From Thermoflexus hugenholtzii JAD2 (GTDB taxonomy: Bacteria > Chloroflexota > Anaerolineae > Thermoflexales > Thermoflexaceae): DNA of 64,000 bases. Made by a program: the position numbers and the translations under genes. This document shows positions 1-64,000 of this stretch, piece after piece. Numbering within the stretch: position 1 is the stretch's first letter; every line of letters starts with the position of its first letter. Below the pieces are notes generated by a model. That model saw only the letters and a program-made list of their open reading frames with translations, was not told where the DNA came from and made no database searches. The stretch is taken from positions 1 through 64,000 of the forward strand of contig NZ_FYEK01000054.1 of NCBI RefSeq assembly GCF_900187885.1, written 5' to 3'.

Positions 1-53
1 GGGAAGGGGGGCTGACCGTCGGCGCCGGCGTGGTCACCAAAATCCTCGACTAA
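1..53 (+). CDS. tuf: Elongation factor Tu, C-terminal end (partial)
   Basis: The first 53 bases encode the last 16 residues of a protein, ending [12 protein letters not shown] and a TAA stop. This matches the conserved C-terminus of EF-Tu, the GTPase that delivers aminoacyl-tRNA to the ribosome. The 5' part lies outside the window. EF-Tu directly before rpsJ is the classic str-S10 junction, which supports the call. Confidence 0.9.
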
Positions 54-88
54 CCCCTGGCCCGCTGAACTCGGACGAGGTGAGCGCG

Positions 89-397
89 ATGGCCAAGCAG
101 CGGTTGCGCATCCGTCTGAAGGCTTACGATCACCGGATCCTGGACGAATCCGCCCGCCGCATCGTGGAGGTGGCGGAGCGCACCGGCGCGCGGGTGATCG
201 GGCCGATCCCGCTCCCCACCAAGCGGGAACGGTTCACGGTGATCCGCTCGCCGTTCATCGACAAGGATTCCCAGGAACATTTCGAGATCCGGACCCATAA
301 GCGCTTGATCGACGTCCTGGATCCGGATCCGAAGACCATCGATCAGCTGATGCGCCTGAACCTCCCGGCGGGCGTGGATATTGAGATCAAGATCTGA
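89..397 (+). CDS. rpsJ: 30S ribosomal protein S10
   Basis: S10 is a 30S head protein and also acts as NusE in transcription antitermination. The 102-residue product starts [15 protein letters not shown] and contains the [15 protein letters not shown] segment and the [12 protein letters not shown] motif typical of the family. A GTG lies nine bases upstream in frame at 80. The ATG at 89 is preferred because a GACGAGG ribosome binding site sits at normal spacing before it and because family members begin with this sequence. It opens the S10 block directly after tuf. Confidence 0.97.
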
Positions 398-452
398 TCC
401 CGGGGATGATGGGCCCAGCTCGGGCGCCAGTCCCCTGATGGAGGCTTTGGCG

Positions 453-1094
453 ATGAAGGGCTTGCTGGCGCGCAAGATCGGAATGACGCAGATGTTCAAC
501 GAGCAGGGCGAGGTGGTCCCGGTGACCGTCCTGCGGGCGGGGCCGTGCTACGTGACGCAGCTGCGCACCCCGGAGCGGGACGGCTACGCGGCGATCCAGT
601 TGGGGTTCGAGGAGACCAAGCCTCGCCGCCTGACCCAGGGGGAGCTGGGGCATCTGGTGAAGCGGAACCTGCCTCCCCTGCGGGTGCTGCGGGAGATCCG
701 CCTGCCCAACCCGGCGCTTCTTTCTCAATACCAGGAGGGGCAGGTGTTGACGGTCTCGATCTTTTCCCCGGGGGAGCGGGTGGATGTGACCGGATGGTCG
801 AAGGGGCGGGGATTCGCCGGCGGCATCAAGCGACACGGGTTCGCCCGCCAGGCGAAAACCCACGGCCAGTCGGACCGACACCGGGCGCCCGGGTCCATCG
901 GCACCAACACGGATCCCGGGCGGGTGATCAAGGGGAAGCGCATGGCCGGCCACTACGGGAACGAGCGGGTCACCGTCCGCAACCTCCAGGTGGTCTGGGT
1001 GGATCCGGAGCGCCACCTCATCGCCCTCAAGGGCGCTGTCCCCGGCCCCCGAGGCGGACTGGTGATCATCCGACAGGCCAAGCGCCCCTATTAA
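453..1094 (+). CDS. rplC: 50S ribosomal protein L3
   Basis: L3 is an early-assembling 23S rRNA-binding protein close to the peptidyl transferase centre. The product is 213 residues, starting [15 protein letters not shown]. It contains the conserved stretch around [13 protein letters not shown], followed by [14 protein letters not shown] and the [12 protein letters not shown] motif, all diagnostic of L3. The open frame extends further upstream. The ATG at 453 is chosen because it follows a GGAGG-type site and matches family N-termini. An unusually long spacer follows before rplD. Confidence 0.97.
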
Positions 1095-1246
1095 CCGAAG
1101 CTCCTGTCTCGCAGTTTTCGAATTAAAGAGAGCGTATCGACGATCATCTCGGTCTCTCCAAAAGTTAAGAAGATCGACCGCGGGATTGGGCAGGGAGCGC
1201 CTGCCTGTTCGTAGGGATGTGAACCGTTTGAAGAGGAGATCGCACG
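1095..1246 (+). other. Long spacer between rplC and rplD
   Basis: This 152-nt stretch carries no convincing ORF, whereas most neighbouring ribosomal genes are separated by far less. It contains a locally AT-richer part near 1120-1170 and ends with a good ribosome binding site, GAAGAGGAGA, before rplD. L4 is known to regulate S10 leaders in some bacteria, so a regulatory structure or internal promoter here is possible. I see no clear hairpin or promoter. Confidence 0.5.
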
Positions 1247-1924
1247 ATGCGGGTTCCAGTCTGGAACATCGAGGGGCAACAGGTGGGGGAGGTCGAGCTG
1301 CGGCCGGAGGTGTTCGAGGCGCCCATCCACATCCCCCTGATGCATCAGGCCCTGGTCCGGCAGCTGGCCAACGCCCGGCTGGGGACCCACAAGACCAAGA
1401 CGCGGGGGGAGGTGCATTACAGCAGCCGGAAGATGTGGCCGCAGAAACACACCGGGCGGGCCCGTCAGGGAAGCCGGGATGCCCCCCACTGGTATCACGG
1501 AGGGGTGGTCTTCGGGCCGCGGCCGCGCAGTTACGAGCAGAGGATGCCGAAGAAGATGCGTCGCGCGGCCCTGCGCTCGGCCCTCTCCGTCAAGGCCAGG
1601 GAGGGCCAGATCCTCATCCTGGACCGCCTGGAGTTGCCTGAGCCACGGACCCGGCTGATGAAGGAGGTCCTGGCGCGGCTTCCGGTGGGCAAAAGCGCCC
1701 TCATCCTCCTGGCCGGGCCTAACGAGAACGTCCGGCGCGCGGTCCGCAACCTGCCCAACGTCGCTTATCTGCACGCCATGTGCCTGAACATCCGGGATCT
1801 CTTTAAATATGAGACCCTGATCATCCCGCTGGACGCTTTGGCGATGATCGAGGATTGGCTGACGCGTCCGGTGGTGCGGAAGAAGTTCGCACTGCCCGCG
1901 GCGGGTGCCGCATCGGCGGCCTGA
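1247..1924 (+). CDS. rplD: 50S ribosomal protein L4
   Basis: L4 binds 23S rRNA domain I and lines the exit tunnel through its extended loop. The 225-residue product begins MRVPVWNIEGQQVGEVEL. It carries the tunnel-loop sequence around KMWPQKHTGRARQGS and the GGVVFGPRPRSY motif, both characteristic of L4. A GAAGAGGAGA site supports the ATG at 1247. The final Ala-rich tail is not conserved. It is followed after 28 bases by rplW. Confidence 0.97.
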   Translation: MRVPVWNIEGQQVGEVELRPEVFEAPIHIPLMHQALVRQLANARLGTHKTKTRGEVHYSSRKMWPQKHTGRARQGSRDAPHWYHGGVVFGPRPRSYEQRMPKKMRRAALRSALSVKAREGQILILDRLELPEPRTRLMKEVLARLPVGKSALILLAGPNENVRRAVRNLPNVAYLHAMCLNIRDLFKYETLIIPLDALAMIEDWLTRPVVRKKFALPAAGAASAA

Positions 1925-1952
1925 GCCTGAGCCCTGAGTGGGGGGATAGGAT

Positions 1953-2261
1953 ATGGATCTGTATGAGGTGATCAAGCGGCCCGTCATCACCGAAAAGACC
2001 ACTCGCCTGAAGGAGATGGGCCAGTATGTTTTCGAGGTGGATCCTCGGGCGAACCGCCAGCAGGTGAAGCAGGCGGTGGAGAAACTGTTCAACGTCCGGG
2101 TGCTGGCGGTGCGGATTATCAACGTCCCCGCCAAGCGGCGGCGGGACTGGCGGGCGCGGATCCTGAGCAGCAAGCCCAAGCAAGTGGTGCGCCGTCCGGG
2201 CTGGAAGAAGGCCATCGTTCAGGTGGCCCCCGGCCAGACCATCGATATCTTCGAGGTCTGA
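1953..2261 (+). CDS. rplW: 50S ribosomal protein L23
   Basis: L23 sits at the polypeptide exit and docks trigger factor and SRP. The 102-residue product starts [19 protein letters not shown] and contains the [22 protein letters not shown] core that defines L23/L25 proteins. Its length and its place between rplD and rplB match the canonical order. The sequence shows nothing unusual. Confidence 0.97.
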
Positions 2262-2302
2262 TCCGGAGCACGAGACCTCGAGGGCGTGGGAGGGGATGCC
2301 CG

Positions 2303-3139
2303 ATGGGAATTAAGGTGTATAAACCGACGACGCCCGGTCGCCGGAACGCGACCGGATACACATTCGAGGAGATCACCAAGGACGAACCGGAGAAGTCCCT
2401 GGTCGTTCCCTTGAAGAAGCACGCCGGGCGCAACTTCCAGGGACGGATCACCGTCCGCCATCGGGGGGGCGGTCATAAGCGGCTCTACCGGATCATCGAC
2501 TTCAAGCGTCGGGACAAGGAGGGGATCCCGGCGAAGGTGATCAGCATCGAATATGATCCCAACCGCACCGCCCGGATCGCCCTCCTGCAATATGCGGACG
2601 GGGAGAAGCGCTACATCCTGGCTCCCCTGGGCCTGCAGGTGGGGGATGTGGTGATGAGCGGACCCCAGGCCGAGATCCGGGTGGGCAACGCCATGCCCCT
2701 GGCCAACATCCCGGTGGGAACGCTGGTGCACAACGTGGAGCTGTATCCGGGTCACGGCGGGCAGCTCGCCCGGGCCGCGGGGGCGGCGGCGCAGCTGCTG
2801 GGCAAAGAGGAAGGCTACGCCATCTTGCGCCTGCCCTCGGGGGAGATCCGGAAGGTCCGCCTGGAGTGCTACGCCACCATCGGCCAGGTGGGGAATCTGG
2901 AGCACGCGAACATCCGCCTGGGCAAGGCCGGCCGCAAGCGTTGGCTGGGCATCCGCCCCACCGTCCGTGGCTCCGCCATGTCCCCGCGGGATCATCCCCA
3001 CGGGGGCGGCGAGGGGCGGGCGCCCATCGGCCTGCCCTACCCGAAGACCCCATGGGGCAAGCATGCCCTGGGCAAGAAGACCCGGCGCAACAAGGCCACG
3101 GACAAGTACATCATCCAGCGCCGGCAGAAGAAGGCATAA
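2303..3139 (+). CDS. rplB: 50S ribosomal protein L2
   Basis: L2 is a primary rRNA-binding protein needed for subunit association and peptidyl transferase activity. The 278-residue length is standard. The N-terminus [19 protein letters not shown], the [12 protein letters not shown] region, the C-terminal [18 protein letters not shown] motif with its essential histidine, and the terminal RRQKKA are all recognisable. The Shine-Dalgarno site is weak. rpsS follows after 16 bases. Confidence 0.98.
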
Positions 3140-3155
3140 AGGGAGGTGATCGGCG

Positions 3156-3437
3156 ATGGGCCGTTCGCTGAAGAAGGGTCCCTATTGCGATCCGAAGCTT
3201 CTGAAGAAAATCGAGGAGCTCAACCGCCGGGGCGAGAAGCGGGTGATCCGCACCTGGTCGCGCGCCTCGGTGATCTTCCCCCAGATGGTCGGCCACACCA
3301 TCGCCGTTCACGACGGCCGGCGCCACGTGCCGATCTACATCACCGAACAGATGGTGGGCCACCGTCTGGGCGAGTTCGCCCCCACCCGGACCTACCGGGG
3401 GCATACGGTGAAGGAGAAGAAGACGGGGGTGCGGTAA
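3156..3437 (+). CDS. rpsS: 30S ribosomal protein S19
   Basis: S19 is a 30S head protein that contacts S13 and the A-site region. The 93-residue product begins [19 protein letters not shown] and contains [19 protein letters not shown] and the [10 protein letters not shown] motif, diagnostic of S19. A GGGAGGTGAT ribosome binding site precedes the ATG. It lies between rplB and rplV in canonical order. Confidence 0.98.
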
Positions 3438-3470
3438 GGCCCCGTGGGAGAACCTGGAGGGGGATGGACG

Positions 3471-3818
3471 ATGGCCAATCGGGTTCGGGCAGTTGCCCGC
3501 TACATTCGGATCTCGCCCTACAAGGCGCGCCTGGTCTGCAACCTGGTGAAGGGGATGCGGGCGGAGGAAGCCCTGGATGTGCTCCGCTTCACGCCCAAGA
3601 AGGCGGCGCGCTACGTGGCGAAGCTCATCCGCTCCGCCATGGCCAACGCGGAGAACAACTACGGTCTGTCGCCCGCGGACCTTTATGTGGTCGACATCCG
3701 GGCCGACGACGGACCACGCTACAAGCGGGTCCGCTTCGCCGCCCGCGGTCGGGTCCGCCCGATCCTCAAGCGGACGACGCACCTCACAGTGGTCCTGGAG
3801 GAGCGGGTGAGCGAATGA
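3471..3818 (+). CDS. rplV: 50S ribosomal protein L22
   Basis: L22 spans the large subunit and forms part of the exit tunnel constriction. The product of about 115 residues starts MANRVRAVARYIRISPYKARLV. It includes the NAENNYGLSPADLYV segment and the basic hairpin GPRYKRVRFAARGR, where macrolide-resistance changes occur in other bacteria. A GTG at 3444 is in frame, but the ATG at 3471 has a TGGAGGGGG site and matches family starts. Confidence 0.96.
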   Translation: MANRVRAVARYIRISPYKARLVCNLVKGMRAEEALDVLRFTPKKAARYVAKLIRSAMANAENNYGLSPADLYVVDIRADDGPRYKRVRFAARGRVRPILKRTTHLTVVLEERVSE

Positions 3819-3862
3819 ACTGGCTGCCGCAGGGGATCCGCTGAGATATAGAGGAGGTCATC

Positions 3863-4555
3863 TTGGGTCGAAAAGTTCATCCCATCGGCTTCCGTCTGGG
3901 GATCACCAAGAACTGGCTGGCCCGCTGGTATGCCGAGGGCCGGGAGTATGTGGAGCTGCTCCACGAGGATCTCAAGATCCGTCAGTTCGTGAAGGAGCAG
4001 CTCAAGGAGGCGGGGATCGCGCGCATTGAGATCGAGCGTTTCCCCAAGCAGATCAACCTCTACATCCACGCCGCCCGGCCCGGCATCGTCATCGGGCGCA
4101 AGGGCCTGGGGATCAAGCAGCTGCGCCAGGCCATTGAGGAGATGACCGGCAAGAAGGCGCGGGTGGAGATCGTGGAGGTCCCCCGGCCGGAGCTGGAGGC
4201 AGCCATCGTGGCGGAGAGCATCGCCCAGCAGATCGAGAAGCGGGTCAGCCACGCCCGGGCCATGAAGCGAGCGATCCAGCAGGCCATGCGCGCCGGGGCC
4301 AAAGGGATCCGGATCACGGTTTCCGGCCGGCTGGGCGGAGCGGAGATGGCCCGCACGGAGACCCTGATGGAGGGCCGGGTCCCCCGCCACACCCTGCGGG
4401 CGGACATCGATTATGCCCTGGCCGAGGCGATCACCAAATGGGGCAAGATCGGGATCAAGGTCTGGATCTACCGGGGCGACACCGAGCCGGGCGCTTACGT
4501 CCAGCAGACCGCGGAGATGGTCGCCCGGGTCACCTCGGCGCAACGGGGAGGATAA
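3863..4555 (+). CDS. rpsC: 30S ribosomal protein S3
   Basis: S3 lines the mRNA entry channel and has helicase-like activity. The 230-residue product reads (M)GRKVHPIGFRLGITKNW at its start, with a KH domain around residues 40-110 showing GIVIGRKGLGI and a C-terminal domain with GRLGGAEMARTE. The start is TTG, placed by a strong AGGAGGTCA site and by the family N-terminus. rplP begins three bases after the stop, suggesting coupling. Confidence 0.97.
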   Translation: MGRKVHPIGFRLGITKNWLARWYAEGREYVELLHEDLKIRQFVKEQLKEAGIARIEIERFPKQINLYIHAARPGIVIGRKGLGIKQLRQAIEEMTGKKARVEIVEVPRPELEAAIVAESIAQQIEKRVSHARAMKRAIQQAMRAGAKGIRITVSGRLGGAEMARTETLMEGRVPRHTLRADIDYALAEAITKWGKIGIKVWIYRGDTEPGAYVQQTAEMVARVTSAQRGG

Positions 4556-4558
4556 GCG

Positions 4559-4975
4559 ATGCTGATGCCCAAGCGCGTCAAATACCGCAAGCAGATGCGG
4601 GGGCGGATGAAGGGCAAGGAGACCCGCGGTGTGGAGCTGGCCTTCGGCGAATACGGGCTCCAGGCCCTGGAGCCATGCTGGCTGACCGCCCGCCAGATCG
4701 AGGCCGCCCGCCGCACCATCGTCCGCTTCCTGCGCCAGCGGGGCAAATACTGGATCCGGGTCTTCCCGGATAAGCCGGTGACCCGCAAGCCGGCCGAGAC
4801 CCGCATGGGCAAAGGGAAGGGGAACGTGGACCACTGGGTGGCCGTGGTGCGGCCGGGCCGCATCCTCTTCGAGATCGGCGGGGTGAGCGCCGATGTTGCC
4901 CATGAGGCCCTGCGGCAGGCCTCCTATAAGTTGCCCATCCGAACTCAGATCATCACGGCCGAGGAGCAGGTCTGA
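4559..4975 (+). CDS. rplP: 50S ribosomal protein L16
   Basis: L16 organises the A-site tRNA and is important for 50S maturation. The 138-residue product starts [19 protein letters not shown]. It includes the [19 protein letters not shown] region and the arginine-rich segment ending in [12 protein letters not shown], all typical. The GGAGGATAAGCG sequence at the end of rpsC supplies the ribosome binding site. Confidence 0.97.
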
Positions 4976-5013
4976 TTACCGGTTTTCAGATGCGATCACG
5001 CGGGGAGGACGCC

Positions 5014-5226
5014 GTGGCCCTTCGTCCGGAGGAAATCCGCAACTGGTCAGATGAAGAGATCCGCAACCGGCTGGAGCAGGCCCGCCGGGAGCTCTTCCAT
5101 CTGCGCCTGCAGTGGGCGATGAATCAGCTGAAGGATGTGAACCGTATCCGTGCTCTGCGCAAGGACATCGCTCGCATGCTCACCATCCTGCGGGAGCGGG
5201 AGCTGGCTCGGGGAGGTCGACGATGA
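5014..5226 (+). CDS. rpmC: 50S ribosomal protein L29
   Basis: L29 lies next to L23 at the exit tunnel. The product is about 70 residues and helical, reading (M)ALRPEEIRNWSDEEI, with the LFHLRLQWAMNQLKD and RIRALRKDIAR motifs of the family. An upstream ATG at 4990 is in frame, but the GTG at 5014 fits L29 N-termini and follows a GGGGAGGA site. Its TGA stop overlaps the ATG of rpsQ, indicating coupled translation. Confidence 0.93.
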   Translation: MALRPEEIRNWSDEEIRNRLEQARRELFHLRLQWAMNQLKDVNRIRALRKDIARMLTILRERELARGGRR

Positions 5227-5528
5227 AGGATCGTCGCAAGCGCTTTATCGGACGGGTGACCAGCGACAAGATGGATAAGACAGTGGTGGTGACGGTGGAG
5301 GAGCTGGTGCGCCACCCGCTGTATGGCAAGGTCATCCGCCGTCGCCGCAAGTTCATGGCTCACAACGAAGGGAACCTGGCCCGCATGGGCGACCTGGTCC
5401 AGATCGTGGAGTCCCGTCCCCTGAGCCGACGCAAACGCTGGGTGGTGGAGGCGATCCTGGAGCGGGCCCAGAAGCCGGTGGAGCCGGTGCCGGAGCAGCT
5501 GCCCGGCGAAGAGATCCTGTCGGAGTAG
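5223..5528 (+). CDS. rpsQ: 30S ribosomal protein S17
   Basis: S17 is an early 16S rRNA-binding OB-fold protein. The product of about 101 residues starts [23 protein letters not shown] and contains [19 protein letters not shown] and the [11 protein letters not shown] motif. The open frame runs far upstream, but the ATG at 5223 overlaps the rpmC stop and matches the family. A C-terminal extension of roughly 20 residues rich in Pro and Glu is not part of the usual core. Confidence 0.96.
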
Positions 5529-5541
5529 CCGGAGGTCATCC

Positions 5542-5910
5542 ATGATCCAGCAGGAGACCCGCCTCAAGGTCGCAGACAACACCGGCGCCCGGGAGATCCT
5601 GGTCATCCGGGTGCTGGGAGGATCCTATCGCCGCTACGGGTATGTGGGGGATGTGGTGGTGGCCACGGTGAAAGACGCCATCCCGACGGCCACCGTGAAG
5701 AAAGGCGAGATCGTGCGCGCCGTGATCGTCCGGACAGCTAAGGAATACCGGCGGCCGGATGGCTCCACCATCCGTTTCGACGACAACGCGGCGGTGATCT
5801 TGGACGAGTTCGGCAACCCGAAGGGGACGCGGATCTTCGGTCCGGTGGCCCGGGAGCTGCGCGACAAAGGCTTCACCAAGATCATCTCCCTGGCCCCGGA
5901 GGTGCTGTGA
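5542..5910 (+). CDS. rplN: 50S ribosomal protein L14
   Basis: L14 contributes to intersubunit bridges and is the docking site for RsfS. The 122-residue product starts [19 protein letters not shown] and shows [18 protein letters not shown] and the [18 protein letters not shown] motif, a perfect family fit in length and sequence. Its stop TGA overlaps a GTG that starts the inserted nucleotidyltransferase reading frame. Confidence 0.98.
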
Positions 5911-6247
5911 GCGCGAGAGGGAAAGCGGTGCGCCGGGGGATGCCGCCGGATCCCAATCTGGAGAAGCGGGTCGCGCTCCTGAAGCGCGATGGGCCGGAGC
6001 GGATTATCCTCTTCGGCTCCCGGGCGCGGGGGGAGGCGGATCCCTGGAGCGATCACGACATCATCGTCATCAAACGCACCGATCAGCCCTTCATGGAGCG
6101 GCTCCGGGAGATAGTACCCTATCTGGTCGAGTTCGAGCGGCCTGCCGAGATCCTTACACCCCCGAGGAGTTCGAGCGCATGCAGGAAACCGGCCTCGGGT
6201 GGATGGTGCGGGATGAAGGGGTGATTCTCTACGAAGCGGAATTCTGA
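5907..6247 (+). pseudogene. MNT-type nucleotidyltransferase inserted in the ribosomal operon, frameshifted
   Basis: This frame lies between rplN and rplX, where no gene is normally found. It begins with a GTG that overlaps the rplN stop (GTGA). It encodes a small DNA polymerase beta-like nucleotidyltransferase with an intact active-site motif, [16 protein letters not shown], which fits GS-x10-D-x-D. After codon 82 the frame shifts: one base appears to be missing near 6153-6155. The correct continuation, [13 protein letters not shown] to YEAEF, runs on in another frame and stops at 6245-6247. Read through, the protein would be about 113 residues, normal for MNT-type proteins, which often pair with HEPN toxins. 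No HEPN partner is seen. A sequencing error or programmed frameshift would restore a full protein. Confidence 0.8.
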
Positions 6248-6262
6248 GGGAGAAGAAGGCCT

Positions 6263-6583
6263 ATGGCTGCCAAGATCAAGCGAAAGGATCGGGTCCTGGT
6301 GATCGCCGGGGACGATCGGGGCGCTCAGGGGGAGGTCCTGCGGGTGCTCCGGAAGGAGAACCGGGTGGTGGTCGCCGGGGTCAACATCGTCAAGAAACAT
6401 CAGCGCCCCCGCCCCACCGGGCGCGGGCAGGTCGGCGGCATCATCGAATTCGAGGCGCCCATTCATATTTCAAATGTGATGCTGATCTGCCCTAAATGCA
6501 ATCGCCCCACCCGGGTGGGCTTTGTCGTGGAGGGGGGGCGCAAGCTGCGCCAGTGCAAGAAGTGTCAGGCTACCTTCGTGTGA
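6263..6583 (+). CDS. rplX: 50S ribosomal protein L24
   Basis: L24 starts 50S assembly and lies near the tunnel exit. The 106-residue product begins [20 protein letters not shown], a KOW motif, followed by [13 protein letters not shown] and [17 protein letters not shown]. The C-terminal part holds two CxxC pairs (CPKC and CKKC), suggesting a zinc ribbon as in many bacterial L24 proteins. The start is supported by a GGGAGAAGAAGG purine stretch. It is separated from rplN by the nucleotidyltransferase remnant. Confidence 0.97.
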
Positions 6584-6602
6584 AACCCGGGGAGGCAACA
6601 GG

Positions 6603-7169
6603 ATGGCGGAGGCGACGACCAAGGTGATCCCACGCCTGAAACAGCGATACCTGGAAGAGGTCCGCCCGGCCCTGATGCGGGAGTTCGGCTATCGCAACAT
6701 CATGGAGGTCCCGCGGGTCTGGAAGGTGGTGGTCAACGTCGGGGTGGGAGAGGCGGTGACCAACCCCAAAGCCCTGGATTATGCGGTGCAGAACATCGCC
6801 ACCATCACCGGCCAGAAGCCCCTGGTGACCAAGGCCCGCAAATCCATCGCCGCCTTCAAGTTGCGGGCCGGGCGCCCCATCGGGGTTAAGGTCACCCTGC
6901 GGGGGGACCGCATGTGGGCGTTCCTGGATCGGCTGTTCAACGTGGCCCTGCCTCGCATCCGGGACTTCCGAGGGGTCTCCCCGGATTCCTTCGACGGCCG
7001 GGGGAATTACACCCTGGGGCTGCGCGAGCAGCTGGTCTGGCCGGAGATCGACTACAGCCAGGTGGATAAAGTCCGGGGGATGGAGATCACCATTGTGACC
7101 ACAGCGAAGACCGACGCCGAGGCGCGGCGGCTGCTGGAGCTGCTCGGCATGCCGTTCCGCAAAGGATAG
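6603..7169 (+). CDS. rplE: 50S ribosomal protein L5
   Basis: L5 binds 5S rRNA and contacts P-site tRNA. The product of 188 residues contains [20 protein letters not shown], the [19 protein letters not shown] motif and the [18 protein letters not shown] segment of the family. The ATG at 6603 follows a GGGGAGGCAAC site. The open frame starts upstream inside rplX, but that part is not conserved. Confidence 0.97.
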
Positions 7170-7213
7170 GCGGTAAGAAGGAGGATTTCCACACCGGATG
7201 CCGGAGGGGATCT

Positions 7214-7396
7214 GTGGCCCGGAAATGCATGATTTATCGTGAGATGCGTCGGAAATATAAGGTGCGGGTGCGGAACCGGTGCCGCCGGTGCGGCCGGCCC
7301 CGGGCCTACATCCGCCGCTTCGCCCTGTGCCGGATCTGCTTCCGGGAGCTGGCCCTCCAGGGGCTGATCCCAGGCGTCCGCAAGGCCAGCTGGTGA
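7214..7396 (+). CDS. rpsN: 30S ribosomal protein S14, zinc-binding (type Z)
   Basis: S14 is a late-assembling 30S head protein. This is the short 60-residue form with two CxxC pairs (CRRC and CRIC) about 12 residues apart that bind zinc, and the C-terminal [15 protein letters not shown] typical of type Z. The start is GTG, preceded by GGAGGGGA. The residues after the start read [17 protein letters not shown]. This form is the ancestral one and common in thermophiles. Confidence 0.96.
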
Positions 7397-7473
7397 GCGC
7401 GCCCATGTCTCAACCCGGCGCAGGGAAGGCCCTCCCAGGTCTGACAGGGAACATTCGGATAGGAGTGAAACCG

Positions 7474-7884
7474 ATGAGCGCGGTGACGGATCCGATTGCT
7501 GACATGCTCACCCGAATCCGGAACGCCTCGATGGTGGGGCACAGCCGGGTGGCCATCCCCAGCTCCAAGCTGAAGGTGGCCATCGCCCGGGTGTTGAAGG
7601 AGGAGGGCTACATCGAGGACTTCCAGGTGACGAACGATCGGCCTCAGCCGAAGCTGATCATCAAGCTGAAATACATCGGCGAGCGGCGCTTCCGCAAGCC
7701 GGCCATCTCGGGGTTGCAGCGGGTGAGCAAGCCGGGCCGTCGGGTGTATGTGGGCAAGGAGGATATCCCGCTGGTGATGAGCGGGATGGGCATCGCCATC
7801 CTCTCCACCCCGAAAGGGGTGATGACCGATAAACAGGCCCGCCGCCTGGGGGTCGGCGGCGAGGTCCTCTGCTACGTCTGGTGA
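7474..7884 (+). CDS. rpsH: 30S ribosomal protein S8
   Basis: S8 binds 16S rRNA helix 21 and regulates spc operons in enterobacteria. The 136-residue product starts [23 protein letters not shown] and ends with [26 protein letters not shown], both diagnostic. The frame is open upstream through rpsN, but the ATG at 7474 has a TAGGAGTGAAA site and fits the family. A 77-nt spacer separates it from rpsN. Confidence 0.97.
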
Positions 7885-7895
7885 GGGAGGAAGCC

Positions 7896-8465
7896 GTGTC
7901 GCGCGTAGGCAAGAAGCCGATCCCGATCCCGCCGGGGGTCCAGGTCCGGATCGAGGGCTCGACGGTGACCGTCACCGGGCCGAAGGGGACCCTCACTCAG
8001 ACCTTCCATCCGTCGATGCAGATCTCCATCGAGGACGGCCATCTGGTGGTGCGACGCCCTTCGGACGACCGCAAGCACAAGGCCCTGCATGGCTTGACCC
8101 GGGCCCTGCTGGCGAACATGGTCACCGGCGTCACTCAGGGTTTTCAGCAGCACCTGCGCATCGAAGGGGTGGGTTACCGGGCTGAGCCCATGGGCAAGGC
8201 CATCGTGCTCTATCTGGGATACTCCCACCCCATCATTGTGGAGCCGCCGGAGGGGATCACCTTCGAGGTGAACACCCGCGATCGCATCATCACCGTCTCC
8301 GGAATCGATAAGCAGCAGGTGGGCCAGGTGGCCGCCAAGATCCGGGCCCTGCGTCCGCCCGAGCCCTACAAGGGCAAGGGGATCCGCTACACATACTGGA
8401 AGGGCGATCACTGGGAGGACGAGCCGATCCGGCGCAAGGCCGGGAAGGCCGGCAAGGCCAAGTGA
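7896..8465 (+). CDS. rplF: 50S ribosomal protein L6
   Basis: L6 lies near the factor-binding site of the 50S subunit. The product of about 189 residues reads (M)SRVGKKPIPIPPGVQV, then FQQHLRIEGVGYRAEPMGK, and ends in the signature PEPYKGKGIRYTYW. Two GTG codons are possible. The one at 7896 is preferred because the GAGGGAGGA site at 7883-7891 precedes it and family members begin with SRVGKKPI. The other, at 7881, overlaps the rpsH stop. Confidence 0.96.
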   Translation: MSRVGKKPIPIPPGVQVRIEGSTVTVTGPKGTLTQTFHPSMQISIEDGHLVVRRPSDDRKHKALHGLTRALLANMVTGVTQGFQQHLRIEGVGYRAEPMGKAIVLYLGYSHPIIVEPPEGITFEVNTRDRIITVSGIDKQQVGQVAAKIRALRPPEPYKGKGIRYTYWKGDHWEDEPIRRKAGKAGKAK

Positions 8466-8513
8466 TATCCTCGGGCTCAGGGATGGAATCCTGGCCCTAT
8501 GGAGGAGCAGCGG

Positions 8514-8882
8514 ATGAGCTGGGAGCATCCACGAGACGAAGGACGCCGTCGACGGCATCTACGGGTCCGCAAAAAGGTCTTCGGCACGCCGGAGCGGCCG
8601 CGGCTTTCGGTCTTCCGGAGCCTGAAACACATCTACGCCCAGATCATCGACGACACACGGGGGATCACCCTGGCTGCGGCCTCCACGCTGGATCCCGAGC
8701 TGCGGGGTCAGCTGGATGGGTTGACCAAGACGGAGAAGGCCCGCCTGGTGGGCCGCCTGATCGCCCAGCGGGCCCTGGCGAAGGGGATCCGCAAGGTGGT
8801 GTTCGACCGCGGCGGCTATAAATACCACGGCCGGGTGAAGGCCCTAGCCGACGCCGCCCGTGAGGCAGGGTTGGAGTTCTGA
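8514..8882 (+). CDS. rplR: 50S ribosomal protein L18
   Basis: L18 binds 5S rRNA in the central protuberance. The product of about 122 residues contains [37 protein letters not shown] and the C-terminal [28 protein letters not shown] (positions about 96-122), all characteristic. The ATG at 8514 follows GGAGGAG at 8501. An in-frame ATG at 8499 lacks such a site. Confidence 0.96.
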
Positions 8883-8922
8883 GCCTCAAGACCATGCCGA
8901 AACGATCCAGCGCGAGGTGACG

Positions 8923-9453
8923 ATGGCGGAGATCCAGGAAGTCCCGACAGTTGAATACGAAGAGCGTATCGTGGATATCGCTCGGGTGGCGAAGGTCCAC
9001 AAGGGCGGTCGATCTTTCTCCTTCCGGGTGGTCGCTGTGGTCGGCGATCGCAACGGACGGGTGGGGGTAGGAATCGGCAAAGCCCGCGCTGTCCCGGAGG
9101 CCATGCGCAAGGCCACCGAGCGAGCCCGCCGCAACATGAAGAAGATCGCCTTGCTGGGGACCACGATCCCCCATCCGGTGGAGGTCAAGTTCGGGGCCAC
9201 CCGCCTGATCCTGCGACCTGCCTCGCCGGGCACCGGCGTGATCGCCGCCGGCGGGGTCCGCGCCGTCCTGGAGGCCGCCGGGATCCGGGACGTGCTGACC
9301 AAGATCCTGGGGAGCACCAATCCGGTCAATGTGGTCTACGCTGCGATGAAAGGGCTGGAGATGCTTCGCTCCCCGGAGGAGGTGGCCCAAATCCGAGGGA
9401 AGCCGGTTGAGGAAGTGATGCCACCGTGGAGCCGGAGGCGCCATGAAGGCTGA
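8923..9453 (+). CDS. rpsE: 30S ribosomal protein S5
   Basis: S5 takes part in decoding accuracy and mRNA unwinding. The 176-residue product includes [39 protein letters not shown] and [20 protein letters not shown], which form the double-stranded RNA-binding and fold-II domains. The ATG at 8923 follows a GCGAGGTGACG site. The last 11 bases overlap rpmD, so the pair is probably translationally coupled. Confidence 0.97.
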
Positions 9454-9652
9454 AGGGACCCGCTGTTTGCGCATCACGCTGGTGAAAAGCCCCATTGGGT
9501 ATTCCCAGCGTCAGCGCCGCACCCTGCGCACCCTGGGGTTGCGCCATCTGAACGATGTGGTGGAGTGGCCGGACACCCCGGTGGTGCGGGGGATGGTGGC
9601 CAAGGTGAGCCATCTGGTTCAGGTGGAGGAGGTGGAGCGTGAAGCTGCATGA
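9443..9652 (+). CDS. rpmD: 50S ribosomal protein L30
   Basis: L30 is a small 50S protein next to domain II of 23S rRNA. The 69-residue product contains [20 protein letters not shown] and the [22 protein letters not shown] core of the family. It overlaps both rpsE by 11 bases and rplO by 14 bases, so it is sandwiched in a tightly packed segment. Confidence 0.95.
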
Positions 9653-10097
9653 ACTGAAGCCGGCGCCGGGATCGAAGAAGGAGCGCAAGCGGGTGGGCCG
9701 CGGCCTGGGCTCGGGTCACGGCACCTACGCCGGGCGGGGTCGCAAAGGCCAGAAGTCCCGCTCCGGCGATCGCAAGATGCCGCCTTATTTTGAGGGCGGC
9801 CGCACCCCCCTCGTCCGCCGCCTGCCCAAAGCGCGGGGGGAGGGCTTCACCCTGGTGGAGAAGGTGATCTACCAGCCGGTCAATGTGGGCCAGCTGAACC
9901 GTTTCCCGCCCCATAGCGAGATCACCCCCCTCACTCTAGCCCAGGCTGGCCTGCTCCGGGATCCGGAGGAGCCGGTGGTGATCCTCGGGGATGGGGAGGT
10001 GGATCGCCCGCTGGTGGTCAAGGCCCACCGCTTCTCCGCCTCGGCGCGAGCAAAGATCGAGGCCGCCGGCGGCCAGGCAGTGGTGATCCCTCGCTAA
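9639..10097 (+). CDS. rplO: 50S ribosomal protein L15
   Basis: L15 is a late-binding 50S protein. The 152-residue product reads (M)[21 protein letters not shown], followed by the glycine-rich [20 protein letters not shown] and [14 protein letters not shown] motifs. The start is GTG inside the end of rpmD, preceded by GGAGGAGGTGGAG. secY begins 19 bases downstream, the universal order. Confidence 0.97.
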
Positions 10098-10116
10098 GGG
10101 AGACCGAGGAGGCCGT

Positions 10117-11421
10117 ATGCTGGACGCCCTGCGCAACGCCTGGCATCTGCCGGATCTGCGGCGGAAGATCCTCTATACGCTGCTGATCCTGGCCATCTAC
10201 CGCCTGGCCGCCCACATCCCGGTGCCTGGCGTGGATCGGGCCGCCCTGCAGCAGCTGCTTCAGGGCACCACCGCCGCCGGGCAGCTTTATATCATCCTGG
10301 ATCTGCTCTCCGGCGGGGCCATCGCGAACTTCTCCATTATGGCCATGGGCGTGTATCCCTACGTCACCGCCTCCATCATCCTGCAGCTGCTGGTGCCCGT
10401 CGTGCCCCAGCTGGAGCGGCTGGTGAAAGAGGGCGGATCCGAAGGCCGGCGCAAGCTCGAGCAATACACGTATTTCCTGACCGTCCCCCTGGCCGCTCTC
10501 TACGCCATCGGTCAGGCGAACCTGCTCAGCGCCCCCGGACGGGCGGTGCTGCCCAATTTCGGCTTCGCACCCCATCAACTGCTGCCGACCCTGACGGTGA
10601 TCCTGACGATGACGGCCGGCACCATGTTCGCCATCTGGCTGGGCCAGCTGATCACCGAACAAGGGATCGGCAATGGGCTCTCCCTGATCATTTTCGGAGG
10701 GATCGTGGCCCGAGCCCCCTATAACTTGGCCCAGATCTGGACCAGCAACGGCACCCTGGGCATCCTGGTGTTCCTGGCCCTGACCGTGATCACCGTCGCG
10801 GCCATCGTCTTCATCCAGGAAGGTCAGCGGCGGATCCCGGTTCAGTATGGACGCCGGGTGCGGGGCCACCGGATCTACGGGGGCGGCAGCACCTACATCC
10901 CCCTCCGGGTGAACATGGCGGGGATGATCCCCCTCATCCTCGCTCAGTCCGTCCTGGCTTTCCCAGCCATCATCGCCCAGTTCTTCCAGTATTCCAGCAA
11001 CGCCATCGTGGCGAGCATCGCCAACACCATCGTGAGCGTCTTCTCCGGATTCAGCGACATCTACTGGCCGATGTATTTCATCACCGTGGTGGCCTTCACC
11101 TATTTCTACACGGATGTGATGTTGCAGCAGATGAACCTGGCTGACACCCTTCAGAAGCAGGGCGGATTCATCCCGGGGATCCGGCCGGGGAAGGCCACCG
11201 AGCAGTATATCAACCGGATCTCCCGGCGGATCACCCTGGTGGGGGCGCTGTTCCTGGGGATTTTGGCCATCCTGCCCTGGCCGGTGCGGGCCGTGCTCCA
11301 GACCAATGTGCTGCTCTTCAGCAGCGCCGCTCTCCTCATCGTGGTGGGCGTGGTCCTGGACACGATGCGCCAGCTGGAGGCGCAACTGGTGATGCGTCAT
11401 TACGAGGGCTTCATTCGCTGA
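10117..11421 (+). CDS. secY: Protein translocase subunit SecY
   Basis: SecY forms the channel of the Sec translocon in the cytoplasmic membrane. The product is 434 residues with about ten hydrophobic segments. Family features visible are RLAAHIPVPGVD near the N-terminus, MGVYPYVTASIILQLL in TM2, ERLVKEGGSEGRRKLEQYT, the TEQGIGNGLSLIIFGGI motif and the cytoplasmic loop PVQYGRRVRGHRIYGGGSTYIP. The ATG follows GACCGAGGAGG. It is followed by adk and map in the classical spc order. Confidence 0.97.
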   Translation: MLDALRNAWHLPDLRRKILYTLLILAIYRLAAHIPVPGVDRAALQQLLQGTTAAGQLYIILDLLSGGAIANFSIMAMGVYPYVTASIILQLLVPVVPQLERLVKEGGSEGRRKLEQYTYFLTVPLAALYAIGQANLLSAPGRAVLPNFGFAPHQLLPTLTVILTMTAGTMFAIWLGQLITEQGIGNGLSLIIFGGIVARAPYNLAQIWTSNGTLGILVFLALTVITVAAIVFIQEGQRRIPVQYGRRVRGHRIYGGGSTYIPLRVNMAGMIPLILAQSVLAFPAIIAQFFQYSSNAIVASIANTIVSVFSGFSDIYWPMYFITVVAFTYFYTDVMLQQMNLADTLQKQGGFIPGIRPGKATEQYINRISRRITLVGALFLGILAILPWPVRAVLQTNVLLFSSAALLIVVGVVLDTMRQLEAQLVMRHYEGFIR

Positions 11422-11436
11422 GGGGGTAAGGATCCC

Positions 11437-12105
11437 ATGCCGCTCGATCTGATCCTGATGGGACCCCCGGGGGCGGGAAAGGGGACGCAGGCCAAGATCC
11501 TCAGCCAGCGCCTGGGCATCCCCCATGTGGCCAGCGGGGATCTCTTCCGGGATCACTTGCATCGTCAGACCCCTCTCGGGCAGCTGGCCCGCCAGTATAT
11601 GGATCGAGGGGAGCTGGTTCCGGATGATGTAACCATCGGCATGATCCGGGAGCGGCTGGAGCAGCCGGACTGCCGGGATGGGGTGATCCTGGACGGGTTC
11701 CCCCGCACGCCTGCCCAGGCCCAGGCGCTGGACGAGATGCTCTCCGAGATGGGGCGCTCCCTGGTTGCCGTGCTCTATATCCGGGTGCGAGAGGAACTGC
11801 TGCTCCGCCGCTTGGCCGGCCGCTGGACATGCCGGACCTGTGGGGCGGTCTATCACATTGAGTTCAATCCTCCTCGCGTCCCTGGTCGATGCGATCTGGA
11901 CGGAGGGACCCTTTACCAGCGCGAGGACGATACTGAGGAGGTCCAGCGCCGGCGGATCCAGGTCTATCAGGAGCAGACGGCGCCGCTGGTCTCGTTCTAC
12001 CGGGACCGGGGGCTCCTGGTGGAGGTCGATGGGGAGCAACCGATCCCGGAGGTAACCGCGGCCCTCCTCCAGGCGATCGAGATCCGGAGGACGGCGCATC
12101 CATGA
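11437..12105 (+). CDS. adk: Adenylate kinase, zinc-type lid
   Basis: The enzyme interconverts ATP + AMP and two ADP. The 222-residue product has the P-loop GPPGAGKGTQ at about residues 8-17, the AMP-binding GDLFRDH region, DGFPRTPAQA, and a long LID domain. The LID carries a CRTC pair and a CDLD pair, consistent with the Cys3-Asp zinc site seen in many Gram-positive and thermophilic adenylate kinases. The final ATG of the frame overlaps map. Confidence 0.97.
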   Translation: MPLDLILMGPPGAGKGTQAKILSQRLGIPHVASGDLFRDHLHRQTPLGQLARQYMDRGELVPDDVTIGMIRERLEQPDCRDGVILDGFPRTPAQAQALDEMLSEMGRSLVAVLYIRVREELLLRRLAGRWTCRTCGAVYHIEFNPPRVPGRCDLDGGTLYQREDDTEEVQRRRIQVYQEQTAPLVSFYRDRGLLVEVDGEQPIPEVTAALLQAIEIRRTAHP

Positions 12106-12938
12106 GCCCGTGGGTGGTCCCTCGAACGCATCGTCCGGCCGAAGGGATCCGGCTCAAGACGTGGCAGGAAATCCGGATGATGCGGGAGGCCGGCCGCATC
12201 GTGGCCGAGGTCCTGGAGGCCATGCGCACCCTGGTCCAGCCCGGCGTGACCACCGCGGAGCTCGATCGGTGGGCGGAGGATTATATCCGCCGGCGGGGCG
12301 GGATCCCGGCCTTCAAGGGGTATCCCAGCATGAAGGACGAAGGCGGACCGCCCTATCCGGCCACCCTCTGCACTTCCGTCAACCACGTGCTGGTGCACGG
12401 GATCCCCGGGCCCTATCGCCTCCGGGAAGGCGATATCATCAGCATCGATGTGGGGGTGAACTTCCGGGGATACTTCGCCGACGGCGCGATCACCCTCCCC
12501 GTCGGGGAGATCTCCCCGGAGGCCCGGCGCCTGATCGAGGTCACCCAGGCGGCCCTGTGGGCGGCCATCGCCCAGGCCCGGGCGGGTCGTCGCCTGGGCG
12601 ACATCCAGTGGGCCATCCAGCATACCGTGGAATCCCAGGGTTTCCAGGTGGCCCGGGAGTTCGTCAGCCACGGGGTCGGGCGGGCCCTTCACGAGGCCCC
12701 CTCTTTCGTAAACCGGGGGCGCCCCGGGCGGGGCCTTCTCCTGCGACCCGGGATGACTCTGGCCATCGAACCGATGGTGATCATGGGGGACTGGCGGACC
12801 CGCATCCTGGAGGACGGATGGACTGTGGTCACCCTGGACGGAAGCCTGACGGCTCACTTCGAGCACACGGTGGCGATCACGGAGGGGGATCCCATCATCC
12901 TCACCGCACTGGAGGATGACCCCCGGCTCGCCTCCTGA
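12102..12938 (+). CDS. map: Methionine aminopeptidase, type I
   Basis: MetAP removes the initiator methionine from new proteins using two metal ions. The 278-residue product has CTSVNHVLVHGIP with its substrate-binding His, metal ligands in ISIDVGVNF and YFADGAITL, the SHGVGRALHEAP histidine, and the glutamates in TLAIEPMV and HFEHTVAI. The ATG overlaps the adk stop by four bases. In the usual order infA and rpmJ would follow. Here only rpmJ does. Confidence 0.96.
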   Translation: MSPWVVPRTHRPAEGIRLKTWQEIRMMREAGRIVAEVLEAMRTLVQPGVTTAELDRWAEDYIRRRGGIPAFKGYPSMKDEGGPPYPATLCTSVNHVLVHGIPGPYRLREGDIISIDVGVNFRGYFADGAITLPVGEISPEARRLIEVTQAALWAAIAQARAGRRLGDIQWAIQHTVESQGFQVAREFVSHGVGRALHEAPSFVNRGRPGRGLLLRPGMTLAIEPMVIMGDWRTRILEDGWTVVTLDGSLTAHFEHTVAITEGDPIILTALEDDPRLAS

Positions 12939-13059
12939 GGCCGGTTCAGCCGCTGTCGGGCTCCGAGATCCGTCTGGAACTGGAGAAGTTCCGCATGTTC
13001 CGGTAAAATAAAAGATCGCTGCTTGCTACCGACACATTCAGGTCCTTCAGGAGGGCGCG
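12939..13059 (+). other. Spacer between map and rpmJ; infA absent
   Basis: This 121-nt gap is where infA (IF-1) usually lies, but no frame encodes an IF-1-like protein. It contains an AT-rich patch, TAAAATAAAA, near 13003-13012 that could serve as a -10 element for a transcript starting at rpmJ, without a good -35 match. An AGGAGGG ribosome binding site for rpmJ closes it. Confidence 0.4.
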
Positions 13060-13173
13060 ATGAAGGTCACACCTTCGGTGCGCCGGCGATGCCCGAAGTG
13101 CAAGATCGTGCGGCGCAAAGGAGTGGTACGGGTGATCTGCGAAAACCCTAAGCACAAGCAGCGCCAAGGGTGA
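13060..13173 (+). CDS. rpmJ: 50S ribosomal protein L36
   Basis: L36 is the smallest 50S protein and binds zinc. The 37-residue product starts [14 protein letters not shown] and ends [11 protein letters not shown], giving the C-x2-C-x12-C-x4-H ligand set of the zinc form. It has an AGGAGGGCG ribosome binding site. Position between map and rpsM matches the alpha operon. Confidence 0.96.
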
Positions 13174-13248
13174 GCCGGGATCGCCCGGCCGCTTTGGGGG
13201 AGGACTGAATCGGGATCGCCGGGACCGCGTTCAGGGAGGAGATACGCG

Positions 13249-13638
13249 ATGGCACGGATCGCAGGCGTGGAGTTGCCCCGGGATAAACGGGTGGAGATCG
13301 CCCTCACCTACATTTTCGGGATCGGCCGCTCGCTGGCCAAGCGGATCCTTCAGCAGACCGGGGTGAACCCGGATAAGCGGGTGAAGGATCTGACGGAGAG
13401 CGAGGTGAACATCCTTCGCGAGACCATCGAGCGGAACTATAAGGTGGAGGGCGATCTGCGGCGCGAGATCGCCATGAACATCAAGCGCCTGATCGACATC
13501 GGGTGCTACCGGGGGCTGCGGCACAAAATGAACCTGCCGGTGCGCGGCCAGCGGACCCGGACGAACGCCCGGACCCGGAAGGGTCCGCGGAAGACGGTGC
13601 CCGGCCGCGGTCGCAAGCGCGGCGCCAAGAAGAAGTGA
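13249..13638 (+). CDS. rpsM: 30S ribosomal protein S13
   Basis: S13 contacts the 50S subunit and P-site tRNA. The 129-residue product starts [22 protein letters not shown] and contains [12 protein letters not shown] and the C-terminal [21 protein letters not shown], ending with a lysine-rich tail. GGGAGGAGATACGCG precedes the ATG. It is followed by rpsK, rpsD and rpoA in canonical order. Confidence 0.98.
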
Positions 13639-13766
13639 GCCATCCCTTTCCCCGTCGCCGCCCAAGCCCGGGGCGATGGGGGAGATCATCCGGATGGCTG
13701 GAGTGAAGATGGCGGGGAGGCGCTTTGCCTCTCCCCGGGTGATCCATATTGCCTGAGGAGGGATCG

Positions 13767-14153
13767 ATGGCGCGAGGTTCGCGGAGCGGTCGTAAGGCCC
13801 GCCGGAACGTGACGCGGGCGCACGTTTACATCCACGCCACGTTCAACAACACCATCGTCACGGTAACGGATCCCAACGGGGATACCTTAACGTGGGCCAG
13901 CGGGGGGACCATCGGCTACAAGGGCTCCAAGAAGAGCACCCCCTATGCGGCCCGCCTGGCGGCGGAACAGGCCGCCCGCAAGGCGATGGACATGGGGGTG
14001 CGGGAGATCGACGTCTTCATCAACGGGCCGGGCCCCGGGCGGGAGGCGGCGCTGCGGGCCCTGCACGCGATGGGGTTGAAGATCCGTTCCATCACCGACG
14101 TCACACCGATCCCCCACAACGGGTGCAAGCCGCCCTCCAAGCGGCGGGTGTGA
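13767..14153 (+). CDS. rpsK: 30S ribosomal protein S11
   Basis: S11 forms part of the mRNA exit platform. The 128-residue product contains [51 protein letters not shown] and [16 protein letters not shown] at the C-terminus, all invariant features. The ATG at 13767 follows GAGGAGGGATCG. An in-frame TTG upstream is not supported. Confidence 0.98.
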
Positions 14154-14227
14154 GGTCTTCCCCTTCAGGCCGATGGGCCGAACCGCGCGCCTTCGATCGT
14201 CTGCGCAGATCCTGTGAGGAGGAGGGA

Positions 14228-14866
14228 ATGGCACGTTACATCGGACCGGTATGCCGATTGTGCCGGCGGGAAGGCGAGAAGCTCTATCTGAAGGGAGAGC
14301 GCTGCTTCACGCCCAAGTGCGCCATTGAGCGACGGAACTATCCGCCCGGGCAGCACGGCCGGGAGCTGCAGTTCCGGCGCAGCCGCCCTTCGGATTACGG
14401 GCTGCAGCTTCGGGAGAAGCAGAAGCTGCGGCGCATCTATGGGGTGCTGGAGCGGCAGTTCCGGCGATATTTTGAGATCGCCCAGCGGGCCCGGGGGATG
14501 ACCGGCGCCCTGTTGCTGATCCTGCTGGAGCGCCGACTCGATAACGTGGTCTACCGGCTGGGGTTCGCCAGCTCCCGGGCCCAGGCCCGGCAGCTGGTCC
14601 GCCACGGCCACTTCGAGGTCAACGGACGCAAGGTGGACATCCCTTCCTACCAGGTCAAACCCGGCGATATCATCCGGGTCCGGGAGAGCAGCCGAGAGAA
14701 AGAGTATTTCAAGGCCCTCGCGGAACGGCTGGAAGGCCATCGGCCACCTCCCTGGTTGCAGCTCAACCCGCAAGATCTCTCTGGACAGGTGCTGCGCCTG
14801 CCGGTCCGGGAGGAGATCGACACGCGGGTTCAGGAGCATCTCATCGTGGAGTTCTACTCCCGTTAA
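14228..14866 (+). CDS. rpsD: 30S ribosomal protein S4, zinc-binding
   Basis: S4 nucleates 30S assembly and in many bacteria represses the alpha operon. The 212-residue product starts [21 protein letters not shown]. The CRLC pair with later cysteines near residues 26 and 31 suggests the zinc form. The S4 RNA-binding domain shows [24 protein letters not shown] and [28 protein letters not shown] precedes the ATG. Confidence 0.97.
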
Positions 14867-14883
14867 ACCGGGGCGGCTGCCTG

Positions 14884-14923
14884 GCCCTTCCCTTCGCTGG
14901 GGGATGATGAGAGAGGGAAGGGC
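14884..14923 (+). promoter_or_regulatory. Hairpin between rpsD and rpoA
   Basis: A 10-bp perfect inverted repeat, GCCCTTCCCT (14884-14893) and AGGGAAGGGC (14914-14923), flanks a 20-nt loop in the 104-nt spacer before rpoA. No T-run follows, so it is not a standard terminator. It may adjust the ratio of alpha polymerase subunit to ribosomal proteins or serve as a processing site. That role is inference. Confidence 0.5.
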
Positions 14924-14970
14924 TCACAGGCGCCCCCCGTTCCGTTCCCGATTCGGAAAAGGAGGCCTTT

Positions 14971-15951
14971 GTGGCGGGTGTCACGCTGGTTCTGCCTAAA
15001 GTGGAGGCAGAGATCCTGACGCAGGCATACGGGCGCTTTGTGATCAGCCCGCTGGAGCAGGGCTATGGGGTGACCATCGGGAACGCCCTCCGGCGGGTGC
15101 TGTTGAGCTCGTTGCCGGGCGCTGCGGTGACCAGCATCCGGATCACCGATGTGCCCCATGAGTTCTCGACCATCCCGGGCGTCCGGGAGGATGTCATCCA
15201 GATCATCCTGAACATCAAGCAGCTCCGGATGAAGCTCTACGGCGACGGGCCGGCCCGCCTGCGGCTGGAGGTGGCCGGCGAGGGCGTGGTCACGGCGGCC
15301 GACATCCAGTGCCCGCCCGAGGTGGAGATCGTCAACCCCGATCTCTACCTGTTCACGGTGGACGACGAGCGGACCCGTCTGGAGATCGAGATGACGGTGG
15401 AGCGGGGGCGGGGATATTCACCGGCCGAGGAGCGCGGCCGCCTGCCCATCGGGGAGATCCCCGTGGACGCCATCTTCAGCCCCGTCCGCCGGTGCACCTT
15501 CGAGATCGACCGGGCCCGGGTGGGACAGCGGACGAACTACGATCGCTTGGTGATGGAGATCTGGACGGATGGGACGATGGGGCCAAAGGAGGCGTTGATC
15601 GAGGCCGCTCGCCTGCTGATGCAGCATTTCTCCCTGATCTCCGAGTTCGTGGCCCCGGAGGAGCAGGAAGTCGTGCCCGCTCCGGTGCGGGCGATGATCC
15701 CGCCCCAGGCTTATGAGACCTCGCTGGAAAGCCTGGAGCTGAGCGCCCGGGTGATCAACCCGTTGCGGCGGGCCGGCATCACCAACGTCGGCCAGGTCTT
15801 GGAGCTCCTGTATCGCGGGGAGGAAGCCCTGCTCTCGGTCCGCAACTTCGGCGCCAAATCCCTGGAGGAGCTGCGCGAACGGCTGATCGAGCGGGGGTTC
15901 CTGAAGCCCGAGGACCTGGCCCAGCCTGAGGAGGAGATCGAGGAGGCCTGA
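14971..15951 (+). CDS. rpoA: DNA-directed RNA polymerase subunit alpha
   Basis: Alpha dimerises to start polymerase assembly, and its C-terminal domain contacts UP elements and activators. The 326-residue product has GRFVISPLEQGYGVTIGNALRR and LLSSLPGAAVTSIRI in the N-terminal domain. The C-terminal domain carries ELSARVINPLRRAGITNVGQ and the VRNFGAKSLEELRERL helix-hairpin. The start is GTG with a strong AAAAGGAGG site. rplQ follows after two bases. Confidence 0.98.
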   Translation: MAGVTLVLPKVEAEILTQAYGRFVISPLEQGYGVTIGNALRRVLLSSLPGAAVTSIRITDVPHEFSTIPGVREDVIQIILNIKQLRMKLYGDGPARLRLEVAGEGVVTAADIQCPPEVEIVNPDLYLFTVDDERTRLEIEMTVERGRGYSPAEERGRLPIGEIPVDAIFSPVRRCTFEIDRARVGQRTNYDRLVMEIWTDGTMGPKEALIEAARLLMQHFSLISEFVAPEEQEVVPAPVRAMIPPQAYETSLESLELSARVINPLRRAGITNVGQVLELLYRGEEALLSVRNFGAKSLEELRERLIERGFLKPEDLAQPEEEIEEA

Positions 15952-15953
15952 GC

Positions 15954-16328
15954 ATGCGCCATCGAGTTGCCGGGAAGACGTTAAGCCGGGACAAGGATCA
16001 TCGCGAAGCCTTGGCCCGTAACCTAGCCACGCAGCTCTTCCTGCACGGGGCGATCGAGACCACGGAGGCCAAGGCGGAGTTCGTGCAGGCCTACGCGGAG
16101 AAGCTGATCACGCTGGCCAAGAAAGCCCTGGAGGATCCCTCCCGGCAGGTGGCTGCGCGTCGGCTGGCAGCGGCCCGGCTTTACGGCCGGGAAGTGGTGA
16201 AGAAGCTCTTCGATGAGATCGCGCCCCGTTACCGGGATCGGAACGGGGGCTACACCCGGATTTACAAACTGGGATTCCGCCGGGGGGACGCCGCGCCGAT
16301 GGCGCGCCTGGAGCTGGTCCAGGATTAA
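15954..16328 (+). CDS. rplQ: 50S ribosomal protein L17
   Basis: L17 lies at the tunnel exit of the 50S subunit. The 124-residue product starts MRHRVAGKTLSRDKDHREALARNL and includes TTEAKAEFVQAYAEKLITLAK and the C-terminal GGYTRIYKLGFRRGDAAPMARLEL signature. It is nearly contiguous with rpoA. Confidence 0.97.
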   Translation: MRHRVAGKTLSRDKDHREALARNLATQLFLHGAIETTEAKAEFVQAYAEKLITLAKKALEDPSRQVAARRLAAARLYGREVVKKLFDEIAPRYRDRNGGYTRIYKLGFRRGDAAPMARLELVQD

Positions 16329-16364
16329 GCCGGCGGCCCGTGCAGGCCGGGCGGGCAGGAGCGG

Positions 16365-17192
16365 ATGCGGGTCTGGGCGGCCATCGCATACGTCGGCACG
16401 GCCTATCGAGGGTTCCAGCGGCTGGCCCCTTCTCATGAGCCGACCGTCCAGGGGACTCTGGAGGCCGCCCTCGCCCGCTTGACCGGAGTCCCGGTCCGGG
16501 TGCGGGGGGCAGGCCGCACCGACGCCGGCGTACATGCTCTGGGCCAGGTGGTCGCCTTCGACGTGACCTGGCGCCATTCCCTGGTGGATCTCCAGCGAGC
16601 TCTGAACGCCGTCCTGCCGGCGGACATCGTGGTCTGGGCTCTGGGGGAGGCGCCGCCGGACTTCCATCCCCGCCGGGAGGCGCGGTCGCGGGCCTACCGT
16701 TATGTGATCTACACCGGGCCCTGGCGGGATCCCTTCGGGCGATACCTGGCGTGGCATGTGCCGCGCCCGCTCCGCCTGGAGGCGATGCAGCAGGCGGCCG
16801 CCGCCTGGGTGGGCCGCCACGATTTCGGCGCCTTCGGCCGCCCCCCTCGTGGCCAGAACACGGTGCGGGAGGTCCGCCGAGCGCAGGTGGAGGCCAACGG
16901 GAACTGGGTGTTCTTCGAGATCGAGGCAGACGCTTTCCTCTATCATATGGTTCGGATCATGGCTGCTGTGCTGGTGGCGGTGGGGCGAGGCGATCGCCCT
17001 CCGGAGGCGGCATGGTTCTACCTGGAGCACCCGGAGGCCTACCCGGCGGACGCCCCCGCCCCTGCCCACGGCTTGTATTTCGTCGGGGCACGCTACGATC
17101 GGATCGCTATCCCGCCGGCGCCGGACTTCCTGCCCCACTGGATGGAGGGTGGGAGGCCCCGATCGGGCGGACATGAAGATCCGGAAACCTGA
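16365..17192 (+). CDS. truA: tRNA pseudouridine(38-40) synthase TruA
   Basis: TruA converts uridines 38-40 of the tRNA anticodon arm to pseudouridine. The 275-residue product carries the catalytic aspartate in [15 protein letters not shown] (about residues 50-60), the YRYVIYTGP strand, the [10 protein letters not shown] segment and the [11 protein letters not shown] motif near the C-terminus. truA between rplQ and rplM is a common gene order, consistent with co-expression with ribosomal proteins. Confidence 0.95.
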
Positions 17193-17215
17193 CCCGATAC
17201 GGTGGAGGGAGGACC

Positions 17216-17644
17216 GTGAAAACCTATGTGACCAAACCCGCGGACATCCGAGCCGAGTGGTGGGTCGTCGACGCCACCGGCCAGAACCTGGGGCGGCTGG
17301 CCAGCCGGATCGCTCAGATCCTGCGTGGCAAGCACAAGCCGTATTTCGACCCCTCCCAGGATTGCGGGGATTATGTGATCGTCATCAACGCGGAGAAGGT
17401 GGCCGTTCACCCGCGGCACCTCGATCAGAAGATCTACTACCGCCACAGCGGGTATCCCGGCGGCTTGAAGGAGATCCCGCTGCGCCGGATGCTGCAGACG
17501 CATCCAGAGCGGGTAATCCAGAAGGCCGTCTGGGGGATGCTGCCCAAGAACCGGCTGGGACGGCGCATGCTCAAGAAGTTAAAGGTTTATGCCGGGCCGG
17601 AGCATCCGCACCAGGCCCAGCAGCCCAAGCCGCTTCCGCTGTGA
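17216..17644 (+). CDS. rplM: 50S ribosomal protein L13
   Basis: L13 is an early 50S assembly protein. The 142-residue product contains [47 protein letters not shown] and [19 protein letters not shown]. The start is GTG with a GGTGGAGGGAGGAC site. It is followed by rpsI, its usual partner. Confidence 0.97.
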
Positions 17645-17709
17645 GCCGATCCGGACAGGGGGGCGCGTAGCCCCCTTTCCCCTGAACTCCATGGAGGAAA
17701 GGAGCCGGG

Positions 17710-18144
17710 ATGGCTGTGGCGATGGAAGGGATCACCTTTGAGGCCTTCAAAGGCCGACCGTATGTCGAAGGCGTGGGCCGGCGCAAGCGGGCCGTGGCCC
17801 GAGTCCGGCTGTATACGGGCGGGACCGGCGTCTTCATCGTCAACAACAAGCCGGTCCAGGACTACTTTGTGCGCCCTCAGGATCTCCACCATCTGTTCGA
17901 GCCGTTGCGTCTGGTCGGGTTGGAGGGGAAGCTGGACGTGACGGTGAAGGTGGAGGGAGGTGGCCTCACCGGGCAGGCCGGGGCGGTCCGTTTGGGATTG
18001 GCCCGCGCGCTGCTCGCCATCGATCCGAGCCTGCGGCCGTTGCTCAAGCAACATGGCATGCTGACCCGCGATCCGCGGGAGAAAGAGCGCAAGAAGCCGG
18101 GCCTCAAGCGGGCGCGCAAGGCCCCGCAGTCGCCCAAGCGCTGA
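17710..18144 (+). CDS. rpsI: 30S ribosomal protein S9
   Basis: S9 reaches the P-site with its C-terminal tail. The 144-residue product has YVEGVGRRKRAVARVRLYTG, VEGGGLTGQAGAVRLGLARAL and the basic tail DPREKERKKPGLKRARKAPQ. Unlike the canonical KKYGLKKAR...YSKR, this tail ends PQSPKR. The first 15 or so residues form a short extension. GGAGGAAAGGAG precedes the ATG. It ends the ribosomal block. Confidence 0.97.
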   Translation: MAVAMEGITFEAFKGRPYVEGVGRRKRAVARVRLYTGGTGVFIVNNKPVQDYFVRPQDLHHLFEPLRLVGLEGKLDVTVKVEGGGLTGQAGAVRLGLARALLAIDPSLRPLLKQHGMLTRDPREKERKKPGLKRARKAPQSPKR

Positions 18145-18177
18145 AGCGCGATGGCGGATCCGAATGGTGAAGCTCCG

Positions 18178-18214
18178 GGGGCGGGCAGGAGCGCCATGTC
18201 CTCCTGCCCGCCCC
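18178..18214. terminator. Bidirectional terminator between rpsI and the amidohydrolase gene
   Basis: A perfect 14-bp inverted repeat, GGGGCGGGCAGGAG and CTCCTGCCCGCCCC, with a 9-nt loop sits between two convergent genes. TTCTCTATTT follows on the + strand. It probably ends transcription from both sides, although the T-run is weak. Confidence 0.75.
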
Positions 18215-18230
18215 TTCTCTATTTGCGCGA

Positions 18231-19106
18231 TCAGGGATCCCGCGCCTCCGGGGCGGACGCTCCAAGGATCCGCCGCAGCTCTCGGAGGACCAGATCCGGG
18301 CGTTCGTCGCGCACCAGCGGCAGGCGGATCCGCGTCCGCCGGATCTGATCCAGATCGATGGAGGCCAGGATCAGCGCCTCGTCGAAATAAGGACCCTGGA
18401 CGACCAGATCCCCGTTGGGGTCGAAGATGGTCGACCCGCCCCAGAAGTTCTGACCATCCTCGAAGCCGGCGCGGTTGACATGGATGACGAACACGGTGAA
18501 GAGGCTGGCGTAGGCCTGACTGACCAGCTCCACCCAGCGCGCGCTTCCCAGCTTCCCGGGGATCCCCAGGCCGCGCCCGGGGCTGGCGGAGGTGAAGATC
18601 AACACCTCCGCCCCGTCCAGCCACAGCAGGTAGGGAGGGCTGACATGCCAGAAATCCTCGCAGATCAGCAGGCCGAAGCGGCCGAACCGGGTGCGGAAGG
18701 CGCGGACTCGATCGCCGGGGGCCATGTCCCGGCCTTCGTCGAACATCCCGTAGGTGGGCAGATACACCTTGCGATGACGATGGACCATCTGCCCCCCGGA
18801 GAGATAGGCCCCCGCTGTGTAATAACGTCCCCGTTCGTCGATCTCCACAAACCCCACCACCAGATCCACCCGCCGGCTGGCGTCCAGCAGCGGGCGGAGG
18901 ATCGGATGATCCGGCTCCGGCCGGATGGCCACCTCGTAGGTCAGATCCTGCAGCACGTAGCCCGTGAGGGAGAGCTCGGGGAACACGACGAGGTCGGCGC
19001 CCCGCGCCGCCGCCTCCTCGATGAACTCCAGATGCTTCTCCAGGTTCGCCTCCAGATCCCCCAGGCGAGGATAGATCTGGGCCAGTCCCACCTTCAGGGT
19101 GCTCAT
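18231..19106 (-). CDS. Nitrilase-family carbon-nitrogen hydrolase
   Basis: The 291-residue protein belongs to the nitrilase superfamily, which hydrolyses or forms amide bonds. The catalytic triad is visible: Glu44 in FPELSLTGY, Lys113 in HRKVYLPTYG and Cys149 in LLICEDFW. The segment KVYLPTYGMFDEGRDM resembles the glutaminase domain of NAD synthetase and related amidases, so a deaminase or glutaminase-like role is possible. No synthetase domain is attached. The gene is alone, convergent with rpsI and divergent from the next gene. Confidence 0.85.
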   Translation of the reverse strand: MSTLKVGLAQIYPRLGDLEANLEKHLEFIEEAAARGADLVVFPELSLTGYVLQDLTYEVAIRPEPDHPILRPLLDASRRVDLVVGFVEIDERGRYYTAGAYLSGGQMVHRHRKVYLPTYGMFDEGRDMAPGDRVRAFRTRFGRFGLLICEDFWHVSPPYLLWLDGAEVLIFTSASPGRGLGIPGKLGSARWVELVSQAYASLFTVFVIHVNRAGFEDGQNFWGGSTIFDPNGDLVVQGPYFDEALILASIDLDQIRRTRIRLPLVRDERPDLVLRELRRILGASAPEARDP

Positions 19107-19191
19107 CTGTCTGGCTCCCGGGATGGGATAGCGGCGTGAAGTAAAATCCGAATGGTCATCCCTATTTTAGGCTCGTGAGGAGCGAGGGAGG

Positions 19192-20367
19192 ATGCGCTGG
19201 ACACAGGGAGTGGGGCTTCTCGCCCTGATGGCCGCGGCGGCCTGCGCCCCGCTGGGGAGGCCGGCCCGTCTGCTCGTCCTCTGGCACGCCCTGGATCCCG
19301 AACGGGGGGCTGCTCTGGCTCGGCTGACCGAGGCCTTTATGGCCCGGCATCCGGACGTGGCGATTTACATCGAAACCTTCCCCGGCTCCTCCGAGCTGCT
19401 CCGTCGTCTCCATCAGCCCTCGGAGCGCGGGCCTGATCTCGTGCTGATCCCCTCCGAGGCGGTCCCCGCCCTCGTGCAGGCCGGCCGGCTGACCCCCTTG
19501 AGGCCCTGGATGGAGGATCCGGTCCGCGGCCTTTCTGCGGCGGAGCGCCAGGATCTGTTGCCCCCCACGACGGCGGGCTCCCTCCCTTTCCTTCGGGAAG
19601 GGCTGGTGCTCTACGCGGACATCGATCGCTTGCTGGAGTCCGGCCTGGAGCAACCCCCGGGGGACTGGGAGGCGATCCGCCAGGTCTGCCTGCGGGGCGC
19701 GCTGGATCTGAACGGCGATGGGATCCCGGACACCGCAGGCTGGATGGCGCCACGAGCAGCCTGGACGCTTCAGGGGTGGCTGGCCGGGCGCTCCCAGGCC
19801 GAGGCCCAGGCGCTGCTGGAGGCGGTGCAGGGGATGCTCCGAGGGGGCTGCGCCCGCCTGGCAGATCCCCCGCAGGCGCTGCGGGCCTTCCTGGAGGGCG
19901 AAACGGTCCTCCTCTTCGGCTCCAGCCGCTGGCTCTTCACGCTGGAACGGGAGAGCGAGGCCGGGCACCTGCGCTTCCGCCCGGCCCTCGCCCCGCTGTC
20001 GGATCCCGGGATGCGCGGCCGTCCGATCCTGCCGGGATGGGGTTGGGATCTGGCGATCGCCGCGACGGATCCGGGCCAGCAGGCCGCCGCGTGGTCCTTC
20101 ATCCGCTGGACCCTGGATCCGGAGGTGCAGGTCCGCTGGGCGCAGGAGGCGCAGGCCCTTCCGGTTCGCCGGACGGCAGCCGTTCGCCTCCAGCAGCTCG
20201 CCGGCCCGGACAGCCTACTGGGTCGGCTGATGAGCTGGGTGCTGGAAGGTTACCAGGAGGAGCCCGCGGATCAGCGTCCTGCGGCCCCTCGTCTGGAGGA
20301 ATCGCTCCGCCTTCTCGAGAGCGGGACGGCCGTCTCGATCCTCCTGGATCGATTGCGGAGCCCATAA
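19192..20367 (+). CDS. Extracellular solute-binding lipoprotein, family 1
   Basis: The 391-residue product has a signal peptide ending in a lipobox (AAAC, lipidated Cys18). The rest resembles sugar-type ABC substrate-binding proteins, with LWHALDPERGAALARLTEAF at the start of the first lobe and WGWDLAIAATDPGQQAAAWSFIRWTLDPEVQ near the C-terminus. It would bind a ligand outside the membrane. No permease or ATPase genes are adjacent, so its partners and ligand are unknown. Confidence 0.8.
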   Translation: MRWTQGVGLLALMAAAACAPLGRPARLLVLWHALDPERGAALARLTEAFMARHPDVAIYIETFPGSSELLRRLHQPSERGPDLVLIPSEAVPALVQAGRLTPLRPWMEDPVRGLSAAERQDLLPPTTAGSLPFLREGLVLYADIDRLLESGLEQPPGDWEAIRQVCLRGALDLNGDGIPDTAGWMAPRAAWTLQGWLAGRSQAEAQALLEAVQGMLRGGCARLADPPQALRAFLEGETVLLFGSSRWLFTLERESEAGHLRFRPALAPLSDPGMRGRPILPGWGWDLAIAATDPGQQAAAWSFIRWTLDPEVQVRWAQEAQALPVRRTAAVRLQQLAGPDSLLGRLMSWVLEGYQEEPADQRPAAPRLEESLRLLESGTAVSILLDRLRSP

Positions 20368-20380
20368 GCGGGAGGAGACC

Positions 20381-21196
20381 ATGAGCCCATCGGGCGCCCA
20401 TCTGGAGGTCTGGCTGCTGACGGCGATCGAGGCCGCCCTGGCCGGAGGGGCGGTCCTCCGCGCCCACTGGCCGATGCCGCGCCAGGTGCACGAGAAAGGG
20501 TTCCGGGATTGGGTGACCGCAGCAGACCTGGCCGCTCAGGAGGCCGTCGTGGCGGTGATCCGGCGCCATGATCCCGCCCATCGTGTGCTGGGGGAAGAGG
20601 GCACGTCCCAGGAGGAAGCGCGGGAGGCGATGGCTCAGGGCATCGTCTGGGTGGTGGATCCTCTGGATGGGACAACGAACTTCGCCCGGCGCCTGCCGTA
20701 TTTCGCCGTCTCCGTCGGCCTGCTGGTGGAAGGGGAGCCGGTGGTCGGGGTGATCTACGCGCCTCTCCAGGATATGTTGTTCACAGCCGCCCGGGGCCGG
20801 GGCGCTTTCCTGAACGGCAGGCCCATCCGGGTCAGCGAGACGGAGCGCCTGGAGCAGGCGTTGATCGGGCTGGACTGGGGGCATCGCAACGAGACGCGGG
20901 AGCAGGTCCTGGCTTGGCTGAGCTCCCTGGCGGTGCGTTGCCAGACCGTGCGGGCCATCGGATCCGCCGCCATGGGGATGGCCTATGTGGCCGCGGGCTG
21001 GCTGGATCTGTATTTCCACTTGGCGCTGCAGCCATGGGACGTGGCCGCCGCCGCCGTGCTGGTCCGCGAGGCGGGAGGACAGATGAATCGCCCGGATGGC
21101 TCTCCCTGGACGTTCCGGGATGCGGAGGCGGTGGTGAGCAACGGTCGGCTGGATCGAGTGGTGTGGGCCCTGCTCGGGGAATCCTCCGGCCGCTGA
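20381..21196 (+). CDS. Inositol monophosphatase family protein
   Basis: This Mg-dependent phosphatase family acts on inositol phosphate, fructose bisphosphate or similar sugars. The 271-residue product shows the metal-binding GEEGTSQE (residues 71-78), the VVDPLDGTTNFARRLPYFAVS motif (about 91-110) and the C-terminal PWDVAAAAVLVREAGG. It follows the binding protein by 13 bases and probably shares its transcript. The exact substrate cannot be decided. Confidence 0.9.
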   Translation: MSPSGAHLEVWLLTAIEAALAGGAVLRAHWPMPRQVHEKGFRDWVTAADLAAQEAVVAVIRRHDPAHRVLGEEGTSQEEAREAMAQGIVWVVDPLDGTTNFARRLPYFAVSVGLLVEGEPVVGVIYAPLQDMLFTAARGRGAFLNGRPIRVSETERLEQALIGLDWGHRNETREQVLAWLSSLAVRCQTVRAIGSAAMGMAYVAAGWLDLYFHLALQPWDVAAAAVLVREAGGQMNRPDGSPWTFRDAEAVVSNGRLDRVVWALLGESSGR

Positions 21197-21251
21197 GATC
21201 GGTGCGCCGCGCTCGAGGCTCCGCATCCGCGATTTCCCGCTAAACCCGGAT

Positions 21252-21279
21252 TTGACAAGAGGGGGAAATCTGGTAGAAT
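21252..21279 (+). promoter_or_regulatory. Promoter for the cold-shock gene leader
   Basis: A perfect -35 TTGACA (21252-21257) and a -10 TAGAAT (21274-21279) are separated by 16 bases, with a TGG extended -10 just upstream of TAGAAT. Transcription would begin near 21286, giving a leader of about 190 nt before cspA. Confidence 0.8.
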
Positions 21280-21324
21280 GAAGGCGCGTGAGGAGCACAC
21301 GCGGAAGGGAAGTCGAAGGCCAGA

Positions 21325-21358
21325 CCGCCGGGTCGCCCGAGACGCCCGGCGGTTTTTT
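21325..21358 (+). terminator. Terminator-like hairpin in the cspA leader
   Basis: CCGCCGGG (21325-21332) and CCCGGCGG (21345-21352) form an 8-bp GC stem with a 12-nt loop, followed immediately by TTTTTT. It lies about 40 nt after the predicted start site and 115 nt before cspA, so it would either attenuate cspA or end a small RNA of about 70 nt. Confidence 0.75.
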
Positions 21359-21472
21359 GTTGACCCGGAGATCGGCCCCTGGCCCATCCCCACGGTCCGT
21401 CCTCGAGCCCTTCCAGAACAACGGAAGCCTGGGCTCCGGCTTCGTCCTAACTTTACGTAAGGAGTTCTTCCG

Positions 21473-21694
21473 ATGTCTGAAGCACGCATGAAGGGAACCG
21501 TCCGCTGGTTCAACCGGATCAAGGGGTATGGCTTCATCCGCCCCGATCAGGGAGAGAAGGACATCTTCGTCCACTACTCCGGGATCGCCGGGGATGGCTT
21601 CCGGAACCTCGAGGAGGGGGACCGGGTGGAGTTCAGCGTCCGGCAGACCGCCAAGGGCCCCCAGGCCTACGACGTGACCCGCCTCTCCGCCTGA
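21473..21694 (+). CDS. Cold-shock protein, CspA family
   Basis: A 73-residue single-stranded nucleic-acid-binding OB-fold protein. RNP1 (KGYGFIRP) and RNP2 (DIFVHYS) are intact, as is the VEFSVRQTAKGPQAYDV C-terminal strand. The ATG at 21473 has an AAGGAG site at 21459. A second ATG five codons later is possible. It is preceded by a long structured leader with a terminator-like hairpin, and a small hairpin (21424-21443) lies near the ribosome binding site. Confidence 0.95.
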   Translation: MSEARMKGTVRWFNRIKGYGFIRPDQGEKDIFVHYSGIAGDGFRNLEEGDRVEFSVRQTAKGPQAYDVTRLSA

Positions 21695-21718
21695 TCTCTT
21701 GAACCGGGCATCCGGTCG

Positions 21719-21754
21719 CGACGGCCCTGCCGAAAGGTGGGGCCGTCGTTTTTT
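21719..21754 (+). terminator. Intrinsic terminator after the cold-shock gene
   Basis: CGACGGCC (21719-21726) pairs with GGCCGTCG (21741-21748), and TTTTTT follows at 21749-21754. It is a textbook rho-independent terminator 25 nt after the cspA stop. Confidence 0.9.
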
Positions 21755-22027
21755 AGAACGAACGCCGCGCCACGTGGCCCCTCGCGAATCCAGAGGGCGC
21801 ACAGGGGGAAGAGCCGGGCTTCTGAGCTGTCGGCTTGTAAATCGAAATTCATTTCGGTCGCTGTCCCGGCCGGTGCGGAGAGCCCCCGTCCGCAGGCGTC
21901 CGGATTAATTTTTTAAAAGTCCATCCAGGGGAGGAAACCTGTTAGAATGACACAGGGGTGATCAGGGATGGGATCGGAAGGCCGGTGGAAGCGAGGCCTT
22001 CGGATCTGCCACCTGGGAGCTTCACCG
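21755..22027. other. Gap before the moeA-like gene
   Basis: No gene is seen. The stretch contains a degenerate copy of the dispersed palindrome (CGAAATTCATTTCGG near 21841-21855), an AT-rich patch near 21905-21920, and an extended -10 promoter at 21940-21948. Confidence 0.6.
21940..21948 (+). promoter_or_regulatory. Extended -10 promoter upstream of the moeA-like gene
   Basis: TGTTAGAAT matches an extended -10 (TGN plus TAGAAT). No convincing -35 box is present, but the AT-rich stretch ATTAATTTTTTAAAA lies 20-35 bases upstream. The same TGNTAGAAT form occurs before cspA and lon. Confidence 0.5.
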
Positions 22028-24010
22028 ATGGGACGCCGGATCTATCTGGAAGATGTGCCCCTGGAGGAAGCGTGGACCCGTTTCACGCGGGCCCTCACGG
22101 AAGCGGGCCTCGACGCTCCCTTTCCCGGAGAGTGGGTGCCGCTGGAGCAGGCCCTGGGGCGGGTGACCGCGGAGCCCATCTGGGCGCGCCTCTCCGTCCC
22201 GCCCTATGCGGCGGCGGCGATGGACGGCTTCGCCGTGCGGGCTCGGGATACCGCGGGGGCCACCGAGACCCAGCCCCGCGTGCTTCCCGTCCCGCCCGGT
22301 CCGGACGGCATCGGCGCCTGCTATGTGGACACCGGCGATCCCCTCCCCCCATGGGCGGACGCCGTGGTCCCGGTGGAGCAGGTGCAGTTCGATGGGGAAG
22401 CCCCGGAGCGGGCCACCCGGATCACCCTCTATCAGCCGGTCCCCCCCTGGGCGAACGTCCGCCCGGTGGCGGAGGACATCGCGGCGGCTGAGCTGGTGCT
22501 GCCGGCCAATCACCGCCTGCGGCCGGTGGACCTCGGGGTGATCGCGGCGTGCGGCTATGCGACCGTGCCGGTGCGCCGGCAGCCGCGGGTGGCCATCCTC
22601 CCGACCGGAACGGAGCTCATCCCTCCGGAGGAAGCGGCGGCCCGCGGGGTGCGCCCCGGGGAGCTCATCGAGTTCAACTCGCTGGTGCTGGCGGCCCAGG
22701 TCCGGGAGTGGGGCGGGCTCCCCACGCGTTTCCCCATCGTCCCCGATGATTTCGAGCGCCTGCTGGAGGCCACACGGGAGGCCGCGCGGACCCACGACCT
22801 GGTCCTCATCAACGCCGGCTCCTCGGCGGGCAGCGAGGATTTCACCGCGCGGGTGGTCTCCACCCTCGGGACGCTGCTGGTCCATGGGGTGGCGGTGCGC
22901 CCCGGCCATCCCGTGATCTTGGGGATCCTCCGGGTGGATGGGCGTTCGGTCCCGGTCATCGGCGTCCCCGGTTTCCCGGTCTCCGCGGCCCTCACCGGGG
23001 AGATCTTCGTGGAGCCGTTGCTGGCGCGCTGGCTGGGCCTTCCGCCGCGCCGGCGGCCGCGCCTGGACGCTGTGCTCACCCGCAAGCTCCTTTCCCCGCT
23101 CGGCGATGAGGAGTGGGTGCGGGTGACGGTAGGGCGGGTCGGGGGACGTTATGTGGCCGCCCCGCTTTCCCGAGGGGCGGGGGTGCTCTCCTCCCTGGTG
23201 CGGGCGGATGGGATCCTGCGGATCCCCCGCTTCGTGGAGGGCTATGACCAGGGGGAGACGGTGGCGGTGGAGCTGTATACGGATCCAGAGGCGATCGAGG
23301 GGACGATTTTGGCCATCGGCAGCCATGACATGGCGCTGGATCTGATGGCCCAGTTCCTGGCGGAGCGCTGGCCAGGGCGGCGGCTGCGCAGCGCGAACGC
23401 CGGCAGCCTGGGCGGGCTGATCGCCCTGCGGCGGGGGGAGTGTCATCTCGCGGGCACCCATCTCCTGGATCCCGAGAGCGGCGAATACAATCTTCCTTAC
23501 GTTCGTCGCTACTTGGCCGGCGTGCCCGTGGTGGTGGTCACCCTGGCCCACCGGGAGCAGGGCCTGATCGTGGCCCCGGGGAACCCGAAGGGGATCCGGG
23601 ATCTCCGGGATCTGGCGCGGCCGGACGTGCGGTTCGTTAACCGCCAGCGGGGCGCCGGGACGCGGGTGCTGCTGGATTACTCTCTGCAGCGCCTGGGGAT
23701 CGATCCGGCCTCCATCCCGGGTTACGATCGGGAGGAGCTGACGCATCTGGCGGTGGCGGCAGCGGTGGCCAGCGGCCGGGCTGACGTCGGGCTTGGGATT
23801 CGGGCGGCGGCGGCCGCGATGGGGCTGGATTTCCTCCCCCTGGCCCTGGAGCGCTATGATCTGGTGATCCCCCAGGATCTGTATGAGGACCCATGGTTCC
23901 GCCCGCTCCGGGAGCTCCTGCATGACTCCCGGTTCCGGGCCGCGGTGGCGGCATTGCCGGGTTACGATGTCCGGGCGATGGGGGTTGAGGTGGCCCGCCT
24001 CGGTCCGTGA
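22028..24010 (+). CDS. MoeA-like molybdopterin biosynthesis protein fused to a periplasmic-binding-like domain
   Basis: The 660-residue product has two parts. Residues about 1-410 are MoeA-like, with AAAMDGFAVRARD, a NAGSSAGSEDF loop and VPGFPVSAALTGEIF. MoeA inserts molybdate or tungstate into molybdopterin. Residues about 430-660 resemble the LysR-substrate/PBP-like domain found fused to MoeA in archaea and some bacteria, with ANAGSLGGLIALRRGECHLAG and FVNRQRGAGTRVLLDY. It may sense molybdate or tungstate, which is inference. The ATG at 22028 is preferred. The frame also opens at 21968. Confidence 0.85.
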   Translation: MGRRIYLEDVPLEEAWTRFTRALTEAGLDAPFPGEWVPLEQALGRVTAEPIWARLSVPPYAAAAMDGFAVRARDTAGATETQPRVLPVPPGPDGIGACYVDTGDPLPPWADAVVPVEQVQFDGEAPERATRITLYQPVPPWANVRPVAEDIAAAELVLPANHRLRPVDLGVIAACGYATVPVRRQPRVAILPTGTELIPPEEAAARGVRPGELIEFNSLVLAAQVREWGGLPTRFPIVPDDFERLLEATREAARTHDLVLINAGSSAGSEDFTARVVSTLGTLLVHGVAVRPGHPVILGILRVDGRSVPVIGVPGFPVSAALTGEIFVEPLLARWLGLPPRRRPRLDAVLTRKLLSPLGDEEWVRVTVGRVGGRYVAAPLSRGAGVLSSLVRADGILRIPRFVEGYDQGETVAVELYTDPEAIEGTILAIGSHDMALDLMAQFLAERWPGRRLRSANAGSLGGLIALRRGECHLAGTHLLDPESGEYNLPYVRRYLAGVPVVVVTLAHREQGLIVAPGNPKGIRDLRDLARPDVRFVNRQRGAGTRVLLDYSLQRLGIDPASIPGYDREELTHLAVAAAVASGRADVGLGIRAAAAAMGLDFLPLALERYDLVIPQDLYEDPWFRPLRELLHDSRFRAAVAALPGYDVRAMGVEVARLGP

Positions 24011-24029
24011 ACGGGTGGGACCGCCGGGC

Positions 24030-24063
24030 GCCATCGGCCGGAATGGGCCCTCCGGCCGATGGC
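24030..24063 (+). terminator. Hairpin after the moeA-like gene
   Basis: A perfect 13-bp inverted repeat, GCCATCGGCCGGA and TCCGGCCGATGGC, with an 8-nt loop starts 20 nt after the stop codon. It is followed by GGGTCTTTG, a poor T-run, so its termination strength is uncertain. Confidence 0.6.
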
Positions 24064-24087
24064 GGGTCTTTGCCGGCCGCGTCATAG

Positions 24088-24310
24088 CGGAGGAGGGGCA
24101 TTCGCCCCGAACCTCGGGTCTTCGGATGACGGAAAGGGTCACGGCGAAAGCAGGGTCGCGGCGAAAGCCGCGCCTACCATGTGGATGCCGAAATGAATTT
24201 CGGCTTACGCAGGAGGGGCTTTAGCCCCGAACCTCCGTCTTCGATGGCGTGATGGGTCGCGGCGGAAAGCTGTTCCTAACGGCAGGAGGGCTTTCGCCTC
24301 GATGCCCGGT
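24088..24310. repeat. Dispersed palindromic repeat region A
   Basis: This gap holds several units of a repeat family. GAGGAGGGGCATTCGCCCCGAACCTC and AGGAGGGGCTTTAGCCCCGAACCTC (units near 24090 and 24211) and a weaker GCAGGAGGGCTTTCGCC unit are self-complementary around a GGGGC/GCCCC core. Between them lies GCCGAAATGAATTTCGGC (24187-24204) and two GTCGCGGCGAAAG tracts. Copies recur near 36500 and 39590. Confidence 0.75.
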
Positions 24311-24391
24311 TTTCTACTGAGGAAGCGGGTGCGGAGCGCCCCTGAGGTCGAACCCGCCCTCGGCCTTGGGGCGCATCCTGCGACGAGGGTC

Positions 24392-24420
24392 TTGACAGGA
24401 TCCGTTCTCCCCCCTATAAT
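24392..24420 (+). promoter_or_regulatory. Consensus promoter of the paaR-paaABCD unit
   Basis: TTGACA (24392-24397) and TATAAT (24415-24420) are separated by exactly 17 bases, a perfect housekeeping sigma promoter. Transcription should start near 24427, inside the operator, giving only about 18 nt of leader before the regulator's ATG. Confidence 0.92.
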
Positions 24421-24425
24421 TTAAG

Positions 24426-24439
24426 CAAACGTTCGTTAG
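24426..24439 (+). promoter_or_regulatory. Probable PaaR operator
   Basis: CAAACGTTCGTTAG lies directly after the -10 box and over the likely transcription start. It fits CNAACGNNCGTTNG, the pseudo-palindrome reported, as I recall, for the TetR-family repressor PaaR of Thermus thermophilus. Binding here would block initiation of the regulator gene and the downstream paa genes, i.e. autorepression relieved by phenylacetyl-CoA. Confidence 0.8.
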
Positions 24440-24444
24440 CAAAA

Positions 24445-25053
24445 ATGGCGCGAGGAAGCGGGGGCGATCGACGCAGGGCGATCTTACGGGTGGCCGGGCG
24501 GCTCTTCAGCCAGCGCGGCTACTACGGGACGTCCATCCGGGACATCGCGGCGGCGATCCGCCTGCAGGGAGGGAGCCTCTATGCGCACATCGCCTCCAAG
24601 GAGGAGCTGCTCTGGGAGATCGTGGACGAGGCGGCGCAGGCCTTCCTCTCCAGCCTGGAGCCCATCGTCCGCTCGGAGCGGCCTCCTCTGGAGAAGCTGC
24701 GCATGGCGGTGGCCGCCCACATCCGGGTGGTGACGGAGCGTCAGGATGCGGCGGTGGTCTTCAACCACGAATGGCGGGCGCTGAGCCCGAAACGCCGGAG
24801 CGAGATCCTCGCCCGCCGGGACGCCTATGAGGCGCTCTTCCGGGAGATCCTGCGGGAGGGGATCGCGGCCGGCGTCTTCCGGGCAGACCTGGATGTCCCG
24901 CTGATCACCCGCTTCATCCTGACCGCCTTGAACGGGGTGGCCGTCTGGTATCAACCCAAAGGCCCGCTCTCGCCGGACCAGATCGCGGAGGCTTTCAGCG
25001 AGTGGGCGGTGCGAGGGCTGGTTCGCTCGGAATCCCCGTCTGCGGATCCGTGA
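24445..25053 (+). CDS. paaR: TetR-family repressor, probable PaaR
   Basis: The 202-residue protein has a TetR helix-turn-helix at about residues 10-55, with RLFSQRGYYGTSIRDIAAAI and GGSLYAHIASKEELLWEI. The C-terminal ligand domain contains VVFNHEWRALSPKRRSEI. It is first in an operon with paaABCD and has a PaaR-type operator over its own promoter, so control of phenylacetate breakdown by phenylacetyl-CoA is likely. The start has essentially no Shine-Dalgarno sequence and a very short leader. Confidence 0.85.
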   Translation: MARGSGGDRRRAILRVAGRLFSQRGYYGTSIRDIAAAIRLQGGSLYAHIASKEELLWEIVDEAAQAFLSSLEPIVRSERPPLEKLRMAVAAHIRVVTERQDAAVVFNHEWRALSPKRRSEILARRDAYEALFREILREGIAAGVFRADLDVPLITRFILTALNGVAVWYQPKGPLSPDQIAEAFSEWAVRGLVRSESPSADP

Positions 25054-25068
25054 AGGAAGGAGGGGCCC

Positions 25069-26100
25069 ATGATCACCTACCGCATCCAGGGTCATCCGGT
25101 TCCGGTTCCGGAGCAGGCGCCGCCTCCCCAGGAGGGCCCGGAATACGAGGCCCGTCTGGCGGAGTTCGAGGCGCGCATCGCCCGGGGGGAGAAGATCGAA
25201 CCCACCGACTGGATGCCGGAGGAATACCGGCGTCAGCTGATCCGGATGATCTCCCAGCACGCCCACAGCGAGATCGTGGGGATGCTCCCCGAAGGGAAGT
25301 GGATCCCGCACGCCCCCACCCTCCGGCGCAAGCTGATCCTCATCGCCAAGGTGCAGGACGAGGGGGGCCACGGCCAGCTGCTGTATCGGGCGGCGGAGAC
25401 CCTGGGGATCAGCCGGGAGGAGATGATCGAGGCTTTCCTGGCCGGGAAGGCCAAGTATTCGGTGGTGTTCAACTACCCCACGCCCACCTGGGCCGATGTG
25501 GCGGCCATCGGGCTGCTGATCGACGGCGCGGCGGTGGTCAACCAGCTGATGCTGGCCCAGGGCTCCTACGGCCCCTACGCTCGGGCGATGAAGCGCATCT
25601 GCTATGAGGAGTCCTTCCACATCAAGCAAGGCTACGACGCCTTCGTCGCCCTGGCCACCGGCACCCCCGCCCAGCGGCGGATGATGCAAGAGGCGGTGAA
25701 CCGCTGGTGGTATCCGGCGCTGATGCTCTTCGGCCCGCCGGACCGCGACTCGGTGCACACCCCGACGCTGTTGCGCTGGCGCATCAAGACGAAGACCAAC
25801 GACCAGTTGCGGCAGGAGTTCGTGGATCAATACGCGCCGATGGTGCTGCGCCTGGGCCTCACCATCCCGGATCCGAACCTGCGCTACGACCCCGAGACCG
25901 GGCATTGGCGCTTCAGCGAGCCGGACTGGGAGGAGTTCTGGCGGGTGATCAAGGGCGACGGCCCGTGCAACGCGGAGCGGATGGCGGCCCGGCGCCGGGC
26001 CCACGAGGAGGGGCGCTGGGTGCGGGAGGCCCTGGCGGCGAAGGCGGCGCAGCGGACGAACGGAGGGAGCAATGGCCGATACGCAGTGGCCGGTCTATGA
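25069..26100 (+). CDS. paaA: 1,2-phenylacetyl-CoA epoxidase, catalytic subunit PaaA
   Basis: PaaA carries the di-iron centre that epoxidises the ring of phenylacetyl-CoA, the committed step of aerobic phenylacetate catabolism. The 343-residue product has [19 protein letters not shown] and [12 protein letters not shown], each with the ExxH iron-ligand pattern, plus [21 protein letters not shown]. It follows the regulator by 15 bases with a GAAGGAGGGG site. paaB begins inside its last 29 bases. Confidence 0.95.
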
Positions 26101-26395
26101 GGTCTTCCTCCAGGAGAAGCGGGGCGACCCCCACGTCCACGTGGGAGCGGTCCACGCCCCCGACCCGGAGATGGCCCTGATCCTGGCCAAAGAGCAGTTC
26201 GCCCGTCGGGGCCGTTGCGCCAGCCTGTGGGTGGTCCCCGCGGAAGCGATCTACGCTTCCCGGGCGGAGGAGGCGGAGGAGCTGTTCGCCTCCGCCCTGG
26301 AGAAAGAGTATCGGGAGCCCCGGGGCTTCCGGGTGACGGAGCGGGTGCGGAGGTGGATGGAGCGCCATGGCCAGTCCCTCCCTGAAGCCGAATGA
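26072..26395 (+). CDS. paaB: 1,2-phenylacetyl-CoA epoxidase subunit PaaB
   Basis: PaaB is a small bridging subunit of the epoxidase complex. The 107-residue product includes [26 protein letters not shown] and [12 protein letters not shown], typical of the PaaB family. It overlaps paaA by 29 bases and paaC by 29 bases, so expression is tightly linked. Confidence 0.93.
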
Positions 26396-27161
26396 AGCGG
26401 TTCCGCTCCCGGATCCCCTCCGGGAGGCAGTGGGGCATCTTCTTCTGGCGATGGCCGACGATGAGGTCCTGCTGGGCCATCGGGACGCGGAGTGGGTGGG
26501 CTATGCCCCCATCCTGGAGGCGGACATCGCCATGGCCAGCATCGCCCAGGACGAGATCGGGCATGCGGTCCTCTGGTATTCGCTGCTGCAGGAGCTGGGG
26601 TGGCCGGACCCCGACCGCATGGCCTACTTCCGGGATCCCCCGGAGTTCCGCAACGCCACCCTGGTGGAGCTGCCTCGAGGGGATTGGGCCTTCACGGTGG
26701 TCCGCCAGTTCCTTTTCGATTACGCGGAGAAGGTCCGCCTGGAGGCCTTGATGAACAGCGCCTATCCACCGCTGGCGGCGGCGGCGACGAAGGTCCGCCG
26801 GGAGGAGACCTATCATCTGATGCACAGCCGGGCCTGGGTGCTGCGGTTGGGGGATGCCACAGAGGAGAGCCACCGTCGGATGCAGGCGGCTCTGGAGCAG
26901 GCATGGCCGCACGCCCTGGGGCTGTTCGAGCCGGCGCCCGGAGAGGACCTGCGGGTGGCGGCGGGGATCCAGCCGCCGGAGGCCGAGCTGCGGGCCCGCT
27001 GGGAGGCGGAGGTGCGTCCCATCCTGGAGGCGGCCTCCCTGAAGATCCCGGAGGCGGAGCCCGTTTACGGCGGGCGGATCGGCCGGCACACGGAGCACCT
27101 GACGGCCCTGCTAACGGATTTCCAGATGGTCGCGCGCTCCGGGATGGGGGAGACATGGTGA
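26367..27161 (+). CDS. paaC: 1,2-phenylacetyl-CoA epoxidase subunit PaaC
   Basis: PaaC is the ferritin-like structural partner of PaaA. The 264-residue product shows LLAMADDEVLLGHRDAEWVG, ASIAQDEIGHAVLWYSLLQ and KVRREETYHLMHSRAWVLRL. In characterised enzymes PaaC lacks the metal centre and only supports PaaA. Its stop overlaps the start of paaD. Confidence 0.94.
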   Translation: MASPSLKPNEAVPLPDPLREAVGHLLLAMADDEVLLGHRDAEWVGYAPILEADIAMASIAQDEIGHAVLWYSLLQELGWPDPDRMAYFRDPPEFRNATLVELPRGDWAFTVVRQFLFDYAEKVRLEALMNSAYPPLAAAATKVRREETYHLMHSRAWVLRLGDATEESHRRMQAALEQAWPHALGLFEPAPGEDLRVAAGIQPPEAELRARWEAEVRPILEAASLKIPEAEPVYGGRIGRHTEHLTALLTDFQMVARSGMGETW

Positions 27162-27664
27162 ACGACGGACGGGCGGACGGGCCGGGGCTGACCCGGGAGG
27201 CGATCCTCGCCGCGCTGGAGGCGGTGAAGGATCCGGAGATCCCCACGATCTCGGTGGTGGACCTGGGGTTGATCTACGACGTCCGGGTGGGCGATGACAT
27301 GGTGGAGGTAGACTTCGCGCCCACCTTTGTGGGGTGTCCGGCCCTGCACGTGATGGAGCGGGAGATCGTTGAGCGCATCCAGGCCCTGGGGGCGCGGCGG
27401 GTTCAGGTGCGGCGGGTATATCGGCCGCCGTGGACACCGGACCGGATGAGCGAGCGGGCGCGACAGGCGCTTCGGGAGCTGGGGATCGCGCCGCCCCAGC
27501 CGTCTGCGGGGGAGATCACCCCGGAGTTGCTTAAGGGGGTTCCGTGCCCCTTCTGCGGCTCCACGAACACGCGGATGGAGAACCTCTTCGGGCCCACCTC
27601 GTGCCGCGCGCTGTTTTATTGTGAGACATGCCGGCAGCCTTTTGAGGCTTTCAAGCCGCTGTAG
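27155..27664 (+). CDS. paaD: PaaD-like iron-sulfur assembly protein
   Basis: PaaD helps mature the epoxidase and is related to SufT/MIP18 proteins. The product of about 169 residues has an N-terminal DUF59 domain (VKDPEIPTISVVDLGLIYDV, FVGCPALHVMEREIV). The C-terminus has a zinc- or iron-binding part with CPFC and CETC pairs plus a lone Cys in GPTSCRAL. The ATG at 27155 overlaps the paaC stop. A GTG one codon later is possible. No paaE reductase follows, so electrons must come from a protein encoded elsewhere. Confidence 0.92.
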   Translation: MVNDGRADGPGLTREAILAALEAVKDPEIPTISVVDLGLIYDVRVGDDMVEVDFAPTFVGCPALHVMEREIVERIQALGARRVQVRRVYRPPWTPDRMSERARQALRELGIAPPQPSAGEITPELLKGVPCPFCGSTNTRMENLFGPTSCRALFYCETCRQPFEAFKPL

Positions 27665-27718
27665 GGTCCCGCGCGGGTGGGGATGTAGGCTCGTGCCTTT
27701 GTTTTCGGATCGTCCGCC

Positions 27719-29206
27719 TCAATGGGACTCCCCCCACCATACCTCCAGAAGCGGCCGTCCCTCCGTGTTCCAGTCTTCGGTGTCGGAGGACACGAAATAT
27801 TTGCCGCTGTGATAAGCCGAATCGGCGCTGTAGAGGATCAGCCGCAGCGGCTCGCCCCGCGCATAGGCCTGCGCGACTGCATAGGAGACATCCCAGGTGC
27901 GGGGAACGCCAGGCCACCCCGGCCACTCGAGAAGGGGATCCACCCAGGCGCCGCCGACGTTCTCATATGCCAGCGGCGCGTTGTTCCAGGTGATGGCCTC
28001 CTCATCCCAATCCGCCGAGGCGATCAGCACCTGGATCCATGAAGGCCGGGCCTGTCCGGGATCTCCGGCGTTGCCGAACTGATGGAGGGTGAGCGTAGCC
28101 GAGATGATCGTCTTCCCCCGCGGAATCGCGTCCAGAGGGAAGGTCACGTAATATTTAGCGAAGCACGGCCAGTCAGCGACATCGGATTGATTCTGGATGT
28201 TGAAGTCGGGCGCGTGGCCGTCGTTGCGGTTCCCCCATTCGTTCCAGATGTAGTATTCGTCGCCGGGACACTGGTTGGATGTAGTGCCGCCCACGTTGGC
28301 GTCCGGGACGAGGGGGCTGCTCCGCACAGGGCGGCGGATCCGGATGTAACCGGTCGGGACGGCGGTGGCGTGATAAGCGGGGAGGCCGAAGTGCAGAAAG
28401 CCCCAGCAGCTTGGGTCGTCCGGCGAGGCGGAGGGCGGCCAGGAAGTCTCCTCGAGGGATGGATCTTCTATGGAGTCCCGGTCATGAACCCGAACGGCCA
28501 GCCGCCAGATGGTCCCCTCGGGGGGCGCGGAGGTCAGGCCCAGGCTGGAAAAGGGGATGGTGAAGCCTATGGCCCAGCCCCGGTCGCTCTCGCGGTCGTC
28601 GTTCAGGGCATTTCCCCGCCAGCCCGGGACCGCGTTAAACGGAACGTGGATCGGCTTCCAGCCTTCGGCGCTTCCCCGCTCGACGTTCCGTCGAGACGGG
28701 CTGGGCTCGCTGTAGAGCTGGGCGACGAAGCGCCATGACGAAAGAGAAAGCCGATCGCCGCCGGAGGTATCCAGCAGGATTGTTGCGGCGTCCCATTGCG
28801 TCAGCGTCTGCGGCGTGGGGTTCTCATCATACCAGAGGTGACGGTCAAAGATAGCCAGGTAGATGAAGAGCTCGCGGGCGTTGTAGCCTACGCGGATGTC
28901 GGTATAGTTCCGCGTGGGGGAGACTTGCCCGAACCAGGCGATGGCGCTCTGCTCGAAGGGGATCAGGCCTTCGAAGTAGGGGGCATGAATCCGAGGCAAC
29001 ATCTCGAGCGCGCAGAGATCCCGGAGCGCAGGGGGGGCGGAAAGGGTCGGAGATGAGGACGGGAGCGTTCCTTCGGTCAAGGTGGGAGAAGGAGAGGGGG
29101 GCCGTCGCGAGAGGAGCAGCAGGCCCATCCCCATCAGCGTGAGGATGCCCAGCGTGATGAGCCATCTGACCGGGAGCGATCGACCTCTTCCCGTTTCAAA
29201 GGACAT
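27719..29206 (-). CDS. Secreted or membrane-anchored protein with CBM9/DOMON-like and DNRLRE-like domains
   Basis: The 495-residue product starts with an N-terminal hydrophobic anchor (about residues 14-33) and a Ser/Thr/Pro-rich linker. Residues about 65-260 resemble a CBM9/DOMON-type sugar- or haem-binding beta sandwich (ELFIYLAIFDRHLWYDENP, AATILLDTSGGDR, IGFTIPFSSLG). The C-terminal half resembles DNRLRE domains of extracellular proteins (KTIISATLTLHQFG, WDEEAITWNNAP, ILYSADS). Function is unknown. Carbohydrate or surface binding is inference. The start at 29206 follows AAGGAGGAG. Confidence 0.65.
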   Translation of the reverse strand: MSFETGRGRSLPVRWLITLGILTLMGMGLLLLSRRPPSPSPTLTEGTLPSSSPTLSAPPALRDLCALEMLPRIHAPYFEGLIPFEQSAIAWFGQVSPTRNYTDIRVGYNARELFIYLAIFDRHLWYDENPTPQTLTQWDAATILLDTSGGDRLSLSSWRFVAQLYSEPSPSRRNVERGSAEGWKPIHVPFNAVPGWRGNALNDDRESDRGWAIGFTIPFSSLGLTSAPPEGTIWRLAVRVHDRDSIEDPSLEETSWPPSASPDDPSCWGFLHFGLPAYHATAVPTGYIRIRRPVRSSPLVPDANVGGTTSNQCPGDEYYIWNEWGNRNDGHAPDFNIQNQSDVADWPCFAKYYVTFPLDAIPRGKTIISATLTLHQFGNAGDPGQARPSWIQVLIASADWDEEAITWNNAPLAYENVGGAWVDPLLEWPGWPGVPRTWDVSYAVAQAYARGEPLRLILYSADSAYHSGKYFVSSDTEDWNTEGRPLLEVWWGESH

Positions 29207-29377
29207 GAAGCTCCTCCTTGAGCCGGCGAATGCGCACATGGGTTACCATACCGACGCTTCAGCGCGGCGTCAAGGGGCGTGTGGGATCCGGCAAGCATCG
29301 GGAGCTCCGATGGGGAGCAAGCCGGGTGATGGGCGTCGGGGCCGTGCGCTCATCGGAGGACGATCCTGGGAGGAGAG

Positions 29378-30235
29378 ATGCGCACGGGGGATATGGCGAT
29401 CCTGCTGGCGCTGGGGGCCATCTGGGGGGCCTCGTATCTCTTTTTCGCCTTAGGGGTGCGGACGATCCCGCCGTTCACGTTCGTGACGGGGCGGCTGCTG
29501 ATCGCCGCCGCCCTCCTCGGGCTGTTCCGACGGCTCCGTCCGGGCCCCCGGGCGGATCCGCCCTGGGGGACCTATCTGATGATGGGGGTCTTCAACGCCG
29601 CGCTTCCCCACACGCTGGTCGCCTGGAGCGAGCGGACCATCGCCAGCGGGCTGGCGGGGGTGCTGATCGCCACCATGCCCCTCTGGGCCGCCGGGTTCAC
29701 GGTCATCGGGTTGCGGGAGGAGCGGCCCTCGCGGCGTCAGCTGGCCGGGCTGCTCCTGGGCTTCCTGGGGATCCTGGTCCTGTTGTTCCCGGACCTGCGG
29801 CGGGCGGCCCATGCGCATCTGCTCAGCGAGGGGGCTGTGGTAGCCGCTGCCATCTCGTATGCCGCGGCCACCGTCTATGCCCGGCGGGCGTTGCGGGGGG
29901 TCCCGCCGGTGGACGCGGCCATCGGGCAGCTGGGATGCGGTGGATTGATGGCGCTCCCCTTGAGCCTGCTCCTGGATCGGCCGTGGGCGCTCTCCCCGGC
30001 CCCGGAGTCCCTCGCCGCCCTGATCCTTCTGGCGGTCCTGGGCACGGCGATCGCTTACGTGATGTATTATGCGCTGCTCGAGCGGACCGGGGTGATCGGG
30101 GTTTCCCTGGTGGTGTATCTCAATCCGATCTTCGCGGTGCTCTGGGGGGCGCTATGGCTTGGCGAGCCCCTCTCAGGGTGGCTTCTCGCAGGCTTGGCAC
30201 TGATCCTGGCCGGGGTGTTTCTGGCCGGGCGGTGA
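29378..30235 (+). CDS. EamA/DMT-superfamily transporter
   Basis: The 285-residue product has about ten hydrophobic segments in two EamA repeats, with LLALGAIWGASYLFFALGVRTI at the start and VVYLNPIFAVLWGALWLGE in the second repeat. Proteins of this family export amino acids, nucleosides or other metabolites, and the substrate cannot be told from sequence. It stands alone, convergent with the PBP gene. Confidence 0.85.
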   Translation: MRTGDMAILLALGAIWGASYLFFALGVRTIPPFTFVTGRLLIAAALLGLFRRLRPGPRADPPWGTYLMMGVFNAALPHTLVAWSERTIASGLAGVLIATMPLWAAGFTVIGLREERPSRRQLAGLLLGFLGILVLLFPDLRRAAHAHLLSEGAVVAAAISYAAATVYARRALRGVPPVDAAIGQLGCGGLMALPLSLLLDRPWALSPAPESLAALILLAVLGTAIAYVMYYALLERTGVIGVSLVVYLNPIFAVLWGALWLGEPLSGWLLAGLALILAGVFLAGR

Positions 30236-30328
30236 GCGCCCAGACCGACAACCGATGGGTCCGGGCGCCCCTCGCGCCGGAGCGATCCGAGACCGCAAGG
30301 GATCGGCCTGCATCGATCCGGACTCCGG

Positions 30329-33109
30329 TCATGGGGTGGGCAGCGGCGTCAGCGGGAGCGTCGGCAAGGGGACCAGCGTCGGTGTTGGCGTGGGCGTGGC
30401 CTCGGGGGTCGGGGTGGGAAGCGGCGTGGGCGTGACGGTCGGGATCGGCGTGGGTGTGGGGACGATCCCGTTGTCCACATAGGTCCGCACTTCCCCGATG
30501 AAGGCTTGCCCGGCGCGGTTGAAGGCGGTCACCCGCAGGGCATACCACCCGGTGGGCAGCCCGGAGGCATCCCAGACGGTGATCTGCCCGTCGCGGACCG
30601 GCGCCAGATGCGGGCCGCTCAGCCACTGCCAGGCGACGCCGTCCGCCCCCACAATGCCCCACTCCACGTTGTAATAAGCGAAGTCCGGGATCCATACCGT
30701 CCCCTGCACAGGGACGATGCCTCGGACCACGGTGCTTTCGTTGGGCCATCGGATGATGACCTGGGGGATGGCCGCGGTGCAGACCTCGCTGGGCGGCTGA
30801 GGGATCTGACGCTGCTCGGCCCACCAGCGCCCTTCCTCGGGCACGATGTAGAACACCCGCTCGATGGGCGGGCCCGGGCAACCCTCGGCGTAACGCAGCC
30901 CGGTGGCCCCGTCCAGGACCACGAGCTGCCAGAGGTCATGCTCCGGGCCGGGCGGGGGCTGATCGGCGGCGAAGACCTCCACCCGCCGCCGGTCAGGGGG
31001 GCAGTAGGGCGAGGGCCGCGTCCCCGAATCCAGACAGATCTCCAGCTCGATGATCCCGGGCGGCCGGCGGAACTCCCGGGGCGGCAGGTTCAGGATCCGA
31101 TGGGCCTCCTCCATCACGTCATGCCAGACCGGCGCCGCGCCGGTGATGCCGGTGACCCCCTTCATCTCTGAGTTGTCGGCGTTGCCCACCCAGACCCCGA
31201 CCACCAGATCCGGGCTGTAGCCCAGCGTCCAATTGTCCCGGAAGTCGTTGGTGGTCCCTGTCTTGGCGGCCGCCGGCCGTGAGAGCTTGAGCGGGCTGTT
31301 AGGCCCGAAGGCGGCCTTGCGGGCCTCGTTGTCGGAGAGGATGTGGGTGATGAGATAGGCGTGCTCCGGGCGCATCACCGGCTGCCCCGGCGGCGGCGTG
31401 TATTCGTAGAGCACGCGGCCGAAGGCGTCGGTGATCCGACGGACCGGAACCGGGGGCACGCGCCGGCCTTCGTTGGCGAAGGCCGCATACAGCCCGGCCA
31501 TCTCCAGCAGGGGCACCTCGCCGCCGCCCAGGGTGAGGGAAAGCCCGTAATCCGGCCGGGTGAGGGTGGTGATGCCCAGATCCCGGGCCCGCTGGAGGAA
31601 GGCTGGCAGCCCCACGAAGGCCAGGGCCTTCACCGCCGGGACATTGTAAGAGTTCCCCAGCGCATAGCGCACGGTGACCGGCCCGTGGAAGCGGCGATCA
31701 TAGTTGACCGGCTCGTAGAATCGCCCCGGCCCGTCCGGGAAGCGGGTCGGCACGTCCCAGATCAGGGTGGCGGGGGTCCACCCCTTTTCGAAGGCCACGA
31801 GGTAGGTCAACGGTTTGATGGAGGAGCCCGGCTGGCGGGGGACGATAGCCATGTTGATCTGGCCGCCGTGGGCGGCGTCGTTGTAATCGGGGCTCCCCAC
31901 CATGGCCAGGATCTCACCGGTGCGGGGATCCAGGATCACCACCGCCCCGTTATGGACGTTCTTGTCGGCCAGCTGGGCCAGGTGCTCCCGCAGGACGCGG
32001 GTCGCCATCCGCTGGAGGCGGAGGTCCAGGGTGGTCTCCACCCGCAGCCCGCCCCGGTGGAGGGTCTGGGAATCCAGGCCGAAGGTCTGTTCCAGCCACT
32101 GCAGCACATAGAGGGCGAAATGGGGCGCCTCGGGAGCGGGGGAGGCGGCCGGGGGCTTCTGGAAGGGATACGCCTGCATCTCCCGGGCGGCGGCCTCTGC
32201 CTGCTCCGGGGTGATGAAGCCGGCCTCCACCATCAGCCGGAGCACGTCCCGCTGACGCCGCAGGGCCCGCTCCCGACCCTCCGGGGTGAAGGGATCATAC
32301 AAGGCCGGGGCCTGGGGGAGCCCGGCCAGGAAGGAGGCCTCCGTTAGGGTGAGGTCTTTGGCCGGCTTCCCGAAGTAGGTGCGGGCGGCGGCCTCCACCC
32401 CGTAAGCCAGGTTCCCGTAGTAGATGGTGTTGAGGTAGATCTCCAGGATCTGCTCCCGGGGGTAACGGCGGGGGATCTCCGCGGCCAGCACCGCCTCCTT
32501 GATCTTGCGCCGCAGCGTCCGCTCCGGGGAGATGATCAGGTTGCGCACCAGCTGCTGGGGGATGGTGCTGGCGCCGCTGACCACCTCCCCCTCCCGGATC
32601 GCCTGGTAGATCGCCCGGACGATGGCGATGGGGTCGAACCCCGGATGTTGCCAGAACCGGGGATCCTCGGTGGCCACAGTGGCCCGGATCAGCCAGGGGG
32701 AGACCTCCGAGAGGCGGACCAGCTGGCGGCGCCCGCTCTGGGGGTCGGCGATCTCCCCGATCAGCTCTCCGTTGCGGTCCGTGAGCACCAGCGAGGTGGA
32801 GAGGTTCAGGGCCCGCTCTTGGAGCGTCTCCGGCGGCGGCAGCTGCATGGCCACATAGACGTAGCCGGCCAAGGCGACCACGCTCCCCGCGGCGCCCAGC
32901 AGGATCAGGATCAGCAGCCCAGCGAGGATCCGGCGGCCCCAGGGACGGTGGGAGGCCCCCGGGGTGGCGCGGGGTGAACGCGGCGGCCCTCCCGACGGCC
33001 CTCCCGCCGTCGGCCGCGGCGGGATCCGCTGCGTGCGATCCCGGCCCGGCACCCACCAGCCGGCCGTCTCGCTCACATCCCCGGTCGGATGCGGCCAATG
33101 CTCGCTCAT
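30329..33109 (-). CDS. Class A penicillin-binding protein (glycosyltransferase/transpeptidase)
   Basis: This bifunctional enzyme polymerises and cross-links peptidoglycan at the outer face of the membrane. The 926-residue product has a Pro/Arg-rich cytoplasmic tail (1-60), a TM helix (61-85) and a GT51 domain with catalytic Glu148 in ATEDPRFWQHPG. The transpeptidase has SxxK (PGSSIKPLTY), the SYN triad and KTG (AAKTGTTND). About 200 further residues form an Ig-like region, and the end is a Thr-Pro-rich tail (about 884-926). Nothing suggests loss of function. Confidence 0.93.
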   Translation of the reverse strand: MSEHWPHPTGDVSETAGWWVPGRDRTQRIPPRPTAGGPSGGPPRSPRATPGASHRPWGRRILAGLLILILLGAAGSVVALAGYVYVAMQLPPPETLQERALNLSTSLVLTDRNGELIGEIADPQSGRRQLVRLSEVSPWLIRATVATEDPRFWQHPGFDPIAIVRAIYQAIREGEVVSGASTIPQQLVRNLIISPERTLRRKIKEAVLAAEIPRRYPREQILEIYLNTIYYGNLAYGVEAAARTYFGKPAKDLTLTEASFLAGLPQAPALYDPFTPEGRERALRRQRDVLRLMVEAGFITPEQAEAAAREMQAYPFQKPPAASPAPEAPHFALYVLQWLEQTFGLDSQTLHRGGLRVETTLDLRLQRMATRVLREHLAQLADKNVHNGAVVILDPRTGEILAMVGSPDYNDAAHGGQINMAIVPRQPGSSIKPLTYLVAFEKGWTPATLIWDVPTRFPDGPGRFYEPVNYDRRFHGPVTVRYALGNSYNVPAVKALAFVGLPAFLQRARDLGITTLTRPDYGLSLTLGGGEVPLLEMAGLYAAFANEGRRVPPVPVRRITDAFGRVLYEYTPPPGQPVMRPEHAYLITHILSDNEARKAAFGPNSPLKLSRPAAAKTGTTNDFRDNWTLGYSPDLVVGVWVGNADNSEMKGVTGITGAAPVWHDVMEEAHRILNLPPREFRRPPGIIELEICLDSGTRPSPYCPPDRRRVEVFAADQPPPGPEHDLWQLVVLDGATGLRYAEGCPGPPIERVFYIVPEEGRWWAEQRQIPQPPSEVCTAAIPQVIIRWPNESTVVRGIVPVQGTVWIPDFAYYNVEWGIVGADGVAWQWLSGPHLAPVRDGQITVWDASGLPTGWYALRVTAFNRAGQAFIGEVRTYVDNGIVPTPTPIPTVTPTPLPTPTPEATPTPTPTLVPLPTLPLTPLPTP

Positions 33110-33167
33110 GGACGGCTCCCCCAGCGCGGGATGCTCCGAAAGCGGCGTGGCCTTCTCTCCTCAATCC

Positions 33168-33860
33168 TTAATCCTTCAGCAAGCGTCTCACCGTCTCCCA
33201 GACGGCGTCGAACATCTCCGGCGTCAGGCGACCGGTCTGCGTGTTCTGGCGACTGGGATGATAGGAGGTGACCAGAACCGGCCACCCGGGTCCCAGGGGA
33301 TGCACTGCCCCGTGGCGGAAGGCCGGGCGTGGCCCCTCGTAACCCAGCTCCCGCAATGCCCGGATGAACCCCTCCGTGGCGATCTGCCCCAGGGTGACCA
33401 CGACCTGCAGGCGGGGGAGCGCCCGGAGCTCCCGCACCAGATACGGCCGGCACCGCGCCTGTTCCTCGGGGGACGGCTGGTTGTCGGGCGGTGCGCAGCG
33501 CACCACCGCGGTGAGATAGACGTCCCACAGGACCAGCCCGTCCTCCCGATGGGTGGAGGCCGGCTGGTTGGCGAAGCCGGCGCGATACAGGGCGGCGATC
33601 AGGAAATCCCCCGAGCCGTCCCCGGTGAACATGCGCCCGGTCCGGTTCGCCCCGTGGGCAGCCGGCGCCAGGCCCACCACCAGCACCCGGGCCTGGGGGT
33701 CGCCGAAACCGGGGACCGGCCGGCCCCAGTATTCCCAGTCCCGAAATTGTCGCCGCTTGCGCCGGGCCACGGCCTCCCGATAGGCCACCAGCCGCGGGCA
33801 TCGCCGGCAGGCGATCACCTCCCGCGCGATCTCTTCCAGGGATTCTCCCACCGATCCCAT
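33168..33860 (-). CDS. Uracil-DNA glycosylase, family 5 (UDGb)
   Basis: The enzyme removes uracil and other deaminated bases from DNA, important in hot environments. The 230-residue product has four cysteines for a 4Fe-4S cluster (Cys18 and Cys21 in ACRRC, and two near residues 118 and 133). It has the family 5 active-site block GLAPAAHGANRTGRMFTGDG and the intercalation loop SYHPSRQNTQTGRL. It is divergent from the slipin gene. Confidence 0.92.
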   Translation of the reverse strand: MGSVGESLEEIAREVIACRRCPRLVAYREAVARRKRRQFRDWEYWGRPVPGFGDPQARVLVVGLAPAAHGANRTGRMFTGDGSGDFLIAALYRAGFANQPASTHREDGLVLWDVYLTAVVRCAPPDNQPSPEEQARCRPYLVRELRALPRLQVVVTLGQIATEGFIRALRELGYEGPRPAFRHGAVHPLGPGWPVLVTSYHPSRQNTQTGRLTPEMFDAVWETVRRLLKD

Positions 33861-33964
33861 CCCTCCGGCTCAGGCTATCTGTAATTCTAATCCCGGACCG
33901 CCCCCCCTCCGGGTAAAATACGATAAAGCGGTCGGACGGCAGAACCTCGCGTTCGGAGGTCCCG

Positions 33965-34912
33965 ATGGAAACGTTGATCAGCATGCTGGTCCTGGTGCTC
34001 TGCGTCGGCCTGATCCTCCTCGCTCTCCTCGGCTCCATGATCCGCATCGTCCCCGAATACCAGCGCCTGGTGGTCTTCCGCCTGGGGAAGGTCATCGGCG
34101 CCAAGGGGCCGGGCCTGGTGATCCTCATCCCCATCGTGGACCGCGCCATCACCGTGGATCTCCGGGAACAGTTCCGCGAGATCCCCCAGCAGACCTCCAT
34201 CACCAAGGACAACGCCCCCATCGGCATCGACTTCCTGATCTACTGGCGGGTGGTGGATCCGGTCCAGAGCGTGGTGCAGGTGCGGGACTTCGTCTCAGCG
34301 GCGGTGGGGATCGCCACCACCACGCTGCGGGCGGTGATCGGGGACATCCTGCTGGACGACGTGCTGGCCAAGCGGGAATACATCAACCAGGCCCTGCGGG
34401 TGAAGCTGGACGAGGTGACGGAGCGCTGGGGGGTGAAGGTCACCGCCGTGGAGATCCGGGAGATCCAGCCGCCCCGGGATGTGCTGGAGGCGATGACCCG
34501 GCAGATGTCGGCGGAGCGCAACCGCCGGGCCCTGGTGACCGAGGCCGACGGCAAGCGGGAGGCGGCGGTGAAGGTGGCCGAGGGCGAGAAGCAGGCGGCC
34601 ATTCTCAAAGCGGAGGGAGAGAAGGAAGCCGCCATCCTGCGGGCCCAGGGGGAGCGGGAGGCGCAGATCCTGCGGGCGGAGGGGTTCGCCCTGGCCCTGG
34701 AGCGGATCTTCAGCGTGGCCCGCACCCTTGACGCCAACACGATGACCCTCCAGTATCTGGAGGCCCTCAAGGCCCTGGGGGCCAGCCCCGCCACCAAGTT
34801 CGTCTTCCCGATGGAGTTCACCCGGCTGGTGGCTCCCCTCTCGAACCTGGTGGGGGACGCGGGTGCCCGGGCCTCCGGGGAGGGCGCCGCGCCGGGCGGA
34901 GCTTCCGGGTAG
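33965..34912 (+). CDS. SPFH/stomatin-like protein (slipin)
   Basis: The 315-residue product has an N-terminal membrane helix (about 5-25) followed by an SPFH domain (RIVPEYQRLVVFRLGKVIG, LREQFREIPQQTSITKDNAP). A long charged coiled coil of AEGEKxAAILxAEGEKE repeats lies at about 195-240. Family members form ring-like assemblies on the membrane, often with NfeD or proteases. No NfeD gene is adjacent. folD follows after 14 bases. Confidence 0.9.
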   Translation: METLISMLVLVLCVGLILLALLGSMIRIVPEYQRLVVFRLGKVIGAKGPGLVILIPIVDRAITVDLREQFREIPQQTSITKDNAPIGIDFLIYWRVVDPVQSVVQVRDFVSAAVGIATTTLRAVIGDILLDDVLAKREYINQALRVKLDEVTERWGVKVTAVEIREIQPPRDVLEAMTRQMSAERNRRALVTEADGKREAAVKVAEGEKQAAILKAEGEKEAAILRAQGEREAQILRAEGFALALERIFSVARTLDANTMTLQYLEALKALGASPATKFVFPMEFTRLVAPLSNLVGDAGARASGEGAAPGGASG

Positions 34913-34926
34913 GAGGGACCCGGGGG

Positions 34927-35865
34927 ATGGCGGCGCGCATCCTGGACGGGCGGGCGATGGCGGCCCGCTGGCGGGCGTGGGTCAAAGCCCAGGTGGAGAC
35001 CCTCCGCAACCGCACCGGGCAGGTCCCCGGCCTGGCCACCATCCTCATCGGCGATCACCCGGCCTCCCGGACCTATGTCCAGGCCAAGCAGAAAGCGTGC
35101 GCGGAGGTGGGGATCCGCGCCTTCGGCGAGCATCTCCCCGCCGACGTGGATCCGGAGACGGTGCGGGAGCGCGTGCAGGCCCTCGCTGCCCGCCCCGAGA
35201 TCCACGGCATCCTGATCCAGCTGCCTCTCCCATCGCACCTCGATGAGGAGGAGATCCTGGGGGCCATCCCGCCGGAGAAGGATGTGGACGGCTTCCATCC
35301 GGCGAACCTGGGACGGCTGGGCTTGAAGGGGAAGGATCCCTGTTTCATCCCCTGCACCCCTCTGGGGATCCTGGCCATGCTGCGGGAGGCCGGGATCCCC
35401 ATCGCCGGACGCCACGCGGTGGTCCTGGGGCGCAGCCGCATTGTCGGGCTCCCCATGGCGCTGTTGCTGTTGCGGCTGGACGCCACCGTGACCCTCTGTC
35501 ACTCCCGGACCCCCGATTTGGCGTCGCTGACGCGGCAGGCGGATCTGCTGATCGCCGCCGTGGGGCGCCCGGGCCTGGTGCGGGGGGAGATGGTGCGCCC
35601 GGGGGCGGTGGTGATCGATGTGGGGATCAACCGGGTGCCGGACCCCCAGGATCCGCGGGGCTATCGGCTGGTGGGGGACGTGGCTTTCGAGGAGGTGGCG
35701 CCCATTGCGGGCGCCATCACGCCGGTCCCCGGCGGGGTGGGCCCCATGACGGTCGCCATGTTGCTGGTCAACACCCTCAAGGCCGCCCAGCGTCAGGTGG
35801 AGGGTGCCGCCTCCCCCTGGCTCCCCGTGAGCCCGGTGCCGGAGCAGCCAGGCGGGGTCCAATAG
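34927..35865 (+). CDS. folD: Methylenetetrahydrofolate dehydrogenase/cyclohydrolase FolD
   Basis: FolD interconverts 5,10-methylene- and 10-formyl-tetrahydrofolate using NADP. The 312-residue product has the catalytic YVQAKQKACAEVGI segment, HGILIQLPLPSHLDEE, PEKDVDGFHPANLGRL, the VVLGRSRIVGLPMA nucleotide-binding motif and the closing PVPGGVGPMTVAMLLVNTL. A Pro-rich 15-residue tail is extra. Convergent with the following methyltransferase by 9 bases. Confidence 0.96.
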   Translation: MAARILDGRAMAARWRAWVKAQVETLRNRTGQVPGLATILIGDHPASRTYVQAKQKACAEVGIRAFGEHLPADVDPETVRERVQALAARPEIHGILIQLPLPSHLDEEEILGAIPPEKDVDGFHPANLGRLGLKGKDPCFIPCTPLGILAMLREAGIPIAGRHAVVLGRSRIVGLPMALLLLRLDATVTLCHSRTPDLASLTRQADLLIAAVGRPGLVRGEMVRPGAVVIDVGINRVPDPQDPRGYRLVGDVAFEEVAPIAGAITPVPGGVGPMTVAMLLVNTLKAAQRQVEGAASPWLPVSPVPEQPGGVQ

Positions 35866-35874
35866 CGGAAGGCG

Positions 35875-36456
35875 TCACGCTTCCGGCGGCTTCCATCCGA
35901 TCACCCAGAGGCGGAAGGAGCGGGCGTCGCGCTCGATTCGGGTCTGCAGATCGGAGGAGCGGGCCAGGGCTTCGATAGCCTCCCCGGGGAGGAAGCGGCT
36001 TCGCAGCCCGAGCAACCGCTCCAGGAGGGCGATCCCTTTCACCGGCCACCGGCCGATGTCCGGCTCCTCGATCACCAGACGTCCGCCCGGCCGGAGCACC
36101 CGGGCGGCCTCCCGGATGGCGGCCTCGGCGTCGATGAAGTGGTGCAGGGCGTCGACGATGACCACCCGGTCGAAGGAGGCGTTGGGGAAGGGCAGCCGCT
36201 CCGCCAGGGCCTGCACGGGGAGGAGCCCGGGGCGGCGTCGCGCCACCCGGAGCATCCCCTGGGCGGCGTCCGCCACCACCGCAGCGCTGACCTGACCGCG
36301 CAGCGCCCAGGCCACCCGACCGGTCCCCCCGCCGAGGTCCAGCAGCCGTCCTTCCGCCGGGAGGACGAGATAGTGGGCCAGAGGCTCCGGATCCAGGAAA
36401 CGGATCGCCGCGTCGTAGAAGGGCGCCACCCATTCGAACAGCCAGTTGGATCCCAT
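35875..36456 (-). CDS. Class I SAM-dependent methyltransferase
   Basis: The 193-residue protein has the SAM-binding motif LLDLGGGTGRVAWAL (about residues 35-49), the DRVVIVDALHHFIDAEAAI post-motif and EAARVLRPGGRLVIEEPD, typical of UbiE/Methyltransf_11 type enzymes. The substrate cannot be inferred. Overall length is short for UbiE, so a small-molecule methyltransferase is likely. Confidence 0.85.
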   Translation of the reverse strand: MGSNWLFEWVAPFYDAAIRFLDPEPLAHYLVLPAEGRLLDLGGGTGRVAWALRGQVSAAVVADAAQGMLRVARRRPGLLPVQALAERLPFPNASFDRVVIVDALHHFIDAEAAIREAARVLRPGGRLVIEEPDIGRWPVKGIALLERLLGLRSRFLPGEAIEALARSSDLQTRIERDARSFRLWVIGWKPPEA

Positions 36457-36481
36457 CCCGCGCTCCGTCTTTCAGGGGATT

Positions 36482-36640
36482 GCGGCGAAAGCTGCTCATG
36501 ATTTTCTGTTAGGAGGGGCTTCGGCCCAGAACCTCTGTCATCGATGGCGCGAGGTCAAGGCTTCCTGTAGTTTGTGGCCGAAATGGATTTCGGCCGGCAG
36601 AAGCAACGGGTCGCAGCGGAAGCCGCTCCCTCGGTGTTCG
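36482..36640. repeat. Dispersed palindromic repeat region B
   Basis: This copy lies between the methyltransferase and the eIF-2B-like gene. It contains TAGGAGGGGCTTCGGCCCAGAACCTC followed by TGTCATCGATGGCGCGA, then GGCCGAAATGGATTTCGGCC (near 36567-36586), then GGGTCGCAGCGGAAGCCGC. The order of parts is the same as in region A. Confidence 0.75.
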
Positions 36641-36715
36641 ATTTTGCCACAGAATGGGGCTGACGCGATTCCGCCTAAGAGGCGGGGAGGATCTGGCGCC
36701 GGAGAGGGCTTGGGC

Positions 36716-37558
36716 GTGGACTGGCAGGAGCGGTTGCGGGTGTATCAGGCGGACCGGGTCTCGGGGGCCATGGCCCTGGGGTATCAGGCCGCGCGGATCC
36801 TGGAGGCGTGGGCGCAGGCCGCCCCGGCGGAACGGATAGAGGATCTCCGGGCCGGGCTGGAAGCGTTGCTGGCGGCCCTGCACGCTGCGCACCCGGATAT
36901 GGCCCCGCCGCTGCATCTGGCCGCCGCCGCCCGGTGGGCGCTGGCGGAGGCCCCGGATCCCCCAGCCGCGCGGGCGGCGCTCTCCGCGGCCGCCCGGGCT
37001 TTCCGGGAGCGGCTGGAGGCCCATGAGGAGGCGGCGGCCCGGCACGCGGCGGCCCTCCTGCGTAGGGCCCGCGTGATCATGACCCACTCCCGCAGCGGCA
37101 CTGTCCTCCGCACCCTGGCCTTCCTCGCCCGCGAGGGCCATTCTCTGGAAGTGATCTGCCCCTTCTCGGAACCCGGTGGGGAAGGCCGACGGATGGCGGA
37201 GGACGTGGCCGCCCAGGGTCATTCCGCCCTCCTCCTTCCGGATCTGGTGGCCCTGCAATGGCTGCCGGAGGTGGATCTGGTCCTGGTGGGGGCCGACGCC
37301 TGGGATGCGGAGGGGATCGTCAACAAGGTAGGGACGCGGGCCATTGCCCGGCTGGCCCGGGCGTTCGGACGGCCCTGTTGGGCGGTGACGGTCTCTGAGA
37401 AGCGCTGGCCGCCGGAGGCCGGCCTCCATCCCGCCCGCCGCCCGGCCCCGCTCCCCCGGTCTGCGGAGGAAGCCCGATGGTTCGAGTTCATCCCCTATGC
37501 TGAGCTAACCGGCCTGATCCGGGAGGACGGGCCGCACCCGGGCGGGCCACCCCCATGA
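36716..37558 (+). CDS. eIF-2B alpha/beta/delta-like family protein
   Basis: The 280-residue product has an all-helical N-terminal part and a C-terminal Rossmann-like domain with VIMTHSRSGTVLRTLAFLAREG, LEVICPFSEPGGEGRRMAEDVA, VLVGADAWDAEGIVNKVGTRAIARLAR and a closing FEFIPYAELTGL. This pattern matches the initiation factor 2B-like/ribose-1,5-bisphosphate isomerase family. In bacteria these proteins are mostly uncharacterised sugar-phosphate isomerases or regulators. The GTG start follows GGAGAGG. Neighbours give no pathway clue. Confidence 0.8.
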   Translation: MDWQERLRVYQADRVSGAMALGYQAARILEAWAQAAPAERIEDLRAGLEALLAALHAAHPDMAPPLHLAAAARWALAEAPDPPAARAALSAAARAFRERLEAHEEAAARHAAALLRRARVIMTHSRSGTVLRTLAFLAREGHSLEVICPFSEPGGEGRRMAEDVAAQGHSALLLPDLVALQWLPEVDLVLVGADAWDAEGIVNKVGTRAIARLARAFGRPCWAVTVSEKRWPPEAGLHPARRPAPLPRSAEEARWFEFIPYAELTGLIREDGPHPGGPPP

Positions 37559-37685
37559 CCAAGGTCCTACCGACCGGCCCAGCCTTCCGAATTACACTAT
37601 ATAAAGTATGGAGGTTTCCCTCCCTCAAGGGTGGAACAGTCCAGGGCCGGGGAAGGACCCGATGATCTCAAGGGGTGAAGCTCTG

Positions 37686-37835
37686 ATGCGAAATCGGATT
37701 CGGGAGCGGGGGCAGGGGTTGGTGGAATACGGCTTGATCCTCCTGTTGATCGCCCTGGTCGTCCTGGTAGCCCTGACCGTGTTCGGGCAATCGGTCTCCT
37801 CTCTGTATTCCCAGGTGGTCTCCAGCTGGCCCTGA
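37686..37835 (+). CDS. Flp-family type IVb pilin
   Basis: The 49-residue product carries a prepilin site RG^QGLVEYG with Glu at +5 and Tyr at +6 after cleavage, then a hydrophobic helix (LILLLIALVVLVALTVFG) and a short tail. This is the Flp/Fap pilin pattern of Tad pili. No tad genes are nearby, so it is an orphan. The ATG at 37686 follows AAGGGGTGAAG. An AT-rich TACACTATATAAAG stretch about 85 bases upstream may be a promoter. Confidence 0.85.
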   Translation: MRNRIRERGQGLVEYGLILLLIALVVLVALTVFGQSVSSLYSQVVSSWP

Positions 37836-38075
37836 GGGCCTCACGCCGGGGGGGCCTGGGAGTGCCTCCCGCAGTGCTCGCCGCGCATTCTCCTCATAGG
37901 GCCCACAGGTGTTATGCCTCCTCCCGCCGGATCCCTTCTGGCTTTCTGATCAAGGGAGGGCCTCTCCTTTCATTTCACGGATCGGCCCTTCGGGTTTACA
38001 ATCTAACCCACGGATGCCGCGCGGCGCATCCGATGTGGATTGGGGAGGACCCGAGATCGTGCGAGGAGGAACGGC

Positions 38076-39446
38076 ATGCCCTTTTCCCCCACACCGATGA
38101 CCATCCGCTGTCCGTTCTGCGGTCAGCCGGTGCAGGTTCAAGTCCGCCAGATCATCGACGTTTCGGAGGAGCCTTCGCTCAAGCGGCTGCTTCTGGCCGG
38201 GCGTCTCAACGCCTTCGTCTGTCCCCGATGCGGCAACCGGGTGAGCTTCGCCGCGCCCTTCCTGTATCACGACCCGGAGAAGGAGCTGGCCTTCGTCTTC
38301 ATCCCGATCCAAGCGAACCTGAAGGAGACCGACCGCCAGCGCATCGTGGGGCAGCTCGTGGAGGCGGTGTTGCGCCAGCTGCCCCGGGAGAAGCGCAAGG
38401 CCTATCTGCTCCAGCCCAAGGAGTTCTTCACCATCCCGAGCATGCTGGAGGCCATCCTCCGGGCCGATGGCTACACGGATGAGGACCTCAAGGCCATGGA
38501 GGAGCGGACGCTCCTGCTGCATCGCCTCCTGAACGCTCGACGCATCGAAGACGCGGAGGAGATCATCCGGGAGAACGCCGAGAAGATGAACGGCGAGTTC
38601 TTCCGGCTCTTCCAGGAAGCCCTGGCGGCGGTCCAGGAGGAGGGTTCGGCGGAGGAGTTCGCGCGTCTGATGGCCATCCGGGATCGCCTGCTGGAGCTCA
38701 CCCCTTATGGGCAGACGGTCCGGGCTCGGACGCAGGTGGTGGAGAAATTCACCCGGGCGCCCAGCGCGGAGACCCTGCTGGAGGCGCTGCTGGAGGCTCC
38801 GGACGCGGCGACCCGCCAGACCCTGGTGGCCCTGGGCCGCCCCTTCCTGGACTACCGCTTCTTCCAGAACCTGACGCGTCGGATCGAAGAGGCGGAGCAG
38901 GCCGGGCGCGCCGAGGAGGCCGAACGCCTGATCGCTCTGCGTCGGGAGATCCTCGAGGCCCGCGAAGCGGTGGATCAGGAGATCCAGCGGGTATATGAGG
39001 AGCGGGCCCGTCTGATCCGGGAGCTCCTGAGCGCTCCCTCCGAGCGCGAGCTGCAGGAGCGGCTGGTCCAGCACCTTGCCCAGCTGGATGACATCTTCTT
39101 CGACGTCCTCCAGATGAACATCCAGGCGGCCTTGCAGGAGGGCGACACCCGGCTGGCCCAGGCCCTGGACCTCCTGGGGCGGATCGCCATGGCCGTCCTG
39201 CAGCAGACCTTGCCGCCCGAGCTGCGGCTGCTCAACGCCCTGCTCAACACCCCCTCCGAGGAGGGGCGCCGTCGGCTCCTGGAGCGCAACCGCCGCCTCC
39301 TGACCCCGGAGTGGCTCCAGTGGCTGCAGCAGATGGAGGCGCGCATGCGGGAGGAGGGGCGGGCGGAGGTCGCCGAGCAGATCGCCGCCATCCGCGCCCT
39401 GGCCGAACAGGTCGCCGCCACCCCGGCCATCCTCCGCCCTTCCTAA
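38076..39446 (+). CDS. CpXC-domain protein with long helical region
   Basis: The 456-residue product starts with a CpXC domain: IRCPFCGQPVQVQVRQIIDVSEEP and FVCPRCGNRVSFAAPFLYHDPEKELAFVFIP give two zinc-binding CxxC pairs. The remaining 350 residues are charged and mostly helical with many Leu, Glu and Arg. CpXC proteins have no established role. The ATG at 38076 follows GCGAGGAGGA. It stands between the pilin and a repeat region. Confidence 0.75.
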   Translation: MPFSPTPMTIRCPFCGQPVQVQVRQIIDVSEEPSLKRLLLAGRLNAFVCPRCGNRVSFAAPFLYHDPEKELAFVFIPIQANLKETDRQRIVGQLVEAVLRQLPREKRKAYLLQPKEFFTIPSMLEAILRADGYTDEDLKAMEERTLLLHRLLNARRIEDAEEIIRENAEKMNGEFFRLFQEALAAVQEEGSAEEFARLMAIRDRLLELTPYGQTVRARTQVVEKFTRAPSAETLLEALLEAPDAATRQTLVALGRPFLDYRFFQNLTRRIEEAEQAGRAEEAERLIALRREILEAREAVDQEIQRVYEERARLIRELLSAPSERELQERLVQHLAQLDDIFFDVLQMNIQAALQEGDTRLAQALDLLGRIAMAVLQQTLPPELRLLNALLNTPSEEGRRRLLERNRRLLTPEWLQWLQQMEARMREEGRAEVAEQIAAIRALAEQVAATPAILRPS

Positions 39447-39469
39447 GCGGCTTCCGCCGCGACCTTTTT
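39447..39469 (+). terminator. Possible terminator after the CpXC gene
   Basis: GCGGC (39447-39451) and GCCGC (39456-39460) form a short stem with a four-base loop, and TTTTT follows at 39465-39469. It overlaps the end of the gene by no bases. The stem is only 5 bp, so confidence is moderate. Confidence 0.5.
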
Positions 39470-39571
39470 CGCTATGGCGAGGGAGAAAGGCCCTCTACGA
39501 ATGGAGCACGCGGAGGAGAAGCGGAGGCTCCGAAGGGAGCGTTCGTGGATCGGATTCTTGGATAGTCCCCC

Positions 39572-39690
39572 TCCTTGTCGGAGCAGCTTTCGCCGCCACC
39601 CTATGGGATCGATGATAGAGGTTCGGGGCTGAAGCCCCTCCTACAGAGAATCATTGGTTGCGGGAGCGGCTTTCACTGCGAACCTTGCTT
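39572..39690. repeat. Dispersed palindromic repeat region C (inverted copy)
   Basis: GAGGTTCGGGGCTGAAGCCCCTCCT (near 39616-39640) is the reverse complement of the unit in regions A and B. It is preceded by CGATGATA, matching the inverted CATCGATG part, and flanked by GGAGCAGCTTTCGCC and GGGAGCGGCTTTCACTGCG tracts. It lies between the CpXC gene and the pyrK-like gene. Confidence 0.75.
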
Positions 39691-39713
39691 GCGTCGCGAA
39701 GAGGCGTAGGGAG

Positions 39714-40541
39714 ATGAGCCTTCCCGTAGGCGAATCGACCTCGGAGCGGGCATGGGAGGGGAACCCCATTCGGTTCCCCATGGGTGGTGCCGGGGGGCTG
39801 CCCCGGGCCGCCCGCGTGGTCCGGGTGATCCCGGAAAGCGAGCGGGTGAAGACCCTGATCCTCGACCTGCGGCTCCCGGCTCAGCCTGGCCAGTTCGTCA
39901 TGGTCTGGCTGCCCGACTACGAGGAGAAGCCCTTCAGCCTGGCCGAGGCGGACCCGGTGGGGCTGACGGTGGCTCGAGTGGGCCCTTTCTCCACGGCCCT
40001 CCACCGTCTGGAGCCGGGGGATCCGGTGTGGATCCGGGGGCCCCTGGGGCACGGGTTCACCCTGGAGGGACGGCGGATCCTGCTGGTCGGCGGGGGATAT
40101 GGGGTGGCCCCCCTGGCCTTCCTGGCCCGGGAGGCCCTCGCCCGGGGCATGGAGGTCACCGCCCTCACCGCCGCCCGCACCGCGACGGACGTGCTGTATG
40201 CGGAGCGTTTTCGCGCCCTGGGCGCCCGGGTGGTCGTCGCCACCGAGGACGGCTCCGCCGGGGAGCGGGGGCGCGCCCCGGAGGTCGCCCGCCGCCTCCT
40301 GGAGCGGGAGGCCTACGATGCCCTCTACGGGTGCGGCCCGGAGGGGATGCTGGAGGCCTTGCGGACCCTGGCGGCCGAGCGAGGCCTCCCTGCCCAGCTC
40401 AGCTACGAGGCTTACATGCGGTGCGGCATTGGCCTGTGCGGCTCCTGCGAGCGGGAGGGTCGGGTGCTGTGCCTCGAAGGCCCGGTGCTCCGCTTCGCCC
40501 CCGATGGGGGCCCCCCGGAGGAGGGCACGGGCTTTGCGTAA
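39714..40541 (+). CDS. pyrK: Dihydroorotate dehydrogenase electron-transfer subunit, PyrK-like
   Basis: PyrK carries FAD and a 2Fe-2S cluster and passes electrons from dihydroorotate dehydrogenase to NAD. The 275-residue product has a flavin-reductase fold with ARVVRVIPESERVKTLIL, PGQFVMVWLPDYEEKPFSL, VGGGYGVAPLAFLAREALARG and a C-terminal cluster site C-x4-C-x2-C-x7-C (YMRCGIGLCGSCEREGRVLC). An N-terminal stretch of about 30 residues is extra. No pyrD is adjacent in the window. Related oxidoreductase subunits are possible alternatives. Confidence 0.85.
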   Translation: MSLPVGESTSERAWEGNPIRFPMGGAGGLPRAARVVRVIPESERVKTLILDLRLPAQPGQFVMVWLPDYEEKPFSLAEADPVGLTVARVGPFSTALHRLEPGDPVWIRGPLGHGFTLEGRRILLVGGGYGVAPLAFLAREALARGMEVTALTAARTATDVLYAERFRALGARVVVATEDGSAGERGRAPEVARRLLEREAYDALYGCGPEGMLEALRTLAAERGLPAQLSYEAYMRCGIGLCGSCEREGRVLCLEGPVLRFAPDGGPPEEGTGFA

Positions 40542-40574
40542 GCCCGGCGTCGGCCGAATTGTGGGATCTTCCCG

Positions 40575-41096
40575 ATGATCGGTCCTTTTGTCTTCTGCCC
40601 CCGTTGCGGCGCCCGCCTGACCCAGCAGTTCCTCTTCGGTCGGGAGCGACCGGTCTGCCCGGCCTGCGGCTACATCGTGTTCTACGATCCCAAGGTGGCG
40701 GTGGGGGCGCTGGTGGAGCACGAAGGGAAGGTATTGCTGGTGCGCCGGCGTTACGATCCGGGCAAGGGGGGCTGGGCCCTCCCGGCCGGGTTCGTGGAGA
40801 TCGACGAGGGGCCGGTGGCGGCGGCCATCCGGGAATGCCGGGAGGAGACCGGGCTGCTCATCCGCATCTGCGGCCTGCTGGACGTCTTCGCCGTCCCGAC
40901 GGATCCCCGGGGTCCTGCCGTGTTCATCGTGTATCGAGGGATACCGGTTGGGGGGGATCTGCGGCCGGGGGATGACGCCCTGGAGGCGGGCTTCTTCCCG
41001 CCGGACGGGTTGCCCTCCCCCCTGGTCTTCGCCAGCACCCGCCGGGCTCTCTGGCGCTGGCGCCGGGAAAAAGGGTTCGAGGGGAGGAGGTTCTAA
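40575..41096 (+). CDS. Nudix hydrolase with zinc ribbon
   Basis: The 173-residue protein starts with a zinc ribbon (CPRC and CPAC pairs). A Nudix domain with the complete box GFVEIDEGPVAAAIRECREETGL follows at about residues 74-96. The layout is that of NADH pyrophosphatase-like or general housecleaning Nudix enzymes that hydrolyse nucleoside diphosphate derivatives. The exact substrate is unknown. It follows pyrK by 33 bases. Confidence 0.88.
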   Translation: MIGPFVFCPRCGARLTQQFLFGRERPVCPACGYIVFYDPKVAVGALVEHEGKVLLVRRRYDPGKGGWALPAGFVEIDEGPVAAAIRECREETGLLIRICGLLDVFAVPTDPRGPAVFIVYRGIPVGGDLRPGDDALEAGFFPPDGLPSPLVFASTRRALWRWRREKGFEGRRF

Positions 41097-41140
41097 GCGT
41101 TAGGAAGAGGGGAGGTGGGAAGAGGGCACGGGCGGTAGCA

Positions 41141-41667
41141 GTGGAGGGCGTTCGGTTTGAGCGCTATGAGGCCTTCCGGAAGTGGGCGCTGGATCCTCGT
41201 GTGGGGGGTGCCCAGGCCGAGCCCATCCCCTTCGCGCGAACATCCAAAGAGCTCGTTGGGTCTGCTCCAGCATCTCGTGGAAGCGGTTCTCCGGCCCGGG
41301 CTGTATGCCGCGCCCCTGGATGTGAAGCGGGGAGAGGACACATTGTATCAGCCGGATCTGCTGGTGGTGTTGCGCAAGCATGCGGACCGGCTGCGGGAGA
41401 CGCACATCAAGGGAGCGCCGGATTAGGTGGTGGGTGGTTTCGCCGTCGACGGCGTATCTGGATCTCCTGGAGAAGCGCGATGACTACGGGCAAGCGGGGG
41501 TGCGGGAATACCGGATCGTGGATCCAGAGACGCAGATGGTGGAGGTGTATAGCTTGGAGGGGGAGCGGCTGGTGCTTTTGGAGGGAGTGCGCGGGATGGG
41601 GCGGGTGCGCAGCCGCCTGATCCCCGGGCTGGAGGTGGACGTCGCCGAGCTCTTCCGGGATCTGTGA
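41141..41667 (+). pseudogene. Uma2/DUF820 family nuclease-like protein, degraded
   Basis: Fragments of one protein lie in different frames. FERYEAFRKWALD is near the 5' end, then a second frame has EAVLRPGLYAAPLDVKR and LYQPDLLVVLRKHADRLRETHIKGAPD. A TAG then replaces the expected leucine codon, and a 2-base loss leads into a third frame with VVSPSTAYLDLLEKRDDY, VREYRIVDPETQMVEVY and RSRLIPGLEVDVAELFRDL. Uma2 proteins are PD-(D/E)xK-like and often mobile. At least three lesions make it non-functional. Confidence 0.82.
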
Positions 41668-41689
41668 TTGAAGATATGGCTTATAGGGG

Positions 41690-41765
41690 ATGCGGCATCC
41701 GGCAAAGGTAAGGGTGGAGGTGGTTTCGCCGTTGACGGCACATCTGAAGCTTCTGAGGGGGAAGG
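41690..41765 (+). pseudogene. Second short Uma2 fragment
   Basis: The sequence VRVEVVSPLTAHLKLLRGK resembles the VVEVVSPSTAYLDLLEKRD segment of the Uma2 remnant just upstream, and the DNA GAGGTGGTTTCGCCGTTGACGGC is nearly the same. It is probably a remnant of a second, tandem Uma2 gene with almost everything else lost. Confidence 0.6.
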
Positions 41766-41792
41766 CCTCCACCGATTCAGGAGAGGGGCGGG

Positions 41793-42115
41793 ATGAAGGT
41801 GGAGATCGAGGTCCTGAAGCGAGAGATCCTGGAGCGACTCCGGCCGCTGGATCCCGAGCGGGTGATCGTCTTCGGCCGCTACACCTGGGGACACCCGACG
41901 GAGGACAGCGACATCGATCCCTACATCGTCACCAAAGATGATTTTCTGCCCCAAAGCGACGAGGCGAGGCGGGAGCGGGTGCGGCGGGTGTCCCGGTCGC
42001 TCTGGAGCCTCCGGCTGCGCATCCCGACCCCGAGATCCTCGAAGCCCACCCGGAGCTGGAGGAGGAGAACGTCGATCAGGTCCTGAAACATACATCCTTC
42101 ATGCCTCGGGATTGA
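41793..42115 (+). pseudogene. Nucleotidyltransferase remnant joined to a DUF433-like fragment
   Basis: The first 70 codons resemble an MNT-type nucleotidyltransferase: DPERVIVFGRYTWGHPTEDSDIDPYIVTKDDFLPQS. The catalytic GS is changed to GR, and DIDLY to DIDPY. From 42020, in another frame, HPDPEILEAHPELEEENVDQVLKHTSFM reads like the C-terminus of a DUF433 antitoxin, ending at 42113-42115. The two halves look like remnants joined by deletion. Confidence 0.7.
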
Positions 42116-42219
42116 AACGACAGATCCTCCGCCGGAGTCGCTGAGCGCTTCGCGGTTTCCCCATCACCCCCGGGTTCGCTCTTCTGGAGCGCTCCATCCC
42201 GGAGAAGGAGGGACAGGTC

Positions 42220-43575
42220 GTGCGCGACATCGAGACAGCCTACGCGGAGGTCCTGGCCGAGCTCTTCAGCCGAGCGGATTTCGAGGTCCGCCGGCCCCGG
42301 CTCCCGGAGGCTTTCCGCCTGGAGCCGATCCGGTGCCTGCTGGAGCGGCTGGGCGACCCCCATCGACGCTACGCCGTGGTCCACATCGCGGGCACCAAGG
42401 GCAAGGGCTCCACAGCTGCGATGGTGGAGGCCATCCTGCGGGCCGCCGGCTACCGCACCGGCCTCTACACCTCCCCCCACCTCCACACCATGCGGGAGCG
42501 CATCCGCATCGACGGGGAGCTCATCCCCCCGGCGACCGTCGTTCATCTCTTGGAGCGCCTCCGGCCGGAGATCGCCGCGGATCCGGCCCTCACGGTCTTC
42601 GACATCCTGACCGCTATGGGTTTCCTCGCGTTTGCGGAGGCCGGGGTCGAGATCGCCGTGGTGGAAGTGGGCCTGGGAGGACGGCTGGACTCCACCAACG
42701 TGGTCTCCCCGGCGGTCTGCCTGATCACCGCCCTCAGCATGGATCACGTGGAGATCCTGGGCCCTACGCTCACCCACATCGCCTTCGAGAAGGCCGGCAT
42801 CATCAAGCCGGGGATCCCGGTGGGGACCGCCCCGCAAGCCGAGGAGGCGATGGCGGTGTTGCGGCGGGTGGCGGCGGAGCGCGGCGCCCCCCTCCTGACC
42901 CTGGATGGATGGCGGTACGGTCCCTGGGAGATCTCGCCGGCGGGGCAGTGGGGGGAGATCCGCCCGCCGGAGGGATCGGGCTGGTCGGTGCGCCTCCCCC
43001 TCCTGGGCCGCCACCAGTGGGAGAACGCCGCCCTGGCGGTCTTGGCCGCCCTCCAGCTGCGGGCGCAGGGCTGGTCGCTCCCCGATGCGGCGATTTCGGA
43101 GGGGCTGGCGCGGGTGCGCTGGCCCGGCCGCTTCGAGGTGTTGCGGGAGGAGCCCCCGGTGGTGCTGGACGGGGCCCACAACGATGCCTCCGCCACTCGC
43201 CTGGCGGAGACCCTGATGGAGGTCTTCCCGGGGCGCCGCTGGGGGCTGGTTTTCGGGGTCTCGGCGGACAAGGACGCGACGGCCATCCTGCGGCCGCTGC
43301 GTCCTCTGGTCGGGGAGATCTGGCTGACCCGATCCCGTCATCCCCGGGCGGCCGATCCCGCGGCGCTCGTGGCCGCTGCGGTGGCCCTCGGCCTTCGGGC
43401 ACGGGTGCGGGCGACGGTGGCAGAGGCCTTCGAGGAGGCCCTGGCCTCCGGCGGGCCGGTGCTGGTGGCCGGTTCCCTCTTCGTGGTCGCCGAGGCTCGG
43501 GAGACGTGGGCGGCGCGGGGCGGGATGCCCATGCCGGAGGTCGACCCTCTCCCCCTCCGGGTCGGAGGGCGGTGA
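42220..43575 (+). CDS. folC: Folylpolyglutamate synthase/dihydrofolate synthase FolC
   Basis: FolC adds glutamate to folates with ATP. The 451-residue product has the P-loop VHIAGTKGKGSTAAMVEAIL, the YTSPHLHTMRERIRIDGE loop, the DILTAMGFLAF segment, GLGGRLDSTNVVSP, FEKAGIIKPGIPV and the C-terminal LDGAHNDASATRLAETL, as in Mur-ligase family members. It starts with GTG after GAGAAGGAGGGAC. With folD elsewhere in the window it serves one-carbon metabolism. Confidence 0.96.
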   Translation: MRDIETAYAEVLAELFSRADFEVRRPRLPEAFRLEPIRCLLERLGDPHRRYAVVHIAGTKGKGSTAAMVEAILRAAGYRTGLYTSPHLHTMRERIRIDGELIPPATVVHLLERLRPEIAADPALTVFDILTAMGFLAFAEAGVEIAVVEVGLGGRLDSTNVVSPAVCLITALSMDHVEILGPTLTHIAFEKAGIIKPGIPVGTAPQAEEAMAVLRRVAAERGAPLLTLDGWRYGPWEISPAGQWGEIRPPEGSGWSVRLPLLGRHQWENAALAVLAALQLRAQGWSLPDAAISEGLARVRWPGRFEVLREEPPVVLDGAHNDASATRLAETLMEVFPGRRWGLVFGVSADKDATAILRPLRPLVGEIWLTRSRHPRAADPAALVAAAVALGLRARVRATVAEAFEEALASGGPVLVAGSLFVVAEARETWAARGGMPMPEVDPLPLRVGGR

Positions 43576-43928
43576 AGGCGGCTTCGGAGCGCTCCTCCGG
43601 CGTGCCGGGGCGCGCGACCGGGATCCCCCTTCGAAGCGGTGGAAGCATCGAAGGGCCTTCCTCTGAATCCGGCCTGGCAAGGCTTTCGGCTGACGGTCGG
43701 CCTGCGTGCCGAATGAATTCGGACGGGAGAGGCCTTTGGCCGGTGGTTGGCTTATGCGTCGAATGAATTTGACCTTCGAAGGCCTTCGGCCGACGGTCGG
43801 CCTGCGCCGACCGGAAAGCATCCTTTGCGTCGGCGGAGGCCGACGCCGGGTGTGGAGCGCCTGGGGAGGCCGATTTCAATCGGCACAGGGATAGCGCTCC
43901 GGACTCACCCTTCTCCCGGCCCCTGTGA
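43576..43928. other. Gap between folC and lon
   Basis: No gene is seen here. The stretch contains a three-copy 50-bp tandem repeat (43681-43830), weaker GGCC-rich palindromes before and after it (for example GTCGGCGGAGGCCGAC near 43849-43864), and AGGCCGATTTCAATCGGC near 43878-43895. It ends with the extended -10 promoter of lon. Confidence 0.6.
43681..43830. repeat. Three-copy 50-bp tandem repeat
   Basis: Units begin at 43681 (GGCTTTCGGCTGACGGTCGG), 43731 (GGCCTTTGGCCGGTGGTTGG) and 43781 (GGCCTTCGGCCGACGGTCGG), with exact 50-base spacing. Each continues CCTGCG or CTTATGCG, and the first two then have a CCGAATGAATT-like palindrome (GTGCCGAATGAATTCGG, GCGTCGAATGAATTTGACC). That core recalls the CCGAAATGAATTTCGG element of the dispersed family. 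Confidence 0.8.
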
Positions 43929-43934
43929 TAGAAT
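43926..43934 (+). promoter_or_regulatory. Extended -10 promoter of lon
   Basis: TGATAGAAT is an extended -10 (TGN plus TAGAAT) with no clear -35 box. Transcription would begin about 50 bases before the lon start codon. There is no CIRCE-like inverted repeat nearby. Confidence 0.6.
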
Positions 43935-43991
43935 CTCGATGCCCGGAAACAGCGGACAGGAGGTGAAACGTCCCGGGCGGGGGAGAGCGGG

Positions 43992-46400
43992 ATGGCGCTG
44001 GAGCCGGTTCTGGGAGAGGAAACGCTGGACCAGCGGGCGGAGGGGGAGGAGCAAGTGGAAGCAGCGGTCCTCCCCCTGCGGGATGTAGTGGTTTTCCCCC
44101 GCATGGTGACCCCGTTGCGGGTGGGCCGCGACAAATCCCTGCGGGCGGTGGAGGCGGCCGTCCAGCGGGAGGAGCCCTTGATGGTCCTCACCCAACGGGC
44201 GGAGGAGGTCGAGGACCCTACCCCGGAGGACCTCTACACCGTGGGGACGCTGGTCACGGTGGCGCGGGTGCTGCGCATGCCCGACGGCACCACCAGCGTC
44301 CTGGTCCAGGGCCAGCAGCGAGCCCAGGTGGTGGAGTTCCTGCAGCAGGAGCCCTACCTGCGGGCCCGCGTCCGCCTGATCTTCGAGCGGACGGATCGGC
44401 CGCCGGCCACCGAGGCCCTGATGCGGGCCGTCCTCTCCCAGTTCGAGCGGGTGGTGCAGCTGGACCGGTCGGTGCCGGAGGATGCGTATGTCTTCGCCAT
44501 GAACATCGAGGAGCCGGGCTGGCTGGCGGATCTCATCGCCAGCACCCTGAACCTGAAGACGGCGGAGCGGCAGGAGCTACTGGAGATCTTCGAGCCCTCG
44601 GCGCGGCTGCTGCGCCTCTCGATCCTGCTGGCGCGGCTCCTGGACGTTTTGGAGCTGGAGAACAAGATCCAGGCCCAGGTGCAGCAGGAGGTGGACCGGA
44701 CCCAGCGGGAGTTCTACCTGCGGGAGCAGATGAAGGCCATCCAGCACGAGCTGGGGGAGGTCGACGTCTACACCCAGGAGATCCAGGAGCTGCGGGAGCG
44801 GATCGAGGCCAAGAACCTCCCCGAGGAGGTGCGGGCCCGGGCGGAGAAGGAGCTCAACCGCCTCGCCCAGATGCCGCCTCTCTCCCCGGAGGTCAGCATC
44901 ATACGCACCTACATCGACTGGATCCTGGAGCTGCCCTGGGCCGAGGAGACCGAGGACAACTTGGACATTGCCCACGCGGCGGAGGTGCTGGAGCGGCATC
45001 ACTACGGCCTGAAGAAGGCCAAGGAGCGCATCCTGGAGTTCCTGGCGGTGCGCAAGCTGGCGGGAGACCGCAGCCGCAGCCCCATCCTGTGCTTCGTGGG
45101 CCCCCCGGGCACCGGCAAGACCTCCCTGGGGAAAGCCATCGCCGAGGCCCTGGGCCGGCGGTTCGTGCGGGTTTCCCTGGGGGGGATCCACGACGAGGCG
45201 GAGATCCGGGGCCATCGCCGGACCTACATCGGCGCCCTGCCGGGGCGGATCCTGCAGGGCATGGCTCGGGCGGGGACCATCAACCCGGTCTTCATGCTGG
45301 ATGAGATCGACAAGATCGGGGCCGACTTCCGGGGGGATCCGGCAGCGGCCCTCCTGGAGGTGCTGGACCCGGAGCAGAACCACGCCTTCTCGGACCATTA
45401 CCTGGAGATCCCGTATAATCTTTCCAAGGTCCTCTTCATCACCACGGCCAACATCCTGGACACGGTGCCGCCGGCCCTGCGGGACCGGCTGGAGGTCATC
45501 GAGTTCCCCGGTTACACCGAAGGGGAGAAGGTGCAGATCGCCCGGCGGTTCCTGATCCCCCGCCAGATCGAGGAGAACGGGCTCCAGGGGGTTCCCTTGA
45601 AGATCACCGATGGGGCCCTGCGGCGGATCATCCGGGAATACACCTCGGAGGCGGGGGTGCGGAACCTGGAGCGGGAGATCGCGGCCATCTGTCGCAAGAC
45701 GGCGCGGCTGGTGGCGGAGGGGAAGCCGTATCGGCGGGTGATCACCCCGGCGTCCCTGGAGCGCTATCTGGGGCCTCCTCGTTACGACTACGGCCGTGCG
45801 GAGGAAGTGGATCAGGTGGGGGTGGCTATGGCGCTGGCCTGGACGGAGGCGGGGGGCGAGGTGATGCCGGTGGAGGTGACGTTGATGGAGGGGAAGGGGG
45901 TTTTGTTGCTCACGGGCCAGCTGGGGGAGGTGATGCAGGAGTCGGCCCAGGCGGCGTTGAGCTACGTGCGCTCCCGGGCGCGCGATTTCGGGATCCGGCC
46001 GAAGCGCTTTGAGAAGACCGATGTGCACGTTCACGTGCCCGAGGGGGCGATCCCGAAGGACGGGCCTTCGGCGGGGATCACCATCGCCACCGCCCTGGTC
46101 TCAGCCTTCACCGGGATCCCGGTGCGGCGGGACACGGCGATGACGGGGGAGATCACCCTGCGGGGGCGGGTGCTGCCCATCGGGGGGTTAAAGGAGAAGA
46201 TCCTGGCCGCCCATCGGGCGGGGATCCAGCGCGTGATCCTGCCGAAGAAGAACCAACGGGACCTGGTGGAGCTGCCCCGACGGGAGATCCGGGGGATGAC
46301 CTTGATCTTCGTGGAGACCATGGAGGAGGTCCTGCGGGCCGCCCTGGCTCGTCCGCTCCCCGGGCTCCGCGCCCGCTGTAATGATAATGGGATGAAATAG
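43992..46400 (+). CDS. lon: ATP-dependent protease Lon
   Basis: Lon degrades misfolded and regulatory proteins in the cytoplasm. The 802-residue product has an N-terminal substrate-binding domain ([21 protein letters not shown]), a coiled coil ([19 protein letters not shown]), an AAA+ domain with Walker [13 protein letters not shown] and Walker [12 protein letters not shown], and a protease domain. The catalytic serine is in [15 protein letters not shown], and the lysine partner is in [15 protein letters not shown]. It marks the end of the high-GC part. The glycan locus begins 11 bases on. Confidence 0.97.
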
Positions 46401-46411
46401 GGTAGCGGATT

Positions 46412-47737
46412 ATGGTTGTGGGACACAGAGAACCTGTTGTGATAATTAGCCATGATATCGTTAGTGATCGGATGGCAGGCCCGGGCATTCGTTATTTTCA
46501 TCTAGCACGGGTTCTGGCTCATAGGTTTCAAGTAACCTTAGCTGTCCCTGAAGGGTCCACGATTTCCGGCGACTTCTTCACACTCGTTTACCATTCTGGG
46601 ACCGATGAGCTACTGGGCAGGCTAATAGGGAGGGCGCGGGTTGTGATCGTCCCAGCTGTGTATGCTGCGCAGATTCCAGCGCTCTGGCAGTCTGAGGCTT
46701 TCATCGTGGTGGATGGCTATGATCCGTTTATTGCCGAAAGTTTGTTCTTGGGCGTAGATATTTTGTCTTTGCAGATTAATCTAACCAAAACTTATCTCTT
46801 AGGCGATTTCTTTATTTGCGCCAGTGAGCGCCAGCGAGATTGGTGGTTGGGATTATTAGAGGCCCACGGGCGGATCAATCCGTATACTTTTGGTGAAGAT
46901 CCATCGCTGCGGAAATTGGTGGACGTTGTTCCCTTTGGATTGCTGGAGGAGCCACCGCAGGCAACAAGGCCGATAATAAAGGGCGTATGGCCTGGCATTG
47001 GTCCTGAAGATAAGGTGATTCTCTGGGGAGGAGGGCTCTGGCCCTGGCTGGATCCGTTAACCGCTATTCGCGCCATGGCCCGAGTCTGGCAGCAGAGACA
47101 AGATGTGCGGCTGATCTTTCCGGGAACTCGTCATCCCAATCCCTGGATGTCCGGTATCCCAACGCATAATGAGGCAGCCCAGGTATTGGCTGGAGAGTTA
47201 GGATTGCTGGGTAAGGCCGTTTTCTTTGGAGAATGGGTCCCTTATAAGGACTGGCCGAACGTGCTACTGGAGAGCGATCTGGCCCTGACGCTCCACCTAG
47301 ACACGCTGGAAGCCCGTTTGGCCTTTCGTAGTCGGGTGCTGGATTACATTTGGGCAGGGCTTCCGATTATTGCCACGCGGGGAGACGCAACCAGTGACCT
47401 AGTAGATCAGTATCGGCTGGGGATCGTAGTGGATTATGCGGATGATGCCGGAGTAGCCAATGCTATTCTTCAGCTCCTGGAAACCCCGAAAGAAGCGTGG
47501 CATGTGCAGTTTGAAAAGGCACGTAGAGATCTAACCTGGGAGCGCGTGGCCCAACCCTTGGTAGAATTCTGTTGCCACCCCCGCAGGGCACCAGATAAGG
47601 TAGCGCTGGGGGACCGCCTGGGCAATCCATACTATATTCATGAACTCACCCGCTTACATGCACTGATAGCTGGATATGAACAGGGGCTGTTTATCCGCAT
47701 GATGCGGCTGTTACATCGCCTCAGTAAACATCTTTGA
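46412..47737 (+). CDS. Glycosyltransferase, GT-B fold
   Basis: The 441-residue product has a GT-B type layout. An N-terminal domain has RMAGPGIRYFHLARVLAHRFQV, and a C-terminal nucleotide-sugar domain has DKVILWGGGLWPWLDPLTAIRAM, GEWVPYKDWPNVLLESDLALTLH and VLDYIWAGLPIIATRGDATSDLV. Substrates are unknown. It opens the glycan locus, with clearly lower GC than lon just upstream. The ATG is near the lon stop and has only a weak ribosome binding site. Confidence 0.85.
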   Translation: MVVGHREPVVIISHDIVSDRMAGPGIRYFHLARVLAHRFQVTLAVPEGSTISGDFFTLVYHSGTDELLGRLIGRARVVIVPAVYAAQIPALWQSEAFIVVDGYDPFIAESLFLGVDILSLQINLTKTYLLGDFFICASERQRDWWLGLLEAHGRINPYTFGEDPSLRKLVDVVPFGLLEEPPQATRPIIKGVWPGIGPEDKVILWGGGLWPWLDPLTAIRAMARVWQQRQDVRLIFPGTRHPNPWMSGIPTHNEAAQVLAGELGLLGKAVFFGEWVPYKDWPNVLLESDLALTLHLDTLEARLAFRSRVLDYIWAGLPIIATRGDATSDLVDQYRLGIVVDYADDAGVANAILQLLETPKEAWHVQFEKARRDLTWERVAQPLVEFCCHPRRAPDKVALGDRLGNPYYIHELTRLHALIAGYEQGLFIRMMRLLHRLSKHL

Positions 47738-47747
47738 GGTGAACCGC

Positions 47748-49013
47748 ATGAAGGTTTCTGTAATTATTCCTGTCTGGAATGGTCGGGAGCATCTGCCAGG
47801 ATGCCTGGATGCGCTGCTGGCCCAGGATTATCCAAACTTTGAGATCATTGCGGTGGACAATGCGTCAGTAGATGGATCAGCAGAACTCATAGCTGAGAAA
47901 TATCCCCAGGTGCGATTGATCCGTAATATCTGCAATTTGGGCTTTGCGGGCGGATGCAATGTCGGCCTCAAAGCCGCTCAGGGCGACGTTTTGGTCCTGC
48001 TGAACCAGGATACAGTTGTGCTGCCAGGTTGGCTCCTGGCCCTTGTGGAAGCGCTCCAAAAGCCTGAAGTGGGCATTGTGGGATGCAAAATCCTATATCC
48101 GGATGGTAAAACAATCCAGCACGCAGGGGGATGGATTGAGTGGCCATTAGGGCTGGCCCATCATTATGGGAAAGGTGAGCTGGACCAGGGGCAATGGGAT
48201 CAACATAGGGAGGTAGAGTATGTCACGGGTGCGGCAATGGCCTTTCGGCGTCACCTGATCGATCAAATCGGAGGGATGGACGAAGGCTTCTGGCCAGGGT
48301 ATTTTGAGGATGCTGATTTTTGCTTCCGGGCCAGAGAAATAGGATATAAGATATTGTATATTCATGAAGCGGTTGTTTTGCACAAAGAAACCACCTCTAT
48401 CAGCGATCCATTTAAACTATCATGTGCCTATCAAAAGGGTCGCCTGCGTTTTGTTCTAAAACATATGTCCCCCTATCAGTTCTTGGGTGAGTTTGTAGAT
48501 GCCGAGAAATCTTATCAAATGAGTGCCCTTCGTGGCCGAGAGAATGGCCCTTTACAGATCGCCTACTTGGAGGCAATGCGCAACGCTCCAATTATTGCTG
48601 TGACAAGGTGGCGCGCGCATGTCCAGATCATAAAAGCCGTTCTATTCAGTTTACAAGATCTGTTTGAGCATTCCATGATGGAGAGTCAAAGAAAACTATT
48701 AGAAATGATAGGTCAGACTGAGTTGTCACGCGATGAAATTCGGAGTTTGGGCTCCAGCTTTCCGGGCTTTCCGCCTTTGCAAGAATTTCAATTCCGATCC
48801 TCATTTCCGATTATAGGTCCATTTATTTCATACTTACGCCGTTTGTTTTTTAGTATTTCTTCAGAATGGGCAATCCGATATCTCATACAGCAGCAAGAAG
48901 CCATCAACAGACAACAAGAAGCCATCAACAGGTTTTTGATAGAATCTATTAAGCTTTTATATCAGCAAATTTCAGTAATCTCTCCCTCCGATAGTGATCT
49001 GCATGATCATTGA
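47748..49013 (+). CDS. Glycosyltransferase family 2
   Basis: The 421-residue product starts with a GT-A domain: VSVIIPVWNGREHLPGCLDALL, EIIAVDNASVDGSAELIAE, GFAGGCNVGLKAAQGDVLVLLNQDT and MAFRRHLIDQIGGMDEGFWPGYFEDADFCFRAREIG (residues about 160-195), typical of rhamnosyltransferase-like GT2 enzymes. The C-terminal 100 residues are helical and end in repeats of QQEAINR. The ATG at 47748 follows TTGAGGTGA. A GTG three codons earlier is possible. Confidence 0.9.
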   Translation: MKVSVIIPVWNGREHLPGCLDALLAQDYPNFEIIAVDNASVDGSAELIAEKYPQVRLIRNICNLGFAGGCNVGLKAAQGDVLVLLNQDTVVLPGWLLALVEALQKPEVGIVGCKILYPDGKTIQHAGGWIEWPLGLAHHYGKGELDQGQWDQHREVEYVTGAAMAFRRHLIDQIGGMDEGFWPGYFEDADFCFRAREIGYKILYIHEAVVLHKETTSISDPFKLSCAYQKGRLRFVLKHMSPYQFLGEFVDAEKSYQMSALRGRENGPLQIAYLEAMRNAPIIAVTRWRAHVQIIKAVLFSLQDLFEHSMMESQRKLLEMIGQTELSRDEIRSLGSSFPGFPPLQEFQFRSSFPIIGPFISYLRRLFFSISSEWAIRYLIQQQEAINRQQEAINRFLIESIKLLYQQISVISPSDSDLHDH

Positions 49014-49174
49014 GCAAGTCATAGAAAAGGAGGTTTAACCAATGGCCTGAAAGCCTTTCGCTTTACCGAATGGATGGCGGTGTTGGCGGCGGAGGCCGGC
49101 AATCGCCATCGGCAGGGACTATCAGCACCTCAAATCTCTATGATCAGCTTTATTCTAAACAAGGAGCTGGTGAG

Positions 49175-49654
49175 ATGGAAGATTTGGGCGGATTAATAGA
49201 GATCAACGACCCCGAGATTGATCCTGTCCGTATTATGGAAGAAATCCGGCAGCGAATTCGGCGCCGTCGGGAAGAATTGGGATACCCCCGGCGGGTTTTC
49301 CCTGCGTTCGGGGCTGCGGCTTATCCAGGAGAACCAGAGGGGGAAGATTACGACATTGATCTCTATTTTCACCTGCGTCGCGCCAACGAGAATTATCACC
49401 AAATTGACGTGGCGCCGCTGATTGTGCCTTCTCCCCGTTCCTCTATCCCGATTCTGGGCCCTATCTGGGACCGTATCCGACGCGAGGCTCACAACCTTGT
49501 TCTTTTCTACGTGAACAAACTGGCCCAGCGACAGGTCACAGTCAACCGGCACCTGGTCAGTACGCTGAATCGGATGGCCGTCCAGATTCAGGAGCAGCAG
49601 CGTCGCATCAAAGCGCTTGAGGAAGAATTGAGCAGGCTTCGGGAGGGCGGTTGA
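49175..49654 (+). CDS. Coiled-coil protein of the glycan locus
   Basis: The 159-residue product has no catalytic motif that I recognise. It contains DPEIDPVRIMEEIRQRIRRRRE near residue 15 and a membrane-proximal-like segment around IPILGPIWDRIRREAHNLVLFYVNKLA. It ends in a coiled coil (VQIQEQQRRIKALEEELSRLR). Similar charged openings occur in front of methyltransferase or glycosyltransferase domains in surface-glycan clusters, so it may be a scaffold or a detached N-terminal domain. Its TGA overlaps the ATG of the next gene (TGATG). Confidence 0.65.
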   Translation: MEDLGGLIEINDPEIDPVRIMEEIRQRIRRRREELGYPRRVFPAFGAAAYPGEPEGEDYDIDLYFHLRRANENYHQIDVAPLIVPSPRSSIPILGPIWDRIRREAHNLVLFYVNKLAQRQVTVNRHLVSTLNRMAVQIQEQQRRIKALEEELSRLREGG

Positions 49655-50814
49655 TGCGGATCGCACTCGTCGTTCCCCGGTATGGCGATCAGATCCTGGG
49701 CGGCGCCGAATCCATGGCCCGGGGTTTCGCCGAGGCGGCATTCCAGCGGGGATGGGAAGTGGAGGTCTGGACGACCTGCGCGCGCAGCCATTATACCTGG
49801 GAGAACGTTTACCCGGCCGGAGTGGAACGGGAAAACGGGGTCATCATCCGCCGGTTTCCCGTGGAGGCATGGAACCGAGAGCGTTGGGTGGAACTGGAAA
49901 TCCGGCTGGCACAGAAAGGAAATTTATCTCCTGCAGAAGCCTATGATTGGTTGGATAGTGGTCCTCATAGTCCTGCATTATACGCTTATATTAAGCGCAA
50001 TAGCACAAATTATGATGCGATCATAGCGCTGCCTTATCCGGCGCCTTTGGTTCACTATGCAGCTTGGTCTGCTGACAATCATGTTATCCTTTGGCCGTGT
50101 CTTCATGATGAGCCCTATGCGTATTTGGAGCCCGTTCGGTTGCTCCTGGAGAGCGTGTGGGGAGTGATGTTCCTCTCCCCCGAAGAAGCCGAGTTGGCTC
50201 TTCATCGTCTCCGGGTTCGCCCTCCAAAATATGCGATTCTTGGCGGAGGGATCAGCCTGATTGTTGGAGGGAAAACGGATTCACAGGGCGAACAATTTGC
50301 CGATTACATCCTCTATGCCGGCAGGTTAGAGGAAGGGAAAAACGTCCCCTTGCTCTACGAATATGTGCGGGGCTATTCTGAAGAGAGAGGAGGGATTCGT
50401 CTGGTAGTGATTGGCGAGGGGCCAATAAAGCCGCCGAGGCACCCAGCTTTTATATACTTGGGGTTTGTGTCTGAAGAAAGAAAAGTTTCCCTTTATAGAG
50501 GTGCCCTTGCCCTTTGCCACCCCTCGTTGCAAGAGAGTTTCTCCATAACGATTATGGAATCCTGGCTGGCGGGTCGACCGGTGCTGGTGCATGAAGACTG
50601 TCCGGTGACGAAAGGACATGTCCAGCGCAGCAAAGGAGGGTTGTGGTTTCGGACTTATGAGGAATTTGCTGGCGCGCTGGATTGGCTTCGGGCTCATCCA
50701 GAACTGGCGGCACGGATGGGTGAGAACGGGAGGCGCTATGTGTTAAGCAATTATACCTGGTCGGTAATCCTGGATCGCTTTGAAACCATCATTGGGGATT
50801 GGAAGGTATCATGA
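49654..50814 (+). CDS. Glycosyltransferase family 4
   Basis: The 386-residue product has a GT-B fold with RIALVVPRYGDQILGGAESMARGFAEAAFQRG and a C-terminal domain with DYILYAGRLEEGKNVPLLYEYVRGY, GALALCHPSLQESFSITIMESWLAGRPVLVHEDCPVT and a C-terminal MGENGRRYVLSNYTW, as in GT4 enzymes. The start ATG overlaps the upstream stop, and the stop overlaps the next start. It is one of several GT4-like enzymes that would add sugars to a surface glycan. Confidence 0.88.
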   Translation: MRIALVVPRYGDQILGGAESMARGFAEAAFQRGWEVEVWTTCARSHYTWENVYPAGVERENGVIIRRFPVEAWNRERWVELEIRLAQKGNLSPAEAYDWLDSGPHSPALYAYIKRNSTNYDAIIALPYPAPLVHYAAWSADNHVILWPCLHDEPYAYLEPVRLLLESVWGVMFLSPEEAELALHRLRVRPPKYAILGGGISLIVGGKTDSQGEQFADYILYAGRLEEGKNVPLLYEYVRGYSEERGGIRLVVIGEGPIKPPRHPAFIYLGFVSEERKVSLYRGALALCHPSLQESFSITIMESWLAGRPVLVHEDCPVTKGHVQRSKGGLWFRTYEEFAGALDWLRAHPELAARMGENGRRYVLSNYTWSVILDRFETIIGDWKVS

Positions 50815-51884
50815 AGGGTAAACGGGGGCTCCATCAGTTTATCGTCGGAGCGACACCTGGAGATGCGATCACAGATCAAGCTTTTGTGATCCGGCGCTGG
50901 CTTCAGGAGGCCGGTTTTCTATCACAAATCTACGCTGAAAGTATTCATCCTTCCCTCTTCGGGAAAGTAAAGCCCTATCGGGATTATCTCCCGTCTCAGC
51001 CCGGCGAACTGGTAATCCTGCATCACAGCATTGGCTCAGACCTGGTTGAATACCTGCTCAGCCAGGAGGTGCGGTTTCTGATCATTTATCACAACCTAAC
51101 TCCTCCAGACTTTTTTCAACCTTTTGATCCTTGGCTGGCCAGCCAGGTCCAAAGGGGAAGAGAGCAACTCCATCACCTGCGCCTGCGCACTGTATTGGCC
51201 TTAGGAGATTCTTCTTTCAACGAGTCGGAGTTGCGTCAGGCTGGTTATGTCCATACTGGTGTATTGCCCATTGTTCTGGATCCCGCTCAATACGACCTAG
51301 AGCCGAATCCAAATCTGCTGACCCGATATCAAGGAAACGGGGTAAAACTTTTATTCGTAGGGCGTCTTGCGCCCAATAAGCGGCAGGAGGATCTGATCAA
51401 GCTGCTCTGGTATTACCGGCGCATTGATCCAGAAGCCCGTCTGTTCCTGGTGGGCTCGCCCTGGATACCCTCCTACACGGAATGGTTGCGGGAATTGGTG
51501 GAGATGCTTGACCTTGCGGAGTCTGTAACCTTTGCTGGGCACGTCTCTCAGCGGGACCTGGTCACCTTTTACCATCTGGCGGACATCTATGTTTCCATGA
51601 GCGAGCACGAGGGATTTGGCAAGCCATTGATAGAGAGCATGTATTTTGGCATCCCCGTGCTCGCTTATGCGGCGGCGGGGGTTCCGGAAACGATGGGAGG
51701 AGCGGGTGTGCTGTTTCGGAAAAAAGATTACGAGGCGCTGGCTGAACTGGTGGACATAATCGTGAAAGATGAGACGCTCAGAAACCGGATTGTCGCGCGG
51801 GAGCGGGAGCGGGTCAAAGAGTTCCTTGAGCCTGCGGTGCGTCGGAAGTGGGAGCAATATCTTAATTTCGCTATGGAGAGATAA
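50811..51884 (+). CDS. Glycosyltransferase family 4
   Basis: The 357-residue protein has LLFVGRLAPNKRQEDLIKLLWYYRRIDPEARLFLVG, then VTFAGHVSQRDLVTFYHLADIYVSMSEHEGFGKPLIESMYFGIPVLAYAAAGVPETMGGAGVLF (residues about 240-305), the E-x7-E motif of GT4 enzymes. The ATG at 50811 overlaps the previous stop. The N-terminal half lacks the usual glycine-rich opening but includes a plausible first Rossmann domain. Confidence 0.9.
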   Translation: MKGKRGLHQFIVGATPGDAITDQAFVIRRWLQEAGFLSQIYAESIHPSLFGKVKPYRDYLPSQPGELVILHHSIGSDLVEYLLSQEVRFLIIYHNLTPPDFFQPFDPWLASQVQRGREQLHHLRLRTVLALGDSSFNESELRQAGYVHTGVLPIVLDPAQYDLEPNPNLLTRYQGNGVKLLFVGRLAPNKRQEDLIKLLWYYRRIDPEARLFLVGSPWIPSYTEWLRELVEMLDLAESVTFAGHVSQRDLVTFYHLADIYVSMSEHEGFGKPLIESMYFGIPVLAYAAAGVPETMGGAGVLFRKKDYEALAELVDIIVKDETLRNRIVARERERVKEFLEPAVRRKWEQYLNFAMER

Positions 51885-51886
51885 AA

Positions 51887-52614
51887 ATGGCCCACGTCCG
51901 GGTAATTATGCGCCTCTTGTTTGAATGGGGCAAATTGGTTTTGCAAGCACATCAGTGGCCGGATGACCGTCTTTTTGTGAGGACAGTTTACAGGGCATGC
52001 CTGAGGCGCGAGCCGGATAGGGATGGTGAAGCCTTCTATCTGACGGCGCTTCACCGGGGAAGCATGAGCAAGTTGGATGTCCTGCGCTCGGTGCTGGAAT
52101 CCAACGAATTTAAGCAAATCTATGGCCTACCTGTTCATCCGCTGAACGCGCTACATCAGGCAAGAATGATGCTGATCCGGACGCATTTACCCATGGCCAG
52201 GGTGATTGTAGACCTGGGCGGAACAGCAGAAGACCATCCAGAGGGGGCTCTCCTCGCGATGGGTTATCCTTGATTGTCTGTGCAGAAGTATTTCGGATTC
52301 TGAGGCCAGGCGGTTATTTTTGCCTGGATACGCCTAATGCCACCCTGACGCGTTTGCAATCTCCCAATCTTCTGATTCGTCCCGAACATAAGAAAGAATA
52401 TATGGTCAAAGAAATACGTGAGATGTTGGAACAACATGGTTTTGTGATTGTGCAAGCCCTCGGAATTTGCCCGATGCCGGAAAGTCTAAGGCGAAAGATG
52501 TTTGATCCGAAAGAATTGGTTCGCAACATCGGCTTAAGCGAAAATCCTGAAGAAGGTTATCTGTTCTTTATCAAGGCAATCAAGCCCCACATTTTTTCAG
52601 AGGAAGTAGGATGA
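51887..52614 (+). pseudogene. DUF4214-methyltransferase with an internal deletion
   Basis: The first frame (stop 52273) encodes a DUF4214-like domain (VRTVYRACLRREPDRDGEAFYLTAL) followed by the beginning of a methyltransferase (ARVIVDLGGTAEDHPEGALLAMGY). The second frame, from 52270, continues with a late methyltransferase segment (VCAEVFRILRPGGYFCLDTPN, EIREMLEQHGFVIVQALG). Most of the SAM-binding core between them is missing, so roughly 80-100 codons appear to have been deleted at about 52268-52275, with a shift in frame. Non-functional. Confidence 0.8.
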
Positions 52615-54785
52615 AGAAAATCCATGGTCATCCCGTTCTGTCCCGACTCATTCCCTGGGTTCTCTTCTGGGCTCTCTTTGCCTGGGGGTGGCGAGTACAA
52701 AACATCTTCACCCATATTCCCGGCTATGGTGATGCCTTGGAGGTTTTGTGGGGTATTCTTTGGTACTATGATTCCATATTTATCAGACACGCGTCACCAT
52801 TTTTCACCGCATTAGTATTCCATCCTCTCGGATGGCATACTGCAACATTAGCGCATACGCCTTTCCTCTTTCTGCTTACGCTCCCTCTTTTCCTGGTTGG
52901 CGGTCTTGCTTTTGCATATAATTTTTTGTCTGTATTGTCAATGGTTATTTCATTTGCTGGTTGCTTCCGATTGGTGCGATCGTTTGCTTCCTCGTCCACA
53001 GCGACTGTGGCCGCTCTGGTTTATACATTTGTGGACCCCCACTGGTTTCGGCTGGGAGGTCATCTGCACACAGCCTGGCTTTTGGGGTTGTTTCCCTGGA
53101 TGGCGCTGGCTGTTGAAAGGCTTGGGCAGTCCAGTGCCCCGCAATGCGAAAAACGGCTGGTCATCGCTGCAGGCTTGATATGGGGATTGGCGATCAACTT
53201 CTCGCTATATGGCATCTTTATGGGGGCCATCTTTTTTGTCCTGTGGGGAAGCCGTCTTTTATCGTTGAAGCGGCTTTTACAGGTAATATCCGCCGCTGTT
53301 ATCGCTATGACTTTGAGCCTCATTTCAATTGTGCCATATGTTATAAGTATTCGTCAAGATGCTCTTCATGTTCATGGAGTTGAACACAATCTCTGGTGGG
53401 GGGCAAGTCTGAATAGTCTGTTTATTCCCTCCGTTTATCATCCTTTGACCGTTATTCAGCGGTTTGCTCGGAACCTATACTCTGGTCCATATAACGAGTC
53501 CGGGGCAATCAATTTAGGCCTGCTGACTGGCTTCCTGGCTTTTATCGGATTCATTGTGGCGATCAAGACCAAGTCGCGCCAAATGGGTTTGGTATGGTTA
53601 ACCCTGACTGGTATCATTCTGGGACTGGGGTTGTTGCTGAGGTGGAACGGCGAGGTTGTCCGCCATCCGGCTTTCTGTCCATTGACAGCCCTGATATGGA
53701 CATTAGGGCATATCCTCAAACCGGGCTTATTTGCCACAACACAACCCAATCCGGTTTTTGAGTGTGGAATCCCTCTGCCTGGTCTCGTGTTAACGACCTT
53801 GCTTCCTTTCTGGGAGTCAGCAAGGACAGTGTCACGTTTTGCTCTCGTGGGTATGGTGGGGGCTGTTGGGTTAGCGGCGATGGCTTTAGAAAAGTTCCCA
53901 AAATTACTGCGGTATCTGGCAGCATTGATCTGGCTTATAGAGGTGCTCCCTCGCCCTATTCATGGCGTGCCCGTGCCGTTCCAACCCCATCCGGCTTACG
54001 CTTGGCTTGCTGATCGGGAGCTGAGGCCCGGGGAAAGCATTATGGATTTGAGATACCCTACACTCTTTATAGACGGGAGAACACTCTGGGCCACTCTGCT
54101 TCATCACAAGCCAACTGCCTCCGGTGTAGGATCGTTCTGGCCAGAACATGCATTTGCGTTGTGGAACCATCTATTGGGCAATCCACATTTACTTTCCCAA
54201 GAAGAGAGTGTGCTAATCTTCCAGCAATATGGGATCCGCTACATTTTTCTCCATATGCTGAGCGACAAAGAAAGAGCAATGTGGGATATGATTTCTAAAA
54301 ACCCCTCTTTTCGCCCCCTGGACTGTTTTGAGCCGCTGAGGGAACCAACTGCCTGGCCCTGGCCCATTTGTGTGGCTGAAGTGCTTGATACACAGAGGCC
54401 CATCAACCTGATGCGCCAGGAGGGCTGGTCTGGACCCGAAGACTGGGGGGTGTGGTCCGAAGGACTAAGGTCCCGAGCAGGGTGGATCAGCCCTGCCCGG
54501 CAGGATTACCGCCTACGCATAGGGGCCTTCCCGTTCTGCGTGCCGGATCGGCGTCAGGAGATGGTCGTGAAGGTCAATGGTCAAGAGATGGCCCGTTACC
54601 GTTGGCAGGAGTGCGAATTGTGGGAGGGAGAGATCCTGATCCCTGCTTCCGCAGTCCGGATCGGTTGGAACGAGGTCTCCTTTGAATATGCCTATGCCCT
54701 CAGCCCGGCCGAGGTTACGCAAGGGCAGAATGGAGACCGGCGGATGCTGTCGGTGGGATTCACCCGGCTGGAGGTGACGCGATGA
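52611..54785 (+). CDS. Polytopic membrane protein, probable lipid-linked sugar transferase
   Basis: The 724-residue product has about 11-13 hydrophobic segments in its first 450 residues. An early luminal loop reads GYGDALEVLWGILWYYDSIFIRH, similar to GT-C-type mannosyltransferases. The C-terminal 250 residues are soluble and include a beta-rich end (VVKVNGQEMARYRWQECELWEGEI). It may use polyprenyl-phosphate sugars, which is inference. ATGA overlaps on both sides tie it to its neighbours. Confidence 0.75.
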   Translation: MKKIHGHPVLSRLIPWVLFWALFAWGWRVQNIFTHIPGYGDALEVLWGILWYYDSIFIRHASPFFTALVFHPLGWHTATLAHTPFLFLLTLPLFLVGGLAFAYNFLSVLSMVISFAGCFRLVRSFASSSTATVAALVYTFVDPHWFRLGGHLHTAWLLGLFPWMALAVERLGQSSAPQCEKRLVIAAGLIWGLAINFSLYGIFMGAIFFVLWGSRLLSLKRLLQVISAAVIAMTLSLISIVPYVISIRQDALHVHGVEHNLWWGASLNSLFIPSVYHPLTVIQRFARNLYSGPYNESGAINLGLLTGFLAFIGFIVAIKTKSRQMGLVWLTLTGIILGLGLLLRWNGEVVRHPAFCPLTALIWTLGHILKPGLFATTQPNPVFECGIPLPGLVLTTLLPFWESARTVSRFALVGMVGAVGLAAMALEKFPKLLRYLAALIWLIEVLPRPIHGVPVPFQPHPAYAWLADRELRPGESIMDLRYPTLFIDGRTLWATLLHHKPTASGVGSFWPEHAFALWNHLLGNPHLLSQEESVLIFQQYGIRYIFLHMLSDKERAMWDMISKNPSFRPLDCFEPLREPTAWPWPICVAEVLDTQRPINLMRQEGWSGPEDWGVWSEGLRSRAGWISPARQDYRLRIGAFPFCVPDRRQEMVVKVNGQEMARYRWQECELWEGEILIPASAVRIGWNEVSFEYAYALSPAEVTQGQNGDRRMLSVGFTRLEVTR

Positions 54786-56650
54786 GGATGTATCCCTGGC
54801 TTTTGGCAGTGCTGTATTTGGGCTTCCTCTGGAGCGCAGCGACTCCGCAGCGGGTCGCGCCACAATACCTCTCCCCGTCGTGGAGCCGTCAACTCCCGGG
54901 CGGCCGGATTGAGGATTCCTCCCCAACCCTCTACGATCTGGATGGCGACGGCAAACTGGAAATCGTCATTGGGACAACAAAGGAAGACGCTTCCCCTGTC
55001 CTGGCTGTATTGGAGGATGACGGCACGATCAAATGGAGCGTGAATCTGGCTGACCCCGTAAGGTCCTCCCCCGCTGTGGCCGACATTTCGTATCCTCCGG
55101 ATGGCATCCCGGAGATTATTGTCAGCACCGGAGGGGACGTTACCCAGCAGCGGGGATCGGTCATCGCCTTTGACCGGAATGGCAATCAGTTGTGGAAATA
55201 CGATACCACCGATGCCCAGGGAACCGGAACCCCCAGCGGGAACTGGTCCTCGCCCACCATCGGCGACCTGGACGGCGATGGGGATATGGAGATCGTGTTC
55301 GGCTCATGGGACCGCAATATCTACGTGCTTAATCATCTCGGCCAGTATCAGTGGCATTACCACGTGGCGGATACGGTCTGGTCTACGGCGGCGCTGGCGG
55401 ACTTGGACCGGGATGGGGACCTGGAGATCATCATCGGCACCGATATCGCCGGAGGGGGCGTCCTCCCCGACGGTTACCGTCCCACCGATGGCGGGTTTGT
55501 GCTGATTCTGGATAAAGACGGACGAAAACTGGCGCGCCGCCAGATGAACGAGGCCATCTATTCTTCCCCCGCAGTGGGAGACGTAGATGGCGATGGGCGC
55601 CTGGAGATTTTCGTAGGAACCGGAATGTACTGGTATCTGCAGGGCAGGTACACGCAACCTTATGTGTATGGCTTCCGCGTGAACATGTCCAGTTCCGAAT
55701 GGGTGTTGGAAGACCTGCCAGGCTGGCCCCAACCCGTGGCCTACCCGGGCATGAGTTCCCCAGCCCTGGCGGACCTGGACGGCGATGGCGACCTGGAGAT
55801 TATCATCGGCACGGGTTATACTGGAAGCAGTGAGCCCGATCAATGCCCTCCTGCTTGCTACGGTGCGCTCTACGCTTGGCATCACGATGGTTCGCCGGTG
55901 TCCGGCTTCCCGATGTGGCCTAAGGATTATATGGGCAAGAACGCTTTTATTCGCTCTTCCCCCACCGTAGCCGACGTGGACGGCGATGGGCAACCGGAAA
56001 TCCTGTTTTCCATGAACTGGGACGTCATCGTGGTCGGCCCGAACGGCCAGCAGGAGAACATTCTGCATACCACCTATTCCCTCTTTGCCTCCCCGGCCAT
56101 CGGCGACCTGGATAACGATGGCAGAACCGATGTGGTCATCGGCGGATCAAACTATCATCACTCTTCGTATGGCTATGTGTATGCCTTTACCTTTGGCGCG
56201 GGCAGTTACAACCCGGCGCTTCAGCCCTGGCCGATGTTCCACCGGGACCCCCGGCATACGGGGTACTATCCCCAGCCTCCGCGGCTGGGCGTTTCACCCA
56301 CCTCGCTGTACCTCCTGCACCAGTATGGCAGCGGAAGTGCTGAGACCGCTTATCTCCGTCTCCGCAATACAGGTGATGGGTCTTTCCATTGGGCGGTCTC
56401 TTCCACACCTTCCGGGGTAACGGTGGTTCCCTCATCTGGAACCGCCTTTTATACTTCCACCACCCTTCTTACTGTGACCGTGTCCGCCATGGGCTATGAA
56501 ACCGGCACCCACTCGTTGGGGAATGTGGTCCTAACAGGGACAAGCGCTGGAGGCCCTGTGCATGGAAGCCCGACCAACATCCCAGTTACCTTATACGTTG
56601 GGCGGGTGTACCGCTTGTATCTCCCTATCGTCTTGTGTTCGGCGCGATGA
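54782..56650 (+). CDS. Secreted FG-GAP/VCBS beta-propeller protein
   Basis: The 622-residue product has a signal peptide (about 1-24). It then has seven repeats of the type DLDGDGDLEIIIGT (for example DLDGDGKLEIVIGT, DVDGDGRLEIFVGT, DLDNDGRTDVVIGG), which bind calcium and form a seven-bladed propeller. A region of about 130 residues follows, resembling an Ig-like fold, ending RVYRLYLPIVLCSAR. The short YLPIVL tail is common on secreted proteins of Chloroflexota, where it may act as a sorting signal. The gene is embedded between glycosyltransferases, so it may be the glycan's carrier or receptor. Confidence 0.85.
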   Translation: MRMYPWLLAVLYLGFLWSAATPQRVAPQYLSPSWSRQLPGGRIEDSSPTLYDLDGDGKLEIVIGTTKEDASPVLAVLEDDGTIKWSVNLADPVRSSPAVADISYPPDGIPEIIVSTGGDVTQQRGSVIAFDRNGNQLWKYDTTDAQGTGTPSGNWSSPTIGDLDGDGDMEIVFGSWDRNIYVLNHLGQYQWHYHVADTVWSTAALADLDRDGDLEIIIGTDIAGGGVLPDGYRPTDGGFVLILDKDGRKLARRQMNEAIYSSPAVGDVDGDGRLEIFVGTGMYWYLQGRYTQPYVYGFRVNMSSSEWVLEDLPGWPQPVAYPGMSSPALADLDGDGDLEIIIGTGYTGSSEPDQCPPACYGALYAWHHDGSPVSGFPMWPKDYMGKNAFIRSSPTVADVDGDGQPEILFSMNWDVIVVGPNGQQENILHTTYSLFASPAIGDLDNDGRTDVVIGGSNYHHSSYGYVYAFTFGAGSYNPALQPWPMFHRDPRHTGYYPQPPRLGVSPTSLYLLHQYGSGSAETAYLRLRNTGDGSFHWAVSSTPSGVTVVPSSGTAFYTSTTLLTVTVSAMGYETGTHSLGNVVLTGTSAGGPVHGSPTNIPVTLYVGRVYRLYLPIVLCSAR

Positions 56651-57921
56651 GGATCCTTCACATTCTCCAGCGCTACTGGCCCGCTCGGGGTGGAGCTGAA
56701 ACCTACCTGCATGAGATTTCCGCCCGCCTGGTCGCCGATGGCCATCTGGTCACGGTGGCTACCACCGACGCGCTGGACTTTGAACTCTTTTGGGACCCTT
56801 CCCGCCGCCGCATCCTGGAACCGGAAGGCTGGCGGGATGGGGTGCGGATTCTCCGCTTTCCGGTCCGTTATCTTCCGTTTCCTCAACTGGCCTACCCGGC
56901 CTGGCGAAGGTTGCTCTGGATTCTCTCCCATCTGCGTCCCGTCCCGGTTGGCGTGCTGCAGTGGCTTTCTCGCTACACCCCCTGGGTTCCCGATCTCTGG
57001 CGCTGGCTGGCCCAGACGGATGAGCCCTTTGATCTGGTGGCCGGGATGACGATTTGTTTTGAACCACTAATGGAGGCAGGGTTGCGTTTCGCCCGACGAC
57101 GGGGGATCCCCTTCGTCGCGTATCCGTTGACCCACTTGGGGGCCGGTCCTCGCCCGGGCGCCGATGCCCTCAGCCGGTTCTACACGATGCGGCATCAGGT
57201 CGCGCTGGTCCGGGCCAGCGATGCGGTGGTGGCCCAGACCCCCACGGAGCAGGCGTTTTACATCCAGCGCGGGGTTCCGCCGGAGCGGATCTTAGTGGCA
57301 GGGCCAGGGGTGAACCCGGAAAAGATCCTGGGCGGGGATGGGGCGCGCTTCCGTGCCCGGTACGGTATCCAGGGGACACTGGTTGCCTCTATCTCAAATC
57401 TCTCATATGATAAGGGTACTTTTCATCTGGTAGAAGCTGTCCGGCGCCTTCGCCAGCAGGGCAACGATGTGAGTCTGGCCCTGGCGGGAGCCTCTCTTCA
57501 ACCCTTTCGGCGATACTGGGAGCGGCTTCCCCAGGAGGCCCGTAAGGGTATCTATGTGCTGGGTCCCGTCAGCGAGGAGGAGAAGCGGGACCTGCTGGCC
57601 GCCTGCGACATTTTCGCGATGCCCTCCCGCACCGACTCCTTTGGCATCGTATACCTGGAAGCTTGGCTCTATCGAAAGCCGGTCATCGGAGCCCAGACCT
57701 GGGGAGTGACGGATGTCATTCAGCATGGAGAGGATGGCCTGCTGGTTCCCTTTGGGGACGTGGACGCGCTGGCCGGGGCGATCGCCACCCTCGCCAGCCA
57801 GCCCGATATGCGGGAGGTGATGGGCCAGCGGGGGGAGCAGAAAGTGCGCGTGCTGCATACTTGGGATCGCAAATATCCCATGATTCGTGACCTCTACCGA
57901 CGCCTGGTGGGAAATCCATAA
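56647..57921 (+). CDS. Glycosyltransferase family 4
   Basis: The 424-residue product opens with MRILHILQRYWPARGGAETYLHEISARLVADGH. The C-terminal domain has VASISNLSYDKGTFHLVEAVRRL, LLAACDIFAMPSRTDSFGIVYLEAWLYRKPVIGAQTWGVTDVIQ (about residues 318-361) and EDGLLVPFGDVDALAGAI, fitting GT4. The ATG overlaps the FG-GAP gene stop by four bases. The next gene starts within its stop codon (TAATG). Confidence 0.92.
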   Translation: MRILHILQRYWPARGGAETYLHEISARLVADGHLVTVATTDALDFELFWDPSRRRILEPEGWRDGVRILRFPVRYLPFPQLAYPAWRRLLWILSHLRPVPVGVLQWLSRYTPWVPDLWRWLAQTDEPFDLVAGMTICFEPLMEAGLRFARRRGIPFVAYPLTHLGAGPRPGADALSRFYTMRHQVALVRASDAVVAQTPTEQAFYIQRGVPPERILVAGPGVNPEKILGGDGARFRARYGIQGTLVASISNLSYDKGTFHLVEAVRRLRQQGNDVSLALAGASLQPFRRYWERLPQEARKGIYVLGPVSEEEKRDLLAACDIFAMPSRTDSFGIVYLEAWLYRKPVIGAQTWGVTDVIQHGEDGLLVPFGDVDALAGAIATLASQPDMREVMGQRGEQKVRVLHTWDRKYPMIRDLYRRLVGNP

Positions 57922-59174
57922 TGCGCATCCTCCACATCGTCCATCAGTACCCCCCGGATAAAATAGGGGGCGCTGAACTTTATACCCAGGCGATATCCCG
58001 GGCCCTGACCCGGCAGGGGCATGCTGTGGCCGTCTTCTACCGCCGGGATGCTCCCGGTCGGGGCTTGCAGCACCGGGCGGAGGACGGGGTTGATGTCTAT
58101 GCGGTCTGGGACGGACAGGCCGGGCCGGCCCGGCGGTTCCTCTACACTTTCCGCAATCCATGGATCCATCGGGCGCTAATCCGAGTACTGGACGAATTCC
58201 ACCCTGATGTGATCCATATCCAGCACCTGATGGGGCTCCCGGTTCTGTCTGTAAATGCCTTCAGGCAGCGCGCTCTCCCTTTCATCATCACCCTGCGCGA
58301 TTTCTGGTGGTTTTGTCTCAACGCCCAATTGCTGACCAACTATAGCGGTGAGGTCTGCGTAGGGCCCCGCTACTGGAACTGCGCCCGATGTATGCTGGCC
58401 CGGGTCGGATTCCCCAGGCTATGGCCAACCATTCCCTTTCTGGCTGGTCTATCGGCCTGGCGCAATCGCCTGCTCCGCACCGTGCTGGAAGGAGCTTGTG
58501 TCCTGATCGCCCCCACCGAATTCGTGCGGCGCTGGCATGTGGCCCATGGCGTGCCGGACGAGAAAATCATCGTGTTACCTCATGGGCTGGAGAGGCCTGT
58601 TCTTTCTTCCGCACCATCGCGTCCTGCGGATGGCACAATTCGTTTCGCTTACATCGGCGGCCTCTCGTGGCAGAAGGGAGTGCACGTGTTGGTAGAGGCC
58701 TTCTCTGGGGTATGTGGGAAAGCCGAACTATGGATCGCTGGAGACGAGTCCTTTGACCCCGCCTATGTTTCCCGTCTGCGGGCGCTGGCTACGCCCAACG
58801 TTCGCTTTCTGGGCCGGCTGGACCGGAGGGGAGTTTGGCAGACCCTGATGCAGGTGGATGTGGTGGTTGTCCCCTCCCTGTGGTATGAGGCTTACTCTTT
58901 TCTTATCTCTGAGGCCTTCGCGGCCGGCCTGCCGGTGCTGGCTTCCCGCCTGGGAGCCTTGGCCGATCGGGTCCGCGATGGCGTGGACGGCCTGCTTCTG
59001 CCTCCGGGCGATGTCGCCGCCTGGCGCGCCGCGATGCAGCGCCTGCTGGATGAACCGGACCTCCTCCCTCGCCTGCGCGCCGGCGTCCAGCCTCCGATGA
59101 CGATGGAGGAGCACGTGGACCGGCTGGAGACACTCTATGCTCAGGTGACTCGTCGGAACCCCTGCGTGGGGTGA
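57921..59174 (+). CDS. Glycosyltransferase family 4
   Basis: The 417-residue product has VHQYPPDKIGGAELYTQAISRAL, HLMGLPVLSVNAFRQRALPFIIT and a C-terminal GT-B domain with FAYIGGLSWQKGVHVLVEAFSG, DVVVVPSLWYEAYSFLISEAFAAGLPVLASRLGALADRV and DGLLLPPGDVAAWRAAM. Four cysteines near residues 140-155 are unusual for GT4 and could bind a metal. It is the last gene of the glycan block on the + strand before the convergent methyltransferase remnant. Confidence 0.92.
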   Translation: MRILHIVHQYPPDKIGGAELYTQAISRALTRQGHAVAVFYRRDAPGRGLQHRAEDGVDVYAVWDGQAGPARRFLYTFRNPWIHRALIRVLDEFHPDVIHIQHLMGLPVLSVNAFRQRALPFIITLRDFWWFCLNAQLLTNYSGEVCVGPRYWNCARCMLARVGFPRLWPTIPFLAGLSAWRNRLLRTVLEGACVLIAPTEFVRRWHVAHGVPDEKIIVLPHGLERPVLSSAPSRPADGTIRFAYIGGLSWQKGVHVLVEAFSGVCGKAELWIAGDESFDPAYVSRLRALATPNVRFLGRLDRRGVWQTLMQVDVVVVPSLWYEAYSFLISEAFAAGLPVLASRLGALADRVRDGVDGLLLPPGDVAAWRAAMQRLLDEPDLLPRLRAGVQPPMTMEEHVDRLETLYAQVTRRNPCVG

Positions 59175-59296
59175 AGCCGCTGACCACATTACGGAGCGCC
59201 GTCCCGGATTCCCTCGGGTGGTCGCCCCGCTGGTCCTGCCCTGGCGGGCGCCCCAACGTTGGGCGCTTTCGTAAAACAAGCGCCATGGGATGGATG

Positions 59297-60142
59297 TCAG
59301 GGATCCCGCGCTTTCCTTGCTTCCTTTCCTTGAAGTCGCCATCCGGACCGAAGAGCGCGCCACATCGCACAGGCCCTCCGCAGAGGCTCGGTCCATCGCC
59401 AAATCTTCGAACGCGATAGGATCTTCGGATCCTGCTGGGTCTGCAGCATGGACGCCTGTTCCTCCCGCCGAGCCAGCTGCTCTCGCCATTCCAGCAGGCG
59501 GCTCCGGAGCTGGGTGTTCTCCATCCAAAGCCGCCAGAACTTGCGCTCGTAGCGGCCGATGAGGCGATGGAGAGGTTCCGTGGACCTTCGGAACCGGACG
59601 GCCCAGGGCGCGATGAAGGAGGCATCGAAATCCACATCCCGGAAGAAGCCCCTGCGGGCGAACCGCTCGGCCCAATACTCCAGCGGCTGGACGTTCAGGT
59701 GGGTGGGCTACCCGAAGTCATAGGGCGTCGATGAGAACAGGATGTCGTCAGCAGCCTGGCAGAGGTGATCGATGGCCTTCTCCACTTCAGCGGGAGGGAG
59801 GTGTTCCAGCACCTCGATGCAGACGATCAGGTCGTAGCGGCCGGGCAGCGGCTCGAGGATCGAGGCCTTCCAGACGTAGGGCCGGATGTCCTCACAGACG
59901 TGTTGAAGGGCGTACTCCGAGATATCGATCCCGAAGGCCTCCACCCCGCGATCGCGCAGGGCCTTCACCAGGAAACCCATCGCACAGCCGACATCCATGA
60001 CCGTTCGCGGTCCGATGTCGGCGACGATGCGATCGGCGATCCGACCGAAGAACTCCAGCCACTCGGGGCTTCGCTCGTAGGGCCGGCCACAACAATGACG
60101 GAAATACCATGCATCATACCAGGCTTCCGGGGATGAAGGCAT
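59297..60142 (-). pseudogene. SAM-dependent methyltransferase interrupted by an amber stop
   Basis: The first 144 codons encode VMDVGCAMGFLVKALRDRGVEAFGIDISEYALQHV and DLIVCIEVLEHLPPAEVEKAI, ending SSTPYDFG followed by TAG at 59708-59710. The same frame then continues with PTHLNVQPLEYWAERFARRGFFRDVDFDASFIAPW and a long helical tail. The TAG most simply replaces GAG in the conserved PYDxxEPTH-like region. Without the stop the protein would be about 280 residues. The 5' end has a GAGGAGAAGAG site. Confidence 0.82.
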
Positions 60143-60174
60143 CTCTTCTCCTCGCTTTGCGGATTTTCCCCAAC

Positions 60175-60204
60175 TATAGAAAATGGGTCTGGGAGGATTG
60201 TCAA
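60175..60204 (-). promoter_or_regulatory. Promoter of the methyltransferase remnant
   Basis: On the - strand, TTGACA (60199-60204) and TCTATA (60175-60180) are separated by 18 bases and lie about 35 bases before the ATG at 60142. It is a reasonable housekeeping promoter although the gene is now broken. Confidence 0.6.
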
Positions 60205-60641
60205 GCCCTGGGGACAGCTGCTGGTCCGTCGAAGGGTGTGCGCATCCATGGTAGAATCGCTGAGTGGCTTAGGCGGTGGATCTCTTTTGGCTCCTAGGGT
60301 TACAGGGGGTGGTCGAATCGATAGGCATAGGGACCCGGCGAGATGTGCAGGGAGATCTAAGCCCGGGCCGCTCGGAAGGGCTTGCTAGCGCTACAGGTAT
60401 GATGAGGAAGGCGAGTTCTCTTCAGATCTGGATGGTCTAGGCTTCAGAGGTGAGAACAGGCTTTCCGCTTTGCTTCGATCACTGAAGCGGCGGGACGATG
60501 ATGGCACTTCTAGCTGGGGGCGCTTCCGACTCTGGAGCTAGTGGTCGGTCAAACGTGATTTTATGGGTATCTACCCCATCATGGCGGCCATTTCGGCCCA
60601 CAAAAACAGACTTCACTAACCATTAGTGAAGGGGTTGGGAT
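60205..60641. other. Long gap before the large membrane protein gene
   Basis: No gene or structured RNA that I recognise lies here. It holds a TGGTAGAAT extended -10 (60249-60257), which could drive the next gene with a leader of about 380 nt, and a 9-bp palindrome, CTTCACTAA (60611-60619) and TTAGTGAAG (60623-60631), close to the start codon. The remainder is unremarkable sequence. Confidence 0.5.
60611..60631 (+). promoter_or_regulatory. Inverted repeat before the large membrane protein
   Basis: CTTCACTAA and TTAGTGAAG are perfect 9-base arms separated by three bases, ending 11 bases before the ATG at 60642. It could be an operator or a hairpin over the ribosome binding site. GGGGTTGGG follows immediately. 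Confidence 0.6.
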
Positions 60642-63068
60642 ATGGATGGCCGAGGTGGGGTTGGGGTTGGAAAAAACTTGGTAAGTAGCCTGGTGGTGAG
60701 CTTTCATAGGCCTTATGGACCATGGAAGGAGAAAGTTGTTGCACTCCTTCTTCTTGCGCTTTCGGTTCTTCTGACCGGATGTTCGTATTTTGTGGATCGA
60801 GATCAGCCTGTTGTTGCACATGAGACCCTACTTCGGTGGGAAGCTGGCCATACGGTTGGACAGACTTTCGTTGCCCGACATGGAGGATTGAGCGGAGTTG
60901 AAATCTACATAAAGCCGGGCTCAGGAGGCCACACCCTTGTCCTGCATCTACGTGAGAGCCCTCTCCATCAAGTGGATTTGAGAACAGCTCACATTGCTCT
61001 ACCTCCTGGTAGTCCTGAAGGCTTCTATCGCTTTTCATTTCCTCCTATTCAAAACTCACATACACGATATTATTATTTCTTTTTAGAGCAAATAGGAACC
61101 GATCCAATCATAATACCAATCGCTGATCTGACAACGTATGCGGATGGTACCATGTATTATGATCACAAGCCAGAAGCTGTTCAAGCGGCCTTCCGACTTG
61201 TATACGATATGCTTTATATAGCACTTGACCTGTTATTAATGACATTTTGGTGGATTGTGTGGTGCGGTATTGTGATTATAATTCTATTTCTTTGCGGCTA
61301 TATGATAGTTCGTAGATGGTCTAATGAGAGAGGTTTGGATTTTACATCTACATTGATCATAAGCGCGGCAAGCGCCTTGGGTCTGTGGATGGTGATCTTG
61401 GTATGGATGGATGTGGTGGGTGTCCGCCTCAATAAAACAAATGTCCGATTGATTGTGGCTGCGGGCATTCTCATAGGGTTGATTTTCTGGATTCGGGATC
61501 ATCATCTTTGGCGGCGTAGGACGTATTGGCTCGGTGAGGATCCGTGGGCCACCTTGGCAGTTTGGGTAGCTGTGCTGGCTGCTCTCGCGTTACGCCTTTT
61601 CGTAGGGCGCGGGATGGTAATGTTACCGGGCAGTGATACCTATCATCACACCTTGATTGTTCAGTTATTTGAAGAACAAGGAGGTATTCCTCGTTCTTAT
61701 GACCCTTATGCTCCCTTAATTAGCTTCTCTTATCACTTTGGCTTTCACAGTATTGTGGCCCTTTTCCGCTGGCTATTTGAGACGGACTTGTTGAGCACTA
61801 CGAAGGTGGTGGCCTTAGTGTTAAATGGAACTATTGCGGCCACCGCTGGTTTTGCCACTGAAACTTTAACACGCAATCGGTGGTCCAATGTCATTACGTC
61901 TATTTTGGTCGGATTGATAATGGTCTCTCCTTTTGCGTTGCTCCGCTGGGGACGCTTCACCCAGACTACAGGGATGTTTTTCCTTCCGCTGGGAGTCCTG
62001 ATCGCATTAGCAGGAGGAGAGATAAGCAATAGGATATGGCCAATATTCATTATCGTTGGCATGGGGCTTAGTCACACGCGGGTTACCTTTTTCTGGTTGC
62101 TTTTAATGATGCTTGTGTTCTTCAGGCAGATTTGGATCAATAGATGGTCAGAAGTAAAGCGCTGGGTGCGAATGGGGGGCATTAGCTTGGCCTTAGCCTT
62201 ACCGTGGTTATTGCGCGTGATATGGGTGCATTGGGACCCACAAGATATGCGCATAACTTATCCGATGTCGTATGGATACCATGATTTAATGCGATTGGAA
62301 GGAATTGTTATTTTGTTCCCTACGAATTGGTTGGTGGTAATAGGAGGAATCTTACTGACAAGGGTTGCCTTACTAAGTGGACGGACTTTTGGAATGCATG
62401 TGCTGATCGGATGGATTTTCTTCTTGATTGGAGCAGTGACAATCATTGCGCGAATTGGAATATGGATCTGGGACATTCCTACCACTATACTTTCTCTTTC
62501 GATCCCTTTAGCAGTCCTAGTTGGCGTGAGCGGAGATATTGTTGGAAAAGTCCTTCAGGGAAGAGTAAGGTTAATGGGCCGAGCCATCCTGATTACGATC
62601 TTGGGGCAGGGAATCTTGTTAGGAGTATTACATCTTCCACGGTTGATCTATACTGGACTGTTCTATTTGCGGCCTGGCGATCTAATTGTTATGCAATGGA
62701 TTCGTGAAAACGTCCCAGAGAATGCGCTTTTCTTGATTGATATGGTAGAATTTGATTGGTCTCCAGGATGGATGGTTGGAATTGATGCGGGATATTGGAT
62801 CCCATTATTAACTCATCGGGCTACTGTATTGCCGCCAATGATATATTCGCTTGAATGGGCGAGTCCATCGCTTTCACAAAATCTAAGTCTTGTTTATGAT
62901 ATTGCAAAAAACTTAAGAGATGATCGCAAAAATTTATGCAAGAATTTTAAGAGGTCGAAAATAACACATATCTTCTCGTTTAATAACAGGTTTGATTATA
63001 CTGGTATCGAGTGTGTTGTGGTTTTATATCATCAAGACAGAGTTCGTATTTTTGAGATTGTCAAATAA
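60642..63068 (+). CDS. Large polytopic membrane protein of the glycan locus
   Basis: The 808-residue product has an N-terminal hydrophobic segment (VVALLLLALSVLLTGCSYF, about 32-50) and an extracytoplasmic domain of about 140 residues. About 14 membrane helices follow, with a loop GRGMVMLPGSDTYHHTLIVQLFEEQGGIPRSYDPYAPL reminiscent of GT-C enzymes. A C-terminal soluble part (IRENVPENALFLIDM) is typical of oligosaccharyl- or mannosyltransferase-like proteins. The function is inferred. The start could lie slightly downstream. The AT content is the highest in the window. Confidence 0.7.
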   Translation: MDGRGGVGVGKNLVSSLVVSFHRPYGPWKEKVVALLLLALSVLLTGCSYFVDRDQPVVAHETLLRWEAGHTVGQTFVARHGGLSGVEIYIKPGSGGHTLVLHLRESPLHQVDLRTAHIALPPGSPEGFYRFSFPPIQNSHTRYYYFFLEQIGTDPIIIPIADLTTYADGTMYYDHKPEAVQAAFRLVYDMLYIALDLLLMTFWWIVWCGIVIIILFLCGYMIVRRWSNERGLDFTSTLIISAASALGLWMVILVWMDVVGVRLNKTNVRLIVAAGILIGLIFWIRDHHLWRRRTYWLGEDPWATLAVWVAVLAALALRLFVGRGMVMLPGSDTYHHTLIVQLFEEQGGIPRSYDPYAPLISFSYHFGFHSIVALFRWLFETDLLSTTKVVALVLNGTIAATAGFATETLTRNRWSNVITSILVGLIMVSPFALLRWGRFTQTTGMFFLPLGVLIALAGGEISNRIWPIFIIVGMGLSHTRVTFFWLLLMMLVFFRQIWINRWSEVKRWVRMGGISLALALPWLLRVIWVHWDPQDMRITYPMSYGYHDLMRLEGIVILFPTNWLVVIGGILLTRVALLSGRTFGMHVLIGWIFFLIGAVTIIARIGIWIWDIPTTILSLSIPLAVLVGVSGDIVGKVLQGRVRLMGRAILITILGQGILLGVLHLPRLIYTGLFYLRPGDLIVMQWIRENVPENALFLIDMVEFDWSPGWMVGIDAGYWIPLLTHRATVLPPMIYSLEWASPSLSQNLSLVYDIAKNLRDDRKNLCKNFKRSKITHIFSFNNRFDYTGIECVVVLYHQDRVRIFEIVK

Positions 63069-63084
63069 TTTAAAATTCTGTATC

Positions 63085-63706
63085 GAGCTTGTCTCAAAAT
63101 TCCAGCGCTCTGTTGGAATATATGTTTCCTTAGAGGGTTTGTTGAGAAAGGAAGATAGATAATGTTTTGGAAGTTCATCAATGGACAGTAGGCGTTCATC
63201 GAGCTGCGCTACTGCCCAAGGCCAAGGCTGGAAGACCCTGGATCGATGGGCATAGAAGGCGGGAAGGGACCAAAGGGGACGCTCTGGTGAACCGGGAAGG
63301 GCTTCCGTTTAGTGTAACCGTGGGTCCGAGGAATGCGCATGATAGTCGCCAGTTTGGGGAGGTGCTGAAAGGATTTTGACTCAAGAAGAAGTAGATGCAG
63401 ACGCGGTCGGGGGAGTCTATAGGGATGGGGTGTATGATACACGGGCGATTCGGGGGGATTGCGGCAGCGGGGGATTCGGGTCGGCCTTCCGAGGAATCCG
63501 CAGAGGAGGAAGGAGACCCGACAGGGAGTGTTGCTTTCCTTCGATCCGAAAGTCGGGAGGTTCGAGGCAGTGTGGAACGGTTCTTTGGCTGGCTGAAAGG
63601 GGGGCCGAAGGTTAACGGTTTGGCATGAAAGACTGCTTGCTACCTTCGGGGACTTCGCCTTCCTCGCCTGCTCCCTTATCGCCTGCAGAGTTTTTGAGAT
63701 AAGTTC
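63085..63706 (+). mobile_element. Shortened IS5-family insertion sequence
   Basis: Imperfect terminal inverted repeats are visible: GAGCTTGTCTCAAAATTCC (63085-63103), and GAGTTTTTGAGATAAGTTC (63688-63706) read in reverse, matching at 14 of 19 positions with a conserved TTTTGAGAYAAGYTC core. The 622-bp interior holds a broken transposase. Intact members are usually 800 bp or more, so part has been lost. Confidence 0.75.
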
Positions 63707-63710
63707 ATAA
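63167..63710 (+). pseudogene. IS5-family transposase remnant
   Basis: Pieces of a DDE transposase appear in several frames: DGHRRREGTKGDALVNREGLPFSVTVGPRNAHDSRQFGEVL, then DADAVGGVYRDGVYDTRAIR, then ESREVRGSVERFFGWLKGG and a final LLATFGDFAFLACSLIACRVFEISS. The DDE glutamate-containing ERFFGWLK motif is present, but stops and frameshifts break the gene. Confidence 0.8.
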
Positions 63711-63870
63711 ATAAACACATCAACTTTTGGGCTGGTAAGCTTTTATCTGATACTAGCATGTGTCTTTTCGATGTAAAAGCCTTGTGTTAGGAGATGTGAG
63801 AAGTAGAGCCTCCCCAGGCTCGCTTGATGACTTCCAGAGGGAGTAGGCATCGATTAATACAAAAGAGTTA

Positions 63871-63899
63871 TTGACAATGACCGATTGTGTTTCTATCAT
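63871..63899 (+). promoter_or_regulatory. Promoter reading out of the window
   Basis: TTGACA (63871-63876) and TATCAT (63894-63899) with a 17-base spacer make a good promoter. It would drive the gene starting at 63990 with a leader of about 85 nt. Confidence 0.7.
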
Positions 63900-63989
63900 G
63901 ACATAGAAGCTAGAGGCTTTTGATTTCTCTGAATAACGCTGCTTGGTGGCAACTATTTTGCAACAGATCACATTTCTGGGGAAGCAACA

Positions 63990-64000
63990 ATGTCTAAGGA
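63990..64000 (+). CDS. Start of an unidentified gene (partial)
   Basis: An ATG followed by TCTAAG (Met-Ser-Lys) lies 8 bases after GGGGAAG, a plausible ribosome binding site, and 91 bases after the TATCAT -10. Only three complete codons are inside the window, so the product cannot be identified. Confidence 0.4.

Follow-up and report, generated by a model that had tools for sequence, protein, structure and literature searches.

A probable transcription attenuator in the cold-shock gene leader of Thermoflexus, with a promoter-terminator arrangement shared by much of Anaerolineae

Bacterial attenuators such as riboswitches, T-boxes, and trp attenuators place mutually exclusive pairings upstream of a U-tract, between a promoter and the gene under control. 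The csp mRNAs of Escherichia coli carry a different element, the cold box, a short conserved sequence near +1 that has been proposed to act in transcription control. To our knowledge, no intrinsic terminator has been described with the cold box, and our library search for literature on this element in csp mRNAs found no paper. An intrinsic attenuator in the csp leaders of Chloroflexota was likewise not found in the open literature, a search that left subscription papers mostly outside, and no Thermoflexus transcriptome was found there by title. The nearest published case that we found is Rho-dependent premature termination in the 5' UTR or the open reading frame of E. coli cspB and cspG (PMC7815308). 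Cold-shock proteins have themselves been linked to intrinsic termination. One report describes CspD as reducing intrinsic termination in vivo in E. coli and cites work with the same result for CspA, CspC, and CspE; it saw no marked effect of CspB, CspF, or CspH, and a mode of action for CspA and CspC that differed from that of CspD (PMC9765468). A 2019 study reportedly did not find Csp antitermination at infB (PMC6511841), and a paper on Csp target specificity uses as its targets a leader uORF, an sRNA, and a riboswitch (PMC11648934).

The locus described here lies in a 64-kb stretch of DNA (hereafter the window), part of the 3.2-Mb genome of a member of the genus Thermoflexus (Chloroflexota, Anaerolineae). 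The promoter, leader elements, csp gene, and terminators described for this locus are on the forward strand. A csp gene of 73 aa with a cold-shock domain (PF00313, E 5e-29) occupies positions 21473-21694. It is preceded by a co-directional gene of the inositol monophosphatase family (20381-21196), is followed by a terminator (21718-21749; 14 pairs, -29 kcal/mol, T-run), and has a gene for a MoeA protein with a PBP-like domain as its 3' neighbour. The initial annotation had described a strong promoter followed about 40 nt after its start site by an 8-bp GC hairpin with six Ts, and this description was confirmed. The promoter is of the sigma-70 type (TTGACA-16-TAGAAT, 21252-21279), matches at 11 of 12 positions, and has a TG before the -10 box, which would place +1 at about 21286. 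It is the only promoter-like site found between 20900 and 21900 and one of three with at least 11 of 12 matches in the whole window. The two others, also on the forward strand with 11 or 12 of 12 matches, lie at 24392-24420, ahead of an ORF at 24445 that we named TetR-like by eye, and at 63871-63899.

The terminator hairpin and its U6 tract span 21322-21358. Its 8-bp GC core (CCGCCGGG/CCCGGCGG, 21325-21332/21345-21352) begins about 39 nt past the predicted +1, the hairpin as a whole lies 42 nt from the -10 box, and the T6 tract (21353-21358) directly follows the core. The extended stem of 12 pairs (21322-21355) reaches -22.2 kcal/mol, the second rank among the window's 13 terminator-like sites; a first terminator scan, with a loop limit of 8, did not list it. 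When 21201-21472 was shuffled 2000 times with dinucleotides preserved, any terminator arose in 139 shuffles and one of -22.2 kcal/mol in two. Another 114 nt separate the T6 tract from the ATG at 21473, in line with the roughly 115 nt noted earlier. The small hairpin reported near the ribosome binding site is also present: GAAGCC-N8-GGCTTC at 21424-21443, 29 nt upstream of the ATG, with the Shine-Dalgarno sequence AAGGAG at 21459-21464. The initial annotation had named a separate promoter between 21360 and 21470 as evidence that would count against its proposal; none was found at 7 or more of 12 matches within 21360-21472. An intrinsic terminator thus stands downstream of the promoter and upstream of the gene, which by sequence is the placement of an attenuator.

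Three further features lie in the early leader. A 5' hairpin (GCGTG-N7-CACGC, 21286-21302) was found in prefix folds and by comparison within Thermoflexus. The segment AGTCGAAGG (21311-21319) lies at about the position of the AGUUCUG segment of the class motif described below, as placed by prefix folds and by an alignment with the second csp copy of the genome whose register is uncertain. It is a weak antiterminator candidate, and the window copy performs no better than shuffles. A small alternative hairpin (GACC-GCCG-GGTC, 21323-21334), seen in prefix and alternative folds of both csp copies, would sequester part of the terminator 5' arm. Folding z-scores for the whole leader are ordinary (-1.1 and -1.3). 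Overall stability is therefore unremarkable, and the signal consists of the hairpin, the U-tract, and their conservation.

Comparison of the leaders of csp homologues, which the initial annotation had suggested, was carried out on 112 distinct csp leaders from 37 families, drawn from 60 relatives, with csp hits below 60 bits, leaders shorter than 150 nt, and near-identical leaders left out. A terminator-like hairpin 20-220 nt before the ATG was present on the sense strand in 73 of the 112 and on the antisense strand in 7, and 30 of the 37 families had at least one terminator-bearing leader. An earlier, overlapping mixed set, also of 112 leaders, gave 57 sense and 7 antisense occurrences, with 9 in 336 shuffled sequences. 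A promoter of at least 9/12 lay upstream of the hairpin in 64 of the 73 positive leaders and downstream in 3, and 6 had none; the terminator is hence downstream of the promoter in 64 of 67. Promoters between terminator and ATG occurred in 2 of 73. Measured from the -10 box, the stem lies at a median of 46 nt (middle half 43-49, range 34-154), and the hairpin stands a median of 71 nt before the ATG. By these criteria 39 of the 112 leaders had no terminator, several of them with a strong hairpin and a poorer T-run.

The order of promoter, 30-65 nt, and terminator was found in 59 of the 112 csp leaders versus 1 of 98 non-csp genes at the same loci (79 of 184 csp leaders with named records added); any terminator at all preceded 13 of the 98 controls. 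The sole positive control is a gene for an FKBP-type isomerase (PF00254) that directly precedes csp and has the csp leader motif. One such FKBP gene, at L071 1388-1861 (the contig of G012:C464), has the csp leader motif, promoter, and terminator before it. Since the element can stand before an FKBP gene that precedes csp, it may control an FKBP-csp unit. The survey count leaves out two places (G054:C594 and G014:C51) as well as lower-scoring CSD proteins; the two places, when looked at later, had motif, promoter, and terminator. In other Anaerolineae genomes searched later, all 8 csp loci (7 new places and 1 already in the set) had a terminator 65-71 nt from the ATG, one of them without a 9/12 promoter. 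Outside the class, the full design appeared at 1 of 21 loci (L239, a closer csp), while 2 of 20 weaker CSD matches had a terminator without a promoter. Records titled as other phyla gave 0 of 15 leaders with the full order, in a list that omits L062, L074, and L082, whose titles name other phyla and whose binning is doubted; L062 has a terminator. Judged by these comparisons, the leader terminator is real, conserved, and tied to csp genes.

Within Thermoflexus, the element can be followed at higher resolution. The window genome carries two close csp genes, A in the window and B elsewhere (G000:C32), whose proteins are 69% identical, as well as a more distant CSD match; the window Csp is 95-96% identical to its same-genus counterparts. 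The B copy has the same promoter-terminator design, and A and B leaders from nine genomes can be aligned from the start site to the U-tract. Every A and B copy has a promoter of the TTGACA type at the corresponding position, apart from the A copy of G006 (L035, G006:C122:358-806). That copy looks decayed, with its promoter boxes lost and its start codon changed; its terminator hairpin still pairs, partly through G-U. Compared with the A copies of G001, G002, and G003, the window copy is 83-88% identical in the hairpin; the 5' leader reaches 77-85%, the part of the leader downstream of the hairpin 60-63%, and the sequence upstream of the -35 box 30-47%. Four B copies are 100% identical to the window genome's B in the hairpin and 28-38% identical in the leader that follows. 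The 9-bp terminator stem is 98.9% paired across 10 distinct A and B sequences, versus 26-54% when partners are shifted by 1-3 columns. Two pairs are compensated between A and B (A-U/G-C and C-G/U-A), a covariation that amounts to one A-to-B contrast, as cell counts represent non-independent events. The 5' leader hairpin shows one pair altered on both sides in G003 (GTGTG/CACAC) and an identical stem with a different loop in G001.

The hairpin near the ribosome binding site occurs in both A and B copies with differing stem lengths. Its GAAG...CTTC form lies 26-30 nt before the ATG in 12 of 13 Thermoflexus leaders, and the G006 A copy was unscored because its start codon is lost. Its role may lie in mRNA stability or in access of the ribosome. 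A covariance model built on the leader and run over the nine Thermoflexus genomes gave 14 strong hits (E<=2e-8; 7 A and 7 B), all of them csp leaders and most of them training sequences or duplicates. The ten training sequences match by construction, so what the search adds is that nothing apart from csp leaders comes near the strong hits among the 150 candidates scored per genome out of some 2,900-8,100 at first look. No other Thermoflexus gene bearing the element was found among the six weak hits inspected: two are antisense to B, one is a terminator without a promoter, and three have neither.

A sequence motif near +1 accompanies the terminator in much of the class. An EM search of 90 non-redundant leaders found tGTAGGAtGnAGtAAGTtc in 56, at a median of 6 nt past the -10 box, that is, at about +1, with a log-likelihood of 215 versus 60-66 in mono-shuffled sets. 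Across the 60 relatives, the pattern with up to 2 mismatches matched 32 times in 22 genomes, versus 15 times for its reversal. Every one of the 12 matches with 0-1 mismatch precedes csp or FKBP-csp. The 20 matches with 2 mismatches divide into 9 ahead of csp and 11 at other places; no promoter was found at the 10 places read of these 11. With up to 1 mismatch, 201 genomes of the phylum gave a single match, which had no promoter and no csp in its 3-kb locus. The same search found none in 24 other genomes of the class, mostly of family f27, whose motif is a variant. No Thermoflexus csp leader matched the strict motif at 2 mismatches. The motif there is degenerate: B copies retain AAGTTCTG, ATGTTCTG, or similar, and A copies retain only AAGTC or AAGTT. 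The window copy is a weak example of both motif and antiterminator. Attenuation through a leader peptide gained no support: the candidate frames (21278 and 21288) pass through the hairpin into the later leader, and several relatives have ATA in place of the ATG within the motif.

In motif-bearing leaders, the terminator's loop and inner 5' arm offer a pairing partner for the second half of the motif (for example GUAAG/CUUAC, CUG/CAG). In 15 of 50 leaders, chosen by a motif pattern for a test framed after the pattern had been seen, cognate pairing was better than lineage-swapped pairing by 1.9 kcal/mol (p=0.003; p=0.0008 with the whole 5' half). No swap effect was seen for the opening nine bases of the motif, for the stretch that follows it, or for either the outer 5' arm or the 3' arm of the hairpin (p 0.28-0.74). 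A broader swap test of 46 leaders was weaker and less specific, with p 0.0004-0.04 for the 5' half and 0.005-0.13 when the 3' half and loop were used; the 3' half, which shares the loop, was matched by the opening 25 nt as well (p=0.005). Generic pairing of leader to arm over all 83 leaders gained no support, being no better than in shuffles (mean z -0.14), and the window copy paired worse than its own shuffles (z +1.6). When the hairpin was kept and the upstream leader shuffled, real leaders on average competed somewhat more with the terminator than shuffles did (mean z -0.54, n=46); 5 of the 46 reached p<=0.05 singly, and the window copy was ordinary (p=0.44). These mixed swap, shuffle, and fold results make an antiterminator probable for part of the class and a weak candidate in the window copy; relatives with a clear motif appear to have an alternative pairing of the antiterminator type.

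Temperature was considered through predicted fold energies. In Thermoflexus at 37 C, about 6 kcal/mol at most separate the alternative fold from the terminator fold; the window copy prefers the terminator by 3.1 kcal/mol, and the corresponding values for ten other copies run from -1.5 to +6.3 kcal/mol. On warming from 37 to 70 C the balance shifts toward the terminator in 9 of 11 Thermoflexus copies, whereas two B copies show no such rise. For the A copies of G001-G003 the rise is unusual relative to shuffles (p 0.01-0.02), and the window balance barely moves, reaching 3.5 kcal/mol at 70 C (p=0.16). By these energies, lower temperature would tip some copies toward the alternative fold. Among 46 class leaders, the change with rising temperature is on average 1.3 kcal/mol more in the terminator's favour than in shuffles. 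Their median preference for the terminator falls from 6.2 kcal/mol at 37 C to 4.8 at 70 C. A simple equilibrium thermometer is therefore not predicted across the class, in which a temperature effect would have to be kinetic or act via Csp. Temperature dependence of the csp leader, raised as a possibility by the initial annotation, is accordingly putative: the modelled folds run in the anticipated direction in three orthologues of the window copy but hardly in the window copy itself.

Taken together, we consider it likely, at roughly two chances in three, that this leader controls the csp gene by transcription attenuation. The architecture, the association with csp, the conservation, the compensated stem changes, and, in relatives with a clear motif, the cognate pairing all support this reading at the level of sequence. 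Attenuation control as raised by the initial annotation thus gains good support, given that the promoter-terminator-csp order is strongly associated with csp and found in most of the families examined and that clear-motif relatives have an alternative pairing. What we infer beyond this is that transcripts terminate here in vivo, that readthrough is controlled, and which signal does so. RNA polymerase would start at the strong promoter at 21252-21279 and in many cases stop at the U-tract (21358), leaving RNAs of about 70-75 nt. Only readthrough would yield the csp mRNA, and Csp would probably be made only when RNA polymerase passes the terminator. In relatives, the conserved 5' segment of the AGUAAGUUCUG type may find its first partner in the loop and inner 5' arm of the terminator and, so paired, may act as an antiterminator. 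The equivalent pairing predicted for Thermoflexus B joins UUCUG with CAGGA, extending up to AGUUCUG with CAGGACU. Cold may favour the antiterminator through slower refolding or a shifted balance of the two folds; alternatively, the level of free Csp may tip that balance. Either way, readthrough would go up when Csp is needed. A broader proposal is that the nascent csp leader is a class-wide RNA switch that senses cold, directly or via the Csp level, by setting a 5'-motif antiterminator against an intrinsic terminator, with control at termination rather than translation. We put this forward tentatively.

One refinement falls within the attenuator reading itself. Csp could control its own gene by binding the nascent leader and altering termination, with temperature acting only through the Csp level; melting of the antiterminator would give negative feedback and melting of the terminator positive feedback. 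The association of the element with csp genes and the E. coli observations on CspD, with those cited for CspA, CspC, and CspE, speak for such autogenous control. The lack of marked effect for CspB, CspF, and CspH, the differing action of CspA and CspC, and the infB result speak against it, and its direction is not predictable from sequence. We regard it as possible, though somewhat doubtful.

Other explanations would give the hairpin a role apart from csp regulation, or none. It could mainly terminate the upstream inositol monophosphatase-family gene and merely happen to follow the csp promoter. That gene is co-directional, no other forward-strand terminator-like site was found between its stop codon and the csp promoter, and a gene judged similar by eye stands ahead of two B copies as well as three further A copies. 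However, the B-copy hairpin is present with either such a co-directional phosphatase-like gene or, in the window genome and G006, a divergent dnaX-like gene (by eye) upstream. Moreover, 6 of the 12 loci at which upstream genes were read as long ORFs have a divergent one; we rely on these 12, as a cruder orientation count (29 of 57 divergent) mis-called at least L036 and L037. A tight promoter spacing of 43-49 nt is also unexpected for an upstream gene's terminator, and this explanation is quite improbable. The terminated product of about 70-75 nt would in any case be a small RNA, as the initial annotation had envisaged, and a function of its own is putative. If that RNA were the functional product, csp would be expressed from constant leaky readthrough. 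The region from start site to hairpin is indeed better conserved than the later leader and ends in a strong terminator, but a free small RNA gene would be expected also away from csp, whereas the 12 motif matches with 0-1 mismatch in the 60 relatives and the 14 strong model hits are all tied to csp or FKBP-csp. We consider a small RNA gene unlikely. A functionless chance pairing of a GC-rich hairpin with a T-run gains a little from the 139 of 2000 shuffles that yielded some terminator. The strength of the window hairpin, reached in two, and a conservation and csp association far above controls weigh against it, and the comparative data rule it out for practical purposes.

If correct, the attenuator reading would define a csp control element that is shared by much of Anaerolineae (30 of 37 families examined) and that matches no Rfam family and no paper that our searches turned up. 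It would point to termination, beside translation, as a controlled step for cold-shock proteins in Anaerolineae, thermophiles included, and it provides exact bases for testing an RNA-based sensor of temperature or Csp. Membership in the cspA thermoregulator family (RF01766) was rejected for the window, which gave no match at the gathering score; a hit of 8.7 bits versus the required 78 fell on the post-csp terminator. No Rfam 15 riboswitch or leader family reached its gathering score in the window leader. Among 20 related loci compared with Rfam 15, only RF01766 matched, in four Anaerolineales loci (L058, L068, L085, and L097) and over stretches that include the csp coding region; the L085 leader alone gave nothing at E<=1. 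Such matches over coding sequence call for caution when thermosensors are annotated with this model.

Compared with riboswitches, T-boxes, and trp attenuators, the csp leader has no Rfam aptamer, T-box match, or convincing leader peptide, and the regulated gene is csp. The E. coli cold box and the csp leader motif are both conserved at the 5' end, but their sequences differ. The E. coli cspA thermoregulator (RF01766) is similar in having a long structured csp leader and control through RNA structure; it differs in that its mRNA refolding reportedly acts on translation (PMC3738593, PMC7724050). The premature termination predicted for the leaders described here has a counterpart in the E. coli cspB and cspG genes, yet theirs is Rho-dependent (PMC7815308), whereas the Anaerolineae leaders carry an intrinsic hairpin and U-tract.
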